A stretch of 54,380 nt of DNA from an uncultured Erysipelotrichaceae bacterium. Lineage in GTDB: Bacteria > Bacillota_I > Bacilli_A > RF39 > UBA660. The stretch is taken from positions 1-54,380 of the forward strand of contig CADCJQ010000012.1 of assembly GCA_902801795.1 (NCBI GenBank), in the 5' to 3' direction. The position numbers were made by a program, and so were the translations under genes. The notes under the pieces are model-generated. The model saw only the letters and a list, made by a program, of their open reading frames with translations. It ran no database searches and had not been told where the DNA came from. Below, in pieces: positions 1 to 54,380 of the stretch; the first letter of the stretch is position 1; each line of letters opens with the position of its first letter.

Positions 1-621
1 ATTAATGTATCTTAATGTTTGAGGATTACTATTTAAATATTCATTTACCTTGCTATTGAATTTTTCTTGGGTTACTGGTTCATCAAGGAATTCTTGACAG
101 TATTTAAATTTTTGCATTAAATCACAAAAATCACTTGTATTTTCTTTAATACAATATTCATAATCCGTTGACGTACGACATTCGTCAGAATCATGATATT
201 TATTATAATATGGTAAAGTAATTGTTTTGGTTGTTATCTTTTTACCAGAACATGCATTAGCTACATAAGCATATATTGTTATCTTTACTTTTTCACCTTC
301 AGCAAATCCATTTAAGGTTGCCTTACCACTACTATCACCTTTAAACTCAGGAACATTATTCGTATAATAATTATTTCCTACTACAACCTGTAACTCCGGA
401 TTTAAATTAATAGCATTAATAGAATATTCTAGAAATTTATTAACTACTCCATTTGGTGTTGTTAACTCCTTGATTTCATAATCATATGAAAAATCAACTT
501 TTTCTGCAAGTTTACGAAGTCTTGTTAATTCACTACTTTCACATACTTCATCGGCATAAACATTCATTGCGCACATAAAAACCAAGAACACCCCAATAAT
601 AATCTTAATTTTCTTTTTCAT
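1..621 (-). CDS. secreted protein of unknown function (3' end cut by the window)
   Basis: The frame is open for 207 codons from an ATG at 621 to the window edge, so the C-terminus is missing. The product starts with a typical signal peptide: Lys-rich n-region, hydrophobic core about residues 6-18, and a plausible cleavage site after VYA (residues 21-23). The rest is soluble and contains several cysteines (CESSE near 27, and further Cys in the second half), which suggests an extracellular domain with disulfides. A stretch rich in Gly and Thr around residues 90-130 resembles an Ig-like beta domain, but I recognise no family. An AGAGAGA stretch precedes the start. No neighbour hints at a function. 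Confidence 0.6.
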   Translation of the reverse strand, partial: MKKKIKIIIGVFLVFMCAMNVYADEVCESSELTRLRKLAEKVDFSYDYEIKELTTPNGVVNKFLEYSINAINLNPELQVVVGNNYYTNNVPEFKGDSSGKATLNGFAEGEKVKITIYAYVANACSGKKITTKTITLPYYNKYHDSDECRTSTDYEYCIKENTSDFCDLMQKFKYCQEFLDEPVTQEKFNSKVNEYLNSNPQTLRYIN

Positions 622-727
622 CTCTCTCTCCTACGCTAATTAAATTATATCCTTTTTTTTTATTTAAAGCAAGATTTTTATCTTAAATATTTATTTTTTT
701 ATTAAAAAATAATTATTACATCACTCT

Positions 728-1249
728 TTATTGATGATCAATTCCATCTATAATAAAATTTTCGCTCTTATGAGGTTCTTTGAATAATAAATCACGATAA
801 TTTTGTTGTCTTAAAACTTCATACAATACTATGGCACAACAATTAGATAAATTAAGACTTCTCACATTACTACTCATTGGTATTCGCATACAGTGTTCTA
901 AGTCTTTTCCTAGTATTTCTCGTGGAATTCCTGTTGATTCTTTACCAAAAATAAGATATATTTCTTCATCCTGATTACTATAATCAAAACTTGTATGTGG
1001 CTTCTTTCCATATCTTGTAAAATAATAGAAAGTACCTTTATTCTTGCTTACAAAATCATCCCAATTATGATATACAGAATACTCTAGTTTATCAATATAA
1101 TTAACCCCTGAACGTTTGATAGAAGTTTCATCAAGTTTAAAACCTAATGGTTCAATTAAATGAAGTTTTGTATTAGTTGCCACACAAGTTCTCATAATAT
1201 TACCAGTGTTTTGAGGTATTTCTGGTTCATATAAAACAATATTTAACAT
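728..1249 (-). CDS. trmL: tRNA (cytidine(34)-2'-O)-methyltransferase TrmL
   Basis: This is a SPOUT-class methyltransferase that 2'-O-methylates the wobble C34/cmnm5U34 of tRNA-Leu isoacceptors using S-adenosylmethionine. At 173 residues it has about the family length. The hallmark segments are in order: NTGNIMR at 14-20, FGKESTGIP at 101-109 and NLSNCCAIVLYE at 133-144; the last forms the C-terminal trefoil-knot SAM site. The start is supported by a GGTGAT ribosome site just upstream. It stands alone on the minus strand after the terminator of the DUF362 gene and belongs to the housekeeping background. Confidence 0.93.
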   Translation of the reverse strand: MLNIVLYEPEIPQNTGNIMRTCVATNTKLHLIEPLGFKLDETSIKRSGVNYIDKLEYSVYHNWDDFVSKNKGTFYYFTRYGKKPHTSFDYSNQDEEIYLIFGKESTGIPREILGKDLEHCMRIPMSSNVRSLNLSNCCAIVLYEVLRQQNYRDLLFKEPHKSENFIIDGIDHQ

Positions 1250-1294
1250 AAAATCACCATAATTAATATAATACTTTTTCCAAAAAAAGTAAAT

Positions 1295-1318
1295 AAAAAC
1301 ATCCTTAAGGACGTTTTT
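1295..1318 (-). terminator. intrinsic terminator after the DUF362 gene
   Basis: The minus-strand RNA reads AAAAACGUCC-UUAA-GGAUGUUUUU, a 10-bp stem with one G-U pair followed by more U. It starts within the stop region of the DUF362 gene and ends its transcript before trmL. Confidence 0.75.
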
Positions 1319-2204
1319 ATATTTCTATTAATTCATAATCTCTTGTGCCAAGACCTAAACTTTCAGCATATTCAGTAATATGTCTTCCATACCTAGTATC
1401 AATTCTTTCCTTTATAGAATCTGTACCATCTTCATGAGTTTTCCAAATAGCATCCAAAAAGGCTTCATCATTTGCAACTGGATCAAGACTAGCAAATATG
1501 CCAATATCATCAATTACCGGATCCCCTTGATGAGCATCACAATCACAATCAAGTGAAATGTTATTAGCAACTGTAATATAAATAATTTTTTTATTATTTT
1601 CCTTTAAATAGTCCGCTACTGCTAATGCCGCCTCTGCCATACTTTCAATAAAACCAACTTGATTATCTGTATGATTCCAACATTCATCAGGATCTTCTGT
1701 TATACCACATGAATGAATATACGCTTTACCATTTCGAGAGGCAATACCAATAGATTGATTTTTAAGATTCGCTCCAAATCCACCCATAGCATGACCTTTA
1801 CCATGCGCTAAATTCACAATACTATCGTATTTAGAAAAGTTTTTTCCAATAATATCATATTTTAAATGTTTGCCATTATGAACAGGAATTTTAAATTCAC
1901 CATCGCCATCCATAATATCAACACCACGTCCCATATCACAAAAACCATGTTTACGAGCAACATCTAAATGCTCTTCTTTAGTATTTCTTGCACCCGGATA
2001 GGCTGTATTACATTCGATTATTGTACCATCTAACATATCAACAAAAGGTTTAATTAGTTCTTTTTTCAAATAGCCCTTGGCCCCATCTTCACCAGTAGAT
2101 ACCTTAATTCCAATATTACCTTTTAATTCTATACCTAAAGCCTTATATATTTTAATTAAACTTTCACTATTAATTTCTTTTGTAAAATACACTTTACTTT
2201 TCAT
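1317..2204 (-). CDS. DUF362 domain-containing protein
   Basis: The 295-residue product fits the DUF362 family, which is common in anaerobic Firmicutes and often linked to iron-sulfur proteins; its reaction is not established. Diagnostic features are the HGKGHAMGGFGANLKN block around 134-149, a cysteine cluster CDCDAH at 220-225 and the segment DIGIFASLDPVA at 233-244. It has no signal peptide or membrane segment, so it is cytoplasmic. The start has a perfect AAAGGAGG ribosome site. Many DUF362 proteins carry a ferredoxin-like 4Fe-4S domain; none is present here. Confidence 0.8.
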   Translation of the reverse strand: MKSKVYFTKEINSESLIKIYKALGIELKGNIGIKVSTGEDGAKGYLKKELIKPFVDMLDGTIIECNTAYPGARNTKEEHLDVARKHGFCDMGRGVDIMDGDGEFKIPVHNGKHLKYDIIGKNFSKYDSIVNLAHGKGHAMGGFGANLKNQSIGIASRNGKAYIHSCGITEDPDECWNHTDNQVGFIESMAEAALAVADYLKENNKKIIYITVANNISLDCDCDAHQGDPVIDDIGIFASLDPVANDEAFLDAIWKTHEDGTDSIKERIDTRYGRHITEYAESLGLGTRDYELIEI

Positions 2205-2243
2205 AATAACCTCCTTTATATCAAAATGATGTTTTAGTTATTA

Positions 2244-2948
2244 TTAATCAAATATTACACTATAATTGGTTCCAATTTCTTTTCCAGCACTCACAATATA
2301 ATTTTCAAAAAACTTCTTAGCACGTTCATACGCTAAATCACGATGTTCTTTATCATCACTTGCTTTCGTCTTTAAAGTTTTGATTGAGTTTTCAACGGCC
2401 TCTATTTTATCATCATTAGAAACTGAGGTTAGAAAGCCAGAATCCGTTACAGGATCTTTTATATATTCTTTTATTAATCTTGGTTCTCCTAAAACTTCTG
2501 CTTCAGGAAGATGAACTTTAACTTCATTTTTAAAATTTGGTTTCTCAATCTTAACTTTTTTAGCATCAATTCCATATTCTATTACAGCATCATATTCTAA
2601 CCAATACTTTTTATAACCAATATTACCAAATATTTTTCCAATAGTTGAAGCCTCATCAATTTTCTCAGCTACATTATGATAATATACTTCTACAGTCGCT
2701 AAATTACATATTTTTTCTATTTTAGAGTAATTAGAGTTTTTAAAAATACTTGGTAGTCTTTTAGGAATAACTATTACTACTATTAATAATATCCCTAATA
2801 TAATGGCAAACTTATAAGGAATATTTTTTATCTTTTCTAAGAAAGATTTTTTTTCTGTTTTTTTCTCTTTACTTTCTTCTTTTTCTTCAGTTTTCTTATT
2901 ATCTATTTCTTCTTCTACAGTTATTTCTTTTTCCTTTTTTTCTTCCAT
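2244..2948 (-). CDS. DUF4230-family membrane-anchored protein (second of a tandem pair)
   Basis: The first 40 residues are a very charged Glu/Lys segment predicted to be cytoplasmic. One membrane helix follows (roughly 45-62, rich in Ile/Val), then an external domain of about 160 residues typical of DUF4230. I place the start at the ATG at 2948, one base after the stop of the upstream gene, with GGTG as ribosome site, which suggests coupled translation; longer starts run back into that gene. It is a diverged paralogue of the neighbour: both have a tyrosine-rich VEVYYHNVAE/WNGIAEYYNG segment and a C-terminal helix with AK(E/K)xAK-like spacing. The function is unknown. Confidence 0.7.
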   Translation of the reverse strand: MEEKKEKEITVEEEIDNKKTEEKEESKEKKTEKKSFLEKIKNIPYKFAIILGILLIVVIVIPKRLPSIFKNSNYSKIEKICNLATVEVYYHNVAEKIDEASTIGKIFGNIGYKKYWLEYDAVIEYGIDAKKVKIEKPNFKNEVKVHLPEAEVLGEPRLIKEYIKDPVTDSGFLTSVSNDDKIEAVENSIKTLKTKASDDKEHRDLAYERAKKFFENYIVSAGKEIGTNYSVIFD

Positions 2949-2949
2949 C

Positions 2950-3567
2950 TTATTCACCATCTTTCCAAACAATTTTATATCCGCTTTCTTCTATAATTGG
3001 AAGTAATAAACCTTCAATCGTTGTTTTAGCGTTTTCTTTGGCAATATCTAGCATCTCAACTCTTTCTTGTACTTTTTTCTCGGCATCTTCTTCACATGTT
3101 GTTACAATATCTCGCATTTCAATTTTAGTATCATGAGGAATGAATGATAAACTTTTACCATCATCTTTAAACACTACTTTAGGAGTTAATTCTATTTTAG
3201 GTAATGTAATATTAATTATTTTTTCATTATCATCTACCGAGATATTATTTTTATTAAAATCCTCCATATTCATCGAAGCTTCTATTTGTGCTTCATACTT
3301 AATAAAGGTATCAACTTCAGTATCAACACCATTATAATATTCGGCAATACCATTCCATGTAAATCTTGCTAAATTAAATTTTTCAATTTCATCAACTTTG
3401 ATAACATTTGATGATGAATTAAACGTTACTCTACTTTTCGTAAATTTAGAAACAACAATAACAATAATTGCAATAATAACAACTAAATATATAACCTTTC
3501 TTACAATATCTAAACCAATCAAAACCTTTTTACCTGTACTTTCTTTAACAACTTTTTTTTCATCCAT
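2950..3567 (-). CDS. DUF4230-family membrane-anchored protein (first of a tandem pair)
   Basis: The start at 3567 (MDEKKVVKES) is chosen because GGAGAGG lies six bases upstream; the in-frame GTG at 3582 overlaps that ribosome site. After about 20 charged residues comes one long hydrophobic helix (about 22-42), then an external domain ending in ESGYKIVWKDGE. The domain matches DUF4230, a family of single-pass proteins of unknown role. It is cotranscribed with the downstream paralogue and is probably the product of a tandem duplication, although protein identity is now low. Confidence 0.7.
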   Translation of the reverse strand: MDEKKVVKESTGKKVLIGLDIVRKVIYLVVIIAIIVIVVSKFTKSRVTFNSSSNVIKVDEIEKFNLARFTWNGIAEYYNGVDTEVDTFIKYEAQIEASMNMEDFNKNNISVDDNEKIINITLPKIELTPKVVFKDDGKSLSFIPHDTKIEMRDIVTTCEEDAEKKVQERVEMLDIAKENAKTTIEGLLLPIIEESGYKIVWKDGE

Positions 3568-3596
3568 ATTATACCTCTCCACTACTTTATAATTAA

Positions 3597-3625
3597 ATTA
3601 TACCATTATATAGTTAATTAATCAA
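3597..3625 (-). promoter_or_regulatory. promoter of the DUF4230 pair
   Basis: Minus-strand TTGATT at 3625-3620 and TATAAT at 3602-3597 are separated by exactly 17 bases, about 30 bases before the start. This is a good sigma-A type promoter. Confidence 0.65.
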
Positions 3626-3954
3626 TTATTTTTTTACATAACAATGTATAAATCCATTTACGTTTGATAAATACAAACAAGTAAGTAACCAGCATAACTA
3701 ATTACTGTTCTCTAACGCAAAAAAAGTTCAAACATCACTTAAAAACATGATAACAAACCGCCAAACAATCTTAATTTTTATTTTCACAATAAAAAACAAG
3801 CATTTTGCTTGTTTAATATTTTAGTTTTAAAATTTCTTAATACTTACATTTCAAAAAACACTTGTCTAAACCACATAGTTTCAAATATTTTTTTAATACT
3901 TTAAACTATTAAAGTCTAAATTTAAGTAACTATAACCTTCTGTATAATCATTTT
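3626..3954. other. 329-base intergenic stretch without a gene
   Basis: It is AT-rich with no ORF carrying a ribosome site. The only clear structure is the AAACAAGC/GCTTGTTT hairpin at 3794-3814. Its minus-strand side is followed by TTTTTTATT, so it is the likely terminator of the long surface-protein gene that ends at 3955. I see nothing else in it. Confidence 0.5.
3794..3814 (-). terminator. terminator hairpin downstream of the Big_2 surface protein
   Basis: Eight-base stem AAACAAGC/GCTTGTTT with a five-base loop, then a T run on the minus strand. It lies 140 bases after the stop. A near-identical stem is reused at 6336-6354. Confidence 0.55.
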
Positions 3955-6195
3955 TTAAGTTTTTCTTATAGATACTTCCCCACTAAATCCAAATAATTGT
4001 TTAAGTTTATTTTCGATTTCTTTCTTATTATCACTTTCTACAATCATCGTTCTTGTGTACATTTTATTATTATCTTTATAGAAATTACAAATGGCTGTAT
4101 ATCCACTTATTTTACCAGTACTGATATTGTGTAATATAACTTCTACTCTATTAGCTTGAGTAACATTATTAACTGTATTATTTTTTTTCACACATCTTTC
4201 TTCTGTAACAACTTGATCAAAACATTTTTTATTTATATGTGATGTAACCGTATTAGCCTCTTCTACACAATTTTCTTCGCCACTTGGAATCTGAGTATCA
4301 TTACCATTTATTGTTATTAAATTACGTTCTAAATCTGGTCCTATTGACCCATTTAATGTTGCTTTATCCCATCCAACTATTTGATCTCCTAAGTGATTAT
4401 TTATTATTTTCATATATCCTTTTATACCTGCCCAAAGTTGAATTGATCTTTTACCAGTATTTCCATATATAGTATTGCCTTCAATCAAAATATTTTCATA
4501 AAACATCGATGTATTATTTCTTTCAATATCAATTCCTACTTGTGGCCAAGTTCCATGAGTATAACGAATAATATTAGATTTAATATTTATATTTTTTCCT
4601 TGTATAATACTAATTCCATTACGTCGTACACTATCAATAAGATTATTTTGAATATTAACAGAACCTTCTTTGGCTAAATTATATGGAAAATTTATATAAA
4701 TACCATCTCCCATCATATTTTTAATTGTTAAATTTTCAATATTAACACCAACTGAATAAATAGCAACTCCATGACCTGATTCATGAGTTCCTCCATCACA
4801 TTTTAAAGCGCCATATTTATCACATTCCATCTCTTTATCAAGACACATATGTACTGTTCTATCACCTAATAATGTTCCATTTTTTAAAGTTACAATTCCC
4901 GCATCTTGATTATTTATTTTAAATAATTGATATGAACCTACTCCATTTTTATAAACATTAAAAGTCGAACCATTCAAATCTAACGTTATATTAGAAAAAT
5001 TAATTAATATTGGCGTTGACTTTACTTCAAAGAAATAATTTCCTTTAGGTATTTGAATAGATGTAATTTCATTTCGATGCACACATTGTAAATAATTATT
5101 CATATTTTCTACATTGCTTGCTGCAATGCTTTGATTTTCTCCTTCTTTAAGATTTAATGAACAATTTTCTTTTATCTTTACTGTACATGTTGCTGTTTTT
5201 CCATTATTTGTTTTAGCAGTTATCACTGCAGTCCCACCAAGTTTTCCTGTTATTTTTCCATTTGCATCTATTGTTGCAACAGTAGAATTACTACTTGACC
5301 AAGTAACAGTTTTATTAGTTGCATTACTTGGACTTATTGTTGCAGATAATGTTTCAGTTGAACCCATATCTATACTTGTTGTTGTCTTATTTAGTGTTAC
5401 TCCTGTCACTGCTATTTCCTGTGGTGCCAGTGGTATAACATTAACGACACATGTTGCTGTTTTTCCATTAGCTGTTGTTGCTGTTATTGTTGCTGTTCCT
5501 GCTGCTTTTCCCGTAACTATTCCATTAGCATCTATTGTTGCAACTCCAATATTACTACTAGACCACGTAATAGCCTTGTTAGTAGCATCAGCTGGAGTTA
5601 TTGCTACAACTAATGTATCTGTTTTTCCTATTTCAATACTTGTTGTCGTCTTATTTAGTGTTACTCCAGTCACTACTATTTCTTGTGGTGCTGGTGGTAT
5701 AACATTAACGACACATGTTGCTGTTTTTCCATTAGCTGTTGTTGCTGTTATTGTTGCTGTTCCTGCTGCTTTCGCCGTAACTAAGCCATCCTTTATGGTT
5801 GTGATACTTGTATCACTACTTGTCCATGTTAATGTTTTATTTGTTGCATTAGATGGTTCTATTGTTGCAACTATAGTTTCGGTTTTATCTACTTCCATGC
5901 TTATAGTTGTTTTGTCCAATGTTACTCCAGTTATGGTAATCTCCTGTAATTTAAAACGATACAAAAGATAAATAATTATAAAAATAACAACTATTATTAT
6001 ACAAAAAAATATTAAAAACTTTTTACTCTTTTTTGGTGGATTATTTCCATCATAATATAATTGATTATTACCATCTTTTAGATTTTTTTCAAATTCATTA
6101 TATGAATTATAATAATCATTTTTATACCCTATATCAATATTTTGGTCATAATTATTATTAAATAATTCACTTTGATTTTGTTCATTGTTATTCAT
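3955..6195 (-). CDS. membrane-anchored surface protein with three Big_2 Ig domains and a beta-helix domain
   Basis: The 746-residue protein has an Asn/Tyr-rich cytoplasmic N-terminus (1-57) and one membrane helix (about 59-79). Three bacterial Ig-like (Big_2) repeats follow, from about residue 87 to 345, each beginning with a variant of (I/V)TGVTLxKT and ending in TATCxVxV/I. A right-handed beta-helix region at about 360-620 is rich in N-I-x-I/V ladders such as VNIENLTIKN and SNIIRYTHGTW, like PbH1/pectate-lyase-fold proteins. The last about 110 residues contain six cysteines and look like a separate cap. The fold suggests binding to or cleavage of polysaccharide; no catalytic set is recognised. 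It is anchored by the N-terminal helix, since no LPXTG motif is present. AGGGTGATGTT precedes the start. Confidence 0.72.
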   Translation of the reverse strand: MNNNEQNQSELFNNNYDQNIDIGYKNDYYNSYNEFEKNLKDGNNQLYYDGNNPPKKSKKFLIFFCIIIVVIFIIIYLLYRFKLQEITITGVTLDKTTISMEVDKTETIVATIEPSNATNKTLTWTSSDTSITTIKDGLVTAKAAGTATITATTANGKTATCVVNVIPPAPQEIVVTGVTLNKTTTSIEIGKTDTLVVAITPADATNKAITWSSSNIGVATIDANGIVTGKAAGTATITATTANGKTATCVVNVIPLAPQEIAVTGVTLNKTTTSIDMGSTETLSATISPSNATNKTVTWSSSNSTVATIDANGKITGKLGGTAVITAKTNNGKTATCTVKIKENCSLNLKEGENQSIAASNVENMNNYLQCVHRNEITSIQIPKGNYFFEVKSTPILINFSNITLDLNGSTFNVYKNGVGSYQLFKINNQDAGIVTLKNGTLLGDRTVHMCLDKEMECDKYGALKCDGGTHESGHGVAIYSVGVNIENLTIKNMMGDGIYINFPYNLAKEGSVNIQNNLIDSVRRNGISIIQGKNINIKSNIIRYTHGTWPQVGIDIERNNTSMFYENILIEGNTIYGNTGKRSIQLWAGIKGYMKIINNHLGDQIVGWDKATLNGSIGPDLERNLITINGNDTQIPSGEENCVEEANTVTSHINKKCFDQVVTEERCVKKNNTVNNVTQANRVEVILHNISTGKISGYTAICNFYKDNNKMYTRTMIVESDNKKEIENKLKQLFGFSGEVSIRKT
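5160..5945 (-). repeat. three tandem Big_2-coding repeats, partly identical at the DNA level
   Basis: Three units of about 260 bp encode the Ig-like domains. About 80 bases at 5431-5510 and at 5691-5770 are almost identical, 260 bases apart, including silent positions. This points to recent duplication or conversion, so repeat number may vary between strains. Confidence 0.75.
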
Positions 6196-6329
6196 AACAT
6201 CACCCTATTAAAAATTTATCATATTTATAACAAAAAGTCTATATTTTTTTTATGAAATATTTTTTTATGAAAAACAACAAACATCTTATGTATTTTGCCC
6301 CTTACCTTATAATAAAAGTAATTAAATAA

Positions 6330-6354
6330 TAAAAAAACAAGCAATCTGCTTGTT
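6330..6354 (-). terminator. terminator after the frameshifted SDR copy
   Basis: Stem AACAAGCA/TGCTTGTT (6336-6354) followed by a long T run on the minus strand, seven bases after the stop codon. Confidence 0.75.
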
Positions 6355-6360
6355 CATAAC

Positions 6361-7118
6361 TTATACACAAGTATAGCCACCATCAACGGTAAGAATAGTA
6401 CCTGTTACATAACTTGCTTCATCACTTTCTAAAAAGATAGCAGCTGCATTAAGTTCGCCTTCTTTACCATATCGTCCCATAGGAACCGTTTGTTTCATAT
6501 AATTTTTAAAGTCTTCTGTATCAAGAACCGCTTTTGTTAATTCCGTTTCAAAATAACCTTGACATATACAATTACAAGTAATATTATATTTAGCAAGTTC
6601 TGCAGCAACTGCTCTTGTGAAGTTAACAACACCACCTTTACTTGCATGATAAGCTACTGTTCCCATTGCGGTATTTCCAACAAGACCATACATTGAAGCA
6701 ATATTAATTATTCTTCCATAATTATTTTTTTTCATAATATTACCAAAAGCTCTTGTAACTTTAAATACCGAAGTAAGATCAGTTGCTATTGTAAAATCCC
6801 ATTCTTCATCCGTCATTTCAAGAACTCCTTTATCACGACTTGCCCCTGCACAATTAACTAAAATATCAACTTTGCCAAAACTTGTTCAGTTATTTCCGCT
6901 GCTTTATTAATTTTATTAGTATTTGTAACATCACATTCTATCGCCAAAACTTTTGTTCCTTTACTTTCTAACTCATTTTTTAATTCTTTAAGTCTATCAA
7001 ATCTTCTTGCTAGTATAACTAGACTTGCTCCACATTCAGCAAAAGCATAACACATTTGTCTACCAAGACCGGATGGCGCTCCTGTAACTACTGCCACTCT
7101 TCCCTTTAGATTAAACAT
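6361..7118 (-). pseudogene. frameshifted duplicate of the short-chain dehydrogenase at 8149-8907
   Basis: The sequence is almost the same as the intact gene 1.8 kb away, but the A run at 6877-6880 has four A where the intact copy has five (8665-8669). The frame breaks after residue 81, just before the NCAG motif, and the rest continues in another frame. There are also changes at conserved places: Q for P in the CPGYFETEL loop, E for G in FLGSDEAS, and a changed C-terminus. The added missense changes argue for decay after duplication; a sequencing error in the A run remains possible. Confidence 0.8.
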
Positions 7119-7145
7119 ATTCTTTTTTCTTTCTTATCATATATA

Positions 7146-8060
7146 TCATTTCTTATTACTTCGATATATATCATAACATAAATATAAAAATATTATTAAA
7201 ATACTTATTATTATCATAATTAATAATGGCTCGTTCTTCATCTTTGAAAACGAAGATATTTGTGTTTCATTCATTTCATTTTTTTTATTACAATTATTAA
7301 CATCAATGATTTCATTTATAAAAGTATAATCACCTCTATCACTATACTTTCCCCAAACATACCTATTATTATTCAAATAGCATCTATCTTCTTCATAACA
7401 TCTAACGTTATCGTCTTTTCCTAAAATAAACCAATCATTTCCCGGAGACATATTAGATATTTGATATTTATTACCATCAGTGTCAAAACGACGCCAACAA
7501 TACTTTTCTGGTTCTTTACAATCATTTTTATTTCCAACGCCAGAAATTTTTTCATAACCGGCTATTTCTCTATACTTTCCCCAAATGTAATTATTGCCAT
7601 TTTTATAGCAAAAAGATTCCTCATCACATTTTAGGTCTTTAGCTTTTCCCACTTTTATCCAACCAGTTCCCGGTGATATATTGGTTATGGCATATTTATT
7701 TCCGTCTGCACTAGGATAGCGCCAACAATAATCTACTTTTTGACACGTTCCGCATCCAGCCTTACCATAACCATAAACTGTTTCATATCCGTCAGAACAT
7801 GGTACACAATCATCTTTCGTTTTAGCATGACTTGACTTTGGTTCTGTGCCATAAGGACAGCAAAAATAAGTCTTACCATCTGGACAATAATTGCCATCTT
7901 TTTTCAAACATGAATCACAACTATACTGAGTAGGATATGAACCAGGTTCACATAAAACATCACCTACATATTTAAATCCAATGTCATTTAGTAATAGTTT
8001 TTCAATTAAAAAAACTGATATCATAGTTATCGCAATAAAAAATCTCTTTTTTAAATTCAT
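7146..8060 (-). CDS. cysteine-rich single-pass surface protein with two internal repeats
   Basis: The 304-residue product has a signal peptide (about 1-24), then a Cys-rich EGF/GCC2-like part at about 36-110. Two copies of a repeat of about 72 residues follow (about 111-182 and 187-258), each with YCWR, DGNKY, SPG, a WxxxGK-like loop, CYxNNxxxxWGKY and a closing Cys. A C-terminal helix (about 277-295) precedes RSNKK, so it is a type I membrane protein facing outwards. I do not know the family. It lies exactly between two copies of an SDR gene, which suggests it was brought in or trapped by that duplication. GAGGT precedes the start. Confidence 0.65.
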   Translation of the reverse strand: MNLKKRFFIAITMISVFLIEKLLLNDIGFKYVGDVLCEPGSYPTQYSCDSCLKKDGNYCPDGKTYFCCPYGTEPKSSHAKTKDDCVPCSDGYETVYGYGKAGCGTCQKVDYCWRYPSADGNKYAITNISPGTGWIKVGKAKDLKCDEESFCYKNGNNYIWGKYREIAGYEKISGVGNKNDCKEPEKYCWRRFDTDGNKYQISNMSPGNDWFILGKDDNVRCYEEDRCYLNNNRYVWGKYSDRGDYTFINEIIDVNNCNKKNEMNETQISSFSKMKNEPLLIMIIISILIIFLYLCYDIYRSNKK

Positions 8061-8148
8061 ATTATTAGTACCTCAAATGATCAAAAAAACGTTCAAGCAA
8101 TAATAATCAACTTAAACAATTTTTTAAGAAAGCGTCAAAATAAAAATT

Positions 8149-8907
8149 TTAAATAGCAGTATACCCACCATCAACGGTAAGAATAGTACCTGTTACATAA
8201 CTTGCTTCATCACTTCCTAAAAAGATAGCAGCTGCATTAAGTTCACCTTCTTTACCATATCGTCCCATAGGAACCGTTTGTTTCATATAATTTTTAAAGT
8301 CTTCCGTATCAAGAACCGCTTTTGTTAATTCTGTTTCAAAATAACCTGGACATATACAGTTACAAGTAATATTATATTTAGCAAGTTCTGCAGCAACTGC
8401 TCTTGTGAAGTTAACAACACCACCTTTACTTGCATGATAAGCGACTGTTCCCATTGCGGTATTTCCAACAAGTCCATACATTGAAGCAATATTAATTATT
8501 CTTCCATAATTATTTTTTTTCATAATATTACCAAAAGCTCTTGTAACTTTAAATACCGAAGTAAGATCCGTTGCTATTGTAAAATCCCATTCTTCATCTG
8601 TCATTTCAAGAACTCCTTTATCACGACTTGCTCCTGCACAATTAACTAAAATATCAACTTTACCAAAAACTTGTTCAGTTATTTCCGCTGCTTTATTAAT
8701 TTTATTAGTATTTGTAACATCACATTCTATCGCCAAAACTTTTGTTCCATGACTTTCTAACTCATTTTTTAGTTCTTTAAGTCTATCAAATCTTCTTGCT
8801 AGTATAACTAGACTTGCACCGCATTCTGCAAAAGCATGACACATCTGTCTTCCAAGACCTGATGACGCTCCTGTAACTACTGCCACTCTTCCCTTTAGAT
8901 TAAACAT
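8149..8907 (-). CDS. short-chain dehydrogenase/reductase (SDR), intact copy
   Basis: This is a 252-residue classical SDR, NAD(P)-dependent. It has the cofactor loop TGASSGLG at 12-19, NCAG at 89-92, catalytic Ser142 and YHASK (Tyr157, Lys161), and a C-terminal TGxxLTVDGG motif near 240. The closest subfamilies by eye are FabG-like and gluconate 5-dehydrogenase-like; the substrate cannot be told from sequence. It follows the flavin reductase gene by 17 bases and probably belongs to the same operon. It is the parent of the frameshifted copy at 6361-7118. Confidence 0.85.
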   Translation of the reverse strand: MFNLKGRVAVVTGASSGLGRQMCHAFAECGASLVILARRFDRLKELKNELESHGTKVLAIECDVTNTNKINKAAEITEQVFGKVDILVNCAGASRDKGVLEMTDEEWDFTIATDLTSVFKVTRAFGNIMKKNNYGRIINIASMYGLVGNTAMGTVAYHASKGGVVNFTRAVAAELAKYNITCNCICPGYFETELTKAVLDTEDFKNYMKQTVPMGRYGKEGELNAAAIFLGSDEASYVTGTILTVDGGYTAI

Positions 8908-8924
8908 ATTCTTTTCTCTCCCTT

Positions 8925-9479
8925 TTATTTTAATTCTTGACCATCATGAAAAGCCTGACCAACTTTGTTCCCTACCTCATAATATCCATGATTAAAAGTA
9001 TCATAAATTAAAGCATGAATTTTACTTGGAACAATCTTTTCATCATTATCTAATATTTTTTCATCAACAGAAACATTAATTATTTCACCAACGACTCCAT
9101 AATCCGTAAATTCCACAAGTTTACATTCCATAACAATTGGAAATTCATCAATAATTGGAGCATTTACAAATTCAGATTTTATAGCCGTTAAACCACTTTT
9201 TTGAAACTTATCTGGTGTATTATTTCCAGATACTATTCCACAATAATCGGCTTCTTTAATATGCTGTGAATCGGCTATAGAAACTGTAAAACATCCTGTT
9301 TCTTTAATATTTTTTACTGTTTTATGAGTTTCTGTTAAATTTAAAATAACCATATTCATATCAGCCATCATTCCCCAAGCTGCATTCATCACATCAATAT
9401 TTTCTTCCTTATCATATGTTCCTACCATTAATACCGGCATTGGAAATATCGCTGCCTTACTTCCTAAATTCTTTCTCAT
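8925..9479 (-). CDS. flavin reductase family protein (FMN-binding split barrel)
   Basis: The 184-residue protein starts MRKNLGSKAAIFPMPVLMVGTYD, typical of the flavin reductase-like domain in anaerobes. These bind FMN and pass electrons from NAD(P)H to flavin or a partner; the physiological partner is usually unknown. Supporting segments are NVMNAAW-like VMNAAWGMM near 30-38, TxKNIKETGCFTVSIAD in the middle, and a C-terminal region ending HDGQELK. It is followed by the SDR, so the pair may act together in a redox pathway (inference). Confidence 0.82.
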   Translation of the reverse strand: MRKNLGSKAAIFPMPVLMVGTYDKEENIDVMNAAWGMMADMNMVILNLTETHKTVKNIKETGCFTVSIADSQHIKEADYCGIVSGNNTPDKFQKSGLTAIKSEFVNAPIIDEFPIVMECKLVEFTDYGVVGEIINVSVDEKILDNDEKIVPSKIHALIYDTFNHGYYEVGNKVGQAFHDGQELK

Positions 9480-9498
9480 ATTTATCCTTTCTTTTTTA

Positions 9499-9930
9499 TT
9501 AATTAATATTTTTCTCTTTTTTTAATTTTTCTTTAGTATCTATTGTTCCTTTAAACACATAATATTCATCATATAAATACTCTAAAACAAAATTTAAAAG
9601 CATATTTATTCCCGTAACTAAAAATTCATTCCAATGAAGATTCTCTGCAAGGTAATTTCCTAAAAGCGTTGAAAGCGGTGTAAAAATTAAATAAAAGACC
9701 GCAACCTTTACCATTGCAATAGGAATATTATTCGTTGATTTAAAAGTATACTCTCTATTTAAGGTAAAATTCCAAATAACAGAAGCAACTAAAGCTGGTA
9801 AATAACATAACCAATAATCCCAATTTGTAATACTATCCAATAGAGTAAATAACCCAATTTCAATTACACCAGCAGATATTGAAAATAAAGTAAATTTAAT
9901 TTTTCTTATTAATTCTTTCTTATTCCTCAT
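9499..9930 (-). CDS. GtrA-family membrane protein
   Basis: The 143 residues form four membrane helices, with the family signature WNFTLNREYTFKS in the middle. GtrA-like proteins are thought to flip undecaprenyl-linked sugars for surface polysaccharide or teichoic-acid glycosylation. The start overlaps the stop of the MFS gene by four bases (ATGA), so the two are translationally coupled. No glycosyltransferase is adjacent, so the sugar is unknown. Confidence 0.82.
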   Translation of the reverse strand: MRNKKELIRKIKFTLFSISAGVIEIGLFTLLDSITNWDYWLCYLPALVASVIWNFTLNREYTFKSTNNIPIAMVKVAVFYLIFTPLSTLLGNYLAENLHWNEFLVTGINMLLNFVLEYLYDEYYVFKGTIDTKEKLKKEKNIN

Positions 9931-11105
9931 TTATCCTTTACCTCTTTTTCTTTAGCATTAATAACATAAATAACTAAAATAGTTAAAGGTACAATACTAT
10001 AAAACAAAATAAACTTCATTAATTCAATTCTTCCAGTAATACCAACACATAATAAAACACCATAGCCAATTATTCTGGCAATCTCTAAAAGTGTTTCTAA
10101 TAATAAATGATATTCTGCACGATGAAATCTAACGTATATATGATTACTAGCATTAACAATGATATTATCAGCAGTTAAACTAATAAGAGTAATTCCAATA
10201 GCATATATTATTAAATAAAGAATAAAGACAACATTATTAGCACTTATTCCCAATAAAACTAAACTTATTGACATTAAAACTAATGTTATGACACTAATAG
10301 CTTTAAAATACTTTTCTTTCTTACTGTGTGCATAAATAATCGATGTTAAAATAGTAAGTATTCCCAGTAAACTATTTAAAATACCAATATATAAATTACT
10401 TTCAAAATATAATACTTTATAAATAGTCATTACTCCTACTAAAACACCACTACCTATGGTAAAGCCTTGCAAAAATTGCATAATTAACGCACTTTGAACT
10501 AATGAATCCTTTTTTATATGTTTGTAAAACTTTATTAAACTTATACGACCATCACTTTCATCATTATCTTTAACATAAAAAGATAAAACAAACATTACTA
10601 TCATTAATATAAAGACTATTTTTCCAACATCAACATAAGAATAATAATTTAATACGACACCTAATAATAAAGGTACTAATACAGTACTTGCACCATTAAT
10701 TGCACTCATTAAGCCATTATATTCTTTTCTTTCTTTATTAGATATTTTAGTACTATTTAAGATGTTTCTTGGATAAAAATAAAATCCATCACCCAAGCCT
10801 TTAACAATTGCTACTAAATATAAGTAATTAACAATATCTTCTCTAAATAACATCACAAGCGCTAAATAAAGAGCCGTTATCGATATCCCTATTCGATAAT
10901 AATATATTTTATATTTAAGTCTTGAAGAGGTACTTAAAAACCAAAAAGACAAAAGAATTGTTATAAAAACAATTAAATAAAACATTGCAAAATGAAAAAT
11001 ATTATAATTTACTATATTTAAAAAATAAATTACAAAAAATATATCAAAATAAATTGTTACAATATTTCTTAAAACATTAATTAATGAAAACGCTTTTCTA
11101 TCCAT
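9927..11105 (-). CDS. major facilitator superfamily transporter
   Basis: The 392-residue product has about 11-12 hydrophobic helices and charged loops typical of MFS permeases. The short GLGDGFYFYPRN segment (about 103-114) sits where the A-like motif of the first half would end. Topology and length fit MFS; the substrate is not indicated. It lies eight bases after the DUF523 gene and overlaps the GtrA gene. Confidence 0.75.
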   Translation of the reverse strand: MDRKAFSLINVLRNIVTIYFDIFFVIYFLNIVNYNIFHFAMFYLIVFITILLSFWFLSTSSRLKYKIYYYRIGISITALYLALVMLFREDIVNYLYLVAIVKGLGDGFYFYPRNILNSTKISNKERKEYNGLMSAINGASTVLVPLLLGVVLNYYSYVDVGKIVFILMIVMFVLSFYVKDNDESDGRISLIKFYKHIKKDSLVQSALIMQFLQGFTIGSGVLVGVMTIYKVLYFESNLYIGILNSLLGILTILTSIIYAHSKKEKYFKAISVITLVLMSISLVLLGISANNVVFILYLIIYAIGITLISLTADNIIVNASNHIYVRFHRAEYHLLLETLLEIARIIGYGVLLCVGITGRIELMKFILFYSIVPLTILVIYVINAKEKEVKDK

Positions 11106-11112
11106 ACTACAC

Positions 11113-11544
11113 CTACCACTTATATTCTAAATAGTTATCTTCATCTAAAACAACTATTCCATTCTTTTTTAATAACTTTGCAGTTATTCCTTCACCTTCA
11201 ATTAGATTATTACTAAATGTTCCATCATATATTTTTTGACTTCCACATGATGGACTATTCTTTTTTAATATTGCTACCTTAATATTTTCATTTTGGGCTA
11301 TTTTTAAAGTTTTTTCTGCCCCTTTTAAATAATTACTAGTAACATCTCTTCCTTCTTTATTAATTACTCTATTACCTTGTATTTCTGAAGGTGATCTTGG
11401 AACTTTTAAATCACCTAAACACTCCGGACACACTTTAATTACATCTTTATCTTTTAAAAAAGCAAGTAAAGCATCATTTTTATTATTTTTCCCATTATAT
11501 TTTACATTATCTCCTAGTAAACATGCACTAACCATTACCTTCAT
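11113..11544 (-). CDS. DUF523 domain-containing protein
   Basis: The 143-residue protein matches DUF523: the start MVSACLLGxxxxYNG, the CPE motif CPECLGDLKVPRSPSEIQ near 39-56, and LKKNSPSCGSQKIYDGTF near 93-110. The conserved cysteines suggest metal or Fe-S binding, but the role is unknown. Its start lies inside the end of the LD-carboxypeptidase gene (17 bases overlap). Confidence 0.88.
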   Translation of the reverse strand: MKVMVSACLLGDNVKYNGKNNKNDALLAFLKDKDVIKVCPECLGDLKVPRSPSEIQGNRVINKEGRDVTSNYLKGAEKTLKIAQNENIKVAILKKNSPSCGSQKIYDGTFSNNLIEGEGITAKLLKKNGIVVLDEDNYLEYKW

Positions 11545-12469
11545 TTAATAACTCCATCTCTAAAACCATTTTTTTATCCTGATAAGTAATAGTTGCAAAA
11601 CTTCCATTAATAACTGTAAATACCGGTTTTACATGACCTATATTAGCATCAACAATTATATTACTTTTTTCAAAAACTTTAGAATAAACATCTTGATAAT
11701 CTAACTCACAATCAATTATAGGAAACATTATACTACCAAAAATAATGGTATCTGTCTTTTTAAAATAACCAATATTCTTCATTTGTAAAAGAGTTAAATA
11801 AACATCAACACTACTCATTTTATAAATATCAAAATACCATATTATTTTATATTTATCATATTTTTTTATAAAGCTTAAAGTATTATCATAACTCGTTCCA
11901 ATCATATTTCGAAAAACATCAAGACAACCACCTATAATAATACCCGATGATTTAAAATCACCATTTAAAGATAATGTTTTTCTATCCATAAAAGATTCTT
12001 GCTTAATTAGATTCCCTTTTATTATTTCTAAATTATTCAATTGATATTTTTCTAATACTTCATTATCATAACTTTTACCATTAAAACCATATATTGTTGC
12101 TAAATCATATTTAATAGTTAAGATATATAATAAACTGGTGATATCTGAATAACCTTGAACCCATAATTTCTTATCAACTATTTTTTGATAATTAAGAAAA
12201 TCTAAGGTTTCATAAAGAAAATCTCCCCCACGAATATTCATAAGCATCTTAATATCTTCATTTAATAAATCATTAAATTCTCTAACTCTCGTTTTAATAT
12301 CACTACTTACAAAACCATTTCCATAAACATTAGGAGTTACAATTAAACGATAGTTTTCTTTTAGATGATTAAGACTTATTTTGGTTTCTTTTATGACATC
12401 ACCCGCACCTTCTGAAAGTGCTGTTATGCCAATTAAATCATTTTTTTGTAAAAAATCAGGATATTTCAT
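11528..12469 (-). CDS. LD-carboxypeptidase / MccF-like serine peptidase (family S66)
   Basis: S66 enzymes cut the L,D-bond of murein tetrapeptides during recycling, or cleave microcin C-like peptides. Seen here are the oxyanion strand MNIRGGDFLYETLDFL (77-92), the nucleophile motif VQGYSDITSLL with Ser108, and the histidine motif IGHVKP with His279. At the place of the catalytic Glu (usually in an LE-D strand) this protein has WYFDIYKMS (211-219), so Phe213 or Asp214 takes its place. Some S66 relatives have Asp here, so activity may remain. It has 313 residues, the normal length, and AGGTGA precedes the start. Confidence 0.82.
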   Translation of the reverse strand: MKYPDFLQKNDLIGITALSEGAGDVIKETKISLNHLKENYRLIVTPNVYGNGFVSSDIKTRVREFNDLLNEDIKMLMNIRGGDFLYETLDFLNYQKIVDKKLWVQGYSDITSLLYILTIKYDLATIYGFNGKSYDNEVLEKYQLNNLEIIKGNLIKQESFMDRKTLSLNGDFKSSGIIIGGCLDVFRNMIGTSYDNTLSFIKKYDKYKIIWYFDIYKMSSVDVYLTLLQMKNIGYFKKTDTIIFGSIMFPIIDCELDYQDVYSKVFEKSNIIVDANIGHVKPVFTVINGSFATITYQDKKMVLEMELLNEGNG

Positions 12470-12482
12470 ACGTCACCTATTG

Positions 12483-13718
12483 TCATTTCCCAAAATTCAT
12501 TGGATATTTAATATCTAATTCATATGGGCTAGCCTGTGTTCCAGTACCACTAATAATTGAAACATCGGGTCTTAAATAAATAACTGGCATAAACCCGGCT
12601 TCTTTCTTGCTATCCAAAGAAACTATACCATCCTTACTTAATAAATTAACATTATCGCCATTTTTGTTTAAAGTAAACAATTGATTATCCGTTTTTATCC
12701 AATTATTTTCTTTTAAATATAAATAATCCGTTATATTTAATAAACCAACATAGGCAAAAGTAGTTTCTAATATTTCATCTTTATAAGCATTATTAAAGTC
12801 TTTTTTATTAGTACTTCCAATATTCCATTTAGCATTTACCATCATATTTTTCTCTTTATCATTTAATTTATCATAAAAAATTCCATTAGCAAAAGTATTG
12901 ATGTAAGAATTTTCATAGTTACCATCTAAATCTTTATTGTTAAAAGTAATATCTTCAATCACTTTATTATTAGTTAATTTAATCATTTGATACTGGGAAG
13001 AAGAATCTTTAAAACTATTTTTAAAACTTCCAATTATTTGCCACTTCTCACAATAATCTTCTCCTTTAGTATAATTATCTACACAATTAAACCATACGTA
13101 ATTTTTTTGATTATTTGTATAGCGATAATTATCATTTTCACTCTGAACACCATCTAAATTATTTGTTCCTAAATATTCAATAACATTAGTAGCATATTTA
13201 TTTTCATTATGAGTTGCTAAAAGCGATATTGATGCTTGAAATTTTTTATTCATATAAGTTTCATCAGCCTCTAATGATAACCATAATTTAATTTTATAAA
13301 CATCTTTGGCTTTTTTCTTTAAAACTTTATTTTGATTAATTGTATAGTTATCACTTAATAAATTAATTTTTTCATATTCACCATTATTTAAACTATAAGC
13401 ATATTTTATAACATCTTTCATTGGAAAAATACTATTTTCAATAATATCAAGTCGATAATTTACATCAAAATCACTATTATTTAAAACTGTAAATGTAAAT
13501 TCTTTACTCTTTTTTAAGCCATCTTCATCACTTGTAGGAATACCACCTAAAGATATTTGTGTATTATCTTGAAATTCAACATCAAAGTTAGCCACATTAA
13601 AGCCATAGCTTTCTTCACTAACTATTGTATTGGAAATCATTGAATAACTTGTACCTAAAAGCATTATTACTCCTAATGACATAATAATTGTAGCAATAAC
13701 AAAAGTTTTATTTTTCAT
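12483..13718 (-). CDS. exported TasA-like protein with a C-terminal DUF6273-like domain
   Basis: The N-terminus (MKNKTFVIATIIMSLGVIMLLGTSYSMIS) resembles a SipW-type signal peptide. A beta domain at about 35-165 contains the motif IKLWLSLEAD shared with other TasA/camelysin-like proteins in this window. The rest, about 185-411, has YVWFNCVDNYTKGEDYCEKW, FAYVGLLNITDYLYL and the closing GFMPVIYLRPDVSIISGTG, which matches the domain doubled in the protein at 52541-54380. Here that domain is AT-rich throughout, so it is a useful non-variable comparison. It probably sits on the cell surface or in a matrix fibre. Confidence 0.65.
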   Translation of the reverse strand: MKNKTFVIATIIMSLGVIMLLGTSYSMISNTIVSEESYGFNVANFDVEFQDNTQISLGGIPTSDEDGLKKSKEFTFTVLNNSDFDVNYRLDIIENSIFPMKDVIKYAYSLNNGEYEKINLLSDNYTINQNKVLKKKAKDVYKIKLWLSLEADETYMNKKFQASISLLATHNENKYATNVIEYLGTNNLDGVQSENDNYRYTNNQKNYVWFNCVDNYTKGEDYCEKWQIIGSFKNSFKDSSSQYQMIKLTNNKVIEDITFNNKDLDGNYENSYINTFANGIFYDKLNDKEKNMMVNAKWNIGSTNKKDFNNAYKDEILETTFAYVGLLNITDYLYLKENNWIKTDNQLFTLNKNGDNVNLLSKDGIVSLDSKKEAGFMPVIYLRPDVSIISGTGTQASPYELDIKYPMNFGK

Positions 13719-13846
13719 AATTTACCCTTTCTTTATTATTAACTATCTTAAGTATACTAAATTATTAAAAAAATTACAATAGTTTTAAAATTATAGAAGA
13801 AAAAAATATACATTACCTTATCATTGGCAATATATATTTTTTTATT

Positions 13847-16201
13847 TTACTTATCTCTTAATTCACAATTAAATTTACTAGTAATATCTTTAATAATCTT
13901 TTCAAAAATTGGCATTATTATTTCATCAGTTAAAGTATTATCTTTATCACTAAATACTAAATTATAAGCAAGTGAACGTTTATTATCATTCATTTCATAC
14001 AAATCAAATAATTCTATATTTGTTAGATACTTTCCAGCACTATGTTTTATTTCTTTCATTATTTTATCATTCGTAATATCTTTATTGACAATAAAGGCTA
14101 CATCTTTCGTAATACTAGGATATTTACTTATTTCAGAATACTCTAGTTTTTTAACACCTAATTCTTCAATAATATCAAGATTTATTTCCATTAAGTAAAC
14201 ATCATCTTTCGTAATATTAGGATGAACTTTACCAATTATACCAATTCTTTTACCATTTAAAATAATACTAGCACTTGCCCCTGGATGCAACTCACAAGGT
14301 ATATTATTAACTTCTAAACTATAACGATTATTAAATCCTAAGTAATCAAGTAATTCTTCCATAATACCTTTTAGATGATAAAAAGTTATTTTTTCTTTAT
14401 TTAATCCTTCCGTATAATTACCCGTCATTAAAATAGCAAGTGACTTTGATTCTAAATATTTTCCCTCAACTTTTTTGAAGTTTTTACCAATTTCAAATAA
14501 ACATAAATCTTTATTATTACGTTTTTTATTATAATCATAAGTCATCATCATACTTGGAAGTAAACTATAACGAAGAGTTTTATGATCATCACTCATTGGA
14601 TCAAGAAGATTTATTTCTTCAAATTCATCAATAGTATATTTATGTACTTCACTATTAGGAATTAACGTATAACTCATGGTTTCATTAAGTCCTAAATCCG
14701 CAAGTTTTTCTCTTATACCTCTTAATAACTTATTATAACTTCCCTTTTTCGTTGGTAATATAGGAAGCGTTCCTGATATTTTATCAATACCATAAATACG
14801 TGCAACTTCTTCAATTAAATCCTCTTTAATACTAATATCAAGTCTTCTTGATGGTACTATCACTAATAAATTATTATTATTTTCTTTAACTGTAAATCCC
14901 AGTCTTTTATAAATATCAATAATTTCTTCTTGTGAAATATTTAAACCTAATAAATTATTTATTTCATTAACTGTAATATCAATTTTCTTATCATCTTTAT
15001 TGCTTTCATCAAATATTTTAATATCATCAATAATCTCAGCATTAGCATATTTATTTAGTAAATAACAAGCTCTTTCCATTGCTAAATAAGTTCTATTAGG
15101 ATCAAGTCCCTTTTCAAAACGATTAGATGCTTCACTACGTAAAATCTTTTTAGATGTTAATCTAACACTAACACTATCAAAAATAGCTGATTCTATTAAA
15201 ATATTTTTAGTATCTTCTTCTACTTCTGTTGATAAACCGCCCATAACACCCGCAAGTCCTACAGCATTATCTTTATTCGCTATCACGATATCTTCTTTAT
15301 TAAGAGTCCTTTCGATATTATCAAGAGTTACTAATTTTTCATCATCAAGAGCATCTCTTACAACTAAAGTATTTCCAAGACGATCAGCATCATAAAAATG
15401 TAATGGTTGTCCTGTTTCTAACATAACATAGTTTGAAATATCAACAACATTATTTATAGGTCTGATTCCACTTGCAATTAATCTTTTTTCAATAAAATCA
15501 GGACTTTTAGAAATTGTAACATTAAGAGCTTTTTTAGCAAGAAATAAATTACATTTTTTCGTTTTAATTTGTAAATCAAAATCTTTCATTGTACCTTTAG
15601 TTTTAAGATAATCAGTTGCTGGAAGACTAATTTTACGATTATATAATGCTCCTATTTCATATCCCATTCCTAAAATACTTAGTAAATCTCCACGATTACT
15701 TGTAAGTTCAAAATCAATTATATCATCATCTAAATTAAGATATTTAATAGGGTCTTCTCCTACTTTAGCATCAGCTGATAATTCACAAATACCTTCAATA
15801 TCTTCTTTTTTTAGAAATTTATGATCAAGTCCTAGTTCTTCAATAGAACATAGCATTCCGTTAGATTCAACTCCACGGATCTTTCCTTTTTTTATTGTAC
15901 CACCAGGAAGTATAGCTCCATCTTTAGCTACAATAACTTTAAGTCCTTCTCTTACATTAGGAGCTCCACAAACGATATTTAATACTTCATTTCCAACATC
16001 AACTTTACAAACATGTAAATGATCAGAATCTGGGTGCATTACACATTCTTTTACTTCTCCAATAACCAAATTTGTACAATTAATTAAGTTACCACAAAAG
16101 TCATATTCATTACCAATACTTGTCATATCTTCCGCAAGTGTATGAATATCAATATCACTAGTATCTAAATAATCATTTAAAAATTTACGACTTAATTTCA
16201 T
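13847..16201 (-). CDS. pheT: phenylalanine--tRNA ligase beta subunit
   Basis: PheT forms the alpha2-beta2 enzyme that charges tRNA-Phe. The 784-residue product has the N-terminal EMAP/tRNA-binding domain (CGAPNVREGLKV around 78-89), the B3/B4 editing region (NRGDLLSILGMG; SNRFEKGLDPNRT), the B5 domain and a C-terminal anticodon-binding (FDX-ACB) domain with YPSITKDVAF. The start overlaps the pheS stop by one base (TAATG). Both are controlled by the T-box upstream of the hydrolase gene. Confidence 0.97.
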   Translation of the reverse strand: MKLSRKFLNDYLDTSDIDIHTLAEDMTSIGNEYDFCGNLINCTNLVIGEVKECVMHPDSDHLHVCKVDVGNEVLNIVCGAPNVREGLKVIVAKDGAILPGGTIKKGKIRGVESNGMLCSIEELGLDHKFLKKEDIEGICELSADAKVGEDPIKYLNLDDDIIDFELTSNRGDLLSILGMGYEIGALYNRKISLPATDYLKTKGTMKDFDLQIKTKKCNLFLAKKALNVTISKSPDFIEKRLIASGIRPINNVVDISNYVMLETGQPLHFYDADRLGNTLVVRDALDDEKLVTLDNIERTLNKEDIVIANKDNAVGLAGVMGGLSTEVEEDTKNILIESAIFDSVSVRLTSKKILRSEASNRFEKGLDPNRTYLAMERACYLLNKYANAEIIDDIKIFDESNKDDKKIDITVNEINNLLGLNISQEEIIDIYKRLGFTVKENNNNLLVIVPSRRLDISIKEDLIEEVARIYGIDKISGTLPILPTKKGSYNKLLRGIREKLADLGLNETMSYTLIPNSEVHKYTIDEFEEINLLDPMSDDHKTLRYSLLPSMMMTYDYNKKRNNKDLCLFEIGKNFKKVEGKYLESKSLAILMTGNYTEGLNKEKITFYHLKGIMEELLDYLGFNNRYSLEVNNIPCELHPGASASIILNGKRIGIIGKVHPNITKDDVYLMEINLDIIEELGVKKLEYSEISKYPSITKDVAFIVNKDITNDKIMKEIKHSAGKYLTNIELFDLYEMNDNKRSLAYNLVFSDKDNTLTDEIIMPIFEKIIKDITSKFNCELRDK

Positions 16202-17253
16202 TATTTAAGCTCCTTTCTATCAAATTGTTTTAAGAATCTAATGTCATTAGTATACATTAACCTGATATCTGGAATATTATATTTCATCATTGCTAAACGA
16301 TCAATTCCTGTTCCAAAGGCAAATCCAGTATACTTATTAGGATCATAACCATTACTTTTTAAAACATTAGGATGTACCATACCTGCACCTAATAGTTCAA
16401 TCCATCCCGTATTTTTACATAAAGAACAGCCTTTTCCATTACATTTAAAACATGATACATCAACTTCTACTGATGGTTCAGTAAACGGGAAATACGAAGG
16501 ACGGAAACGTACATTTGTTTTTTCTCCTAATAGTTTTCTTGCCATTACTTCAAGAGTTCCTTTAAGATCTGCTAAAGTAATATGTTCATCGATAACAAGT
16601 CCCTCAAATTGACCAAATTGATGAGAATGAGTTGCATCATCATCTCTTCGATAAGTTTTTCCGGGACAAATCATTCTAATAGGTCCTTTTTCTTTATTAG
16701 CTTCCATCGTTCTTGCTTGAACACTTGATGTTTGTGTACGAAGTAAATAGTCAACATCAACATAAAAACTATCTTGGGTATCTCTTACGGGATGACCTAA
16801 TGGAATATTAAGTCTTTGAAAACAATACTCATCAGTTTCAAGTTCTGGTCCATCTAAAACATCATATCCCATAGATACAAACAAATCTTCAATCTCTGTA
16901 ACAATTTTATTAAATGGATGAATACTTCCTTTTTTTATTTTACAACTAGGAAGAGTGATATCAATCGTTTCTTCTTGTAACTTTTTATTTAATGCTTCTT
17001 CTTTTAATTTTGTCTCTTTTTCCATAAACAAAGTATTAGCAATATTTCTAATTTCTGTTGCAAAACGTCCTGTTAAAGCCTTTTCTTCTGGACTTAAGTC
17101 TTTCATATTTTTAGTAAGTTCGGTAATACAACCATTCTTTCCTAAATATTTGGCTTTAGTTACTACTAAATCATTTAATGTAACAATTTTCTCTAAATCC
17201 TTTTTTATTTCTTTTTCTATTTCTATATTTCTTTTTTCATATTCTTTTTCCAT
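16201..17253 (-). CDS. pheS: phenylalanine--tRNA ligase alpha subunit
   Basis: This is the catalytic class II synthetase subunit. The 350 residues include an N-terminal coiled coil (about 1-90), motif 2 with [18 protein letters not shown], a Cys-rich insertion [17 protein letters not shown] near 265-281 as in other Firmicutes, and motif 3 GTGIDRLAM near the end. AAAGGAGG is seven bases before the ATG at 17253. The start lies 31 bases inside the end of the hydrolase gene. Confidence 0.97.
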
Positions 17254-17936
17254 ACATATCCTCCTTTAAGGAAATTTTTAATATAACCACTAGTTATTTC
17301 TTTTCTTTCACTACTAATAATAGTATGCCATGCACCTATAACATCAGTTATCCATTTATCTTTTTCCGGTGTACCTAGTTTATCATAAATCAAATCACCT
17401 GTTTTATATGGAACAATTTCATCTCTTGTGCTTCTTAAAATAAGTACTGGACAAGTGACTTTTTTTAAATAGTTTTGCCCTTTTTTAACGAGTTTTGTAA
17501 ACTCATACAACATAAATGGTGATGTCCTTAAAGCCTTTTCCCATAAATGGCTATATTTCTCTAAATCTCTATCACGAATATCATCCTTATTTTGTTTTAA
17601 ATTTATATAATCAAAGGCGGCATTCATTAAAACAACTTTTTTAATTTGTTTATATTTACCGGCAACATAAGTTGCTAAGATACCTCCCATAGAGTGTCCA
17701 ATAACATAAATAGTTCTATAACCATTATTTATTAACTCTTTAATTTGATTGTCCACAAATTGCAACCAATCTTCTACTTTAGCATTACTAAACCGATCTT
17801 TAGCATGTCCTGGTAAGGTTCTTGCATAAACATCAAATCTTGGATCTAATTCTAAGTAATTCATTAAATATTCATTATCATATAAATTACCTGTAAATCC
17901 ATGAATAATTAAAACGGCCTTTCTAAATAATATCAT
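17223..17936 (-). CDS. alpha/beta hydrolase (carboxylesterase / monoacylglycerol lipase-like)
   Basis: The 237-residue hydrolase has a complete catalytic triad: GHSMGG with Ser82, Asp171 in RSTRDEIVP and His203 in AWHTII. HGFTG at 12-16 forms the oxyanion loop. It resembles the Est30-like carboxylesterases of Bacilli. It is the first gene after the Phe T-box and overlaps pheS, so it is transcribed with pheST and should be induced by uncharged tRNA-Phe. The reason for this linkage is unclear. GGAGG lies nine bases before the ATG. Confidence 0.85.
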
Positions 17937-17954
17937 AACATCTAACCTCCAAAT

Positions 17955-18153
17955 AAAAAATCTATCATCAAGGGACGAGATAACCGTGGTACCACCCTTT
18001 TTTGATAGATTAATATCCTTTATTATTTTAACGCTTTATAGCGATTTGCCTCCTAGGTTGAATATTCACATAAAAATATTATTGATTTGCACCACTATCA
18101 ACTCTCTAAAAATATCTTTTATGCTATTTGGTCCTCATCAAAGACAAATTTCA
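17955..18153 (-). promoter_or_regulatory. T-box riboswitch, tRNA-Phe specific
   Basis: The minus-strand leader of the hydrolase-pheS-pheT operon carries the canonical T-box AAGGGTGGTACCACGG (about 18002-17987). Upstream is a stem I with GAATATTCAACC, whose specifier triplet is TTC (18062-18060), that is Phe, followed by the usual A. A competing terminator is formed by TCTATCA...AAGGG (upstream arm) and CCCTT...TGATAGA followed by TTTTTT (about 18010-17955). Uncharged tRNA-Phe should stabilise the antiterminator and allow synthesis of PheST. Confidence 0.92.
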
Positions 18154-18159
18154 TATAAT

Positions 18160-18187
18160 ATTATAACAGATTAAAAAAAAATGTAAA
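18160..18187 (-). promoter_or_regulatory. promoter of the T-box/pheST operon
   Basis: Minus-strand TTTACA (18187-18182) and TATAAT (18165-18160) with a 16-base spacer; the transcript would begin near 18153. Confidence 0.7.
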
Positions 18188-18204
18188 TATTTTTCTTACA
18201 ATTA

Positions 18205-18233
18205 TTGACTTAAAATTTAGTTTGTGTTAATAT
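18205..18233 (+). promoter_or_regulatory. promoter of the tRNA-Arg/tRNA-Pro unit
   Basis: TTGACT (18205-18210) and TAATAT (18228-18233) with a 17-base spacer, about 40 bases before tRNA-Arg. It is divergent from the T-box promoter. Confidence 0.75.
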
Positions 18234-18274
18234 ATTACATGTCTTGTGAAAAAGACAAATGCGAAAAGAAACTT

Positions 18275-18351
18275 GCGCTCGTAGCTCAATTGGATAGAGC
18301 GTTTGGCTACGGACCAGAAGGTTGCGGGTTCAATTCCTACCGGGCGCACCA
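18275..18351 (+). tRNA. tRNA-Arg (anticodon ACG)
   Basis: The 77-nt cloverleaf has acceptor arms GCGCTCG/CGGGCGC, D arm TAGCTCAATTGGATAGAGC, an anticodon stem around loop CTACGGA with anticodon ACG at 18309-18311, T arm GCGGGTTCAATTCCTAC, and encoded ACCA. The A34 would be edited to inosine to read CGU/CGC/CGA. Confidence 0.97.
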
Positions 18352-18356
18352 TATTT

Positions 18357-18433
18357 CGGGATGTGGCTCAATTTGGTAGAGCATTAGGTTTGGGACCTAG
18401 TGGTTGCAGGTTCAAATCCTGTCATCCCGACCA
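18357..18433 (+). tRNA. tRNA-Pro (anticodon TGG)
   Basis: The 77-nt cloverleaf has acceptor arms CGGGATG/CATCCCG, loop TTTGGGA with anticodon TGG at 18391-18393, T arm CAGGTTCAAATCCTG, and encoded ACCA. It lies five bases after tRNA-Arg, so both come from one precursor. Confidence 0.97.
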
Positions 18434-18447
18434 TTTTAGAAACATAG

Positions 18448-18474
18448 ACAGTCTTTAAAAGATTGTCTTTTTTC
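18448..18474 (+). terminator. terminator of the tRNA unit
   Basis: GACAGTCTT-TAA-AAGATTGTC stem (one wobble) followed by TTTTTT, 15 bases after tRNA-Pro. Confidence 0.85.
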
Positions 18475-18480
18475 ATGTCG

Positions 18481-18515
18481 TGCAACCACTAGTCCAAACG
18501 CACTTACCGCAACCT
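18481..18515 (-). other. tRNA-like antisense fragments beyond the tRNA terminator
   Basis: TGCAACCACTAG at 18481-18492, then TCC and AAAC, is complementary to the anticodon arm and variable loop of tRNA-Pro with two single-base gaps. CCGCAACCTT at 18506-18515 is complementary to the variable loop/T stem of tRNA-Arg. The order fits an inverted, degenerate copy of the tRNA pair. No full cloverleaf can be drawn. Function is unknown. Confidence 0.4.
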
Positions 18516-18592
18516 TTAGATATAGAAAAAAATGATTAATTACTTAACCATTTCTTTAATATTAATTATATTCATCAGTCAAATAAAGTTCT

Positions 18593-19759
18593 CTAATGCC
18601 AACTAGTTGATTCTGTTTTTTCAACTTTTGAAGTAATATTACCAGTCTTTATATTATATGTATATGTAAGTCGATCACTCCAGCAGCCACTACCACAACT
18701 TTCTAATTCATAAACAAATACAAAATCATTAGATTTACTATTAAAATCACATCCGTAGAAATCCATTTCATATTCACTATCACTTTTTTTATTGATTTGT
18801 ATTTCTTTATTACCAACAATATCAATTAAATAATAAATACCATTTTCTCCAGAGTAACCAAAATATAAATTATCATTTGTTACAACTGGTTCACATGAAT
18901 TACTATTATACATTTCAATAATATTATTTTGTTCATACTTTTTACTACTTCTAAATAATTCTTTTGCATTTTGATTATATTTTACAACTACACCATTATC
19001 AAGTACATAAAAATTATTATTTACATCTTTACCAAAATATGCGGTTCCTATTTTTTTCATATTTTCCGTATAAATGTTTTCATACAAATCAAATCCATCT
19101 CCACCACAAAACTTTTTTTGTATAAAGTAGTAATTATTTCCAATTTGTTCTATATAATTATACTTTGAAACATCCAAATCTATTAATGTATTATTTTGGA
19201 TATTTACAATAAAGAAATAACTTCCGCATTGTGAAAAATGATCAATGTCATCTCCTGAAAATTCAATGTATTTATCATATTTACGATTTACAAATAATTT
19301 AATCTTTTTTCCATTATATTCCGCATGATATACTTGAGTATCTAGTTCTTCATAGTATTTGCTTTCATTTAATATTTTCAGTGTCTTTTTACCATCTGGG
19401 GTTTTATACGTTAATCCTTCAATCTTAGTTATCACATCATCATTTATATTTTGTTCATCATTTTCATTAGAATTATTACTTTCCTGCTCTCGGGTATCAA
19501 TTGTCGGCACATTAATATTATAATTTTGTTCATTTGTTTCATTGGATATATTATTCTTTTGCTCCTGAACATCATTAGTTTTAGATTTATTTACATTTTT
19601 TCTTTGAAAAAAATTAATATAAACAATATATGCTATTAAACCTATAATTACCAAAGACAATATTAAAAATATTATTTTACTATTATTATTGCTAAATTGT
19701 GTTTTCTCTTTAGTGATATTATTTTGTTCTTTTTTTATATTTAAATCATTATTATCCAT
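18593..19759 (-). CDS. membrane-anchored protein of unknown function
   Basis: The 388-residue product has a polar N-terminus, one membrane helix (about 28-49), and an Asn/Glu-rich flexible linker (about 50-108). An external domain follows, rich in Tyr and beta-strand patterns such as NNYYFIQKKFCGGDGFD and NDNLYFGYSGENG. Repeated strand-turn motifs suggest a beta-propeller-like domain similar to DUF5050, but this is only an impression. Cysteines near the C-terminus (ESCGSGCW) may form disulfides. AAGGAG precedes the start. It is a single gene and no context points to a role. Confidence 0.5.
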   Translation of the reverse strand: MDNNDLNIKKEQNNITKEKTQFSNNNSKIIFLILSLVIIGLIAYIVYINFFQRKNVNKSKTNDVQEQKNNISNETNEQNYNINVPTIDTREQESNNSNENDEQNINDDVITKIEGLTYKTPDGKKTLKILNESKYYEELDTQVYHAEYNGKKIKLFVNRKYDKYIEFSGDDIDHFSQCGSYFFIVNIQNNTLIDLDVSKYNYIEQIGNNYYFIQKKFCGGDGFDLYENIYTENMKKIGTAYFGKDVNNNFYVLDNGVVVKYNQNAKELFRSSKKYEQNNIIEMYNSNSCEPVVTNDNLYFGYSGENGIYYLIDIVGNKEIQINKKSDSEYEMDFYGCDFNSKSNDFVFVYELESCGSGCWSDRLTYTYNIKTGNITSKVEKTESTSWH

Positions 19760-19941
19760 ATATTCTTCTTCTCCTTATCATTCAAGTTTATTGTACTATA
19801 TTATTATTAAAATGACAATATATTTTAACAAAGGTAACAAATAATAAATTAGTTACTTTACACTTTTGCAATTGGTTAGAGAAAAATTTTTATTAGTACT
19901 AAAAAAATGATTTATTACTTAACATTTTTTTCCATCATTAA

Positions 19942-19973
19942 AATAACAAATAGAATTTCTTCCATTTGTTATT
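19942..19973 (-). terminator. terminator of fhs
   Basis: AATAACAAAT at 19942-19951 pairs with ATTTGTTATT at 19964-19973. T-rich sequence follows on both strands. It lies six bases past the fhs stop. Confidence 0.75.
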
Positions 19974-19979
19974 TTTTTA

Positions 19980-21641
19980 TTAATATAATCCTTCTATTTT
20001 ACCATTACTATAGAATTTCATTTTCATATATGCTGGTTCTTTTGAAAGTCCTGGCATTGTCATAATACTACCCATTAATATAACAATAAATCCTGCTCCG
20101 CTTGATAAGCGAACATCAGTTACTGTCATGGTAAAATCACGAGGTGCTCCTAAAACTTTTTGATTATCTGTTAATGAATACTGGGTTTTAGCAACACAAA
20201 TTGGAGTTTTTCCAAAACCATTTTTTTCAAATAATTTTATTTTTTCTTTAGCAACATCACTTATTACAACATCCTTAGCACGATATATTTCTTTACATAT
20301 TTTATTTATTTTTTCTTCAATACTTAAGTTATAATCATATAATGGTTTATAATCTACTTTATTTTCACATAATTTAACTAATTTTTCTGCTAAATCAATA
20401 GCGCCTTCGCCACCTTTAGAAAAACTTTCACTAATTCCAAAAAGACATCCTAAATCTTCACAATACTTTTTAACAAAAGCAATTTCTTTATCTGTATCAT
20501 AAATAAATTTATTTAAACAAATTAAGATATTTTTCGTATACTTTTGCATATTTAAAATATGTGTATGTAAGTTTTCAATACCAATTTTAATAGCATCAAG
20601 ATTTTCTTTATTCATATCTTCTTTACTTACTCCACCATTATATTTCATACTACGAATAGTAGCATTAATGACAATGGCATTAGGTTGAAGTCCAGCCATA
20701 GGACACTTAATATCTAAGAATTTCTCAGCTCCCAAATCAGCACCAAATCCTGCTTCTGTAATAACGTAATCGGATAGTTTTAATCCTAATTTAGTAGCAA
20801 TAACACTATTACATCCATGAGCAATATTGGCAAAAGGTCCACCATGAATAATGGCAGGATTATTCTCTAATGTTTGAACTAAATTAGGCTTTATTGCATC
20901 TTTTAATAAAAGTGCAAGAGCATCAACACAATGAAGTTCCTTAGCAAAAACCATTCTTCCTCTTTTGGTATAACCAATTAAAATATTACCAAGACGTTTC
21001 TTTAAATCATTAATATCATTAGCAAGACATAATATAGCCATAATTTCACTAGCAACGGTAATATTATATTTATCTTTTCTTTCTAAGCCTTTGTTATCAT
21101 ATTTTACAATAACATTACGCACTGCACGATCATTTAAATCAACACATCTTTGAAAAGTAATACGATTAATATCTAAATCAAGTTTATTACCTTGATAGAT
21201 ATGATTATCAACAATAGCACAAAGTAAATTATTACATGTTTCAATGGCATGCAAATCTCCTGTAAAATGAAGATTAATATCCTCCATTGGTACTACTTGC
21301 GAATATCCTCCACCAGTAGCTCCTCCTTTAATACCAAAAACCGGTCCTAAAGAAGGTTCACGTAAAACAACTAAACTCTTCTTTCCAATTTTATTCATAG
21401 CATCATTAATACCAATACTCATTGTTGTTTTACCTTCTCCAAAAGGTGTTGGATTAGTACTAGTAACAAGAATTAATTTTCCATTCTTATTATTCTTAAC
21501 CTTCTTCATAATATTAAGATTAATTTTCGCTTTTTCTTTTCCGTAACATTCTAAATATCTAGATGAAATACCTAGTTTCTTCGCAATTTTATTAATATTT
21601 TCTTTTTTTGTTTCTCTACTTATTTCAATATCTGATTTCAT
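19980..21641 (-). CDS. fhs: formate--tetrahydrofolate ligase
   Basis: Fhs makes 10-formyl-THF from formate, ATP and THF for one-carbon metabolism (purines, formyl-Met-tRNA). The 553-residue length is normal. The ATP loop TPFGEGKTT is at 65-73, and EPSLGPVFGIKGGATGGG, FTGDLHAI and ENNPAIIHGGPFANIAHG are all conserved. AAGGAG precedes the ATG. No folD or other folate gene is adjacent. It is the clearest sign of folate-based C1 metabolism in the window. Confidence 0.97.
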   Translation of the reverse strand: MKSDIEISRETKKENINKIAKKLGISSRYLECYGKEKAKINLNIMKKVKNNKNGKLILVTSTNPTPFGEGKTTMSIGINDAMNKIGKKSLVVLREPSLGPVFGIKGGATGGGYSQVVPMEDINLHFTGDLHAIETCNNLLCAIVDNHIYQGNKLDLDINRITFQRCVDLNDRAVRNVIVKYDNKGLERKDKYNITVASEIMAILCLANDINDLKKRLGNILIGYTKRGRMVFAKELHCVDALALLLKDAIKPNLVQTLENNPAIIHGGPFANIAHGCNSVIATKLGLKLSDYVITEAGFGADLGAEKFLDIKCPMAGLQPNAIVINATIRSMKYNGGVSKEDMNKENLDAIKIGIENLHTHILNMQKYTKNILICLNKFIYDTDKEIAFVKKYCEDLGCLFGISESFSKGGEGAIDLAEKLVKLCENKVDYKPLYDYNLSIEEKINKICKEIYRAKDVVISDVAKEKIKLFEKNGFGKTPICVAKTQYSLTDNQKVLGAPRDFTMTVTDVRLSSGAGFIVILMGSIMTMPGLSKEPAYMKMKFYSNGKIEGLY

Positions 21642-21728
21642 TTTTTACTCCTTATAATTTAATTTTACCAAATATATAAATATATGCAAGATATAGACAC
21701 TATTTTGTCAATTTTATTTTTAAAAAAA

Positions 21729-21755
21729 CTAATGTTTATCAATTTTAAACATTAG
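21729..21755 (-). terminator. terminator of the M16-CDF operon
   Basis: CTAATGTTT at 21729-21737 pairs with AAACATTAG at 21747-21755, followed on the minus strand by TTTTTTT. It overlaps the stop codon of the CDF gene. Confidence 0.8.
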
Positions 21756-22852
21756 TCACTAAAGTCTGTATCTATAATAACATCGAAATTATAATTAGAA
21801 TATTTCTTATGCATTTCTTCTTTTATTTCTGAGACAATATTATTAACATTATTTTCTTCAAAATTAAATATTAAATCGCATGAAATACTTTTATTATCAT
21901 CATCGACATAAAAACCATGCATTTCTTCTATGCTAGGATACTTTTTAATAACATTTTGTAAATATCTTTTTATCTCTTTATATTCACCATTATCATTTGA
22001 TGCATAAATACCAATTGTTAAAATAATTCCAAATTCATTATAAACATCTAAAGTTATTTTTCTTGTTAATCGATGTATCTCATAAGCTTTCATTATATCA
22101 TCTATTTCAATATGAACAGTTGCAATAATTTTATTTGGTCCATAATTATGTAATGTTAAATCATATACACCTTTAACTTCTTTATATGCAAGAAGTTTCT
22201 TTTTCAAACTTCTTGTAATCTCACTATCTGCTCTTACTCCAATCATATCATTAATTGTATCTTTTAGTATTTCCAAAGCTGTTTTTAGAATAAATATTGA
22301 AATAATAAGACCTAAATATCCTTCTAAACTAATATGAAAGATAATGCTTATTAAGGCTCCTATAAAAGTTGTTAATGATAAAATGGAATCACTTACAGCA
22401 TCAGTTCCACTAGCAATTAAACTAGAACTAGATAATTTTTTTCCTTCACGTTTTACATAATTTCCAAAGAAAAATTTAACAAAAACAGCTACAATTATAA
22501 TAATTAATGAGAAAATACTATATTCCGCTACCTCTGGATAAATTATTTTATCTAATGACTCCTTAAATGAAGTAATGCCTGCAATTAAAACAATTAAAGC
22601 AATAATTGTTGATGTTAAATATTCTATTCTTCCATAACCATAAGGATGTTTTTTATTAGGCTTTTTATTTGATAATCTGGTTCCTATAATAGTTATTATT
22701 GATGATATAGCATCTGATAAATTATTAACGGCATCTAAAATAATCGCTATGGAATTAGCAATTAAGCCAACTATCATTTTAAATGATACTAATATAATAT
22801 TAACTATAATACCCCAAATACTTATTTTTACTATTTTTTTACTTCTATCCAT
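21752..22852 (-). CDS. cation diffusion facilitator family transporter
   Basis: CDF proteins export divalent metals (Zn, Mn, Fe) in exchange for protons. The 366 residues have six membrane helices. The two metal-site motifs are in helix 2 (DAVNNLSDAIS, Asp40 and Asp47) and helix 5 (SGTDAVSDS, Asp151 and Asp155), with HPYGYGRIEYL between. The C-terminal cytoplasmic region is longer than usual and holds a second ferredoxin-like part after about residue 290. It follows the M16 pair by six bases, so it is cotranscribed with them. Confidence 0.9.
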   Translation of the reverse strand: MDRSKKIVKISIWGIIVNIILVSFKMIVGLIANSIAIILDAVNNLSDAISSIITIIGTRLSNKKPNKKHPYGYGRIEYLTSTIIALIVLIAGITSFKESLDKIIYPEVAEYSIFSLIIIIVAVFVKFFFGNYVKREGKKLSSSSLIASGTDAVSDSILSLTTFIGALISIIFHISLEGYLGLIISIFILKTALEILKDTINDMIGVRADSEITRSLKKKLLAYKEVKGVYDLTLHNYGPNKIIATVHIEIDDIMKAYEIHRLTRKITLDVYNEFGIILTIGIYASNDNGEYKEIKRYLQNVIKKYPSIEEMHGFYVDDDNKSISCDLIFNFEENNVNNIVSEIKEEMHKKYSNYNFDVIIDTDFSD

Positions 22853-22858
22853 ACTTTT

Positions 22859-24130
22859 TTATTCCTTATTTGGTAACATTAAAACAAAAGTTTTGTTATT
22901 AAAATCAATTTTCTTAATTACTGATAAAAATTCTTGAAAATCCAAGCAAGAAATCAATTCATGATGATCAATTATTTTTTGATAAGCCAAAATATCTTGC
23001 ATAAAACTATCACAAAGATACGTACAATCATCAATTCTTCTAATCGAAGATGCTATCCATATTTTTCTTAATCTTTCAAAATCTTCTTGTAAGATATTAG
23101 GATTTATTAATACTTTATCTACTTTCTCAACAAATAAATCTGCATATTCACTTTCTGCAGTTACATCAAAACAATAAATATTATCTTTAACTTTTCCATA
23201 ACCGATATAATACCAATTAGATAATTTATTCTCCAAGTTATAATCATTAAATTCACTAACATCACCATACATTAAAGAGAAAAAAGCATCTAAATATAAT
23301 TCTAATTTTAGTTTATCTTTTATATTGAAAGAATCTAAATCAATTTTAAAACCATACTTAAACTTAGGATAAACAATATTACCATAAAATTCTTGATATT
23401 CAGATGAAACATTAACAATATCTTTTTCATCTTTATAAACAATTTCATTTAATGAAACTTTATTATTTAAAGCTTCATTATTTTTTAAAATATTTAAGAC
23501 ATCTTGATTTTTAAAATTTCCCGTTACAATAAGCATCATATTACTTGGTTGATAAAAAGTATCATATACTTTAAAAAGCATTTCTTTCGTAATACTTCTA
23601 ATACTTTCTTCACTACCTGCAATTTCTAAATTAAGAATATTATTATAAAAACAATCACGAAAATTTTTCTCTAATTGCCAATCAGTTTCATCATGATACA
23701 TTCTTATTTCTTCTGAAATAATTCCAATTTCTTTATTTATTGTATCTTCTGTAAAATATGGTGTATAAACTAAAGTTAACAAATTTTCTAGACACTTTTT
23801 AAAATTCTTTTTGCCAATAACATAATATTTAGTAAAAAGATTACTTGTGGCAGCATTACTATATGCACCATATTTAGAAAATAATGAAAAGGCATCTCCT
23901 TTTTCAATATCAAATACTTTATGTTCTAAAAAATGAGCTAGTCCATCAGGAATTCTTTCATAATCTTTTTTTCCAAAAGGAATAAACTCTTTAACATCAC
24001 TACCATATCTAGATACTAAATTAATACAAAAAGAATTAACATTTTTATTTGGTAACATATAAACTTTTAAACCATTTTCTAATTGTTCATAATATACTTT
24101 TTGTTCTTTACCAAAATAATTATATTCCAT
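22859..24130 (-). CDS. M16 family zinc metallopeptidase, YmfH-like (catalytic partner)
   Basis: The 423-residue product has the inverted zinc motif HFLEH at 66-70 and the downstream ISEEIRMYHDE segment (Glu140/141) that completes the site. It pairs with the gene just upstream, which has lost the motif, as in the B. subtilis YmfF/YmfH pair; such heterodimers process peptides in the cytoplasm. The start overlaps the partner's stop by one base (TAATG), which ensures equal expression. Confidence 0.9.
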   Translation of the reverse strand: MEYNYFGKEQKVYYEQLENGLKVYMLPNKNVNSFCINLVSRYGSDVKEFIPFGKKDYERIPDGLAHFLEHKVFDIEKGDAFSLFSKYGAYSNAATSNLFTKYYVIGKKNFKKCLENLLTLVYTPYFTEDTINKEIGIISEEIRMYHDETDWQLEKNFRDCFYNNILNLEIAGSEESIRSITKEMLFKVYDTFYQPSNMMLIVTGNFKNQDVLNILKNNEALNNKVSLNEIVYKDEKDIVNVSSEYQEFYGNIVYPKFKYGFKIDLDSFNIKDKLKLELYLDAFFSLMYGDVSEFNDYNLENKLSNWYYIGYGKVKDNIYCFDVTAESEYADLFVEKVDKVLINPNILQEDFERLRKIWIASSIRRIDDCTYLCDSFMQDILAYQKIIDHHELISCLDFQEFLSVIKKIDFNNKTFVLMLPNKE

Positions 24131-25389
24131 TATTGCTCTCCTTCTAGATAATATTCAATACATAATTTTATCTTTTTGGCAACATTCATAATATCTTCTT
24201 TTGTAATCATTTTTGCTAATCTCATTCTTTCTTGAATCGAATCTGAACCAAAAATTTCTCTTCCATAGACATACTCACATAAATTATGATTACTATCCCT
24301 TAATTTATCTAATTCATTTAAATACTCAGCCTTCGCATTTTTTAAATCTATATTGGTAAATTTTCCTTCCGTTGCCATTTTAAGAGTATCTATAATTAAA
24401 GAAGCAGCCTTTTCCATTTCATCTTTTTTAACTCCAGAATTAATAACAAAAATGCTATCTAACTTATTGTAATAACTTCCTATATAATAACATAAATTAT
24501 TTTTTTCACGTACATTTTTCATCAAAAGACATGAACCCATGGTTCCAAACATTTCATTAAAAACGTTAAATACTACTTTGTATTCATATTCACTAACATC
24601 AACTATTTTTCCAATTAAACATAATTTTGATTGTGCAATCTTCTTTTTTTCTTTAACCTTTATTATAGTACTTTCTACATAATTATGTTTAGTTGCTACA
24701 TAATTAAGATTACTTTTATTTTTTATAACAAAATATTTTTGAATAGCATCAACTATTTTTTCTTGATTTCCAATATTTCCTGAAATAACAATATCAATAT
24801 GACTTTCCTTTAACATTTTTTGATAACTCTTATATAATTTTTCTTCATCGATTTCTTTTAATATTTTTAAGTCACTAAATCCCGTTAAAGCAAAATTCTC
24901 ATTTTTTCCTATCTTTTTCAATGCTTTAATATTAGCATATAATCTTGGTTCTTCTTCAATAGATAATGTTTCTCCTTCTAATATTTTTTTAACAAGATCT
25001 AAATATTTACTTTTTAATTTATTATCTTCAATCCATGGATGAAGGATTATTTCACTTAATAATTCGATATTATCAATCAAATTATTTTTATTAACATAAT
25101 AGGAATCTAGGATTGATAAAGAAAATTTTGTACGTATAACATTTCCATATCTATTTACTGAAGATTTTGGATGCATTGAATATAATTCTTGACATCTTTT
25201 TATTAACTTCGATGTTGTATCATATTTATAAGAAGAATATGTTAATAAATCAGCCAGAATATTTCTTTCGGTTATTTTTCTTTTATTAACATTTTCAGTA
25301 AAATTAATACTAATTTCAATATCATGATACTTTTTATTATTAACTAGATAAATAATGTAATTAGGACAAACAATCTTTTGATAATCCAT
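24130..25389 (-). CDS. M16 family peptidase, YmfF-like (non-catalytic partner)
   Basis: This M16 homologue lacks HxxEH: the equivalent segment reads ERNILADLLTYSSYKY. It would be the regulatory half of the heterodimer with YmfH. I take the ATG at 25389, preceded by GAGAGG, rather than the TTG at 25407 that overlaps this site. A TATAAT-like box at about 25417-25412 lies just upstream. A C-terminal M16 domain (VREKNNLCYYIGSYY) is preserved. The length is about 419 residues, normal for the family. Confidence 0.88.
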   Translation of the reverse strand: MDYQKIVCPNYIIYLVNNKKYHDIEISINFTENVNKRKITERNILADLLTYSSYKYDTTSKLIKRCQELYSMHPKSSVNRYGNVIRTKFSLSILDSYYVNKNNLIDNIELLSEIILHPWIEDNKLKSKYLDLVKKILEGETLSIEEEPRLYANIKALKKIGKNENFALTGFSDLKILKEIDEEKLYKSYQKMLKESHIDIVISGNIGNQEKIVDAIQKYFVIKNKSNLNYVATKHNYVESTIIKVKEKKKIAQSKLCLIGKIVDVSEYEYKVVFNVFNEMFGTMGSCLLMKNVREKNNLCYYIGSYYNKLDSIFVINSGVKKDEMEKAASLIIDTLKMATEGKFTNIDLKNAKAEYLNELDKLRDSNHNLCEYVYGREIFGSDSIQERMRLAKMITKEDIMNVAKKIKLCIEYYLEGEQ

Positions 25390-25425
25390 CAATAACCTCT
25401 CTTTCAAACTTATTATAACACAAAA

Positions 25426-25450
25426 AAAGTAATAAATACACTATTACTTT
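25426..25450 (-). terminator. terminator of the pilin-like gene
   Basis: AAAGTAATA / TATTACTTT stem overlapping the stop of the pilin gene, then TTTTTTTG on the minus strand. Confidence 0.75.
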
Positions 25451-25643
25451 ATTTGCATTGACCTTCTCCAGCTTTTGCGCCTTCAACATACTCTTTACCA
25501 ACTAAACTACAATTTGTTTTTGTCATAGCATCTTTTAAATAACCACCGAAAGCATTGATTAATGCAATTATTACAACAGAAACTAATGCTATGATTAATA
25601 CATATTCTACCAAGGCTTGTCCTCGCCTATTTCGAAAAATCAT
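25449..25643 (-). CDS. Flp/type IVb-like pilin, orphan
   Basis: The 64-residue protein begins MIFRNRRGQALVEYVLIIA. It has a short basic leader ending in Gly, a Glu at position +5 of the mature part, and a hydrophobic helix, which is the class III signal of Flp pilins (also seen in TadE-like pseudopilins). The C-terminus is polar with two cysteines. Cleavage would need a prepilin peptidase, and assembly would need a Tad/Flp ATPase; neither is in the window. A secretion-pilus component encoded elsewhere is likely. Confidence 0.75.
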   Translation of the reverse strand: MIFRNRRGQALVEYVLIIALVSVVIIALINAFGGYLKDAMTKTNCSLVGKEYVEGAKAGEGQCK

Positions 25644-25695
25644 CTTATCACCTCTACTATAACTAACTATAGTCTATCGAATAAATAAGAATTTG

Positions 25696-25896
25696 TCAAT
25701 CTTTTTTAATACAAATTAAGCCTTCAACAACTTCTTCTAAGGCTTTACCTATATTTTTTTTCGATTTGTACTTATGAAATGGCATTTGTAAATTGTTTTC
25801 ATGTTTAATATCTCGACTTCTCTCAGCAGCAATATGTACAAGAGCATATTTGGAATCAATAAAATTTAAAAGTTTATCAATTGATGGGTATATCAC
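25696..25896 (-). CDS. rpoZ: DNA-directed RNA polymerase omega subunit
   Basis: The 66-residue product starts with IYPSIDKLLNFIDSKYALVHIAAERSRDI, matching the PSIDxLLxxxxSKYxLVxxxAxRARxI pattern of omega, and ends with KNIGKALEEVVEGLI. Omega aids RNA polymerase assembly. The start is a GTG at 25896 preceded by GAGGGAGAG. An ATG four bases upstream is out of frame and closes at once. The length is near the lower end of the family. Confidence 0.85.
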   Translation of the reverse strand: MIYPSIDKLLNFIDSKYALVHIAAERSRDIKHENNLQMPFHKYKSKKNIGKALEEVVEGLICIKKD

Positions 25897-26004
25897 ACAT
25901 TCACTCTCCCTCTATATTAAGAATAAACGTTATTAAAAAAATATGCAAGTATTTTACCAAAATTAGACAATTCTTGACACAATTAATTTTTTTAGATTTT
26001 TTAT

Positions 26005-26033
26005 TTGCAATTTATTGTTTTATATATTATAAT
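26005..26033 (+). promoter_or_regulatory. promoter of the 35-residue miniprotein
   Basis: TTGCAA (26005-26010) and TATAAT (26028-26033) with a 17-base spacer, 20 bases before the ATG. Confidence 0.7.
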
Positions 26034-26053
26034 TTTATTGTTGAGGTGATTTT

Positions 26054-26161
26054 ATGAATAAAAACAAAAAGAAGAAAAAAATTAATTCAGCACGTATTTT
26101 TGCAATTACATTATTAGTAATAATGATTGGCTCAATGATTGCAGGACTTATCTTTATGTAA
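26054..26161 (+). CDS. small single-pass membrane protein (DUF4044-like)
   Basis: A 35-residue ORF reads MNKNKKKKKINSARIF followed by a hydrophobic helix ending GLIFM. A positively charged N-terminus plus one helix is the pattern of DUF4044 miniproteins of Bacilli, but the match is by eye. It has its own promoter, a TGAGGTGAT ribosome site and a terminator, so it is clearly a gene. Confidence 0.65.
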   Translation: MNKNKKKKKINSARIFAITLLVIMIGSMIAGLIFM

Positions 26162-26191
26162 AAAATGGTCTACATATTGTAAACCATTTTT
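26161..26191. terminator. bidirectional terminator between the miniprotein and mscL
   Basis: AAATGGT...TACA / TGTA...ACCATTT stem with T runs on both sides; it ends the miniprotein (+) and mscL (-) transcripts. Confidence 0.8.
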
Positions 26192-26641
26192 TTATTTACT
26201 CTTTTTTAATAAATCACGAATTTGTTCAAGAAGTACAACTTCATCAGACTTAGCAGGTTCTTCTTTTTTCTCTTCTTCTTTCTTATGTTTTAATTTACTT
26301 ACTTTATTCATTGCTGCATTCATTGCTTTAACAACTAAAAAGATTACAAAAGCAATAATTAAGAAATTAATAACAGCTTGAATAAATGAACCATAAGCAA
26401 GAACTGATGCACCAGCATCATTAGCAGCAGCAAGTGTTGCATATTTTTCCCCATTTAATGAGATAAATAAATTAGAAAAATCAATACCGCCAGTAGCAAG
26501 AGAAATAACTGGCATAATTATATCATTAACCAAACTTGTTACAATTGATGAAAAAGCACCACCAATTATAACTGCAACTGCTAAATCAATAACATTACCA
26601 CGTTTAATAAAATCTCCAAATTCTTTAAATATTTTCTTCAT
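26192..26641 (-). CDS. mscL: large-conductance mechanosensitive channel
   Basis: MscL opens under membrane tension to release solutes on osmotic downshock. The 149 residues start [24 protein letters not shown], the conserved amphipathic N-helix and first gate helix ([18 protein letters not shown]). A periplasmic-side loop, a second helix ([17 protein letters not shown]) and a charged C-terminal bundle (KKEEEKKEE) follow. It lies 14 bases after upp, probably in one transcript. Confidence 0.96.
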
Positions 26642-26655
26642 GCTTCATCCTTTCT

Positions 26656-27279
26656 TTATTTTGTTCCATATATTCTATCCCCAGCATCACCAAGACCAGG
26701 AACGATATATCCAGATTCATTTAGATGTTCATCAAGAGTTGCACAATATATTTCAACATCAGGATGCTCAGTTTTTATTTTCTTAAGTCCTTCCGGAGCG
26801 GCAATAATACATAAAAATTTGATTTTTTTTACGCCATCTTGTTTAAGCAAAGTAATCGCATCTGCTCCGCTTCCACCAGTCGCTAACATTGGATCAAGTA
26901 AAATAACTTCTTTATCACCAATATTATCTGGTAATTTACAATAATATCTTACTGGTTCTAGTGTTTTTTCATTACGATATAATCCAATATGACCAATTTT
27001 AGCATTTGGCATTAATCTTAACACACCATCAACCATTCCCATTCCAGCACGTAAAATAGGCACAAAAGCATAGTTATTTTCATCAACTTTCTCCCCTTTT
27101 GTTTCACAAATAGGTGTTTTAACATCAACTACATTTGTTTTAGCATCGGCTAAAGCCTCATAACATAGTAACATTGCAATTTCGCTTATTAATTCACGAA
27201 ATTCTTTCGTACTTGTCTTTTCATTTCTTAAGATAGCAATTTTATGTTTTATCATTGGATGATTTAAAATATGTTCCAT
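26656..27279 (-). CDS. upp: uracil phosphoribosyltransferase
   Basis: Upp converts uracil and PRPP into UMP (pyrimidine salvage). The 207-residue product has the PRPP loop [12 protein letters not shown] and the uracil-binding C-terminus [18 protein letters not shown] choose the ATG at 27279 ([13 protein letters not shown]), because GAGGAG lies just upstream and the in-frame GTG at 27291 overlaps it. This gives the usual family length. Confidence 0.95.
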
Positions 27280-27378
27280 AACTCTCCTCACATCTTCGAT
27301 ATTAGAATACCATAATTTCTATACCAATGCAAGTAAGACCAAGAAAATATTTAAATATTTTTCTAAAAAACATTGTGT

Positions 27379-27406
27379 TTGACCATACAATTTGATAAAA
27401 TAATAC
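27379..27406 (+). promoter_or_regulatory. promoter of the transglutaminase-like gene
   Basis: TTGACC (27379-27384) and TAATAC (27401-27406), 16-base spacer; AGGAGAAT follows before the ATG at 27420. Confidence 0.6.
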
Positions 27407-27419
27407 TAGGAGAATAGAT

Positions 27420-28322
27420 ATGAAAAAACTAATTAGTTTTATAATCCTCTTTTTATTCGGATTATTTGTTTATAATAATCGTGAAAAAATTATAAAACTT
27501 TATAACTATTATTTTGTTCCTATTGAAGACAAAATAACAAAATTAGAAAAAAATCCCTATTATCGTGATTATAATTTTAAATATCTTCAAAACACCACTA
27601 ATTTTATTCCCAATAATAAAGAAGATATCTTAAATATTTATTTTACGATTGTCAATAGTGGTATGAATGAATTTACTTTTTATTGTCCAAGAGATTATGA
27701 TAATTGTGTAAATGATGTCAATGATATCGCTAATAACCAAACATTAATTTCGAATATTAATAACTTTGTTCATCCATATAATAATTTTAAAACATTACAA
27801 ACAGAAGTTGAATCAACTGGTAAAATAACTCTTCATATTGAAAAAGTATATACTGATGAAATGATAATTATTTTAAATTATAAAATTGATGAAATAATTA
27901 AAAATAATATTTTAAATACTTATACTAATAGAGAAAAAATAAAGAAAATTCATGACTATATTATCAATAATACCACTTATGATAAAAAAAGAAGTGATGA
28001 TAAAGAAATTAATTATAAATCAGATAATGCTTATGGTGTCTTAATTGAAAACTATGGTTTATGTGGTGGATATACTGATGCAATGATGCTCTTTTTAGAG
28101 AAATTTAGTATTCCAAACCTTAAGATATCAACGGAAAATCATATTTGGAATTATTTAAAACTAGATAATAAATGGTTACATCTTGATTTAACATGGGATG
28201 ATCCTGTTAGTGAAGATGGTAAAAGTATTTTAGATCACTCATATTTTTTAATTGATGATAATGAACTAAAAAATATGGAAAAAGAAGATCATAACTATGA
28301 TATTAAAATATTCCAACAATAA
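27420..28322 (+). CDS. membrane-anchored transglutaminase-like (papain-fold) protein
   Basis: The 300-residue protein has one N-terminal membrane helix (about 3-19). Its catalytic domain has Cys215 in NYGLCGGYTDA, His241 in ENHIWNYLKL and Asp256 in WLHLDLTWDD, the full Cys-His-Asp set of the transglutaminase-like superfamily. Such external domains in Firmicutes act as peptidases or crosslink surface proteins; the substrate is unknown. It is one of the few plus-strand genes and has its own promoter and terminator. Confidence 0.85.
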   Translation: MKKLISFIILFLFGLFVYNNREKIIKLYNYYFVPIEDKITKLEKNPYYRDYNFKYLQNTTNFIPNNKEDILNIYFTIVNSGMNEFTFYCPRDYDNCVNDVNDIANNQTLISNINNFVHPYNNFKTLQTEVESTGKITLHIEKVYTDEMIIILNYKIDEIIKNNILNTYTNREKIKKIHDYIINNTTYDKKRSDDKEINYKSDNAYGVLIENYGLCGGYTDAMMLFLEKFSIPNLKISTENHIWNYLKLDNKWLHLDLTWDDPVSEDGKSILDHSYFLIDDNELKNMEKEDHNYDIKIFQQ

Positions 28323-28345
28323 AAGGAAGCAGATGCTTCCTTTTT
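28321..28345 (+). terminator. terminator of the transglutaminase-like gene
   Basis: GGAAGCA-GA-TGCTTCC (28325-28340) with flanking A and T runs; it directly follows the stop codon. Confidence 0.9.
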
Positions 28346-28346
28346 A

Positions 28347-28487
28347 TTAATAATAATAGTTATTATTTCTAGAACCAATAATAATTGCAATTAAGATATA
28401 AAGAACAATAACAATTAAAAATGCAGAACCATAGTTATTATTGTTGTTATTACAACTATTATTTTGACAATCGTTTTGATGATTCAT
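28347..28487 (-). CDS. YjcZ-like sporulation-associated miniprotein (46 aa)
   Basis: The N-terminal half is Asn/Cys rich (MNHQNDCQNNSC), followed by a helix SAFLIVIVLYILIAIIIG and a Tyr/Asn tail. Short Asn/Gly/Tyr head plus a FxLIVVLxILLxI(I/V)G helix is the YjcZ family pattern of Bacillus. AGGGGGTG gives a strong ribosome site five bases before the ATG. The family is named for sporulation, but its function is not known. Confidence 0.72.
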   Translation of the reverse strand: MNHQNDCQNNSCNNNNNNYGSAFLIVIVLYILIAIIIGSRNNNYYY

Positions 28488-28503
28488 TCTTACACCCCCT
28501 AAA

Positions 28504-28590
28504 TTAAATATAAGCTCCAACGATTATTACTAAAAGAATAAATAACACTAAAACAATAGCATAATTAGATGTATAATTATTTCCACACAT
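28504..28590 (-). CDS. YjcZ-like miniprotein (28 aa)
   Basis: The 28-residue product MCGNNYTSNYAIVLVLFILL plus VIIVGAYI is a near-minimal YjcZ-type protein. The ATG at 28590 is preceded by AAGGAGGAATTTAAT. It is the first gene of a pair with the 46-residue relative 16 bases downstream. Both are too short for routine ORF calling. Confidence 0.75.
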   Translation of the reverse strand: MCGNNYTSNYAIVLVLFILLVIIVGAYI

Positions 28591-28673
28591 ATTAAATTCC
28601 TCCTTTTTTATATATTCGATTTATTCTATGGTAAAATCTAAAAAATGTTCGGGCAAAAATGATTAAACAAAAA

Positions 28674-28703
28674 AATAATATAGTCATCATAAACTATATT
28701 ATT
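28674..28703 (-). terminator. terminator of the first DUF285 surface-protein locus
   Basis: AATAATATAGT / ACTATATTATT stem with TTTTTTT on the minus strand, about 10 bases past the stop. Confidence 0.8.
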
Positions 28704-28710
28704 TTTTTAA

Positions 28711-30362
28711 CTATGCATTAGGTGTAAATGTTCCATTTTCGTCCCATGTACCTTGAACTTGTGTAAATTCTGGATGTACAGGTGTATTAGCAAACATCTC
28801 AGTAAACTCTATACTTGCATTTATATTCCAGTTATTTATCGCTGATGCATCTGTAAGACTTACATTATCTGCAAACATACTATCCATATTTGTTGCACTT
28901 AATACATCCCAATTTTCTAGTCCTGCAAGAGTTGTTACAGCGGATGCATTTGTCGAATTAAACATATCACTAAAATTTTGTACTTTACTTACATTCCATT
29001 TTTTAAACGCTTGATATGATAATATATTTACATTTTGAAACATACTTCCCATATTCTCTACTTTTGATACATTCCAATTAGCAAGTGGCGAAAAATCTAT
29101 TACTGGATCATTTATTTTTGACATACCAGTACCCATTCCAAACATAAACGACATATTAGTAACATTTGATGTGTTCCAATTTACTAACGAGCTAAAATCT
29201 ATTAAATTCGTACATCCACTAAACATTTGTTTCATACTTACTACGTTAGATGTATCCCATGTTGATAATCCAGTAATATTTTTTAAATTTGAACAATTTT
29301 GGAACATACCATTCATAACAGTAACATTTGATGCATTCCAATTTATCAATCCATTAACATTAGATAAATTGGTACAACCGTTAAAAATAGCAGCCATATT
29401 TGTAACATTAGATACATTCCAATCTAATACAAAATCAACGTTAGTTAAACTTTGACAACTTAAGAATAGACCATACATATTACTTACTTTATCAACTAAA
29501 AAGTTTTGAGAATTAAAAGAATTTAACCTTCTACAAAAAGCAAATAAACCCAAGCTGTTTTCGGGTGCATAAACAATGTTGTTTGCTACTACTATTGCTT
29601 TATATGTGTTATTACCAAGTCCATCATCTACGGTATATAATGTTACAGGACCCGTACTTGTCACATCTGTTACGTCAAAACTTGTTATGTAATTTTCAGG
29701 TACCATTCCATCTTTATGAAATTCTATGCTTGTTATATATGCTCTTATTCCTGTCCAGTTACTATCGCTATATAAATTCTTCATTACAAAGAATGGTTCT
29801 TCTTCTACCCATATTCCTTCATTAGCTTCGACTTTTACTTTAAAAGTGATTGGAGTTGCCTGGAAACTATTCCATTCTGTAGTTGTAAATACAGTTCTCC
29901 CTGCTATCCAGTCACCTCTTGTTTCTCCATATATTAAATCACCATTTTCTATTATATTGGAGTTGCTCCACCACGATTAGTGTAATAACTACTATCTTTA
30001 GTTCCTAAGTTACTTGTAGTAGCATTAAAACATATTGGTACTTCTTTACCATTAATTGTATTATTAACTGAATCTAAAGTTACTTTATATTCGATACCTT
30101 CACTATATGTTGTATCTCCTGTTATATTAATGGTCACTGTATCTGAATTAGTACTATTTAAATTAGTACTTGATGTTGGAAAGACATTTTCTAAGTTAAT
30201 GGTATTATTCTGCGTTGAATTAAAAGCTATTCTTCCTACCTTTAATGTATTCGCAGTCCCTGTTCTTGTATAATTAAAGAAAGCATACGTTACACTACCT
30301 AATATTAATAATAACGTAAATAATGATATTACCAATAACATTTGTTTTTTACTTTTTATCAT
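28711..30362 (-). pseudogene. BspA-family (DUF285 repeat) surface protein, frame interrupted (copy 1)
   Basis: The N-terminal part (30362-29952) encodes a SipW-type signal MIKSKKQMLLVISLFTLLLI and a TasA-like beta domain, then stops after GGATPI with TAA TAG. In the -1 frame the protein continues from about 29950 with ENGDLIYGETRGDW, GRTVFTTTEWNSFQ and EANEGIW, then at least eight DUF285 repeats of the NWNxSNVTNMxxMFxxC type down to 28711. The paralogue at 52541-54380 has about 35 more residues at the junction (VNGTITLRVYIDG...), so a piece seems deleted out of frame. No ribosome site precedes the internal ATG at 29784, so the repeats are probably untranslated in this state. Confidence 0.7.
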
Positions 30363-30394
30363 TTTTACTATCTCCTTTACTTAATTAATTATTC

Positions 30395-30433
30395 CTATAA
30401 AATGACACCCACCATCGCTATATTTGTTAACAT
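30395..30433 (-). CDS. 12-codon leader ORF upstream of DUF285 copy 1
   Basis: ATG at 30433 opens MLTNIAMVGVIL and closes at TAG 30397-30395, before the main start codon. It corresponds in place and partly in sequence to the leader ORF of copy 2 (33063-33107), but its ribosome site is weaker. Translation is inferred only from this conservation. Confidence 0.35.
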   Translation of the reverse strand: MLTNIAMVGVIL

Positions 30434-30456
30434 TAATTGTCTACTTTTATATTTAA

Positions 30457-30485
30457 ATAATACTATATTTTTCTATACTTGTAAA
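30457..30485 (-). promoter_or_regulatory. promoter of DUF285 copy 1
   Basis: Minus-strand TTTACA (30485-30480), 17-base spacer, TATTAT (30462-30457); identical in copy 2. Confidence 0.65.
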
Positions 30486-30548
30486 GTTTTTTGAAAGAAA
30501 AAAGAATAAAGTTTTTGGCTTTATTCAAACTATATTATTTTATTTGTG

Positions 30549-32980
30549 CTATATAGCAACTATTTGATTATTAACAATTTGATATGATGTATTTCCAGAA
30601 TCAATTGTTATGGTAACTGGATTTGTACTTCTTGACATTAAAGTATTTAATGTACTTAATTGATTAGTTTCAATTGTTGTTACACTTGCTGGAATATTTA
30701 TTTGAGTGATTAAATCATTTCCAATATTTTCAAAATACCAAAATGCTTCTTGGCCAATAGTTATTGTTCCTTCTTTAATATTCAATACGCCATTATAATG
30801 AAACGGCACTGCTATTAATTCTGTTCCATCTTTACTATATATACATCCACTATCTGATAAATAATTTGAATTATCTGCCTTTACTTCATATCTTTTAATA
30901 TTAGTAGATCTATATACTGCAACACTTAATGAATTACCACTATTAGCAAAACCATAACTGTTATTATTTGCATCAATATATCTTTCAATTACATAACTAT
31001 TAGGCAATATCACTGTATCAATATTTTGATTTCTAGAAAATGATAGTTCATTCATAAATGTTAATCCTTCAGGCATTTCATAGGTATTATTAGTAAATGT
31101 CTTTCCTCTTGGAATACTTATTAATCTTGTTCCATCATAACTATATAATACATCATCTATTGTTTTTAATGATGTACTTCCATTTTCAACAATAAACTTT
31201 TTAAAAGTGCTATCTTTTCCAAAATTATAAAAGATATGTGAATTACCTACATTTGTTACAGTCTTTGGTATGGTAAATGACTCTCCGCTATAAGATTCAT
31301 TTTGATTAAACATAAAATTATCTATTCTAGTATAATTATTAGGCATAATTAATGTTTGAATGCCGGCTCTTTCAAACATAGTTTTGTCGTTAGTTACCTT
31401 TGACATATCCCAAGAACTTAAATCAAGACTTACTAAGTTACTACATCCAGCAAACATACCGGACATATTTTCAACATTTTGAGTATCAAAATAAGAAAGA
31501 GAAATAATATCTTCTATTTGCGTATTATTAGCAAATAATCCAGCCATTGTAGTAACTTTACTTGTATCAAATTTATCAGATAAAATTATTCTTTTTAATT
31601 TAGAATCATATCTTGGTGTACCATTACTATTCCACATTCCAAACATATTATTCATATTATTGAGAGATGTTGTCTTCCACTCACTTAAATCAATATTTTC
31701 TAAGTTTATACATGTAGTAAACATTTGTCGCATTGTTTCAACTTTTTCTACATTCCAATTTCTTATTCCTTTTACGTCATTTAATTTTGAACATTGAAAA
31801 AACATAGAACTCATATTTGTTACATTACTTGTATTCCAATTTGATAATCCATTTACATTATTTAAATTTGTACAATTTGCAAACATACCATTCATATCAG
31901 TAACACTTGATACATTCCAATTTAATAAAGCATCTACATCACTTAATTTTGAATTATTAAAAATCCCATTCATTTTAGTTACATTTGACACATTCCAATC
32001 AGATAATGTACTTATGTTTAATAAACTTGCACAATCCCAAAAAAACCATCGTGCATCCTTTACATTATCAACTCTAAAATTATTAGAATTAAATACTTTC
32101 ATATTAGAAGTTGAATCAAATAAACTACAGCTATTCTCTGGAGCATATATTACATCATTAGCAACTATTATTGCTTTATATGTATTATTACCTAGTCCAT
32201 CATCCACTGCATATAAAGTTATATTTCCTTTGGTTGGATCACTTGTTGAATCAGTTACATCAAAACTTGTTATAGCACTCACCGGTTCAATTCCATCTTT
32301 ATGGAATTCGATGCTAGTTATTTTAGCTCTTATTGCACTCCAATTAGTATCGTTATAAATGTTTTTCATTGTAAGAAATTTTTTAGGTTCTTCTACCCAT
32401 ATTCCTTCATTGGCTTCAACTTTTACTTTAAAAGTGATTGGCGTTGCCTGGAAACTATTCCATTCTGTAGTTGTAAATACAGTTCTCCCTGCTATCCAGT
32501 CACCTCTTGTTTCTCCATATATTAAATCACCATTTTCTATTCTTCTACTTGACCTGTTTCTGTTAAATTATATATTGGAGTTGCTCCTCCACGATTAGTA
32601 TAATAACTAGTATCTTTAGTACCTAAATTACTTGCCATAACATCAAAAGATATTGGTATTTCTTTACCATTAATTGTATTATTAACCTGGTCTAAAGTTA
32701 CTTTATATTCGATACCTTCTGTATATGTTGTGTCTCCCGTTATATTAATTGTTACTGTATCTGAATTACTACTATTTAAATTAGTACTTGATGTTGGAAA
32801 GACATTTTCTAAGCTAATTGTATTATTCTGCGTTGAATTAAATGCTATTCTTCCTACCTTTAATGTATTTGCTGCTCCTGTTCTTGTATAATTAAAGAAT
32901 GCATACGTCACACTACCTAATGTTAACAATAACGTAAATATTGTTATTACCAATAACATTTGTTTTTTACTTTTTATCAT
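30549..32980 (-). pseudogene. BspA-family (DUF285 plus LRR_5) surface protein, frame interrupted (copy 2)
   Basis: The N-terminal part (32980-32537) has the same SipW-type signal and TasA-like domain as copy 1 and ends YNLTETGQVEE then TAG. The -1 frame carries ENGDLIYGETRGDW...GIWVEEPKKFLT and then the long C-terminal part (to 30549). That part has DUF285 repeats at about 70-330 of the fragment, followed by BspA-type leucine-rich repeats (IYSKDGTELIAVP, IKEGTITIGQEAFWYF). The break has the same right-hand border and frame offset as copy 1 but a different left border. Intact versions would be long adhesin-like proteins anchored by the N-terminus. Confidence 0.7.
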
Positions 32981-33062
32981 TTTTACTATCTCCTTTACTT
33001 AATTAATTATTCCTATAAAATGAATTGCTTATCAGCTATCATTATAGAAAGGGATTATTGGT

Positions 33063-33107
33063 CTATAAAAATGACCCCCCCCCAATATTAGTATTAGTTA
33101 ACATCAT
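33063..33107 (-). CDS. 14-codon leader ORF with an in-frame G9 tract
   Basis: The minus strand reads AGGAGG, then CA, then ATG ATG, encoding MMLTNTNIGGGSFL and a TAG at 33065-33063. The ribosome site is as good as that of real genes here. Nine consecutive G encode GGG. Gain or loss of one G moves the stop: with eight G the frame runs on by several codons, and with ten it stops at TAA soon after. It lies between the promoter and the start of DUF285 copy 2. Confidence 0.5.
   Translation of the reverse strand: MMLTNTNIGGGSFL
33075..33083. repeat. homopolymer (C9 on +, G9 on -)
   Basis: Nine C in a row in a genome that otherwise avoids GC runs; copy 1 has no such run at the matching place. Confidence 0.9.
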
Positions 33108-33129
33108 TGCCTCCTACTTTTATACTTAA

Positions 33130-33158
33130 ATAATACTATATTTTTCTATACTTGTAAA
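33130..33158 (-). promoter_or_regulatory. promoter of DUF285 copy 2
   Basis: Minus-strand TTTACA (33158-33153), 17-base spacer, TATTAT (33135-33130). Confidence 0.65.
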
Positions 33159-33171
33159 GTTTTTTAAGAAA

Positions 33172-33200
33172 AAAGAATAAAGTTTTTGGCTTTATTCTTT
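33172..33200 (-). terminator. terminator of the parE-parC operon
   Basis: AAAGAATAAAG / CTTTATTCTTT stem beginning in the parC stop codon, then a T run on the minus strand. Confidence 0.85.
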
Positions 33201-35697
33201 AAATATAATCATCTATGGTAAATAAACGTTCATCTATTTCTTTTAAGCTAGGACGTGGTTTTTGATTATTAGGATTTATTTCAATATCATCTTTATCGTT
33301 TTTCTTTACTAAATTACATACTAAGAATGCATCATTTATTTTCTTTTTCGTAATAGTATTACCTGTTGAATAACGATCTAATATTGATAATTCTGTTAAC
33401 TTCATTTCGATTATTTCATCTGTTTTAATACCAATATAGTTTTTAGCATCAACAGCAAATGTTTTTACTATTTTATATGGTCCAGTTTTAACTTCTCGAA
33501 CAAGCATTAATCCACGTCTTGCACGTGTACTTTTTTCAAATTCTGATAATTTAACACGTTTACCCGTACCTTTATTTGTAATTATCGAAATATACTCTGT
33601 TTCATTAAAGTTATTAATACTTACTACTTCATCATCTTTTAAATTAATTGACTTAACACCACTGGTTTTAAGTCCAACAATTGGTATTTCATTAATATCA
33701 AACCATAGTCCATAACCTAATTTAGTAGCAACTAAAATATTATTGTAACATGAAATGAAGGCACAAACTAACTCATCATCACCTTTTAAATTCATACAAT
33801 TAACTGGTTTAGTATAACGTGATACTTTAAATTCTTTTAATTTAGTTCTCTTTATCATTCCAAGCTTGGTTGCTAACGTTATATCAACATCACGCTCAAA
33901 ATCTTCTACTTTAATACATGAAACAATCGTTTCATCACTATCAGTTTTAATAATATTACTAATATGTTTTCCTAATTCTTTCCATTTAATATCAGGGATA
34001 TTATAAACTGGAATATATATGAAATTACCTTTATTGGTAAATAATAACATAGTATCCATCGTATTTAATTCATAGAATCCTAAAACATAATCGCCTTCTT
34101 TTAAAGTAGGTTTATCTTCTTCTTTAAAACTACGTTTACTAGTTCTTTTTACATATCCATCATGAGTTACTAAAACAATAACATCTTCTTTAGGAATTAA
34201 TTCTTCTTCATTTATGGAAATATCTAAGATTTCATCTTTAATTTCTGTTTTTCTTGGTGTTCCATAATCATCTCTTATTTTACGAAGTTCATTTTTCATA
34301 ACTGCTTTTAATTTATCAGGATCTGCTAAAATTGCTTCAAGTCCTGCAATTACTTTCTTTAAATTTTCAAATTCTGCTTGTAATTCTAAAATATCGGAAT
34401 TCGTTAAACGATATAATTGTAACATTACAATAAATTCCGCTTGTTTTTCCGTAAAATCATACTTTTCTTGTAAATTTACTTTGGCATCACTTTTATTCTT
34501 ACTAGCTCTAATGGTTTTTATTACTTCATCAAGAATACTTATGGCTTTAATTAATCCTTCAACAATATGCATTCTTCTTTTGGCAAAATCAAGGTCATAC
34601 TCGGTTCTTTTAGTTACTACTTCTTTTTGAAAAGCAATATAAGCATCTAATATTTCCATGATACCTAAAGTCATTGGTCTTCGATTAACAATAGCAACCA
34701 TATTATAATTATAAGATATTTGTAAATCACTATTTTTATATAAATAATTTAAAATAACATCTTTATTAGCATCTTTTTTTAAATCAATAACAATTCTAAC
34801 TGGGTCACGTCTATCAGATTCATCTCTTACTTCTGTTATACCATCAATTTTCTTCTCTATAGCAAGTTCGGATATTCTTTTTACTAACATCGCTTTATTA
34901 ACATCGAATGGTATTTCGGAAATAATAATTTGATCTTTTCCTTTTTCTCTAACAAAAGTTGATTTACTTCTTACAATAACTTTACCTCGACCTTTAGTAA
35001 AAGCATCAATTATTCCTTGTTTTCCTTCAACAATACCACCTGTTGGAAAATCTGGACCTTTAACAATATCTAAAATAGTATCAAGGCGACAATTAGGGCT
35101 ATCAATTCTTTTAATAGTGGCATCAATTATCTCTCCTAAATTATGTGGAGGAATATTAGTAGCATAACCTGCTGATATACCTGTTGAACCATTAACTAGA
35201 AGATTAGGAAACTTGGCTGGAAGAACAGTTGGTTCTTCAATCGTATCATCAAAGTTCGGCGCCCATGTTACCGTTTTTTTATCAATATCTTTCAAAAGTT
35301 CAATCGATATTTTAGCAAGACGAGCTTCTGTATAACGCATAGCAGCAGCCCCATCACCATCCATAGAACCATTATTACCTTGCATTTCAATATAAGGAGT
35401 GGATTGTTTCCACCACTGACTCATACGAACCATCGCATCATAAATAGAACTATCTCCATGAGGATGGAAATTACCCATAATATAACCAACAGTCTTCGCT
35501 GATTTTCTTGTTGGTTTATCATAAGTATTACCATCTTCATACATACCATATAATATTCTTCTTTGAACTGGTTTTAAACCATCTCTAACATCTGGAATAG
35601 CTCGATCTTGAATTATCGCTTTAGCATATCTACCAAAACGATCTCCCATAACATCTTCTAAAGCAAAGTCTTGAATACGATTAATGATTTCACTCAT
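33199..35697 (-). CDS. parC: DNA topoisomerase IV subunit A
   Basis: ParC is the DNA-breaking subunit of topoisomerase IV, which unlinks daughter chromosomes. The 832-residue protein starts SEIINRIQDFALEDVMGDRFGRYAKAII. It has the quinolone-determining segment HPHGDSSIYDAM (Asp at the usual Glu84 place), the catalytic Tyr in AAMRYTEARL near residue 122, and six C-terminal beta-pinwheel blades. The short distance between GGAGG and two adjacent ATGs leaves the start at 35700 or 35697; MSEII fits the family. The start overlaps the parE stop. ParC rather than GyrA is indicated by pairing with ParE and by the divergent C-terminus without a clear GyrA box. Confidence 0.93.
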   Translation of the reverse strand: MSEIINRIQDFALEDVMGDRFGRYAKAIIQDRAIPDVRDGLKPVQRRILYGMYEDGNTYDKPTRKSAKTVGYIMGNFHPHGDSSIYDAMVRMSQWWKQSTPYIEMQGNNGSMDGDGAAAMRYTEARLAKISIELLKDIDKKTVTWAPNFDDTIEEPTVLPAKFPNLLVNGSTGISAGYATNIPPHNLGEIIDATIKRIDSPNCRLDTILDIVKGPDFPTGGIVEGKQGIIDAFTKGRGKVIVRSKSTFVREKGKDQIIISEIPFDVNKAMLVKRISELAIEKKIDGITEVRDESDRRDPVRIVIDLKKDANKDVILNYLYKNSDLQISYNYNMVAIVNRRPMTLGIMEILDAYIAFQKEVVTKRTEYDLDFAKRRMHIVEGLIKAISILDEVIKTIRASKNKSDAKVNLQEKYDFTEKQAEFIVMLQLYRLTNSDILELQAEFENLKKVIAGLEAILADPDKLKAVMKNELRKIRDDYGTPRKTEIKDEILDISINEEELIPKEDVIVLVTHDGYVKRTSKRSFKEEDKPTLKEGDYVLGFYELNTMDTMLLFTNKGNFIYIPVYNIPDIKWKELGKHISNIIKTDSDETIVSCIKVEDFERDVDITLATKLGMIKRTKLKEFKVSRYTKPVNCMNLKGDDELVCAFISCYNNILVATKLGYGLWFDINEIPIVGLKTSGVKSINLKDDEVVSINNFNETEYISIITNKGTGKRVKLSEFEKSTRARRGLMLVREVKTGPYKIVKTFAVDAKNYIGIKTDEIIEMKLTELSILDRYSTGNTITKKKINDAFLVCNLVKKNDKDDIEINPNNQKPRPSLKEIDERLFTIDDYI

Positions 35698-37664
35698 CAT
35701 AACACCTCCGCTTCATTACTAGTTGTATTTACTAATTTACTTTTTTTACTTTCTTTAGGATTAGAAATATCGTAACTATCTTCTAACGTGAAAACAACAT
35801 TTTCATCTATCCATTCTTTTCTTGGTTCAACTTTATCACCCATTAAAACACTAACGCGACGTTCAGCAAGGACTGCATCCGTTATATTAACTCTTATTAA
35901 ACTTCGTGTTTCAGGATTCATGGTTGTTTCCCAAAGTTGTTCAGCGTTCATTTCACCTAATCCTTTATAACGTGATGTTTCCATATTTTTATATTTTTTA
36001 TATATTTCCGCACGTTCTTCTTCTGTCCAAGCATAAAACATCTCTTTCTTATTAGATATCTTATATAAAGGTGGACAGGCAATATAAAGATGTCCTTCTT
36101 CAATTAAAGGTCTCATATAACGATAAAAGAATGTTATTAATAATATTTGAATATGCGCTCCATCATCATCGGCATCGGTCATAATAATAACTTTATCATA
36201 ATTAGAGTCATTAATGTCAAAATCACTACCAACACCAGCGCCTATGGTATAAATCATGGTATTAATTTCTTCATTTTTATATATTTCTTCCATGCGTACT
36301 TTTTCTGTATTTAATACTTTACCACGTAAAGGTAATATCGCTTGAAAAGTTCTATCTCTTCCTGATTTCGCACTTCCACCGGCAGAATCTCCTTCGACTA
36401 GGAATAATTCATTCTTTTTAGCATTTTTTGTTGAAGCTGGTGCAAGTTTTCCTGAAAGATTTTTTTCTACTTTACTTTTTGCTTTACCATTTCTTGCTTC
36501 ATCTCTTGCTTTACGAGCGGCTTCTCTGGCAATCTTACTTTTAACCATTTTATCCATAATAAGAGTTGCAATTTTTTTATTTTCTTCCAAGAAGAATTGT
36601 AATTTTTCTGTAACTAAAGATTCAACTGCAGTTCTCGCTTCGGGAGTTCCAAGTTTTCCTTTCGTTTGACCTTCAAATTGTAATAAAGCCTCAGGTATTT
36701 GTAAACTAATAATCGCGGTTAATCCTTCTCTTGTATCACTACCTTCTAAGTTTTTATCTTTTGCTTTTAAATAACCATTATTTTTAGCATAATCATTATA
36801 TACTTTTGTTAAAGCCGTTTTAAACCCTACTTCATGAGAACCTCCATCACTCGTTTTGACATTATTAACAAAAGATTCAATTGTCTCATTATAAGTATCC
36901 GTATATTGAAAAGCAATATCAATATTCATACCATCTTTCATTCCTGAAAAACCAACAACATCATGAAGTTTATCTTTATCATCATTTAAATATAAAACAA
37001 ATTCTTTAATACCATCTTTATAACAGAAGTTATTCATTCTTCCAGTTTCTTCATCAATTACTTCAATCGTTAAACCTTTTAATAAAAAAGCGGATTCTTG
37101 CATTCTTTCACTAATTGTTGTAAAGGAAAAAGTATTACTACCAAATATTTTATCATCAGGCATAAAACGTACTTTAGTCCCTGTTTTATTAGTTGTTCCT
37201 ATTTTCGTAAGTGGTGTATCAACTCTTCCTCCATCATGAAAACGAATAAAGTATTCTCCTTTATCACGATGAATAGTTACTTCTAACCATTTTGATAAGG
37301 CATTAACTACGGATGCACCAACACCATGAAGTCCACCAGATACTTTATAACCTGCTTCTTCAAATTTACCACCAGCATGTAATACTGTATAAATAACTTC
37401 AGGAGTTGATTTACCACTCGTATGAATTCCTACAGGAACTCCACGTCCAAAATCTTCAACAGAAACACTTCCATCCTTATGTAATGTAATAATTATTTTA
37501 TCACCATAACCATTAATTATTTCATCAATAGAATTATCAACAATTTCCCATACTAAATGATGTAATCCACGTCTGTCTGTTGAACCGATATACATACCAG
37601 GACGTTTTCTTACAGCTTCTAATCCTTCTAATATTTTTATTGAACTTTCATCATATTTTACCAT
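35697..37664 (-). CDS. parE: DNA topoisomerase IV subunit B
   Basis: ParE is the ATPase subunit. The 655 residues carry the GHKL ATP site (EIVDNSIDEIINGYG, GRGVPVGIHTSGKSTPEVIYTVLHAGGKF, GLHGVGASVVNALS), a transducer domain, and a Toprim domain with EGDSAGGSAKSGRDR and MTDADDDGAH. A C-terminal KYKNMETSRYKGLGEMN motif is also present. It is encoded just before parC with a four-base overlap, giving balanced subunits. Confidence 0.95.
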   Translation of the reverse strand: MVKYDESSIKILEGLEAVRKRPGMYIGSTDRRGLHHLVWEIVDNSIDEIINGYGDKIIITLHKDGSVSVEDFGRGVPVGIHTSGKSTPEVIYTVLHAGGKFEEAGYKVSGGLHGVGASVVNALSKWLEVTIHRDKGEYFIRFHDGGRVDTPLTKIGTTNKTGTKVRFMPDDKIFGSNTFSFTTISERMQESAFLLKGLTIEVIDEETGRMNNFCYKDGIKEFVLYLNDDKDKLHDVVGFSGMKDGMNIDIAFQYTDTYNETIESFVNNVKTSDGGSHEVGFKTALTKVYNDYAKNNGYLKAKDKNLEGSDTREGLTAIISLQIPEALLQFEGQTKGKLGTPEARTAVESLVTEKLQFFLEENKKIATLIMDKMVKSKIAREAARKARDEARNGKAKSKVEKNLSGKLAPASTKNAKKNELFLVEGDSAGGSAKSGRDRTFQAILPLRGKVLNTEKVRMEEIYKNEEINTMIYTIGAGVGSDFDINDSNYDKVIIMTDADDDGAHIQILLITFFYRYMRPLIEEGHLYIACPPLYKISNKKEMFYAWTEEERAEIYKKYKNMETSRYKGLGEMNAEQLWETTMNPETRSLIRVNITDAVLAERRVSVLMGDKVEPRKEWIDENVVFTLEDSYDISNPKESKKSKLVNTTSNEAEVL

Positions 37665-37733
37665 TACTTCAACCTACTTTCTTTTTGACATAAAAAAGCG
37701 ATACAACGTACCCTTTTTACTTTTACAACTTTT

Positions 37734-37761
37734 ATTATAACTTATTTTTAATTTTTAGCAA
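37734..37761 (-). promoter_or_regulatory. promoter of parE-parC
   Basis: Minus-strand TTGCTA (37761-37756), 16-base spacer, TATAAT (37739-37734), about 70 bases before parE. Confidence 0.55.
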
Positions 37762-37772
37762 AGAAAAAAGTG

Positions 37773-38558
37773 TCAATCATCCGTCATTTTTTTCCATACG
37801 GCATATAATGTTCCACCTTTTTCTTCTTTATATGTATCGCCACCATAATACTTTATTATACCATTAAAACTTGTACTCCAACCTAAAAATTCATATCCCT
37901 CTCTTTTAGGTATTACCATACTAATAGGTGAATGAATAGACGTTCTAAAAGGTAAATTACTACTATTTTCACTTTCATAAAAAACGTATTTATCATTAAT
38001 TTCATTCTTTTGATACAAGGTTACTTCTATTGCGGAATAAAGTGCCTTATCAATTACATCAGTAGAATAATTATCAAGCCACATTTTTAAATTAAATGAT
38101 ACACTTTTACCTACCGCTAAGTTACTTCCTTCATAAAGAATACTATTTACATCCCCTAATAATTTAACATCACTATAATTTCCACCATCTTTATTAATAA
38201 TAAACTTTAAATTTTTATGTGGTAGTGTTGATATTTTATTTTCTTCATCTACTAATTTAACTTCATAATATTCAATTGGTATATTTCCTGTATTCGTAAT
38301 AGTAAAATTATAACCATCTTGATGTTTTCCTATTTCATCCGATACTCCTAGTTTTAAAGTATTTAAAAATTCATATTTTTCTTTAGGAACACTTAAAACA
38401 ACTTGCATATTACCCGTTTCTACTAATAAATCTTTATTATCATTCATATTATTATCATCAAATGAATAACTAACACTTTTAAAAATAATAATCGATAAGG
38501 CAACAATGAATACATTTATAATAATTTGTTTAACAATAGTTTTTTTAAAATTTCCCAT
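37773..38558 (-). CDS. exported TasA-like protein with a C-terminal InlB-type repeat
   Basis: The 261-residue product has an N-terminal hydrophobic segment (about 9-31) with a SipW-like pattern. A TasA/camelysin-like beta domain at about 45-190 includes the shared motif FNLKMWLDN. The C-terminus holds one Listeria-Bacteroides (InlB B) repeat, REGYEFLGWSTS...GGTLYAVWKK. It is probably surface-located; no cell-wall sorting signal is present. GGAGAGG precedes the ATG. It is the last gene before the toxin-antitoxin island. Confidence 0.65.
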   Translation of the reverse strand: MGNFKKTIVKQIIINVFIVALSIIIFKSVSYSFDDNNMNDNKDLLVETGNMQVVLSVPKEKYEFLNTLKLGVSDEIGKHQDGYNFTITNTGNIPIEYYEVKLVDEENKISTLPHKNLKFIINKDGGNYSDVKLLGDVNSILYEGSNLAVGKSVSFNLKMWLDNYSTDVIDKALYSAIEVTLYQKNEINDKYVFYESENSSNLPFRTSIHSPISMVIPKREGYEFLGWSTSFNGIIKYYGGDTYKEEKGGTLYAVWKKMTDD

Positions 38559-38708
38559 ATCTTATCCTCTCCTACCATATTTTAAGAATATCACAAAATT
38601 GCAATTATTGCAAATAGAAAAAAATTTTGTGGATAATTATTAAAAATACAATAATACGAGTAAATGGAATTCATCACAAATAATTTAGTAAAATTTCGTT
38701 TATAAGTA

Positions 38709-38738
38709 TTGCACATTGTCCTCATATCATAATATAAT
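38709..38738 (+). promoter_or_regulatory. promoter of small toxin locus 1
   Basis: TTGCAC (38709-38714), 18-base spacer, TATAAT (38733-38738). The transcript would begin about GGAACATTTAATTAG (38746 on). Confidence 0.55.
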
Positions 38739-38799
38739 GATTATGGAACATTTAATTAGTTGGGTGGAGCCAAACTTCTTTAAGGAAGGAGGCGAGAAA

Positions 38800-38883
38800 A
38801 TGAACAAGAAAGATTTTTTAATCCTATCTTTAGTAATGATTATCTTCCTTTTACTATTTTTACTATTTATAGTTTTAATATAA
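38800..38883 (+). CDS. putative type I toxin, 27-residue hydrophobic peptide (locus 1)
   Basis: The peptide MNKKDFLILSLVMIIF plus LLLFLLFIVLI is a short charged head and one long membrane helix, the pattern of Fst/TxpA-like pore-forming toxins. The mRNA 5' segment GTTGGGTGGA (38759-38768) is complementary to TCCACCTAAC (38890-38899) just after the stop. AGGAAGGAGGCGAG is the ribosome site and sits in a small hairpin with CTTCTTTAAGGAAG. A convergent antisense RNA with good promoter boxes overlaps the 3' end. Toxicity is inferred; no family match was tested. Confidence 0.6.
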   Translation: MNKKDFLILSLVMIIFLLLFLLFIVLI

Positions 38884-38997
38884 AAGAAATCCACCTAACA
38901 TAGCAACTGCTAGGTGGATTGACAATATTTTATTGGCAACACTCAACAATGCAAATTAAGTGTTCCTTTTTTAATATATGCAAGTTCCCTTGCTTAC
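38880..38997 (-). ncRNA. putative antisense antitoxin RNA of locus 1
   Basis: Minus-strand TTGATA (39032-39027) and TATTAT (39009-39004) with a 17-base spacer would start an RNA near 38997. It would fold into GCAAGGGAACTTGC, a second stem with GGAACACTT...GAGTGTTGCC, and end in ATCCACCTAG...TTAGGTGGAT followed by TTTCTTTT. This last hairpin is shared with the toxin mRNA 3' end, as in par/Fst loci, so the RNAs are complementary over the terminator and the repeat TAGGTGGA (38911-38918), which also resembles the toxin mRNA 5' end. Confidence 0.5.
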
Positions 38998-39060
38998 ATA
39001 CTAATAATATCACATTTTATTGCTATTATCAAGTTTTTTTGTGTTAATCGTTAAGAATTG

Positions 39061-39167
39061 AATAATATGAGAGTAAACTATATTCTTTATAATAAAATAT
39101 GCCATCTTTTATGCTATCACTATCCACAGTGGATAGTGATAGCATAATATAGTTTACTCATATTATT
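39061..39167. repeat. nested inverted repeat, 107 bp
   Basis: The outer arms AATAATATGAG(AG)TAAACTATATT (39061-39084) and its complement (39146-39167) match over 22 bases with a 2-base bulge. Inside is a near-perfect palindrome: 18-base arms at 39110-39127 and 39129-39146 with one central A. It lies between two toxin-antitoxin modules. It could be a MITE-like element, a small structured RNA or a cruciform site. Confidence 0.85.
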
Positions 39168-39204
39168 GGTTTCTAAAAGAAAAATAAATAAAGATTTTAG
39201 TTCT

Positions 39205-39495
39205 TTACTTATCTAATACATCACTGTGACTGCCTGTGTTAACTAACAATAGAATAATTTCATTTTCTATATATTTATATATAAGTACCCAATCAGGTTC
39301 AATATGACAATCTCTACAATCTTTAAATCTTTTATCATTATATAGAGCATGATCTTTATATTTTGAATCTAATTGTTTTTTGTGCGATAACATCTCTACA
39401 ATATTTAATAATTTATCAATATTCTTTCCTTGTTTCATTACTTTCTTTAGAGATTTTTTAAATTCTTTTGAATATTTTATTTTATAATTAATCAT
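39205..39495 (-). CDS. type II toxin, YafQ/RelE family mRNA interferase
   Basis: The 96-residue protein matches YafQ-type toxins: the start YKIKYSKEFKKSLKK, then His49 in KDHAL, His64 and Asp68-Trp69 in DCHIEPDWVLIYK, and His90 in TGSHSDV. These correspond to the catalytic set H50/H63/D67/H87 of E. coli YafQ as I recall it. It would cleave mRNA on the ribosome. The start overlaps the antitoxin stop by eight bases (ATGATTAA). Confidence 0.9.
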   Translation of the reverse strand: MINYKIKYSKEFKKSLKKVMKQGKNIDKLLNIVEMLSHKKQLDSKYKDHALYNDKRFKDCRDCHIEPDWVLIYKYIENEIILLLVNTGSHSDVLDK

Positions 39496-39808
39496 CTGAT
39501 AATAGAGCCTTTTTCAAATCTTTTCTATTATTATAACTCTTATATTCAGCAGGATGTTCTGCAATATATGTGAGTTCTTTTGCAGTTCTCTCTAGTTCAT
39601 CATTGGTAAAATATTGGTATAAGTCATTTTCTTCTTTTGGAAGTGCTACTTCAAACGGAATTTTTTCTCTCATTATAAGTTGTTTGATAGTCATATTAAT
39701 TAATCCGCTCATACTAACTCCTAATTTTTGAAGAATTTCAGTTGCACGTTCTTTATCCTCTTTATCAATTTGAACGCTTATGCTTATTGGTGTTGTCAAG
39801 CTAGCCAT
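39488..39808 (-). CDS. type II antitoxin, RelB/DinJ family
   Basis: I take the start at 39808 (MASLTTPISISVQIDKED), preceded by AAGGAGATGAAATT; longer starts lack a ribosome site. The 106-residue product has an N-terminal ribbon-helix-helix (ISISVQIDKEDKERATEIL...SMSGLINMTIKQLI), which binds DNA as a dimer for autoregulation, and a C-terminal toxin-binding tail. The promoter lies directly upstream. Confidence 0.88.
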   Translation of the reverse strand: MASLTTPISISVQIDKEDKERATEILQKLGVSMSGLINMTIKQLIMREKIPFEVALPKEENDLYQYFTNDELERTAKELTYIAEHPAEYKSYNNRKDLKKALLSDD

Positions 39809-39833
39809 AATTTCATCTCCTTTTGCATAAATA

Positions 39834-39862
39834 ATAATATCACAAATTATATAAAAAAACAA
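39834..39862 (-). promoter_or_regulatory. promoter of the DinJ/YafQ module
   Basis: Minus-strand TTGTTT (39862-39857), 17-base spacer, TATTAT (39839-39834). AT-rich inverted patterns around it may be the antitoxin operator. Confidence 0.6.
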
Positions 39863-40113
39863 GTGTATTAATATATTTTTTATATAATAATATTATATTT
39901 TTATTATATGCATCTTTCACAAATATATGTATGACTAAATCAGTTTAAAAAATACCGTATGTATCACATTTACTCTCCCTGTTGATTATTAAGTTTTGTA
40001 TAATTTCACAAAAATTAGTTAAAGAGGACATTTAATTATGTTAATATTATTTATAGGAAATATTCAGTTGTTGGATGTCTACCTCCATCTTTAACAGGAG
40101 GAGGTTTGAAGAA
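39863..40113. other. AT-rich spacer and 5' leader of small toxin locus 2
   Basis: The first part has no recognisable gene. A TATTAT box at 40045-40050 (weak -35) would start an RNA near GGAAATATTCAGTTGTTGG (40057 on), which matches the 5' leader of locus 1 in length and in the GGAA...GTTGG frame. Confidence 0.4.
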
Positions 40114-40206
40114 ATGAAAAAACGTGAATACAATATTTGCATTCTACGTCTCATATCTCTCATTTTACTACTTTTAATCATTTTGATTATTGTAATAAAG
40201 AAATGA
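40114..40206 (+). CDS. putative type I toxin, 30-residue hydrophobic peptide (locus 2)
   Basis: The peptide MKKREYNICILRLI plus SLILLLLIILIIVIKK has a basic head, one helix and a Lys tail. AGGAGGAGG is the ribosome site. As in locus 1, a 5' segment (TTGGATGTC, 40071-40079) is complementary to the sequence overlapping the stop (GACATCTAA, 40205-40213), which also begins a hairpin with ATTAGAT...TGTC (40216-40230). The two loci have different sequences at these sites, but pairing is kept. An antisense promoter is only weakly suggested (TTAACA and TAAGAT on the minus strand near 40310-40280). Confidence 0.55.
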   Translation: MKKREYNICILRLISLILLLLIILIIVIKK

Positions 40207-40305
40207 CATCTAATCATTAGATTAAATGTCGAACTAAAATTATTTAGGTATGTTAAGAACAAAATAATATTAGCATCTATTAATCTTATTTGTTTTTTAT
40301 AAGTT

Positions 40306-40337
40306 GTTAAGAGGATTAGTTACCTAATCCTCTTAAC
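40306..40337. terminator. perfect 14-bp hairpin between toxin locus 2 and the InlB-repeat gene
   Basis: GTTAAGAGGATTAG (40306-40319) pairs perfectly with 40324-40337 around TTAC. No T run follows on either strand, so it may be a terminator that needs other factors, or an mRNA-stabilising end for the surface-protein gene that stops at 40372. Confidence 0.4.
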
Positions 40338-40371
40338 ATGTAAAATATTTATATTATCTTTTGTACTTTTA

Positions 40372-41874
40372 CTATTTCCATACTGCTTTTAAAGTTATTG
40401 ATGAAGTTATCGGTGTGCTAAAATCATATTTTGTACCATTTAATTGCCATTCCACAAATTCACTACCATCTTTACTAGGAGTTACCATAATGGCTTTTTC
40501 TCCTTCACGAATTTTTTGTGATGAAACAGGATTACCACCATCTGTATCAAATGATACTGTAAATAATTCAAGTGGTCTCCATTCAGCAACTAAAGTTATA
40601 TTTTTCGTAACTGGTGTACTAAAATCATATTCTTTATTTTCATAAGTCCATTTAACAAATTTATAATTAGCTCTTAAAGGATCCTTATTTGGTTTCGTTG
40701 CTACTTTATTTTGTTTAATATATTGTGTACTAATATCACTTCCACCATTGGAATTAAATGATACAGTAAACTCTGGTACATCATCTTCCCATAATGCTTT
40801 TAATGTAATATCTTCCGTTATAACATTATTAAAATTATATGTTTTACCATTTAATTGCCATTCCACAAAAACAAAATTATTTTTTGTTGGATTTTTAGGT
40901 TTAACTAATTTTGTTCCTTCAACGACAATTTTATCTCCAACATTACTACCACCATTACTATCAAAGGTAACTGTGAATGTCTTTGCTTCTCTAAATACAG
41001 CATCTAAAGTAATATCTGTTGTTACAGGATCATTAAAATTATATGTTTTACCATTTAATTGCCATTCAGAAAAAACAAAATTCTTTTTCGTTGGATCTTC
41101 TGGTTTAGACACTTTACTATTTTCTTTTACACTCTTAGTAGTATAAACCTTATCATCTACATTAAAAGTAACCGTTAATTTTCCTTTTTCAGCCCACTTA
41201 GCCTTTAAGGTTATATCTTTAGTAACCGGTGTTTTAAAATCATATAAAGTATCATCTAAATACCATCCTAATAAATTATAACCATCTCTTGTTATTTTTG
41301 GTTCTTCAACTAAACTACCTTCCCATACTTCCACATCATTTACTTTTTTAGAAGAATTAGTATTAAACTTAACTTTATATTTATTAAGCGCTACATAATT
41401 CGCAGTTAATGATAAATTACTTGTTACGGGATTATCTAAATTATACTCTGTTGAATCATCTTGATATATTTTAATAACATAACCCTCTCGTTCAGGAAAA
41501 GTAAATTTACTTACATCAACTTTTTCATTTTCTAAAACTTTTTGACTATATTCATTCTCTTCTAATTTAGCCGTTACATTATACATAACTTGCCACTTTG
41601 CTTTTAGCGTTAAATCGCTAGTTACAGCAGTTTGAAAGTCATACACTTTATCATTTAACATCCAATTAACAAAAACATTATCATTTTTTGTTGGATCAGT
41701 TGGTTTTACTACCAACTCATTTTCTTTAACTTCTTGACTTTCAATAGTATTTCCACCATCAGTATCAAACTTTACAACAAAAGTTTTATTCATACTAAAA
41801 ACAAAATACATTCCAAAACATCCAATTGCCATGACAAGCAATAACCCTACTAATATTTTACTAACTTTCCCCAT
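40372..41874 (-). CDS. surface protein made of seven InlB-type (Listeria-Bacteroides) repeats
   Basis: After one N-terminal membrane helix (about 6-26) the 500-residue protein consists of about seven repeats of 65-70 residues. Each has FxVxFD(S/T)(D/N)GG...PxxPTKxxxxFxxWxLxxxxYDFxxPVTxDITLxAxW. Such repeats form beta-grasp rods in adhesins. No LPXTG or choline-binding end is seen, so the helix is the anchor. The start at 41874 follows GGAGGATAAT; two upstream in-frame ATGs overlap this site. Repeats differ in sequence, so the array is old rather than newly amplified. Confidence 0.78.
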   Translation of the reverse strand: MGKVSKILVGLLLVMAIGCFGMYFVFSMNKTFVVKFDTDGGNTIESQEVKENELVVKPTDPTKNDNVFVNWMLNDKVYDFQTAVTSDLTLKAKWQVMYNVTAKLEENEYSQKVLENEKVDVSKFTFPEREGYVIKIYQDDSTEYNLDNPVTSNLSLTANYVALNKYKVKFNTNSSKKVNDVEVWEGSLVEEPKITRDGYNLLGWYLDDTLYDFKTPVTKDITLKAKWAEKGKLTVTFNVDDKVYTTKSVKENSKVSKPEDPTKKNFVFSEWQLNGKTYNFNDPVTTDITLDAVFREAKTFTVTFDSNGGSNVGDKIVVEGTKLVKPKNPTKNNFVFVEWQLNGKTYNFNNVITEDITLKALWEDDVPEFTVSFNSNGGSDISTQYIKQNKVATKPNKDPLRANYKFVKWTYENKEYDFSTPVTKNITLVAEWRPLELFTVSFDTDGGNPVSSQKIREGEKAIMVTPSKDGSEFVEWQLNGTKYDFSTPITSSITLKAVWK

Positions 41875-41966
41875 ATTATCCTCCATACACATATCTTACT
41901 ATAATATAATTATATATTTTTAAAAGGGAATTGTCTATATTTTTTTAGAAATTTTATCATATTTTA

Positions 41967-41995
41967 TAGACTTAAAACAAATCTTTTGATAAAAT
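41967..41995 (+). promoter_or_regulatory. promoter of the RNHCP gene
   Basis: TAGACT (41967-41972), 17-base spacer, TAAAAT (41990-41995), then TTGAGG before the ATG at 42011. Confidence 0.5.
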
Positions 41996-42010
41996 CTTCT
42001 TGAGGTTTAT

Positions 42011-42313
42011 ATGAAAAGATTTAATACCCTTGATGAGGAATTTACTTGTCAAAACTGTGGAAAAAAAGTTAATAAATTATATTATACATCAAGAGATCAT
42101 TGTAATAATTGTTTATATTCCTTACATGTTGATATAACACCAGGTGACCGAAAAAACCCATGTAAAGGACTATTAAAACCAATTGGTATTGAAAAATACC
42201 GTGATACTTATAAAATAATTTATCAATGTCAAAAATGTCATCAAATACATAAAAACGTTATGGCTAATGATGATAATATGGATTTAATTATTGAAATATC
42301 AAAAGGAATATAG
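42011..42313 (+). CDS. RNHCP domain zinc-ribbon-like protein
   Basis: The 100-residue product has the family signature RDHCNNCLYSLHVDITPGDR at 28-47 and three Cys pairs (13/16, 31/34, 73/76) that can bind zinc; KNPCKGLLKPIGI follows. Family members are small cytoplasmic proteins of unknown function, often near translation genes; here the neighbours are unrelated. It has its own promoter and a terminator. Confidence 0.88.
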   Translation: MKRFNTLDEEFTCQNCGKKVNKLYYTSRDHCNNCLYSLHVDITPGDRKNPCKGLLKPIGIEKYRDTYKIIYQCQKCHQIHKNVMANDDNMDLIIEISKGI

Positions 42314-42327
42314 TTTTGCTATATTCC
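42305..42327. terminator. bidirectional terminator between RNHCP and esaB-like genes
   Basis: GGAATATAG / CTATATTCC with TTTT following on the plus strand; it overlaps the RNHCP stop and lies just past the stop of the ubiquitin-like gene. Confidence 0.8.
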
Positions 42328-42329
42328 TT

Positions 42330-42587
42330 TTATAATAAAATTATTGTTGAACCATTACGAATATTAGTATCACGAACTAAAACATTAGGATCATATTCTA
42401 TACCATCAATAGCATTATAAATAAGATAATCATCATTCATTTCAAATGAACCTTGAGAAATAGAATAAAGAATGTTTTTTAACATTTCAATAACACTATA
42501 GATTTTACGATTAACTGGTATATAAGCATCATAAGATTTCTCTAAAGAAGGAACATTAATCGTTACTAATACTTTGTTTTCAATCAT
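42330..42587 (-). CDS. esaB: EsaB/YukD-like ubiquitin-fold protein of type VII secretion
   Basis: The 85 residues run VLVTINVPSLEKSYDAYIPVN...VIEMLKNIL...DGIEYDPNVLVRDTNIRNGSTIILL, which is the beta-grasp pattern of EsaB/YukD. In Staphylococcus and Bacillus this protein is a regulator or component of the T7SS. Its start overlaps the EssC stop by four bases, a typical linkage. It is the last gene of the long operon. Confidence 0.82.
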   Translation of the reverse strand: MIENKVLVTINVPSLEKSYDAYIPVNRKIYSVIEMLKNILYSISQGSFEMNDDYLIYNAIDGIEYDPNVLVRDTNIRNGSTIILL

Positions 42588-45500
42588 ATAATATCCTCCT
42601 CACTTAATACTTCTTCATCATTATTACTTATAACCATATTAACTAAATTAGTCTTAGTATTTTTAATAACAATACCATATCCTTTTGGAATTTCATTATT
42701 ATTCTTTTTAAATCCAATATTCGTTTTAATTAATGATTGATCGGCAACTCCATTACCTATCCAAATACCATAATTATTAGGAACTGCTGTTTTATACCAA
42801 TTATCATATTCATATTTCTTTAAATTATCAACACGATCAACTAATATAAAATCAAATAATTTTAAATCTTTACATTTAATAAGATAATCTAAGAAACGTT
42901 TTTTTAATTCCTCCGAAATACGCATTAATAGTTTAGAAAAACCATCTATGACAATAACCATATTTTTGGAATTACTCATATTTTTAATACTAAAATTATC
43001 TTGAACATACAAATTGTATTGATAATCCATACTATCACATAATTTCTTTATTGATGTTTCAAAAGAATCATTTACATATAAAACATTAGATGCATAATTA
43101 CCATTAACTAAACTATCAACATCAAATAACATAATATTATTATTCGTAATTTTACTAAAAATTTGAGTAAGAGCTTTGGTAAAATCTTGAATAAAACCTG
43201 TTTCATCATTACTAGAAATTAAAGTTATATAATTATCTTTAAAATTAAATAATTCTGGTGCAATAAAATCTTTATTAATACCAACTGGTACATTCTTCAT
43301 TGAATTAATATGTTCTTCAATATTACTAATATATACTTTCTCAGGTACAACTGGTATTTGTGGTGCTCGTATACGATATTCTTTCTTTAAATTATCAATA
43401 ACTTCTTTTAATTTATCTAAATATTCTTCATCTTTAAAAATATGTGCTGTTTGAAATTCATAAAGATTATCTAGTTTAACAAGACCTCTACCATATATTT
43501 CTGATGGATATAATTTTTTAGTATTACCAACAATCATTGAATAATCATCTTGATCATTAAATTGTAATGTAATATCTGAATGGAAGTTTTGTCTTAATTT
43601 ATAACGCATACCACCTGTTGTATTAACACTTGCAATTAAGATAATTCCGTATTTAGAACATTCTCTAGTAATTTTATTAATGGTTTCTTCATAATCAAAA
43701 GCATCTTGAAAAACATCATAATTATTAATAAATAATAAGATGTAAGGAAGGGTTTTACCACTTCTAGCAATATAATTTTGAAAATCACCATTATAATCAA
43801 TAAACAATTTCTTACGTTTTTCTAGTTCTTTTTCAATTAAACGAAACATATTTTTTATTTTTTCTTCTTCAGTAGGTAAAATAATATCACCAATATGTGG
43901 AGTTCCTTTAAAATTACCTAAACTACCAGAACCAAAATCCATAATATAGATACTTACTTCATTAGGAGTATGTGAGGTAATTAATGAATATATCATACTT
44001 GAGAACAATAATTCTTTACCACTACCAGCAGAACCATAAATACTTGTATTTCCATCTTTAGTTAAGTCAATACACAATAAATCTTGTCTTTGATTATTTG
44101 GATCATCATATTCTCCAATAATAGGTTTTAAAATATAAGGTTCTTCTTTATATTGATATTTTTTTACTAAACTATCAACATAAATATTAGGAAGAATTTT
44201 TTCTAACCATAATTTATTAGCTTTTATATTATTATTTTCACATACTTCAATAATATAATTTAAGACATTACTTAACTCTTCACCACTTGAGGCAACTGTA
44301 TTTTCTTTCAAATCATCATATTGTCCAATAGTATTTCCCATATCATCAATAACAATAACTGATTGGTCAATTTTCTTTTTTATTTTATCTGTTGGAAAAT
44401 ATCTTGCACCACACCATGCTGATTGACATAAAGCAAATAATTCATTATATCCAACTTGTAAATAAAATCTTCCGGCTTGTTTTAAATAAGCCGCTTCTGG
44501 GGTTTTAATCATCTCATTACTATCACTTTTTTCTTGAACTTTAAGACAAATACGGAATCTTGAGTTACTCCAAATTTGATCATTTACAACACCACTAGGT
44601 TTTTGAGTTGCTAATATTAAATGTACTCCTAAACTACGTCCAATACGTGCAGCTTGAATAAGTCCTTCCATAAAATCTGGTTGACTTGTTTTAAGTTCCG
44701 CAAACTCATCACTTATAATAAATAAATGTGGTACTGCTTCATCAACTTTTCCTTCTTTATAGAATTTCTGATATTTATAAATATCAACGGTACTTTCACC
44801 TAACTTATCTCTCGTTTCATTAAATAATTGTTGTCTTCGACGAAGTTCTGATTGAATAGATGATAAACTACGATTCATTTCACTTACATCAAGATTGGTA
44901 ATTGTTCCGGCAAGATGTGGAAGACTAATACCTGTTTCACGATTTTCAAAAGCACCCGCAAGTCCCCCACCTTTGTAATCTATTAAGATAAAAGCAACAT
45001 CTAAAGGACTAAAATTAACTGCCATTGACAAAATATAAGTTATGATAAGCTCACTTTTACCAGAACCTGTCATTCCTGCAATAAGACCATGTGGTCCATG
45101 ATACTTTTCATGTAAATCAAGTTTTAAGATACTACCGGATTTTTCAATACCAATTGGAACTGCCAATGATTTTTGGGAATTATTATTAGCATAACGTTCA
45201 CCAATATTTAATTGTTCTACCTTACCAACATTATACATTTCAAGAAAACTTATATAATCAGGAAAAGCCTTATCATCATTATTAAATTCTATCGGTATAT
45301 TACATATTTTTTTAATTATTTCATCATAATTGATGTTATCACAAAATTCTGTTTGAAATTCTTTTTGATTTCCCGCACTTATTTCACTTTCAAAAATACC
45401 AGAACGTTCTTTATTAACATTAATAAAGTTTTTACATTCACTTGGTAAATTCTGAAGTTTTTCACTAAAAATCATCAAACTAAATCCTAAGTTTTCTTTT

Positions 45501-47197
45501 TCAGTTAAGATATCATTAATTATTTCAATATCACGATACATATGATAATTATCAGTAATTATTAAATAATAAGGAGAAGTTTCAGTAAATTTAACTTTAT
45601 TTTCTTTTCTTGCTTGATAAATACGTTCTAAATATAAGGAAATTTCTTTTGTTTCATCAATATTCGTTGCAAAAAATCTTATTAAATGATTATCATCAAA
45701 TAAATATGGTAACTGCTTTAAATATGTAAAATCACTTTCATTTTCTTTGCTTGTTAAAACAATAATTTTTAAAAATTCATAACTATGAAAAGTCATTAAC
45801 TGTAATAATTGCCCTTTAAAAAATTCATGTAATAAATTATAGTTACCAATAATACTTGTAATATTTTTTTCCACTAATGAAAAAGTTATCGGAACATTTG
45901 TTAACATCTTTCTTGAATCAACAACTTCCTTTATTTTCTTTTTCATTTCATCTTCTTCCATAGAAAAACTTTCTTTAGAATATTTAATATCAGCATTAAC
46001 TGGAATATTTCCCATACCAAGTCTTAATGCTAAAAAATCTTTTTGACTAATACTTCTTTCCCATAAATTAGATTTCTTTCTTAAAATAATATTAGCACAT
46101 TCATTTAATGGAAGATACTTATCTTTTAAAGTAACACTTTGACTAGTAATAATACTTTCTATTTCTTTAGCCTTTTCATCAAGATACGCTGAGTATTTAG
46201 TTATTCTTTCAGCCTCTTTCTTTTTACGACGTTTACGTTCTAAAACTCTTGCAATAAGTGGCCATATTAACATACTAGCAAACATACTACCAGCAATAAC
46301 AAGTGTGGGAATAGATTTTTCCCATGTAGTAACATTATTTGAAATATTATTAATTGTAGAAAAGGCCGTTGTAAGAGATGTTAATGCCATTGTAAACATA
46401 GGTCCAATAACCATAATCAATGATGTTTCTTCTTGATTTATTTTAGCTGGAGGATTATCAATAACTACTTCTTCTTTAACTATATCTTCAATAAAACGAG
46501 GTGAACGATAAAAATATTCTTCCTTCGCATATAAATTACGATTCAATTCTTCGTCTTTTAAAGTTGTTTTTATAATATCATAATGTTTCTTTTCTTTAAT
46601 TTTTAAAATATTAGAATTAATCGTTACTTTTCCGTTAACATTATTAATTAACAGAAAATCTTTCATAACTACTATTTTTAATCCTGCAATAAAAACTATA
46701 TCACCATATTTTAATAATGTATTTTTAAGTATTTTTTCTTCATTAACATAAACCCCAAATTTACTATTATTATCAATAATACTCCATAACCCATCATTAA
46801 AATCAATTTTAGCATGAACATCTTCTACTAGATCAAAATCATAAATAATACTACATTTACTATTTTTCCCAATATATAAACTACCATTAGATATATCATA
46901 TGTTTGATAATTACTTTCAACATCTGGTAGCGCATACAAATAATAGTTATCTTTTTCACTATCATTTTTTATAATATAAAATTCATATTCATTTAAAATG
47001 ACACTTTCACTATTATTATCAATTATATGAGTATCATAATTACTACGTAAAACCCAATGATTATCTTGCGCTTCAACATTTATTAAATTACGAATATTAT
47101 CATAACTATCAATATCGGTAATCCAAAAATTATTTTTAATTTCTTTTGGTAACATATAAATATAAATTCGATTATTTTTAAATAATAATATTTTCAT
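42584..47197 (-). CDS. essC: type VII secretion ATPase EssC (FHA plus FtsK/SpoIIIE domains)
   Basis: EssC is the membrane motor of T7SSb and exports WXG100/LXG proteins. The 1537-residue product has an N-terminal forkhead-associated domain (about 100-185, GSLYIGKNSKCSI and VHAKI), two membrane helices (about 258-316) and a coiled-coil/basic linker. The first FtsK ATPase has Walker A GMTGSGKSE (708-716) and Walker B HLFIISDEFAELK. The second ATPase has GSAGSGKEL near 1055. The third, near the C-terminus, is degenerate: its P-loop is replaced by ISSNDETGF, though VIVIDGFSKLL remains. This matches the canonical EssC layout and length. AGGTGATAAA precedes the ATG. Confidence 0.94.
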   Translation of the reverse strand: MKILLFKNNRIYIYMLPKEIKNNFWITDIDSYDNIRNLINVEAQDNHWVLRSNYDTHIIDNNSESVILNEYEFYIIKNDSEKDNYYLYALPDVESNYQTYDISNGSLYIGKNSKCSIIYDFDLVEDVHAKIDFNDGLWSIIDNNSKFGVYVNEEKILKNTLLKYGDIVFIAGLKIVVMKDFLLINNVNGKVTINSNILKIKEKKHYDIIKTTLKDEELNRNLYAKEEYFYRSPRFIEDIVKEEVVIDNPPAKINQEETSLIMVIGPMFTMALTSLTTAFSTINNISNNVTTWEKSIPTLVIAGSMFASMLIWPLIARVLERKRRKKKEAERITKYSAYLDEKAKEIESIITSQSVTLKDKYLPLNECANIILRKKSNLWERSISQKDFLALRLGMGNIPVNADIKYSKESFSMEEDEMKKKIKEVVDSRKMLTNVPITFSLVEKNITSIIGNYNLLHEFFKGQLLQLMTFHSYEFLKIIVLTSKENESDFTYLKQLPYLFDDNHLIRFFATNIDETKEISLYLERIYQARKENKVKFTETSPYYLIITDNYHMYRDIEIINDILTEKENLGFSLMIFSEKLQNLPSECKNFINVNKERSGIFESEISAGNQKEFQTEFCDNINYDEIIKKICNIPIEFNNDDKAFPDYISFLEMYNVGKVEQLNIGERYANNNSQKSLAVPIGIEKSGSILKLDLHEKYHGPHGLIAGMTGSGKSELIITYILSMAVNFSPLDVAFILIDYKGGGLAGAFENRETGISLPHLAGTITNLDVSEMNRSLSSIQSELRRRQQLFNETRDKLGESTVDIYKYQKFYKEGKVDEAVPHLFIISDEFAELKTSQPDFMEGLIQAARIGRSLGVHLILATQKPSGVVNDQIWSNSRFRICLKVQEKSDSNEMIKTPEAAYLKQAGRFYLQVGYNELFALCQSAWCGARYFPTDKIKKKIDQSVIVIDDMGNTIGQYDDLKENTVASSGEELSNVLNYIIEVCENNNIKANKLWLEKILPNIYVDSLVKKYQYKEEPYILKPIIGEYDDPNNQRQDLLCIDLTKDGNTSIYGSAGSGKELLFSSMIYSLITSHTPNEVSIYIMDFGSGSLGNFKGTPHIGDIILPTEEEKIKNMFRLIEKELEKRKKLFIDYNGDFQNYIARSGKTLPYILLFINNYDVFQDAFDYEETINKITRECSKYGIILIASVNTTGGMRYKLRQNFHSDITLQFNDQDDYSMIVGNTKKLYPSEIYGRGLVKLDNLYEFQTAHIFKDEEYLDKLKEVIDNLKKEYRIRAPQIPVVPEKVYISNIEEHINSMKNVPVGINKDFIAPELFNFKDNYITLISSNDETGFIQDFTKALTQIFSKITNNNIMLFDVDSLVNGNYASNVLYVNDSFETSIKKLCDSMDYQYNLYVQDNFSIKNMSNSKNMVIVIDGFSKLLMRISEELKKRFLDYLIKCKDLKLFDFILVDRVDNLKKYEYDNWYKTAVPNNYGIWIGNGVADQSLIKTNIGFKKNNNEIPKGYGIVIKNTKTNLVNMVISNNDEEVLSEEDII

Positions 47198-47219
47198 TTT
47201 ATCACCTACATAAAGTTTT

Positions 47220-47636
47220 TTATTTTTTATTATTTTTTTCTTGATATATTAAAAGACTATTACCAATAAAAATTAAATAACTTAATAATTTAATTTGCAT
47301 TAGTTGATTCTGAAAAAAATAATAATTAATATTTTCTTTTATTCCCATAATCATATTTTTATCAAATAATGTTCTTAAGCAAATAATTGCAATTGAAAGA
47401 AGTGCTAAAAAGTTAGCAAGATTAAAAAAAGTATTCTTACTTCCAATTTCAAAAAAGAAACTAATTACAAAAACAATTGAAACCAAAAGCATTGGAAGAA
47501 AAACCATAAAAACATTTGTTACACTATCTTTATAATAATCATACATTCTAAATAGAATATACAATGTCAAACAAAAAACAACAATATGTAAAATAACCTT
47601 TCCATAAAAAAGAATTTTATTAATCAAATTAATCAT
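47220..47636 (-). CDS. four-helix membrane protein of the T7SS operon, unknown function
   Basis: The start at 47636 (MINLINKILFYGKV) follows GGTGAGAACT and overlaps the upstream stop by eight bases (ATGATTAA). The 138 residues hold four membrane helices with few charged residues and a Lys-rich end (QEKNNKK). It is not recognisably EssA, EssB or EsaA. Its place directly before essC and the overlap with its neighbour suggest a membrane part of the same machine (inference). Confidence 0.5.
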   Translation of the reverse strand: MINLINKILFYGKVILHIVVFCLTLYILFRMYDYYKDSVTNVFMVFLPMLLVSIVFVISFFFEIGSKNTFFNLANFLALLSIAIICLRTLFDKNMIMGIKENINYYFFQNQLMQIKLLSYLIFIGNSLLIYQEKNNKK

Positions 47637-48231
47637 AGTTCTCACCATCTTCATTACATAACTCTAAAACAAATGAAGAAAAACTTTTATAATTTTCTAA
47701 AATGAATAAATATTCTTCCATCATAACATCTCTTACTTCATTATTTTTTACATCATAATGATAGTTACTATTATTTAATAACTCTTTATTAAGATAATTA
47801 GCATTTTTTATTAAAATATCAACATATTCATTATTAAGTTTATTATTAATATCACTATTTTGTTTTAAACTACTAATCCAACCTTCATTTATAATATTTT
47901 CAAGAAAGTAATTATTTAGTTTATATAAATCACCATAGTTCAATTCATCACTAGGTAATAGACGATAAACTCCATCTTTTTTTAATAAAGACAATGTTTT
48001 AGAAATTGCTTTATCGTTTTTTATATTTCCATTTAACAATAAATTTTCAATCTGTAAAACATTATCTTTAAATATCTTAAAATCATTATCAATATCACGA
48101 ACAACAATTTTTCTATTAATAAATGAAGCATGATTAACATTAATTAAAATATTATATGAACCAAGCACTAGCATAACCCCTGATATCGAATAAATAATAA
48201 TATTCGTATATTCCTTTAGAAAATTTTTCAT
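47629..48231 (-). CDS. single-pass protein of the T7SS operon, unknown function
   Basis: The 200-residue product has an N-terminal membrane helix (about 10-28). The remainder, predicted outside, is mostly helical (DIDNDFKIFKDNVLQIENLLL, LNNKLNNEYVDILIKNANYL) and may form a coiled bundle. No known family comes to mind; it does not resemble EssB, which has a pseudokinase domain. Overlaps with both neighbours show it is part of the operon. Confidence 0.5.
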   Translation of the reverse strand: MKNFLKEYTNIIIYSISGVMLVLGSYNILINVNHASFINRKIVVRDIDNDFKIFKDNVLQIENLLLNGNIKNDKAISKTLSLLKKDGVYRLLPSDELNYGDLYKLNNYFLENIINEGWISSLKQNSDINNKLNNEYVDILIKNANYLNKELLNNSNYHYDVKNNEVRDVMMEEYLFILENYKSFSSFVLELCNEDGENYD

Positions 48232-48752
48232 TCAATCTCCACAATATCTATTACATAATGATAATGTCTATCAATCGATGTTTCCGTATCACTATCTAGC
48301 CATACTCTTAATGAATAATCATCTACCACATTACCATCAATTTGTGATGTAAATAAAATATTATTAACTACTTCTGATAAAAGTCCCGTTTTAACTACTT
48401 TATTATCTAATTTTAACTCGTATCTTAACTCATTTCTTTTAAAATTATTGGCATCACTACACCCATCACCAGCATTTGAAGCAGATACATCATTAATTAA
48501 AACATTATATTTAGCCGTACTATCTACATTATTTTTTATTCTAAAATAGTATATTGGAATAACACTTTCATCATCATTTGGAATAGCATTAATATAATTA
48601 GTTTTACCATTATTTATTAATTCTAGTCGAATATTTTTACTTAATACTTCACCTTCATAATTATGAAAATATAAATACCATAAATATGTTGCTACTCCCA
48701 TAACGACTATTAAACATATAAAACCAACACTAAACATTTTTTTAGTTTTCAT
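48228..48752 (-). CDS. exported TasA/camelysin-like beta protein (174 aa)
   Basis: One N-terminal membrane segment (about 7-27) is followed by a beta-rich domain with YYFRIKNNVDSTAKYNVLI and the C-terminal motif YSLRVWLDSDTE. That motif is shared with the proteins at 49359, 37773 and 12483. The gene begins inside the end of the sipW gene, the usual pairing of a SipW peptidase with a TasA-like substrate. It may be a minor fibre subunit. Confidence 0.6.
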   Translation of the reverse strand: MKTKKMFSVGFICLIVVMGVATYLWYLYFHNYEGEVLSKNIRLELINNGKTNYINAIPNDDESVIPIYYFRIKNNVDSTAKYNVLINDVSASNAGDGCSDANNFKRNELRYELKLDNKVVKTGLLSEVVNNILFTSQIDGNVVDDYSLRVWLDSDTETSIDRHYHYVIDIVEIE

Positions 48753-49344
48753 AGTTAACCACCTTTGCTTCTTGATTATTTACTTTCACTTTCTTAAATA
48801 ATTTTAAAATATCATATATAATAATACCCAAACTAGGAATTACAATTGCAATAATCCATCCATAAGACGTTACTAAGAAAAACTTAATATATCCTATTTT
48901 AGGTATTCTCATAATAACTTTTCCATATATTTGATTACCATTAACCGGTAACCTATCTATTGTTTGATTATGATCTCCTTTAGTAATATATATTTTTTGT
49001 CCATTTTCTTCTTTAATGCCAACAACTCTGTGCGTAATTAAAATTCCATAAAATGATTCATCACGTGATTCATATGTTATTACATCACCAACTTTTATAT
49101 TCTCTTCAGGAACTCTTTTTATCAATACAGCATCACGTACTTTAATAATAGGCTCCATACTTCCAGAAACAATCACATAAGCACCATACAATGGAACTTC
49201 TAAATTATTTCGAGCTTTTTTATAATCAACATAATAAACTGTAAGTAAAACGCCAACCAATATTAATACTACAATTATTGCATACATTACAATGCTTGAC
49301 ATGTAATTAAAAAGCCACTTGATATAATCTAATATTTTTTTCAT
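48742..49344 (-). CDS. sipW: SipW-type (archaeal/ER-type) signal peptidase I
   Basis: The 200-residue enzyme has membrane helices at both ends (about 15-38 and 155-178). The catalytic Ser62 lies in VSGSMEP. His105 in ILITHRVVG takes the place of the Lys of ordinary LepB, and Asp124 lies in TKGDHN. The Ser-His type marks the SipW/ER family, which in Bacillus processes TasA and TapA. Two TasA-like genes flank it in the operon and several more are elsewhere in the window, so these are its likely substrates. Confidence 0.9.
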   Translation of the reverse strand: MKKILDYIKWLFNYMSSIVMYAIIVVLILVGVLLTVYYVDYKKARNNLEVPLYGAYVIVSGSMEPIIKVRDAVLIKRVPEENIKVGDVITYESRDESFYGILITHRVVGIKEENGQKIYITKGDHNQTIDRLPVNGNQIYGKVIMRIPKIGYIKFFLVTSYGWIIAIVIPSLGIIIYDILKLFKKVKVNNQEAKVVNYEN

Positions 49345-49358
49345 GTTGTAACCTCTTA

Positions 49359-50084
49359 TTATATATTTCCACTAACATGAACATTAACACGAGCAACAAA
49401 AGTTCTACTTTCGTAATTTTCATTTTGGACAGTCACATCTTCTGAAACCCACATTCTAAATCTAAAATTACGATATCCTCTTTTTAAATCGCTTTCACTA
49501 ACTTTTCCTCGGAATAAAACTACTTCATTACTTATATTATTATATTTATCATATTCATTAAATGTTTTTATTCTTCCATTATCACGAAGACAATTATTAA
49601 CAGGAGCACCTTCGTTAGTAAGATAAGCCTTAACCCAAGTTTCATCTAAATCAGATTCTGGCATTTTTTCAAGAGTGACAACATAATCAACACCTAATGC
49701 TTTTTTATTAAATTCAAATTTAAAATCAAAAGTTTTATATTGTCCTTCTAATTCTTTACCTATTTCATCTTTAGTTGGAAATTGATCAATCATATATATA
49801 AAATTTCCATAACTTTTATCCTCGGTATAAACATAAGCAACTGGTTCGCCATCTATATCTTTTTCAGTATCTTTATTTTTATCATTTCCATTATCAGTTT
49901 CAGTATCTTTTATTTCCATACCACGAATATTATTCATGGGCTGTTTAGGCATAACATCTACATATATTTTATTAGATAGTAATTTATCAAAAGATAAATA
50001 TATTACTAAAAAAACAATAATAGTAAGTACTGTCATTATAATATATTGATTTTTATTTTTTACTTTTTTTTCATTTTTTCTCAT
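49359..50084 (-). CDS. exported TasA-like beta protein (241 aa)
   Basis: After a Lys-rich start comes one membrane helix (about 14-32). A low-complexity Asp/Lys/Thr linker (about 57-80) and a beta domain follow, with the shared motif FRFRMWVSEDV near the end. The placement just before sipW and the motif suggest a TasA/camelysin-like substrate. A pair of cysteines is absent (one Cys only), so no disulfide is expected. Confidence 0.6.
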   Translation of the reverse strand: MRKNEKKVKNKNQYIIMTVLTIIVFLVIYLSFDKLLSNKIYVDVMPKQPMNNIRGMEIKDTETDNGNDKNKDTEKDIDGEPVAYVYTEDKSYGNFIYMIDQFPTKDEIGKELEGQYKTFDFKFEFNKKALGVDYVVTLEKMPESDLDETWVKAYLTNEGAPVNNCLRDNGRIKTFNEYDKYNNISNEVVLFRGKVSESDLKRGYRNFRFRMWVSEDVTVQNENYESRTFVARVNVHVSGNI

Positions 50085-50180
50085 AACCTTCTCCTACTAT
50101 ACGTAAATAGCATAACACATTAAATTAAAATATACAATTACTAAATTAAAAAAAAAGAAAAATATTTTTCTTGACGTCAA

Positions 50181-50774
50181 CTATTTTCCTCTTTTTAGCC
50201 TTTCCATATATTCATTTACTTTATATGCCCATGTCTCATTTTTACCAAATGATGAGAAAATTTTATAAGGCAATTGGCTTTCTACATCACTAAATTTATC
50301 ACTTATTTCTAATATTAAAGCATCAATTCCTTTATTAATATTATCATATTCTTGATAAGTTCCACCAAAACAACCAGGTTTTCCTTTTTTCTCAAAAACA
50401 TTATGACATTGTTTAAAAAGAACTGAGCATTCATTTTTACAGTTTGTATTTACTAAAATTATTCCTCCTACTAGGTATGGATTAACACCTTTAGTAATTG
50501 AAGAACGAGAAACATATTCTCCCATTCCTTCCAATTCTGTCTTATTAAAGACATTTTCTATTTTTTCACCAATTACTTCAATACTTTCACCATCAAATTC
50601 TTTATCTTTAGAATGATCATCTTTAAGTTCAGTTTCTTCAACAATCGGCTTATCTTCTTCATTCAAATAAATTAAAAAATCATTTTCTTGCATTACTTGA
50701 TTTGCATAGTTTATACCATAAACAAAGAAAAAATTACACAATAATATTATTACAAAGACAAGCCTTTTGCGCAT
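50181..50774 (-). CDS. exported lysozyme-fold protein, probably catalytically inactive
   Basis: A signal segment (about 3-23) and an acidic linker (about 30-75) lead to a domain of about 110 residues. Its pattern is GVNPYLVGGIILxxTxCxxxCSxLxxxCxNV...KGxPxCxGGTYxxYD, as in lysozyme/transglycosylase-like proteins of related Bacilli. Those have LHETGC at the active-site helix; here the corresponding Glu is Asn109 (LVNTNC). It may therefore bind glycan without cutting it, a role seen for wall-anchoring parts of secretion systems. It is in the T7SS/SipW operon. Confidence 0.55.
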   Translation of the reverse strand: MRKRLVFVIILLCNFFFVYGINYANQVMQENDFLIYLNEEDKPIVEETELKDDHSKDKEFDGESIEVIGEKIENVFNKTELEGMGEYVSRSSITKGVNPYLVGGIILVNTNCKNECSVLFKQCHNVFEKKGKPGCFGGTYQEYDNINKGIDALILEISDKFSDVESQLPYKIFSSFGKNETWAYKVNEYMERLKRGK

Positions 50775-50788
50775 AACAATCTTCCTTT

Positions 50789-51361
50789 CTAAACTTCTTT
50801 TTCAATAACTTGAAGATCTCTTACTTCACTTTTAACACTTTTAGTTATTCTAAGTGTCAACAAAAAATCTAAAATTGCATCAACAATCAAAAATCCACCT
50901 ATTATTCTAATTAATAATTCTGTAATATTTTGAGCATTAACAATTATAAAAATAGAAAATCCTAATATCAATAAATTAATAACTAAAACAATCCACCATC
51001 TTGAAAGGAGCATTTTCTTTAATTTAAAACTTTTAATAATACCACTAACAGCATCCATTAAAAGAATAACTCCCATACAAAAAGGTATTAACGAAACTAA
51101 TATATCTTTATGAACTATTAAGAAAAGTCCAAAGCTAATACAAAGTACCCCTGCAAGCAAATCAAATTTATTATAGCCAGTTTCTTTTTTTTGATAAAGT
51201 GATATACAATATACTATTCCATAAATAACTACCAAAACACCAATAACATAATTAACCGCAGCCCCAACAAAGCTAGGATTTAATAACATTATTAAACCAA
51301 CAATAAAATACACTATCATCACAGCACAAGCACTTGCTTTGAATTTTTTTAAAACTTCCAT
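50789..51361 (-). CDS. HdeD/DUF308 family membrane protein
   Basis: Six membrane helices in about 190 residues show the DUF308 pattern of three helix pairs with short Gly-rich turns (LLAGVLCISFGLFLIVHKDILV, SRWWIVLVINLLILGFSIF). E. coli HdeD is linked to acid resistance, but the family role is unclear. I prefer the ATG at 51361 (MEVLKKF), with AGGTG upstream, over the in-frame GTG at 51370. It is the first gene of the operon. Confidence 0.75.
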   Translation of the reverse strand: MEVLKKFKASACAVMIVYFIVGLIMLLNPSFVGAAVNYVIGVLVVIYGIVYCISLYQKKETGYNKFDLLAGVLCISFGLFLIVHKDILVSLIPFCMGVILLMDAVSGIIKSFKLKKMLLSRWWIVLVINLLILGFSIFIIVNAQNITELLIRIIGGFLIVDAILDFLLTLRITKSVKSEVRDLQVIEKEV

Positions 51362-51443
51362 TTCTTTCACCTAAAAATATCATACTACAAAATAATATTT
51401 TTATCTACATTAATTTTTATTTTTTAAAACTTTTTTTCAATTA

Positions 51444-51472
51444 TTGTCAAAAAACTATCTAATTGATATAAT
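51444..51472 (+). promoter_or_regulatory. promoter of rnhC
   Basis: TTGTCA (51444-51449), 17-base spacer, TATAAT (51467-51472), about 75 bases before the ATG. Confidence 0.7.
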
Positions 51473-51547
51473 TAATATGAAGCAAAAAGAATAATGTATT
51501 ATTATTTCAATAAAATATATGCAAAAAAATTAGAAAAGAGGTAAAAA

Positions 51548-52498
51548 ATGGTAATAACTTTAAAAACATGTCAAAAGACTCAAAAAATGATGGATGATTT
51601 TTATAATGAAATGAAAAGAGAAAAAACACCACAATATGCTTTATTTCAAGCGGATGATGGTGATACTGTAGTAACTCTATATTCTAGCGGAAAAGCCGTT
51701 TTCCAAGGAAAAGATGCTGATATGGCCAGTGAATATTGGATAGAAACAGAAAAAATAAATTCAGGTACTGTAAGTTATACAAATAGCGATACTAAAGAAA
51801 AGAAAACACTAAAAGACAAAGAAAAAGTAAACACTAGTATTTACCATAATGTCAATAGTGTTGGAAGTGATGAAGTAGGAACAGGAGATTACTTTGGTCC
51901 TGTTGTTGTATCAAGTACTTATGTAACCAAAGAAGATGTCGCTTATCTTGATGAATTAGGAGTTATGGATAGCAAAAAAATAACCGATGATAAAATTCTT
52001 AAAATAGCCCCTTTAATCGCTAAAAGAGTAAAATATAAAAGTATGATATTAAATAATACAGAATACAATAAATACCAAAGTAAAGGCTATAATATGAATA
52101 AAATCAAAGCTATTATGCATAATAAAGTATTATATCAAATGATTCATGAAGAAAATCCAAAATATGATTATATTATTGTAGATGAATTTGCAAGAGAAAA
52201 CAAATATTATGATTACATCAAAGAATCCCCTAATATTCAAAAAGACATTACCTTCATGACCAAAGCCGAAGATAAATGTCTATCTGTTGCCTGTGCAAGT
52301 ATTATAAGTCGTTATCTCTTCTTAAAAGAATTTGATAAATTATGTGATAGCCTACATCTACCACTACCTAAAGGAGCAGGACAAGAAGTAGATAGTATTG
52401 GTAAAGAAATAGTAGAAAAATACGGAAGAGAAAAACTCTATGAAGTTGCCAAAATAAACTTCATGAACACCGAAAGAATCTTAAATAATAAAATATAA
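51548..52498 (+). CDS. rnhC: ribonuclease HIII
   Basis: RNase HIII removes RNA from RNA-DNA hybrids. The 316-residue product has the N-terminal TBP-like substrate-binding domain (about 1-90) typical of HIII. The catalytic core follows: SVGSDEVGTGDYFGPVVV (Asp108, Glu109), MDSKKITD (Asp141) and IIVDEFA. AGAGGT precedes the ATG. It is a single gene on the plus strand with its own promoter and terminator, between two minus-strand units. Confidence 0.96.
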   Translation: MVITLKTCQKTQKMMDDFYNEMKREKTPQYALFQADDGDTVVTLYSSGKAVFQGKDADMASEYWIETEKINSGTVSYTNSDTKEKKTLKDKEKVNTSIYHNVNSVGSDEVGTGDYFGPVVVSSTYVTKEDVAYLDELGVMDSKKITDDKILKIAPLIAKRVKYKSMILNNTEYNKYQSKGYNMNKIKAIMHNKVLYQMIHEENPKYDYIIVDEFARENKYYDYIKESPNIQKDITFMTKAEDKCLSVACASIISRYLFLKEFDKLCDSLHLPLPKGAGQEVDSIGKEIVEKYGREKLYEVAKINFMNTERILNNKI

Positions 52499-52499
52499 T

Positions 52500-52530
52500 A
52501 AAAGATACTGTTTAAAATGCAGTATCTTTT
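52500..52530. terminator. terminator of rnhC, usable from both sides
   Basis: AAAGATACTG (52501-52510) pairs with CAGTATCTTT (52520-52529); T-rich sequence follows. Confidence 0.8.
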
Positions 52531-52540
52531 GTTATTATTT

Positions 52541-54380
52541 TTATCCAATTTCATATGGATCATTAATAAATCCACTACCCTTGATAATTTTTGTCTCAGA
52601 TTTAATGACGATAGATGGTCGGGCACCGCGCGCGCTGGAGCCGGGCGAGTCGCTGCCAAAGGCACCGCCATTGCCCACAAAACGCACATAGGAGGAACTA
52701 GATGGTGTTATTAACCACATACTCTTATAGGTGGTTGAGCTGCTGACGTGTGTTAATGTTGATTGCTGTGCTGACATCATTTCTCCTGCACGTAATAGTC
52801 CAACAAGTCCGGTATACGTTTTATTAGTATCACTACTTTCATATTTCGTACAATTACTAATGGTTGTTGTCTCAAGTTCACTTGCTGTATTTTTACATAT
52901 CGTTGCTTTATAGTTCGTACTATTTGAATGCAATCCTAAATAGTACGTTCCATTTACTAGCAGGTTCTTATCACCTGAAGAAATAGTACTTAACCATCCA
53001 TTTTCATCAGTCAAATATTTATCCCAGTATTTCATATCTGTAGACTGCGTATTAAAATAGACATCACTTCCAAAATTACCTTTTGTTGTATCAGAAGTGT
53101 TGGAACTATTTGGGTTATTTATATAACTTGTATTTACTATTTTAGTTGTATTATTTTCTATTCCCACAATTCTGTATAATTCATTATTAAATTTAACATA
53201 TTCACCACTTATTCTAGTATTTAGAAGTTCATTAGTCTTGCCTTCTTCTACGTCACCTATAATATGGAATGGTAATAATCTTGTTCCATCATAATTTTCG
53301 GTATCAAATATGGCGTTAGATTTAATGACGATAGATGGTCGGGCGCCACCCGCGCTGGATGGAGAGTTGTTGGTCAAGGCACCGTAGTTGCTCACGATAC
53401 GCACATTGGAGGAACTATATGGTGTCATTAACCACCAATATTGGCCAATATGTAAATATCCTGAACTTGTTCCACTTTTAGTGTATTCAAAGGCATTTAA
53501 TAATCCTACTGTTCTAGTTATCGTGTCATTTGCTACTCTTTCTAAATATGGGTCTGTATCTGCCGTAGTCTCTTTAACATTCCATTCACTATTTTGAACA
53601 ACGATATTGGTATTATTATATAGTGTTGGTACCATCCATGAGTCAGCAAAGGTTACTGTGCTACCAAAATATATTGATGTCATAGGATTTTCGGTTACTA
53701 ATTTTATCATACCATTTGGGTAAATCGCTACTATTCTCCATAGTTTTCCAGAGTACCAAACATAATTCTTTAAACAATCTTCATCATTACCGGTATAATA
53801 GATGACGTCCGCATCAATTTCTCCATAAAATGATGATTTATTTGGTTCTGTCGAAATACATGATGCTTGAGTAGTTTTTCTTTCTTGTAAAAATTCACTA
53901 GCTGTTTCTTTAATTACAGCATACAAAGTTGTATCACTATTAAAGTTAATGGTGTCTCCTACTTTATATTCAACTTCCCCATCTGGTGTTGTACTCCATC
54001 CTTTAAAGTTTGGTACATCAAGAGATACTGTTATGGTATCGGTTCCATCTCCTTTAAGAGGTTGTCGTGATGGTGTACTTCCTAACAGCCCATTTTTATT
54101 ATAAGTTAAATATCCGACAGCAGATGAGTCATATACTCCTTCATCAGCAGATACTTTAACACTAAAACCAATTCCAGATGTTTGTAAAGCATTCCATTCA
54201 GTAGTTGTTAACACGGTTCTTCCATCAACCCAATCACTTGTTGTACCCATATTATCTGATTCGGTTCCATCATAGGTATCACTTATAGCTACTCTATCAC
54301 CATCAATATAAACTCTTAAAGTAATTGTTCCATTAACATTCGTATTTGGTGGAATATGACCTACAGCAAATTCTGAGTCA
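52541..54380 (-). CDS. large surface protein with two DUF6273-like domains and two variable cassettes (5' end outside the window)
   Basis: The frame is open to the window edge, so the N-terminus is missing. From there the order is a beta segment (VNGTITLRVYIDG, GRTVLTTTEWNALQ) shared with the DUF285 proteins, then an InlB-like repeat (FKGWSTTPDG...TLYAVI). Two copies of a domain follow that recalls DUF6273: domain A with YVWYSGKLWRIVAI...YWWLMTPYSSSNVRIV...GARPSIVIKS, and domain B with LYRIVGIENN...MWLITPSSSSYVRFV...GARPSIVIKS, ending GSGFINDPYEIG. The SSSxVR to GARPS part of each domain is GC-rich and nearly shared, while the rest has diverged. It is probably exported by a SipW-type signal encoded beyond the edge. 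Confidence 0.7.
   Translation of the reverse strand, partial: DSEFAVGHIPPNTNVNGTITLRVYIDGDRVAISDTYDGTESDNMGTTSDWVDGRTVLTTTEWNALQTSGIGFSVKVSADEGVYDSSAVGYLTYNKNGLLGSTPSRQPLKGDGTDTITVSLDVPNFKGWSTTPDGEVEYKVGDTINFNSDTTLYAVIKETASEFLQERKTTQASCISTEPNKSSFYGEIDADVIYYTGNDEDCLKNYVWYSGKLWRIVAIYPNGMIKLVTENPMTSIYFGSTVTFADSWMVPTLYNNTNIVVQNSEWNVKETTADTDPYLERVANDTITRTVGLLNAFEYTKSGTSSGYLHIGQYWWLMTPYSSSNVRIVSNYGALTNNSPSSAGGARPSIVIKSNAIFDTENYDGTRLLPFHIIGDVEEGKTNELLNTRISGEYVKFNNELYRIVGIENNTTKIVNTSYINNPNSSNTSDTTKGNFGSDVYFNTQSTDMKYWDKYLTDENGWLSTISSGDKNLLVNGTYYLGLHSNSTNYKATICKNTASELETTTISNCTKYESSDTNKTYTGLVGLLRAGEMMSAQQSTLTHVSSSTTYKSMWLITPSSSSYVRFVGNGGAFGSDSPGSSARGARPSIVIKSETKIIKGSGFINDPYEIG
52598..52718 (-). repeat. 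GC-rich variable cassette, copy 1 (VR-like)
   Basis: The core 52621-52690 is 48/70 G+C by hand count in an AT-rich gene. The 3' flank in coding sense (52598-52624) is identical over 27 bases to 53318-53344, and the 5' flank (52691-52718) is nearly identical to 53408-53435. Between them, codons differ at many first and second positions and by one codon in length. It encodes SSSSYVRFVGNGGAFGSDS and PGSSARGARPS. Confidence 0.7.
53318..53435 (-). repeat. GC-rich variable cassette, copy 2 (VR-like)
   Basis: Partner of the cassette at 52598-52718, three bases shorter. The core 53341-53400 is 37/60 G+C. It encodes YSSSNVRIVSNYGALTNNS and PSSAGGARPS. Many differences from copy 1 have an A in one of the two copies (for example TAT/TCT, AAT/TAT, AGC/GGC, AAC/AGC, AAC/GAC, CCA/CCC), which fits adenine-directed mutagenesis, though some do not. 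Confidence 0.7.

Follow-up and report, generated by a model that had tools for sequence, protein, structure and literature searches.

GC-rich cassettes in a surface-protein gene of an uncultured Erysipelotrichaceae bacterium: probable variable regions of a diversity-generating retroelement, lying apart from its reverse transcriptase

Results

A surface-type gene with two GC-rich cassettes

The window, that is, the whole 54,380-nt stretch of DNA analysed here, is the complete contig C12 of a MAG from an uncultured Erysipelotrichaceae bacterium, which totals 1.51 Mb over 81 contigs at a completeness of 71%. The gene of interest, at the right end of the window, lacks its 5′ part, cut off by the contig end, and encodes a surface-type protein with two repeated, DUF6273-like domains, A and B. 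The features considered are the following:

52541–54379, minus strand: candidate target gene, a single ORF of 612 aa at the right end of contig C12, open at the contig end
53318–53902, minus strand: domain A, 40% identity to domain B
52544–53317, minus strand: domain B, compared with domain A
53318–53440, minus strand: cassette A, mid-gene
53342–53416, minus strand: core of candidate variable region A, SSSNVRIVSNYGALTNNSPSSAGGA, G+C 59%
53318–53344, minus strand: 27-nt 3′ border of cassette A, GCCCGACCATCTATCGTCATTAAATCT, identical to the B border
52598–52718, minus strand: cassette B, near the 3′ end of the gene
52622–52699, minus strand: core of candidate variable region B, SSSYVRFVGNGGAFGSDSPGSSARGA, G+C 67%, near the 3′ end of the gene
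52598–52624, minus strand: 27-nt 3′ border of cassette B, GCCCGACCATCTATCGTCATTAAATCT, identical to the A border
12483–13718, minus strand: distant homologue without a variable cassette (E = 2e-4), used as control

The initial annotation had singled out two cassettes 720 bp apart with an identical 27-nt 3′ border, and this description stands: both lie in the same ORF and are 82% identical. It had also put the G+C of their cores at 62–69%, which fits core B (67%) but slightly overstates core A (59%). Both the window and the MAG have a G+C of 27%, and 78-bp windows as GC-rich as the cores make up 0.03% (B) and 0.11% (A). The protein encoded at 12483–13718, said to have no GC-rich stretch at the same place, is indeed absent from the list of GC-rich stretches in the window. 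The other clearly GC-rich stretch, at 18275–18433, consists of tRNA-Arg and tRNA-Pro genes. Elsewhere in the window, at 5430–5720, exact direct repeats lie 264 bp apart within a 746-aa ORF (3955–6195).

The domains around the cassettes have diverged, as had been proposed: the A and B flanks differ at 59, 45 and 60% of codon positions 1, 2 and 3, compared with 28, 12 and 28% in the cores, and the window gene's A–B pair, at 77% similarity, is the most alike among all pairs. Two finer claims about the A/B differences fared less well. Between the extended copies, which span 43 codons, 25 sites differ: 10 at codon position 1, 6 at position 2 and 9 at position 3. Positions 1 and 2 thus hold 64% against 67% expected by count, which is no excess; and although an A is present in one copy at 14 of the 25, this does not in itself rise above chance. 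The B border of the sister genes described below, ATCAATCTAAAATCTGAG, differs from that of the window gene, and an A-type end therefore seems to have been copied into window cassette B. Domain A gives a weak DUF6273 match just under the Pfam cut-off, which is passed by homologues on contig C4 and in two other genomes (G350 and G183); the structure of domain B, predicted without an alignment, had a pLDDT of 35, too low for a comparison with the C-type-lectin fold expected of DGR ligand-binding domains.

A family of genes with hypervariable cores

With cassette A as query, the genome yielded 13 matches on seven contigs and, later finds included, nine cassette-bearing genes, usually with two cassettes each. 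The complete paralogues have a hydrophobic N-terminal anchor, a middle domain A with the motif WWLMTPYSSS..VR.V...G.....SP.S.A.G.RPSIVIKS and a C-terminal domain B with the motif MWLITP...RPSINLKSETK...DPYEIG.

When sister genes are compared within one domain type, their upstream flanks differ at about 6, 7–10 and 15–22% of codon positions 1, 2 and 3, and the cores at about 41, 38–42 and 38–46%; the informative contrast with the cores is that position 3 dominates the flank differences. The GC3 of the cores is 0.48–0.78 versus 0.12–0.32 in the 60 codons upstream, with the exception of two genes on contig C30. Copying from a shared template combined with local hypermutation would account for both this core/flank crossover and the core GC3, for which ordinary divergence fails. 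Within a group of eight variable regions (VRs), the mean pairwise difference was 0.65 at template-A columns and 0.28 elsewhere (permutation p = 5e-5). The two C30 genes are tandem paralogues (6619–11163) with the same domains, and their low-GC cores resemble the rest of the genome and lack the high GC3; they can be read either as a natural control or as old fossils.

A complete DGR on contig C3

The initial annotation had placed the reverse transcriptase (RT) and template of a diversity-generating retroelement (DGR) outside the window. Consistently, neither an RT nor a template repeat (TR) was found within the window or 3′ of the gene, the 5′ side being cut by the contig end. A search of the genome recovered one RT, at C3:80023, beside an Avd-like ORF, a TR and a VR. 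Together these form a complete DGR (C3:78523–82179: target VR, TR, Avd-like ORF, RT), in which 24 of 40 adenines but 1 of 80 other bases of the 120-nt TR are changed in the VR. The RT carries the motifs GLSIGAMTSQ and YMDD as well as a C-terminal MutS_I-like domain; other genomes of the family encode this MutS-like part, fused to the RT at C3, as an ORF of its own that precedes Avd and RT. The Avd-like matches at C3 lay under the curated cut-offs.

The C3 template encodes a similar motif (NVRNVNTTG...). It was rejected as a direct source of the window cassettes: the alignments were no more than short and partial, with non-A mismatches of 5/23 and 6/30, and the silent sites differ. Since the C3 DGR has both a different template and a downstream RNA of a different type from that at C4 and C9 (see below), it is uncertain whether its RT serves the window family.

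Template repeats without an adjoining RT

An A-rich consensus query led to a non-coding copy at C9:30380–30452, directly 3′ of a two-VR target; next to this unit come a trpS-like gene and one for a transporter, and no RT is present. A second non-coding TR, at C4:890–965, lies 3′ of another two-VR target and precedes one more target gene, which is cut by the contig end. No RT was found adjoining either TR, and the number of promoter-like sites around the two was not above chance. The C4 TR had been missed by an ungapped TR scan of the genome's contigs because of a 6-nt contraction in this template, VR_A and VR_B both being 6 nt longer. Gapped alignment showed changes at 11/24 adenines and 1/49 other bases in VR_A and at 11/25 adenines and 1/49 other bases in VR_B. 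Mismatches in the C4 target thus fall at template A in 22 of 24 cases, an A-only-type pattern with a structured RNA 3′ of it. Such changes, almost purely at adenines, indicate recent activity of the system. The C9 TR fits its neighbouring VRs more poorly than the C4 TR does and seems damaged at the 3′ edge.

The C9 TR is the nearest to the window cassettes in the assembly. Compared with window VR_B, it shows changes at 15/21 A versus 9/57 non-A positions (Fisher p = 7e-6), and compared with VR_A at 10/20 versus 16/55 (p = 0.08), a poor fit. Window mismatches lie at C9 template A in 62% (B) and 38% (A) of cases, while the DGR criterion is at least about 75–80%, and the window VRs carry non-A changes, including third-position C/T. 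The initial annotation had suggested searching for an AAC-rich non-coding copy of the cassette; A-rich non-coding copies were found for sister genes, at C4 and C9, but neither fits the window cassettes as a direct template, and the 71%-complete assembly holds no exact one. The idea that one template serves both cassettes is likewise borne out in part: it agrees with the 77% similarity within the gene and is directly shown for the C4 sister, but lacks an exact window template in the assembly.

A conserved structured RNA behind the template repeats

The ~160 nt behind the C4 and C9 TRs are 92% identical. Their 147-nt structured RNA, hereafter the scaffold, differs at 9/147 sites, four of the nine lying in two compensated pairs, whereas silent third positions of neighbouring genes are 22% different. 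The scaffold recurs at 76% identity in another genus, in an uncultured Bacilli bacterium (G306, CALVOW010000019.1), where the order is TR, scaffold RNA, MutS-like ORF, Avd-like ORF and broken RT, and where TR and VR differ at 8/24 A and 0/53 non-A positions. These three sequences contain nine compensated pairs, and a covariance model built from them picked up additional members in other genomes, next to DGR RTs or to TR-like matches; in related genera the scaffold stands between the TR and the MutS-like/Avd/RT genes. In an alignment of 17 members, pairing holds in 95% of cells (slid controls: near 40%) and two-sided changes occur in 35 of 36 pairs, the pairing figure being an upper bound because the alignment was fitted to the structure. 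The RNA has no Rfam family matches.

The model's hits in the MAG itself were C9 and C4 only, a weak match at C3:4440 having been dropped as it lies inside a coding gene. On contig C13 (280–400), a scaffold remnant lies 3′ of a target; the TR and much of the RNA are deleted and the terminator-like end is kept.

Related units and DGRs in other genomes

Bona fide DGRs diversify the same kind of domain in related genera, and one related genome has a DGR with a TR/VR pair of the same motif. Units without an RT recur as well: at G350:C8 and G183:C10, a target, TR and scaffold are followed by housekeeping-type genes (DedA-like, ParB-like) with no RT nearby, the RTs of both genomes being on other contigs. 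These orphan TRs show 7/57 (G350) and 7/57–58 (G183) non-A mismatches to their VRs versus 0/53 and 1/80 for RT-linked TRs, an excess that favours partial decay. We found no description of such RT-less TR and scaffold units in the openly accessible papers searched. Among viral contigs, pattern scans for the cassette gave chance matches only, and RT and domain searches gave no relatives.

Two further targets deserve mention in their own right. The homologous two-VR target at G183:C10 (8143–9858) starts with a type IV pilin N-methylation motif (N_methyl), which places hypervariable patches on a pilin-like protein. In G086, a 1201-aa surface protein (C18, 250–3855) is the target of a complete DGR whose TR (4132–4191) shows 15 A and 0 non-A changes across 60 nt.

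Discussion

Origin of the window cassettes and of the RT-less units

The window cassettes are very probably VRs of a DGR target gene that lies apart from its RT. Their identification as DGR variable regions, as first proposed, is well supported, since the genome holds a complete DGR and sister TRs, the variation is A-biased and the same domain type is diversified by DGRs in related genera. Homing would then occur in trans from an unseen template, and the third-position C/T changes point either to drift after the most recent homing event or to that unseen template.

As for the units at C4, C9, G350:C8 and G183:C10, we tentatively propose, at somewhat less than an even chance, that they are non-autonomous DGR modules, in which a two-VR target with its own TR and scaffold is dispersed without RT or accessory genes and is served in trans by one RT, each target having a private template; on this view the window gene would count among them, with its template absent. 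The same units could instead be relics of complete DGRs that lost the MutS-like/Avd/RT operon by deletion and do not act in trans, an account with very nearly an even chance. It draws on G306, where the same order runs on into MutS-like, Avd and broken RT genes, and on the non-A mismatches of the G350 and G183 orphan TRs. It sits less easily with the C4 VRs, each with a single non-A change, and with scaffolds at C4 and C9 that are far more alike than the silent sites of their neighbours, a likeness that gene conversion between copies could also explain.

The VRs of the window gene may also be fossils, written by a DGR in the past and drifting since the template or RT was lost. This is a sub-case of the DGR reading that differs in present activity, and we consider it a serious possibility, although short of probable. 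The non-A and third-position changes in the window VRs, the lack of a TR 3′ of the gene, the bare scaffold remnant at C13 and the loss of the GC-rich core in the C30 paralogues all agree with it, as do the leftover DGR targets described for Treponema denticola (PMC4891356). Against it stand the almost purely adenine changes at C4, with the recent activity that they imply, and the about 29% of the genome that is missing. Ordinary diversifying selection with gene conversion between domains A and B, without reverse transcription, would explain the identical 27-nt border and the apparent within-gene exchange, but is very improbable given the A-rich non-coding copies with a conserved structured RNA, the concentration of changes on template adenines, the restriction of high GC3 to the core and the bona fide DGRs acting on the same motif in relatives.

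Possible mechanism and implications

If the window gene is indeed a DGR target served from afar, the TR RNA would fold through its 3′ scaffold and be bound by an RT–Avd complex encoded elsewhere, which would copy it with errors at adenines; the resulting cDNA would overwrite both VRs of the homologous gene, and the two would thus remain alike within a gene and unlike those of sister genes. The window gene's own TR would lie in genomic sequence missing from the assembly, or would have been lost, as at C13.

A small uncultured bacterium has an entire family of surface proteins with paired hypervariable patches, and TRs separated from the RT. The TRs of the sister genes, parted from the RT, may be templates able to act at a distance. 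If they act in trans, RT-based DGR surveys overlook many of the targets and templates, and a single enzyme could drive several independently evolving repertoires. The covariance model of the conserved 3′ RNA offers a handle for finding templates directly.

Comparison with known DGRs

In Bordetella phage BPP-1, the sequence 3′ of the TR folds, recruits bRT–Avd and primes cDNA synthesis (PMC12875486). The conserved RNA described here occupies the same place, and by position alone would be the counterpart of that spacer, with a putative role in RT–Avd binding and cDNA priming. Unlike in BPP-1, Avd is separated from the RNA by a MutS-like ORF, and the RNA is also found in places that have no RT.

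DGRs that act on more than one target in a genome, on targets distant from the RT and on several VRs per ORF are known (Schillinger 2012, PMC3521204; PMC6642488; cyanobacterial remote variable proteins, PMC7517822); a Marichromatium protein has three tandem FGE-type domains, and 31 DGRs have several VRs per ORF (PMC3521204, PMC6642488, PMC7517822). The window gene resembles the known remote targets, in which RT and TR do not adjoin the VR. In those systems the template is with or near the RT, whereas the sister targets here have their own TR and scaffold and no RT. The Treponema denticola TvpA-type DGR (PMC4891356) offers a further parallel, with seven surface-protein targets at scattered sites, targets left behind where the DGR was lost, and variants of the TR, but the accessible parts of that report describe one TR per genome, beside the RT, and no RT-less TR units. 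Multi-VR, remote-target and leftover-target DGRs are thus already known, and the RT-less units of template and scaffold are the more novel part of the present system.
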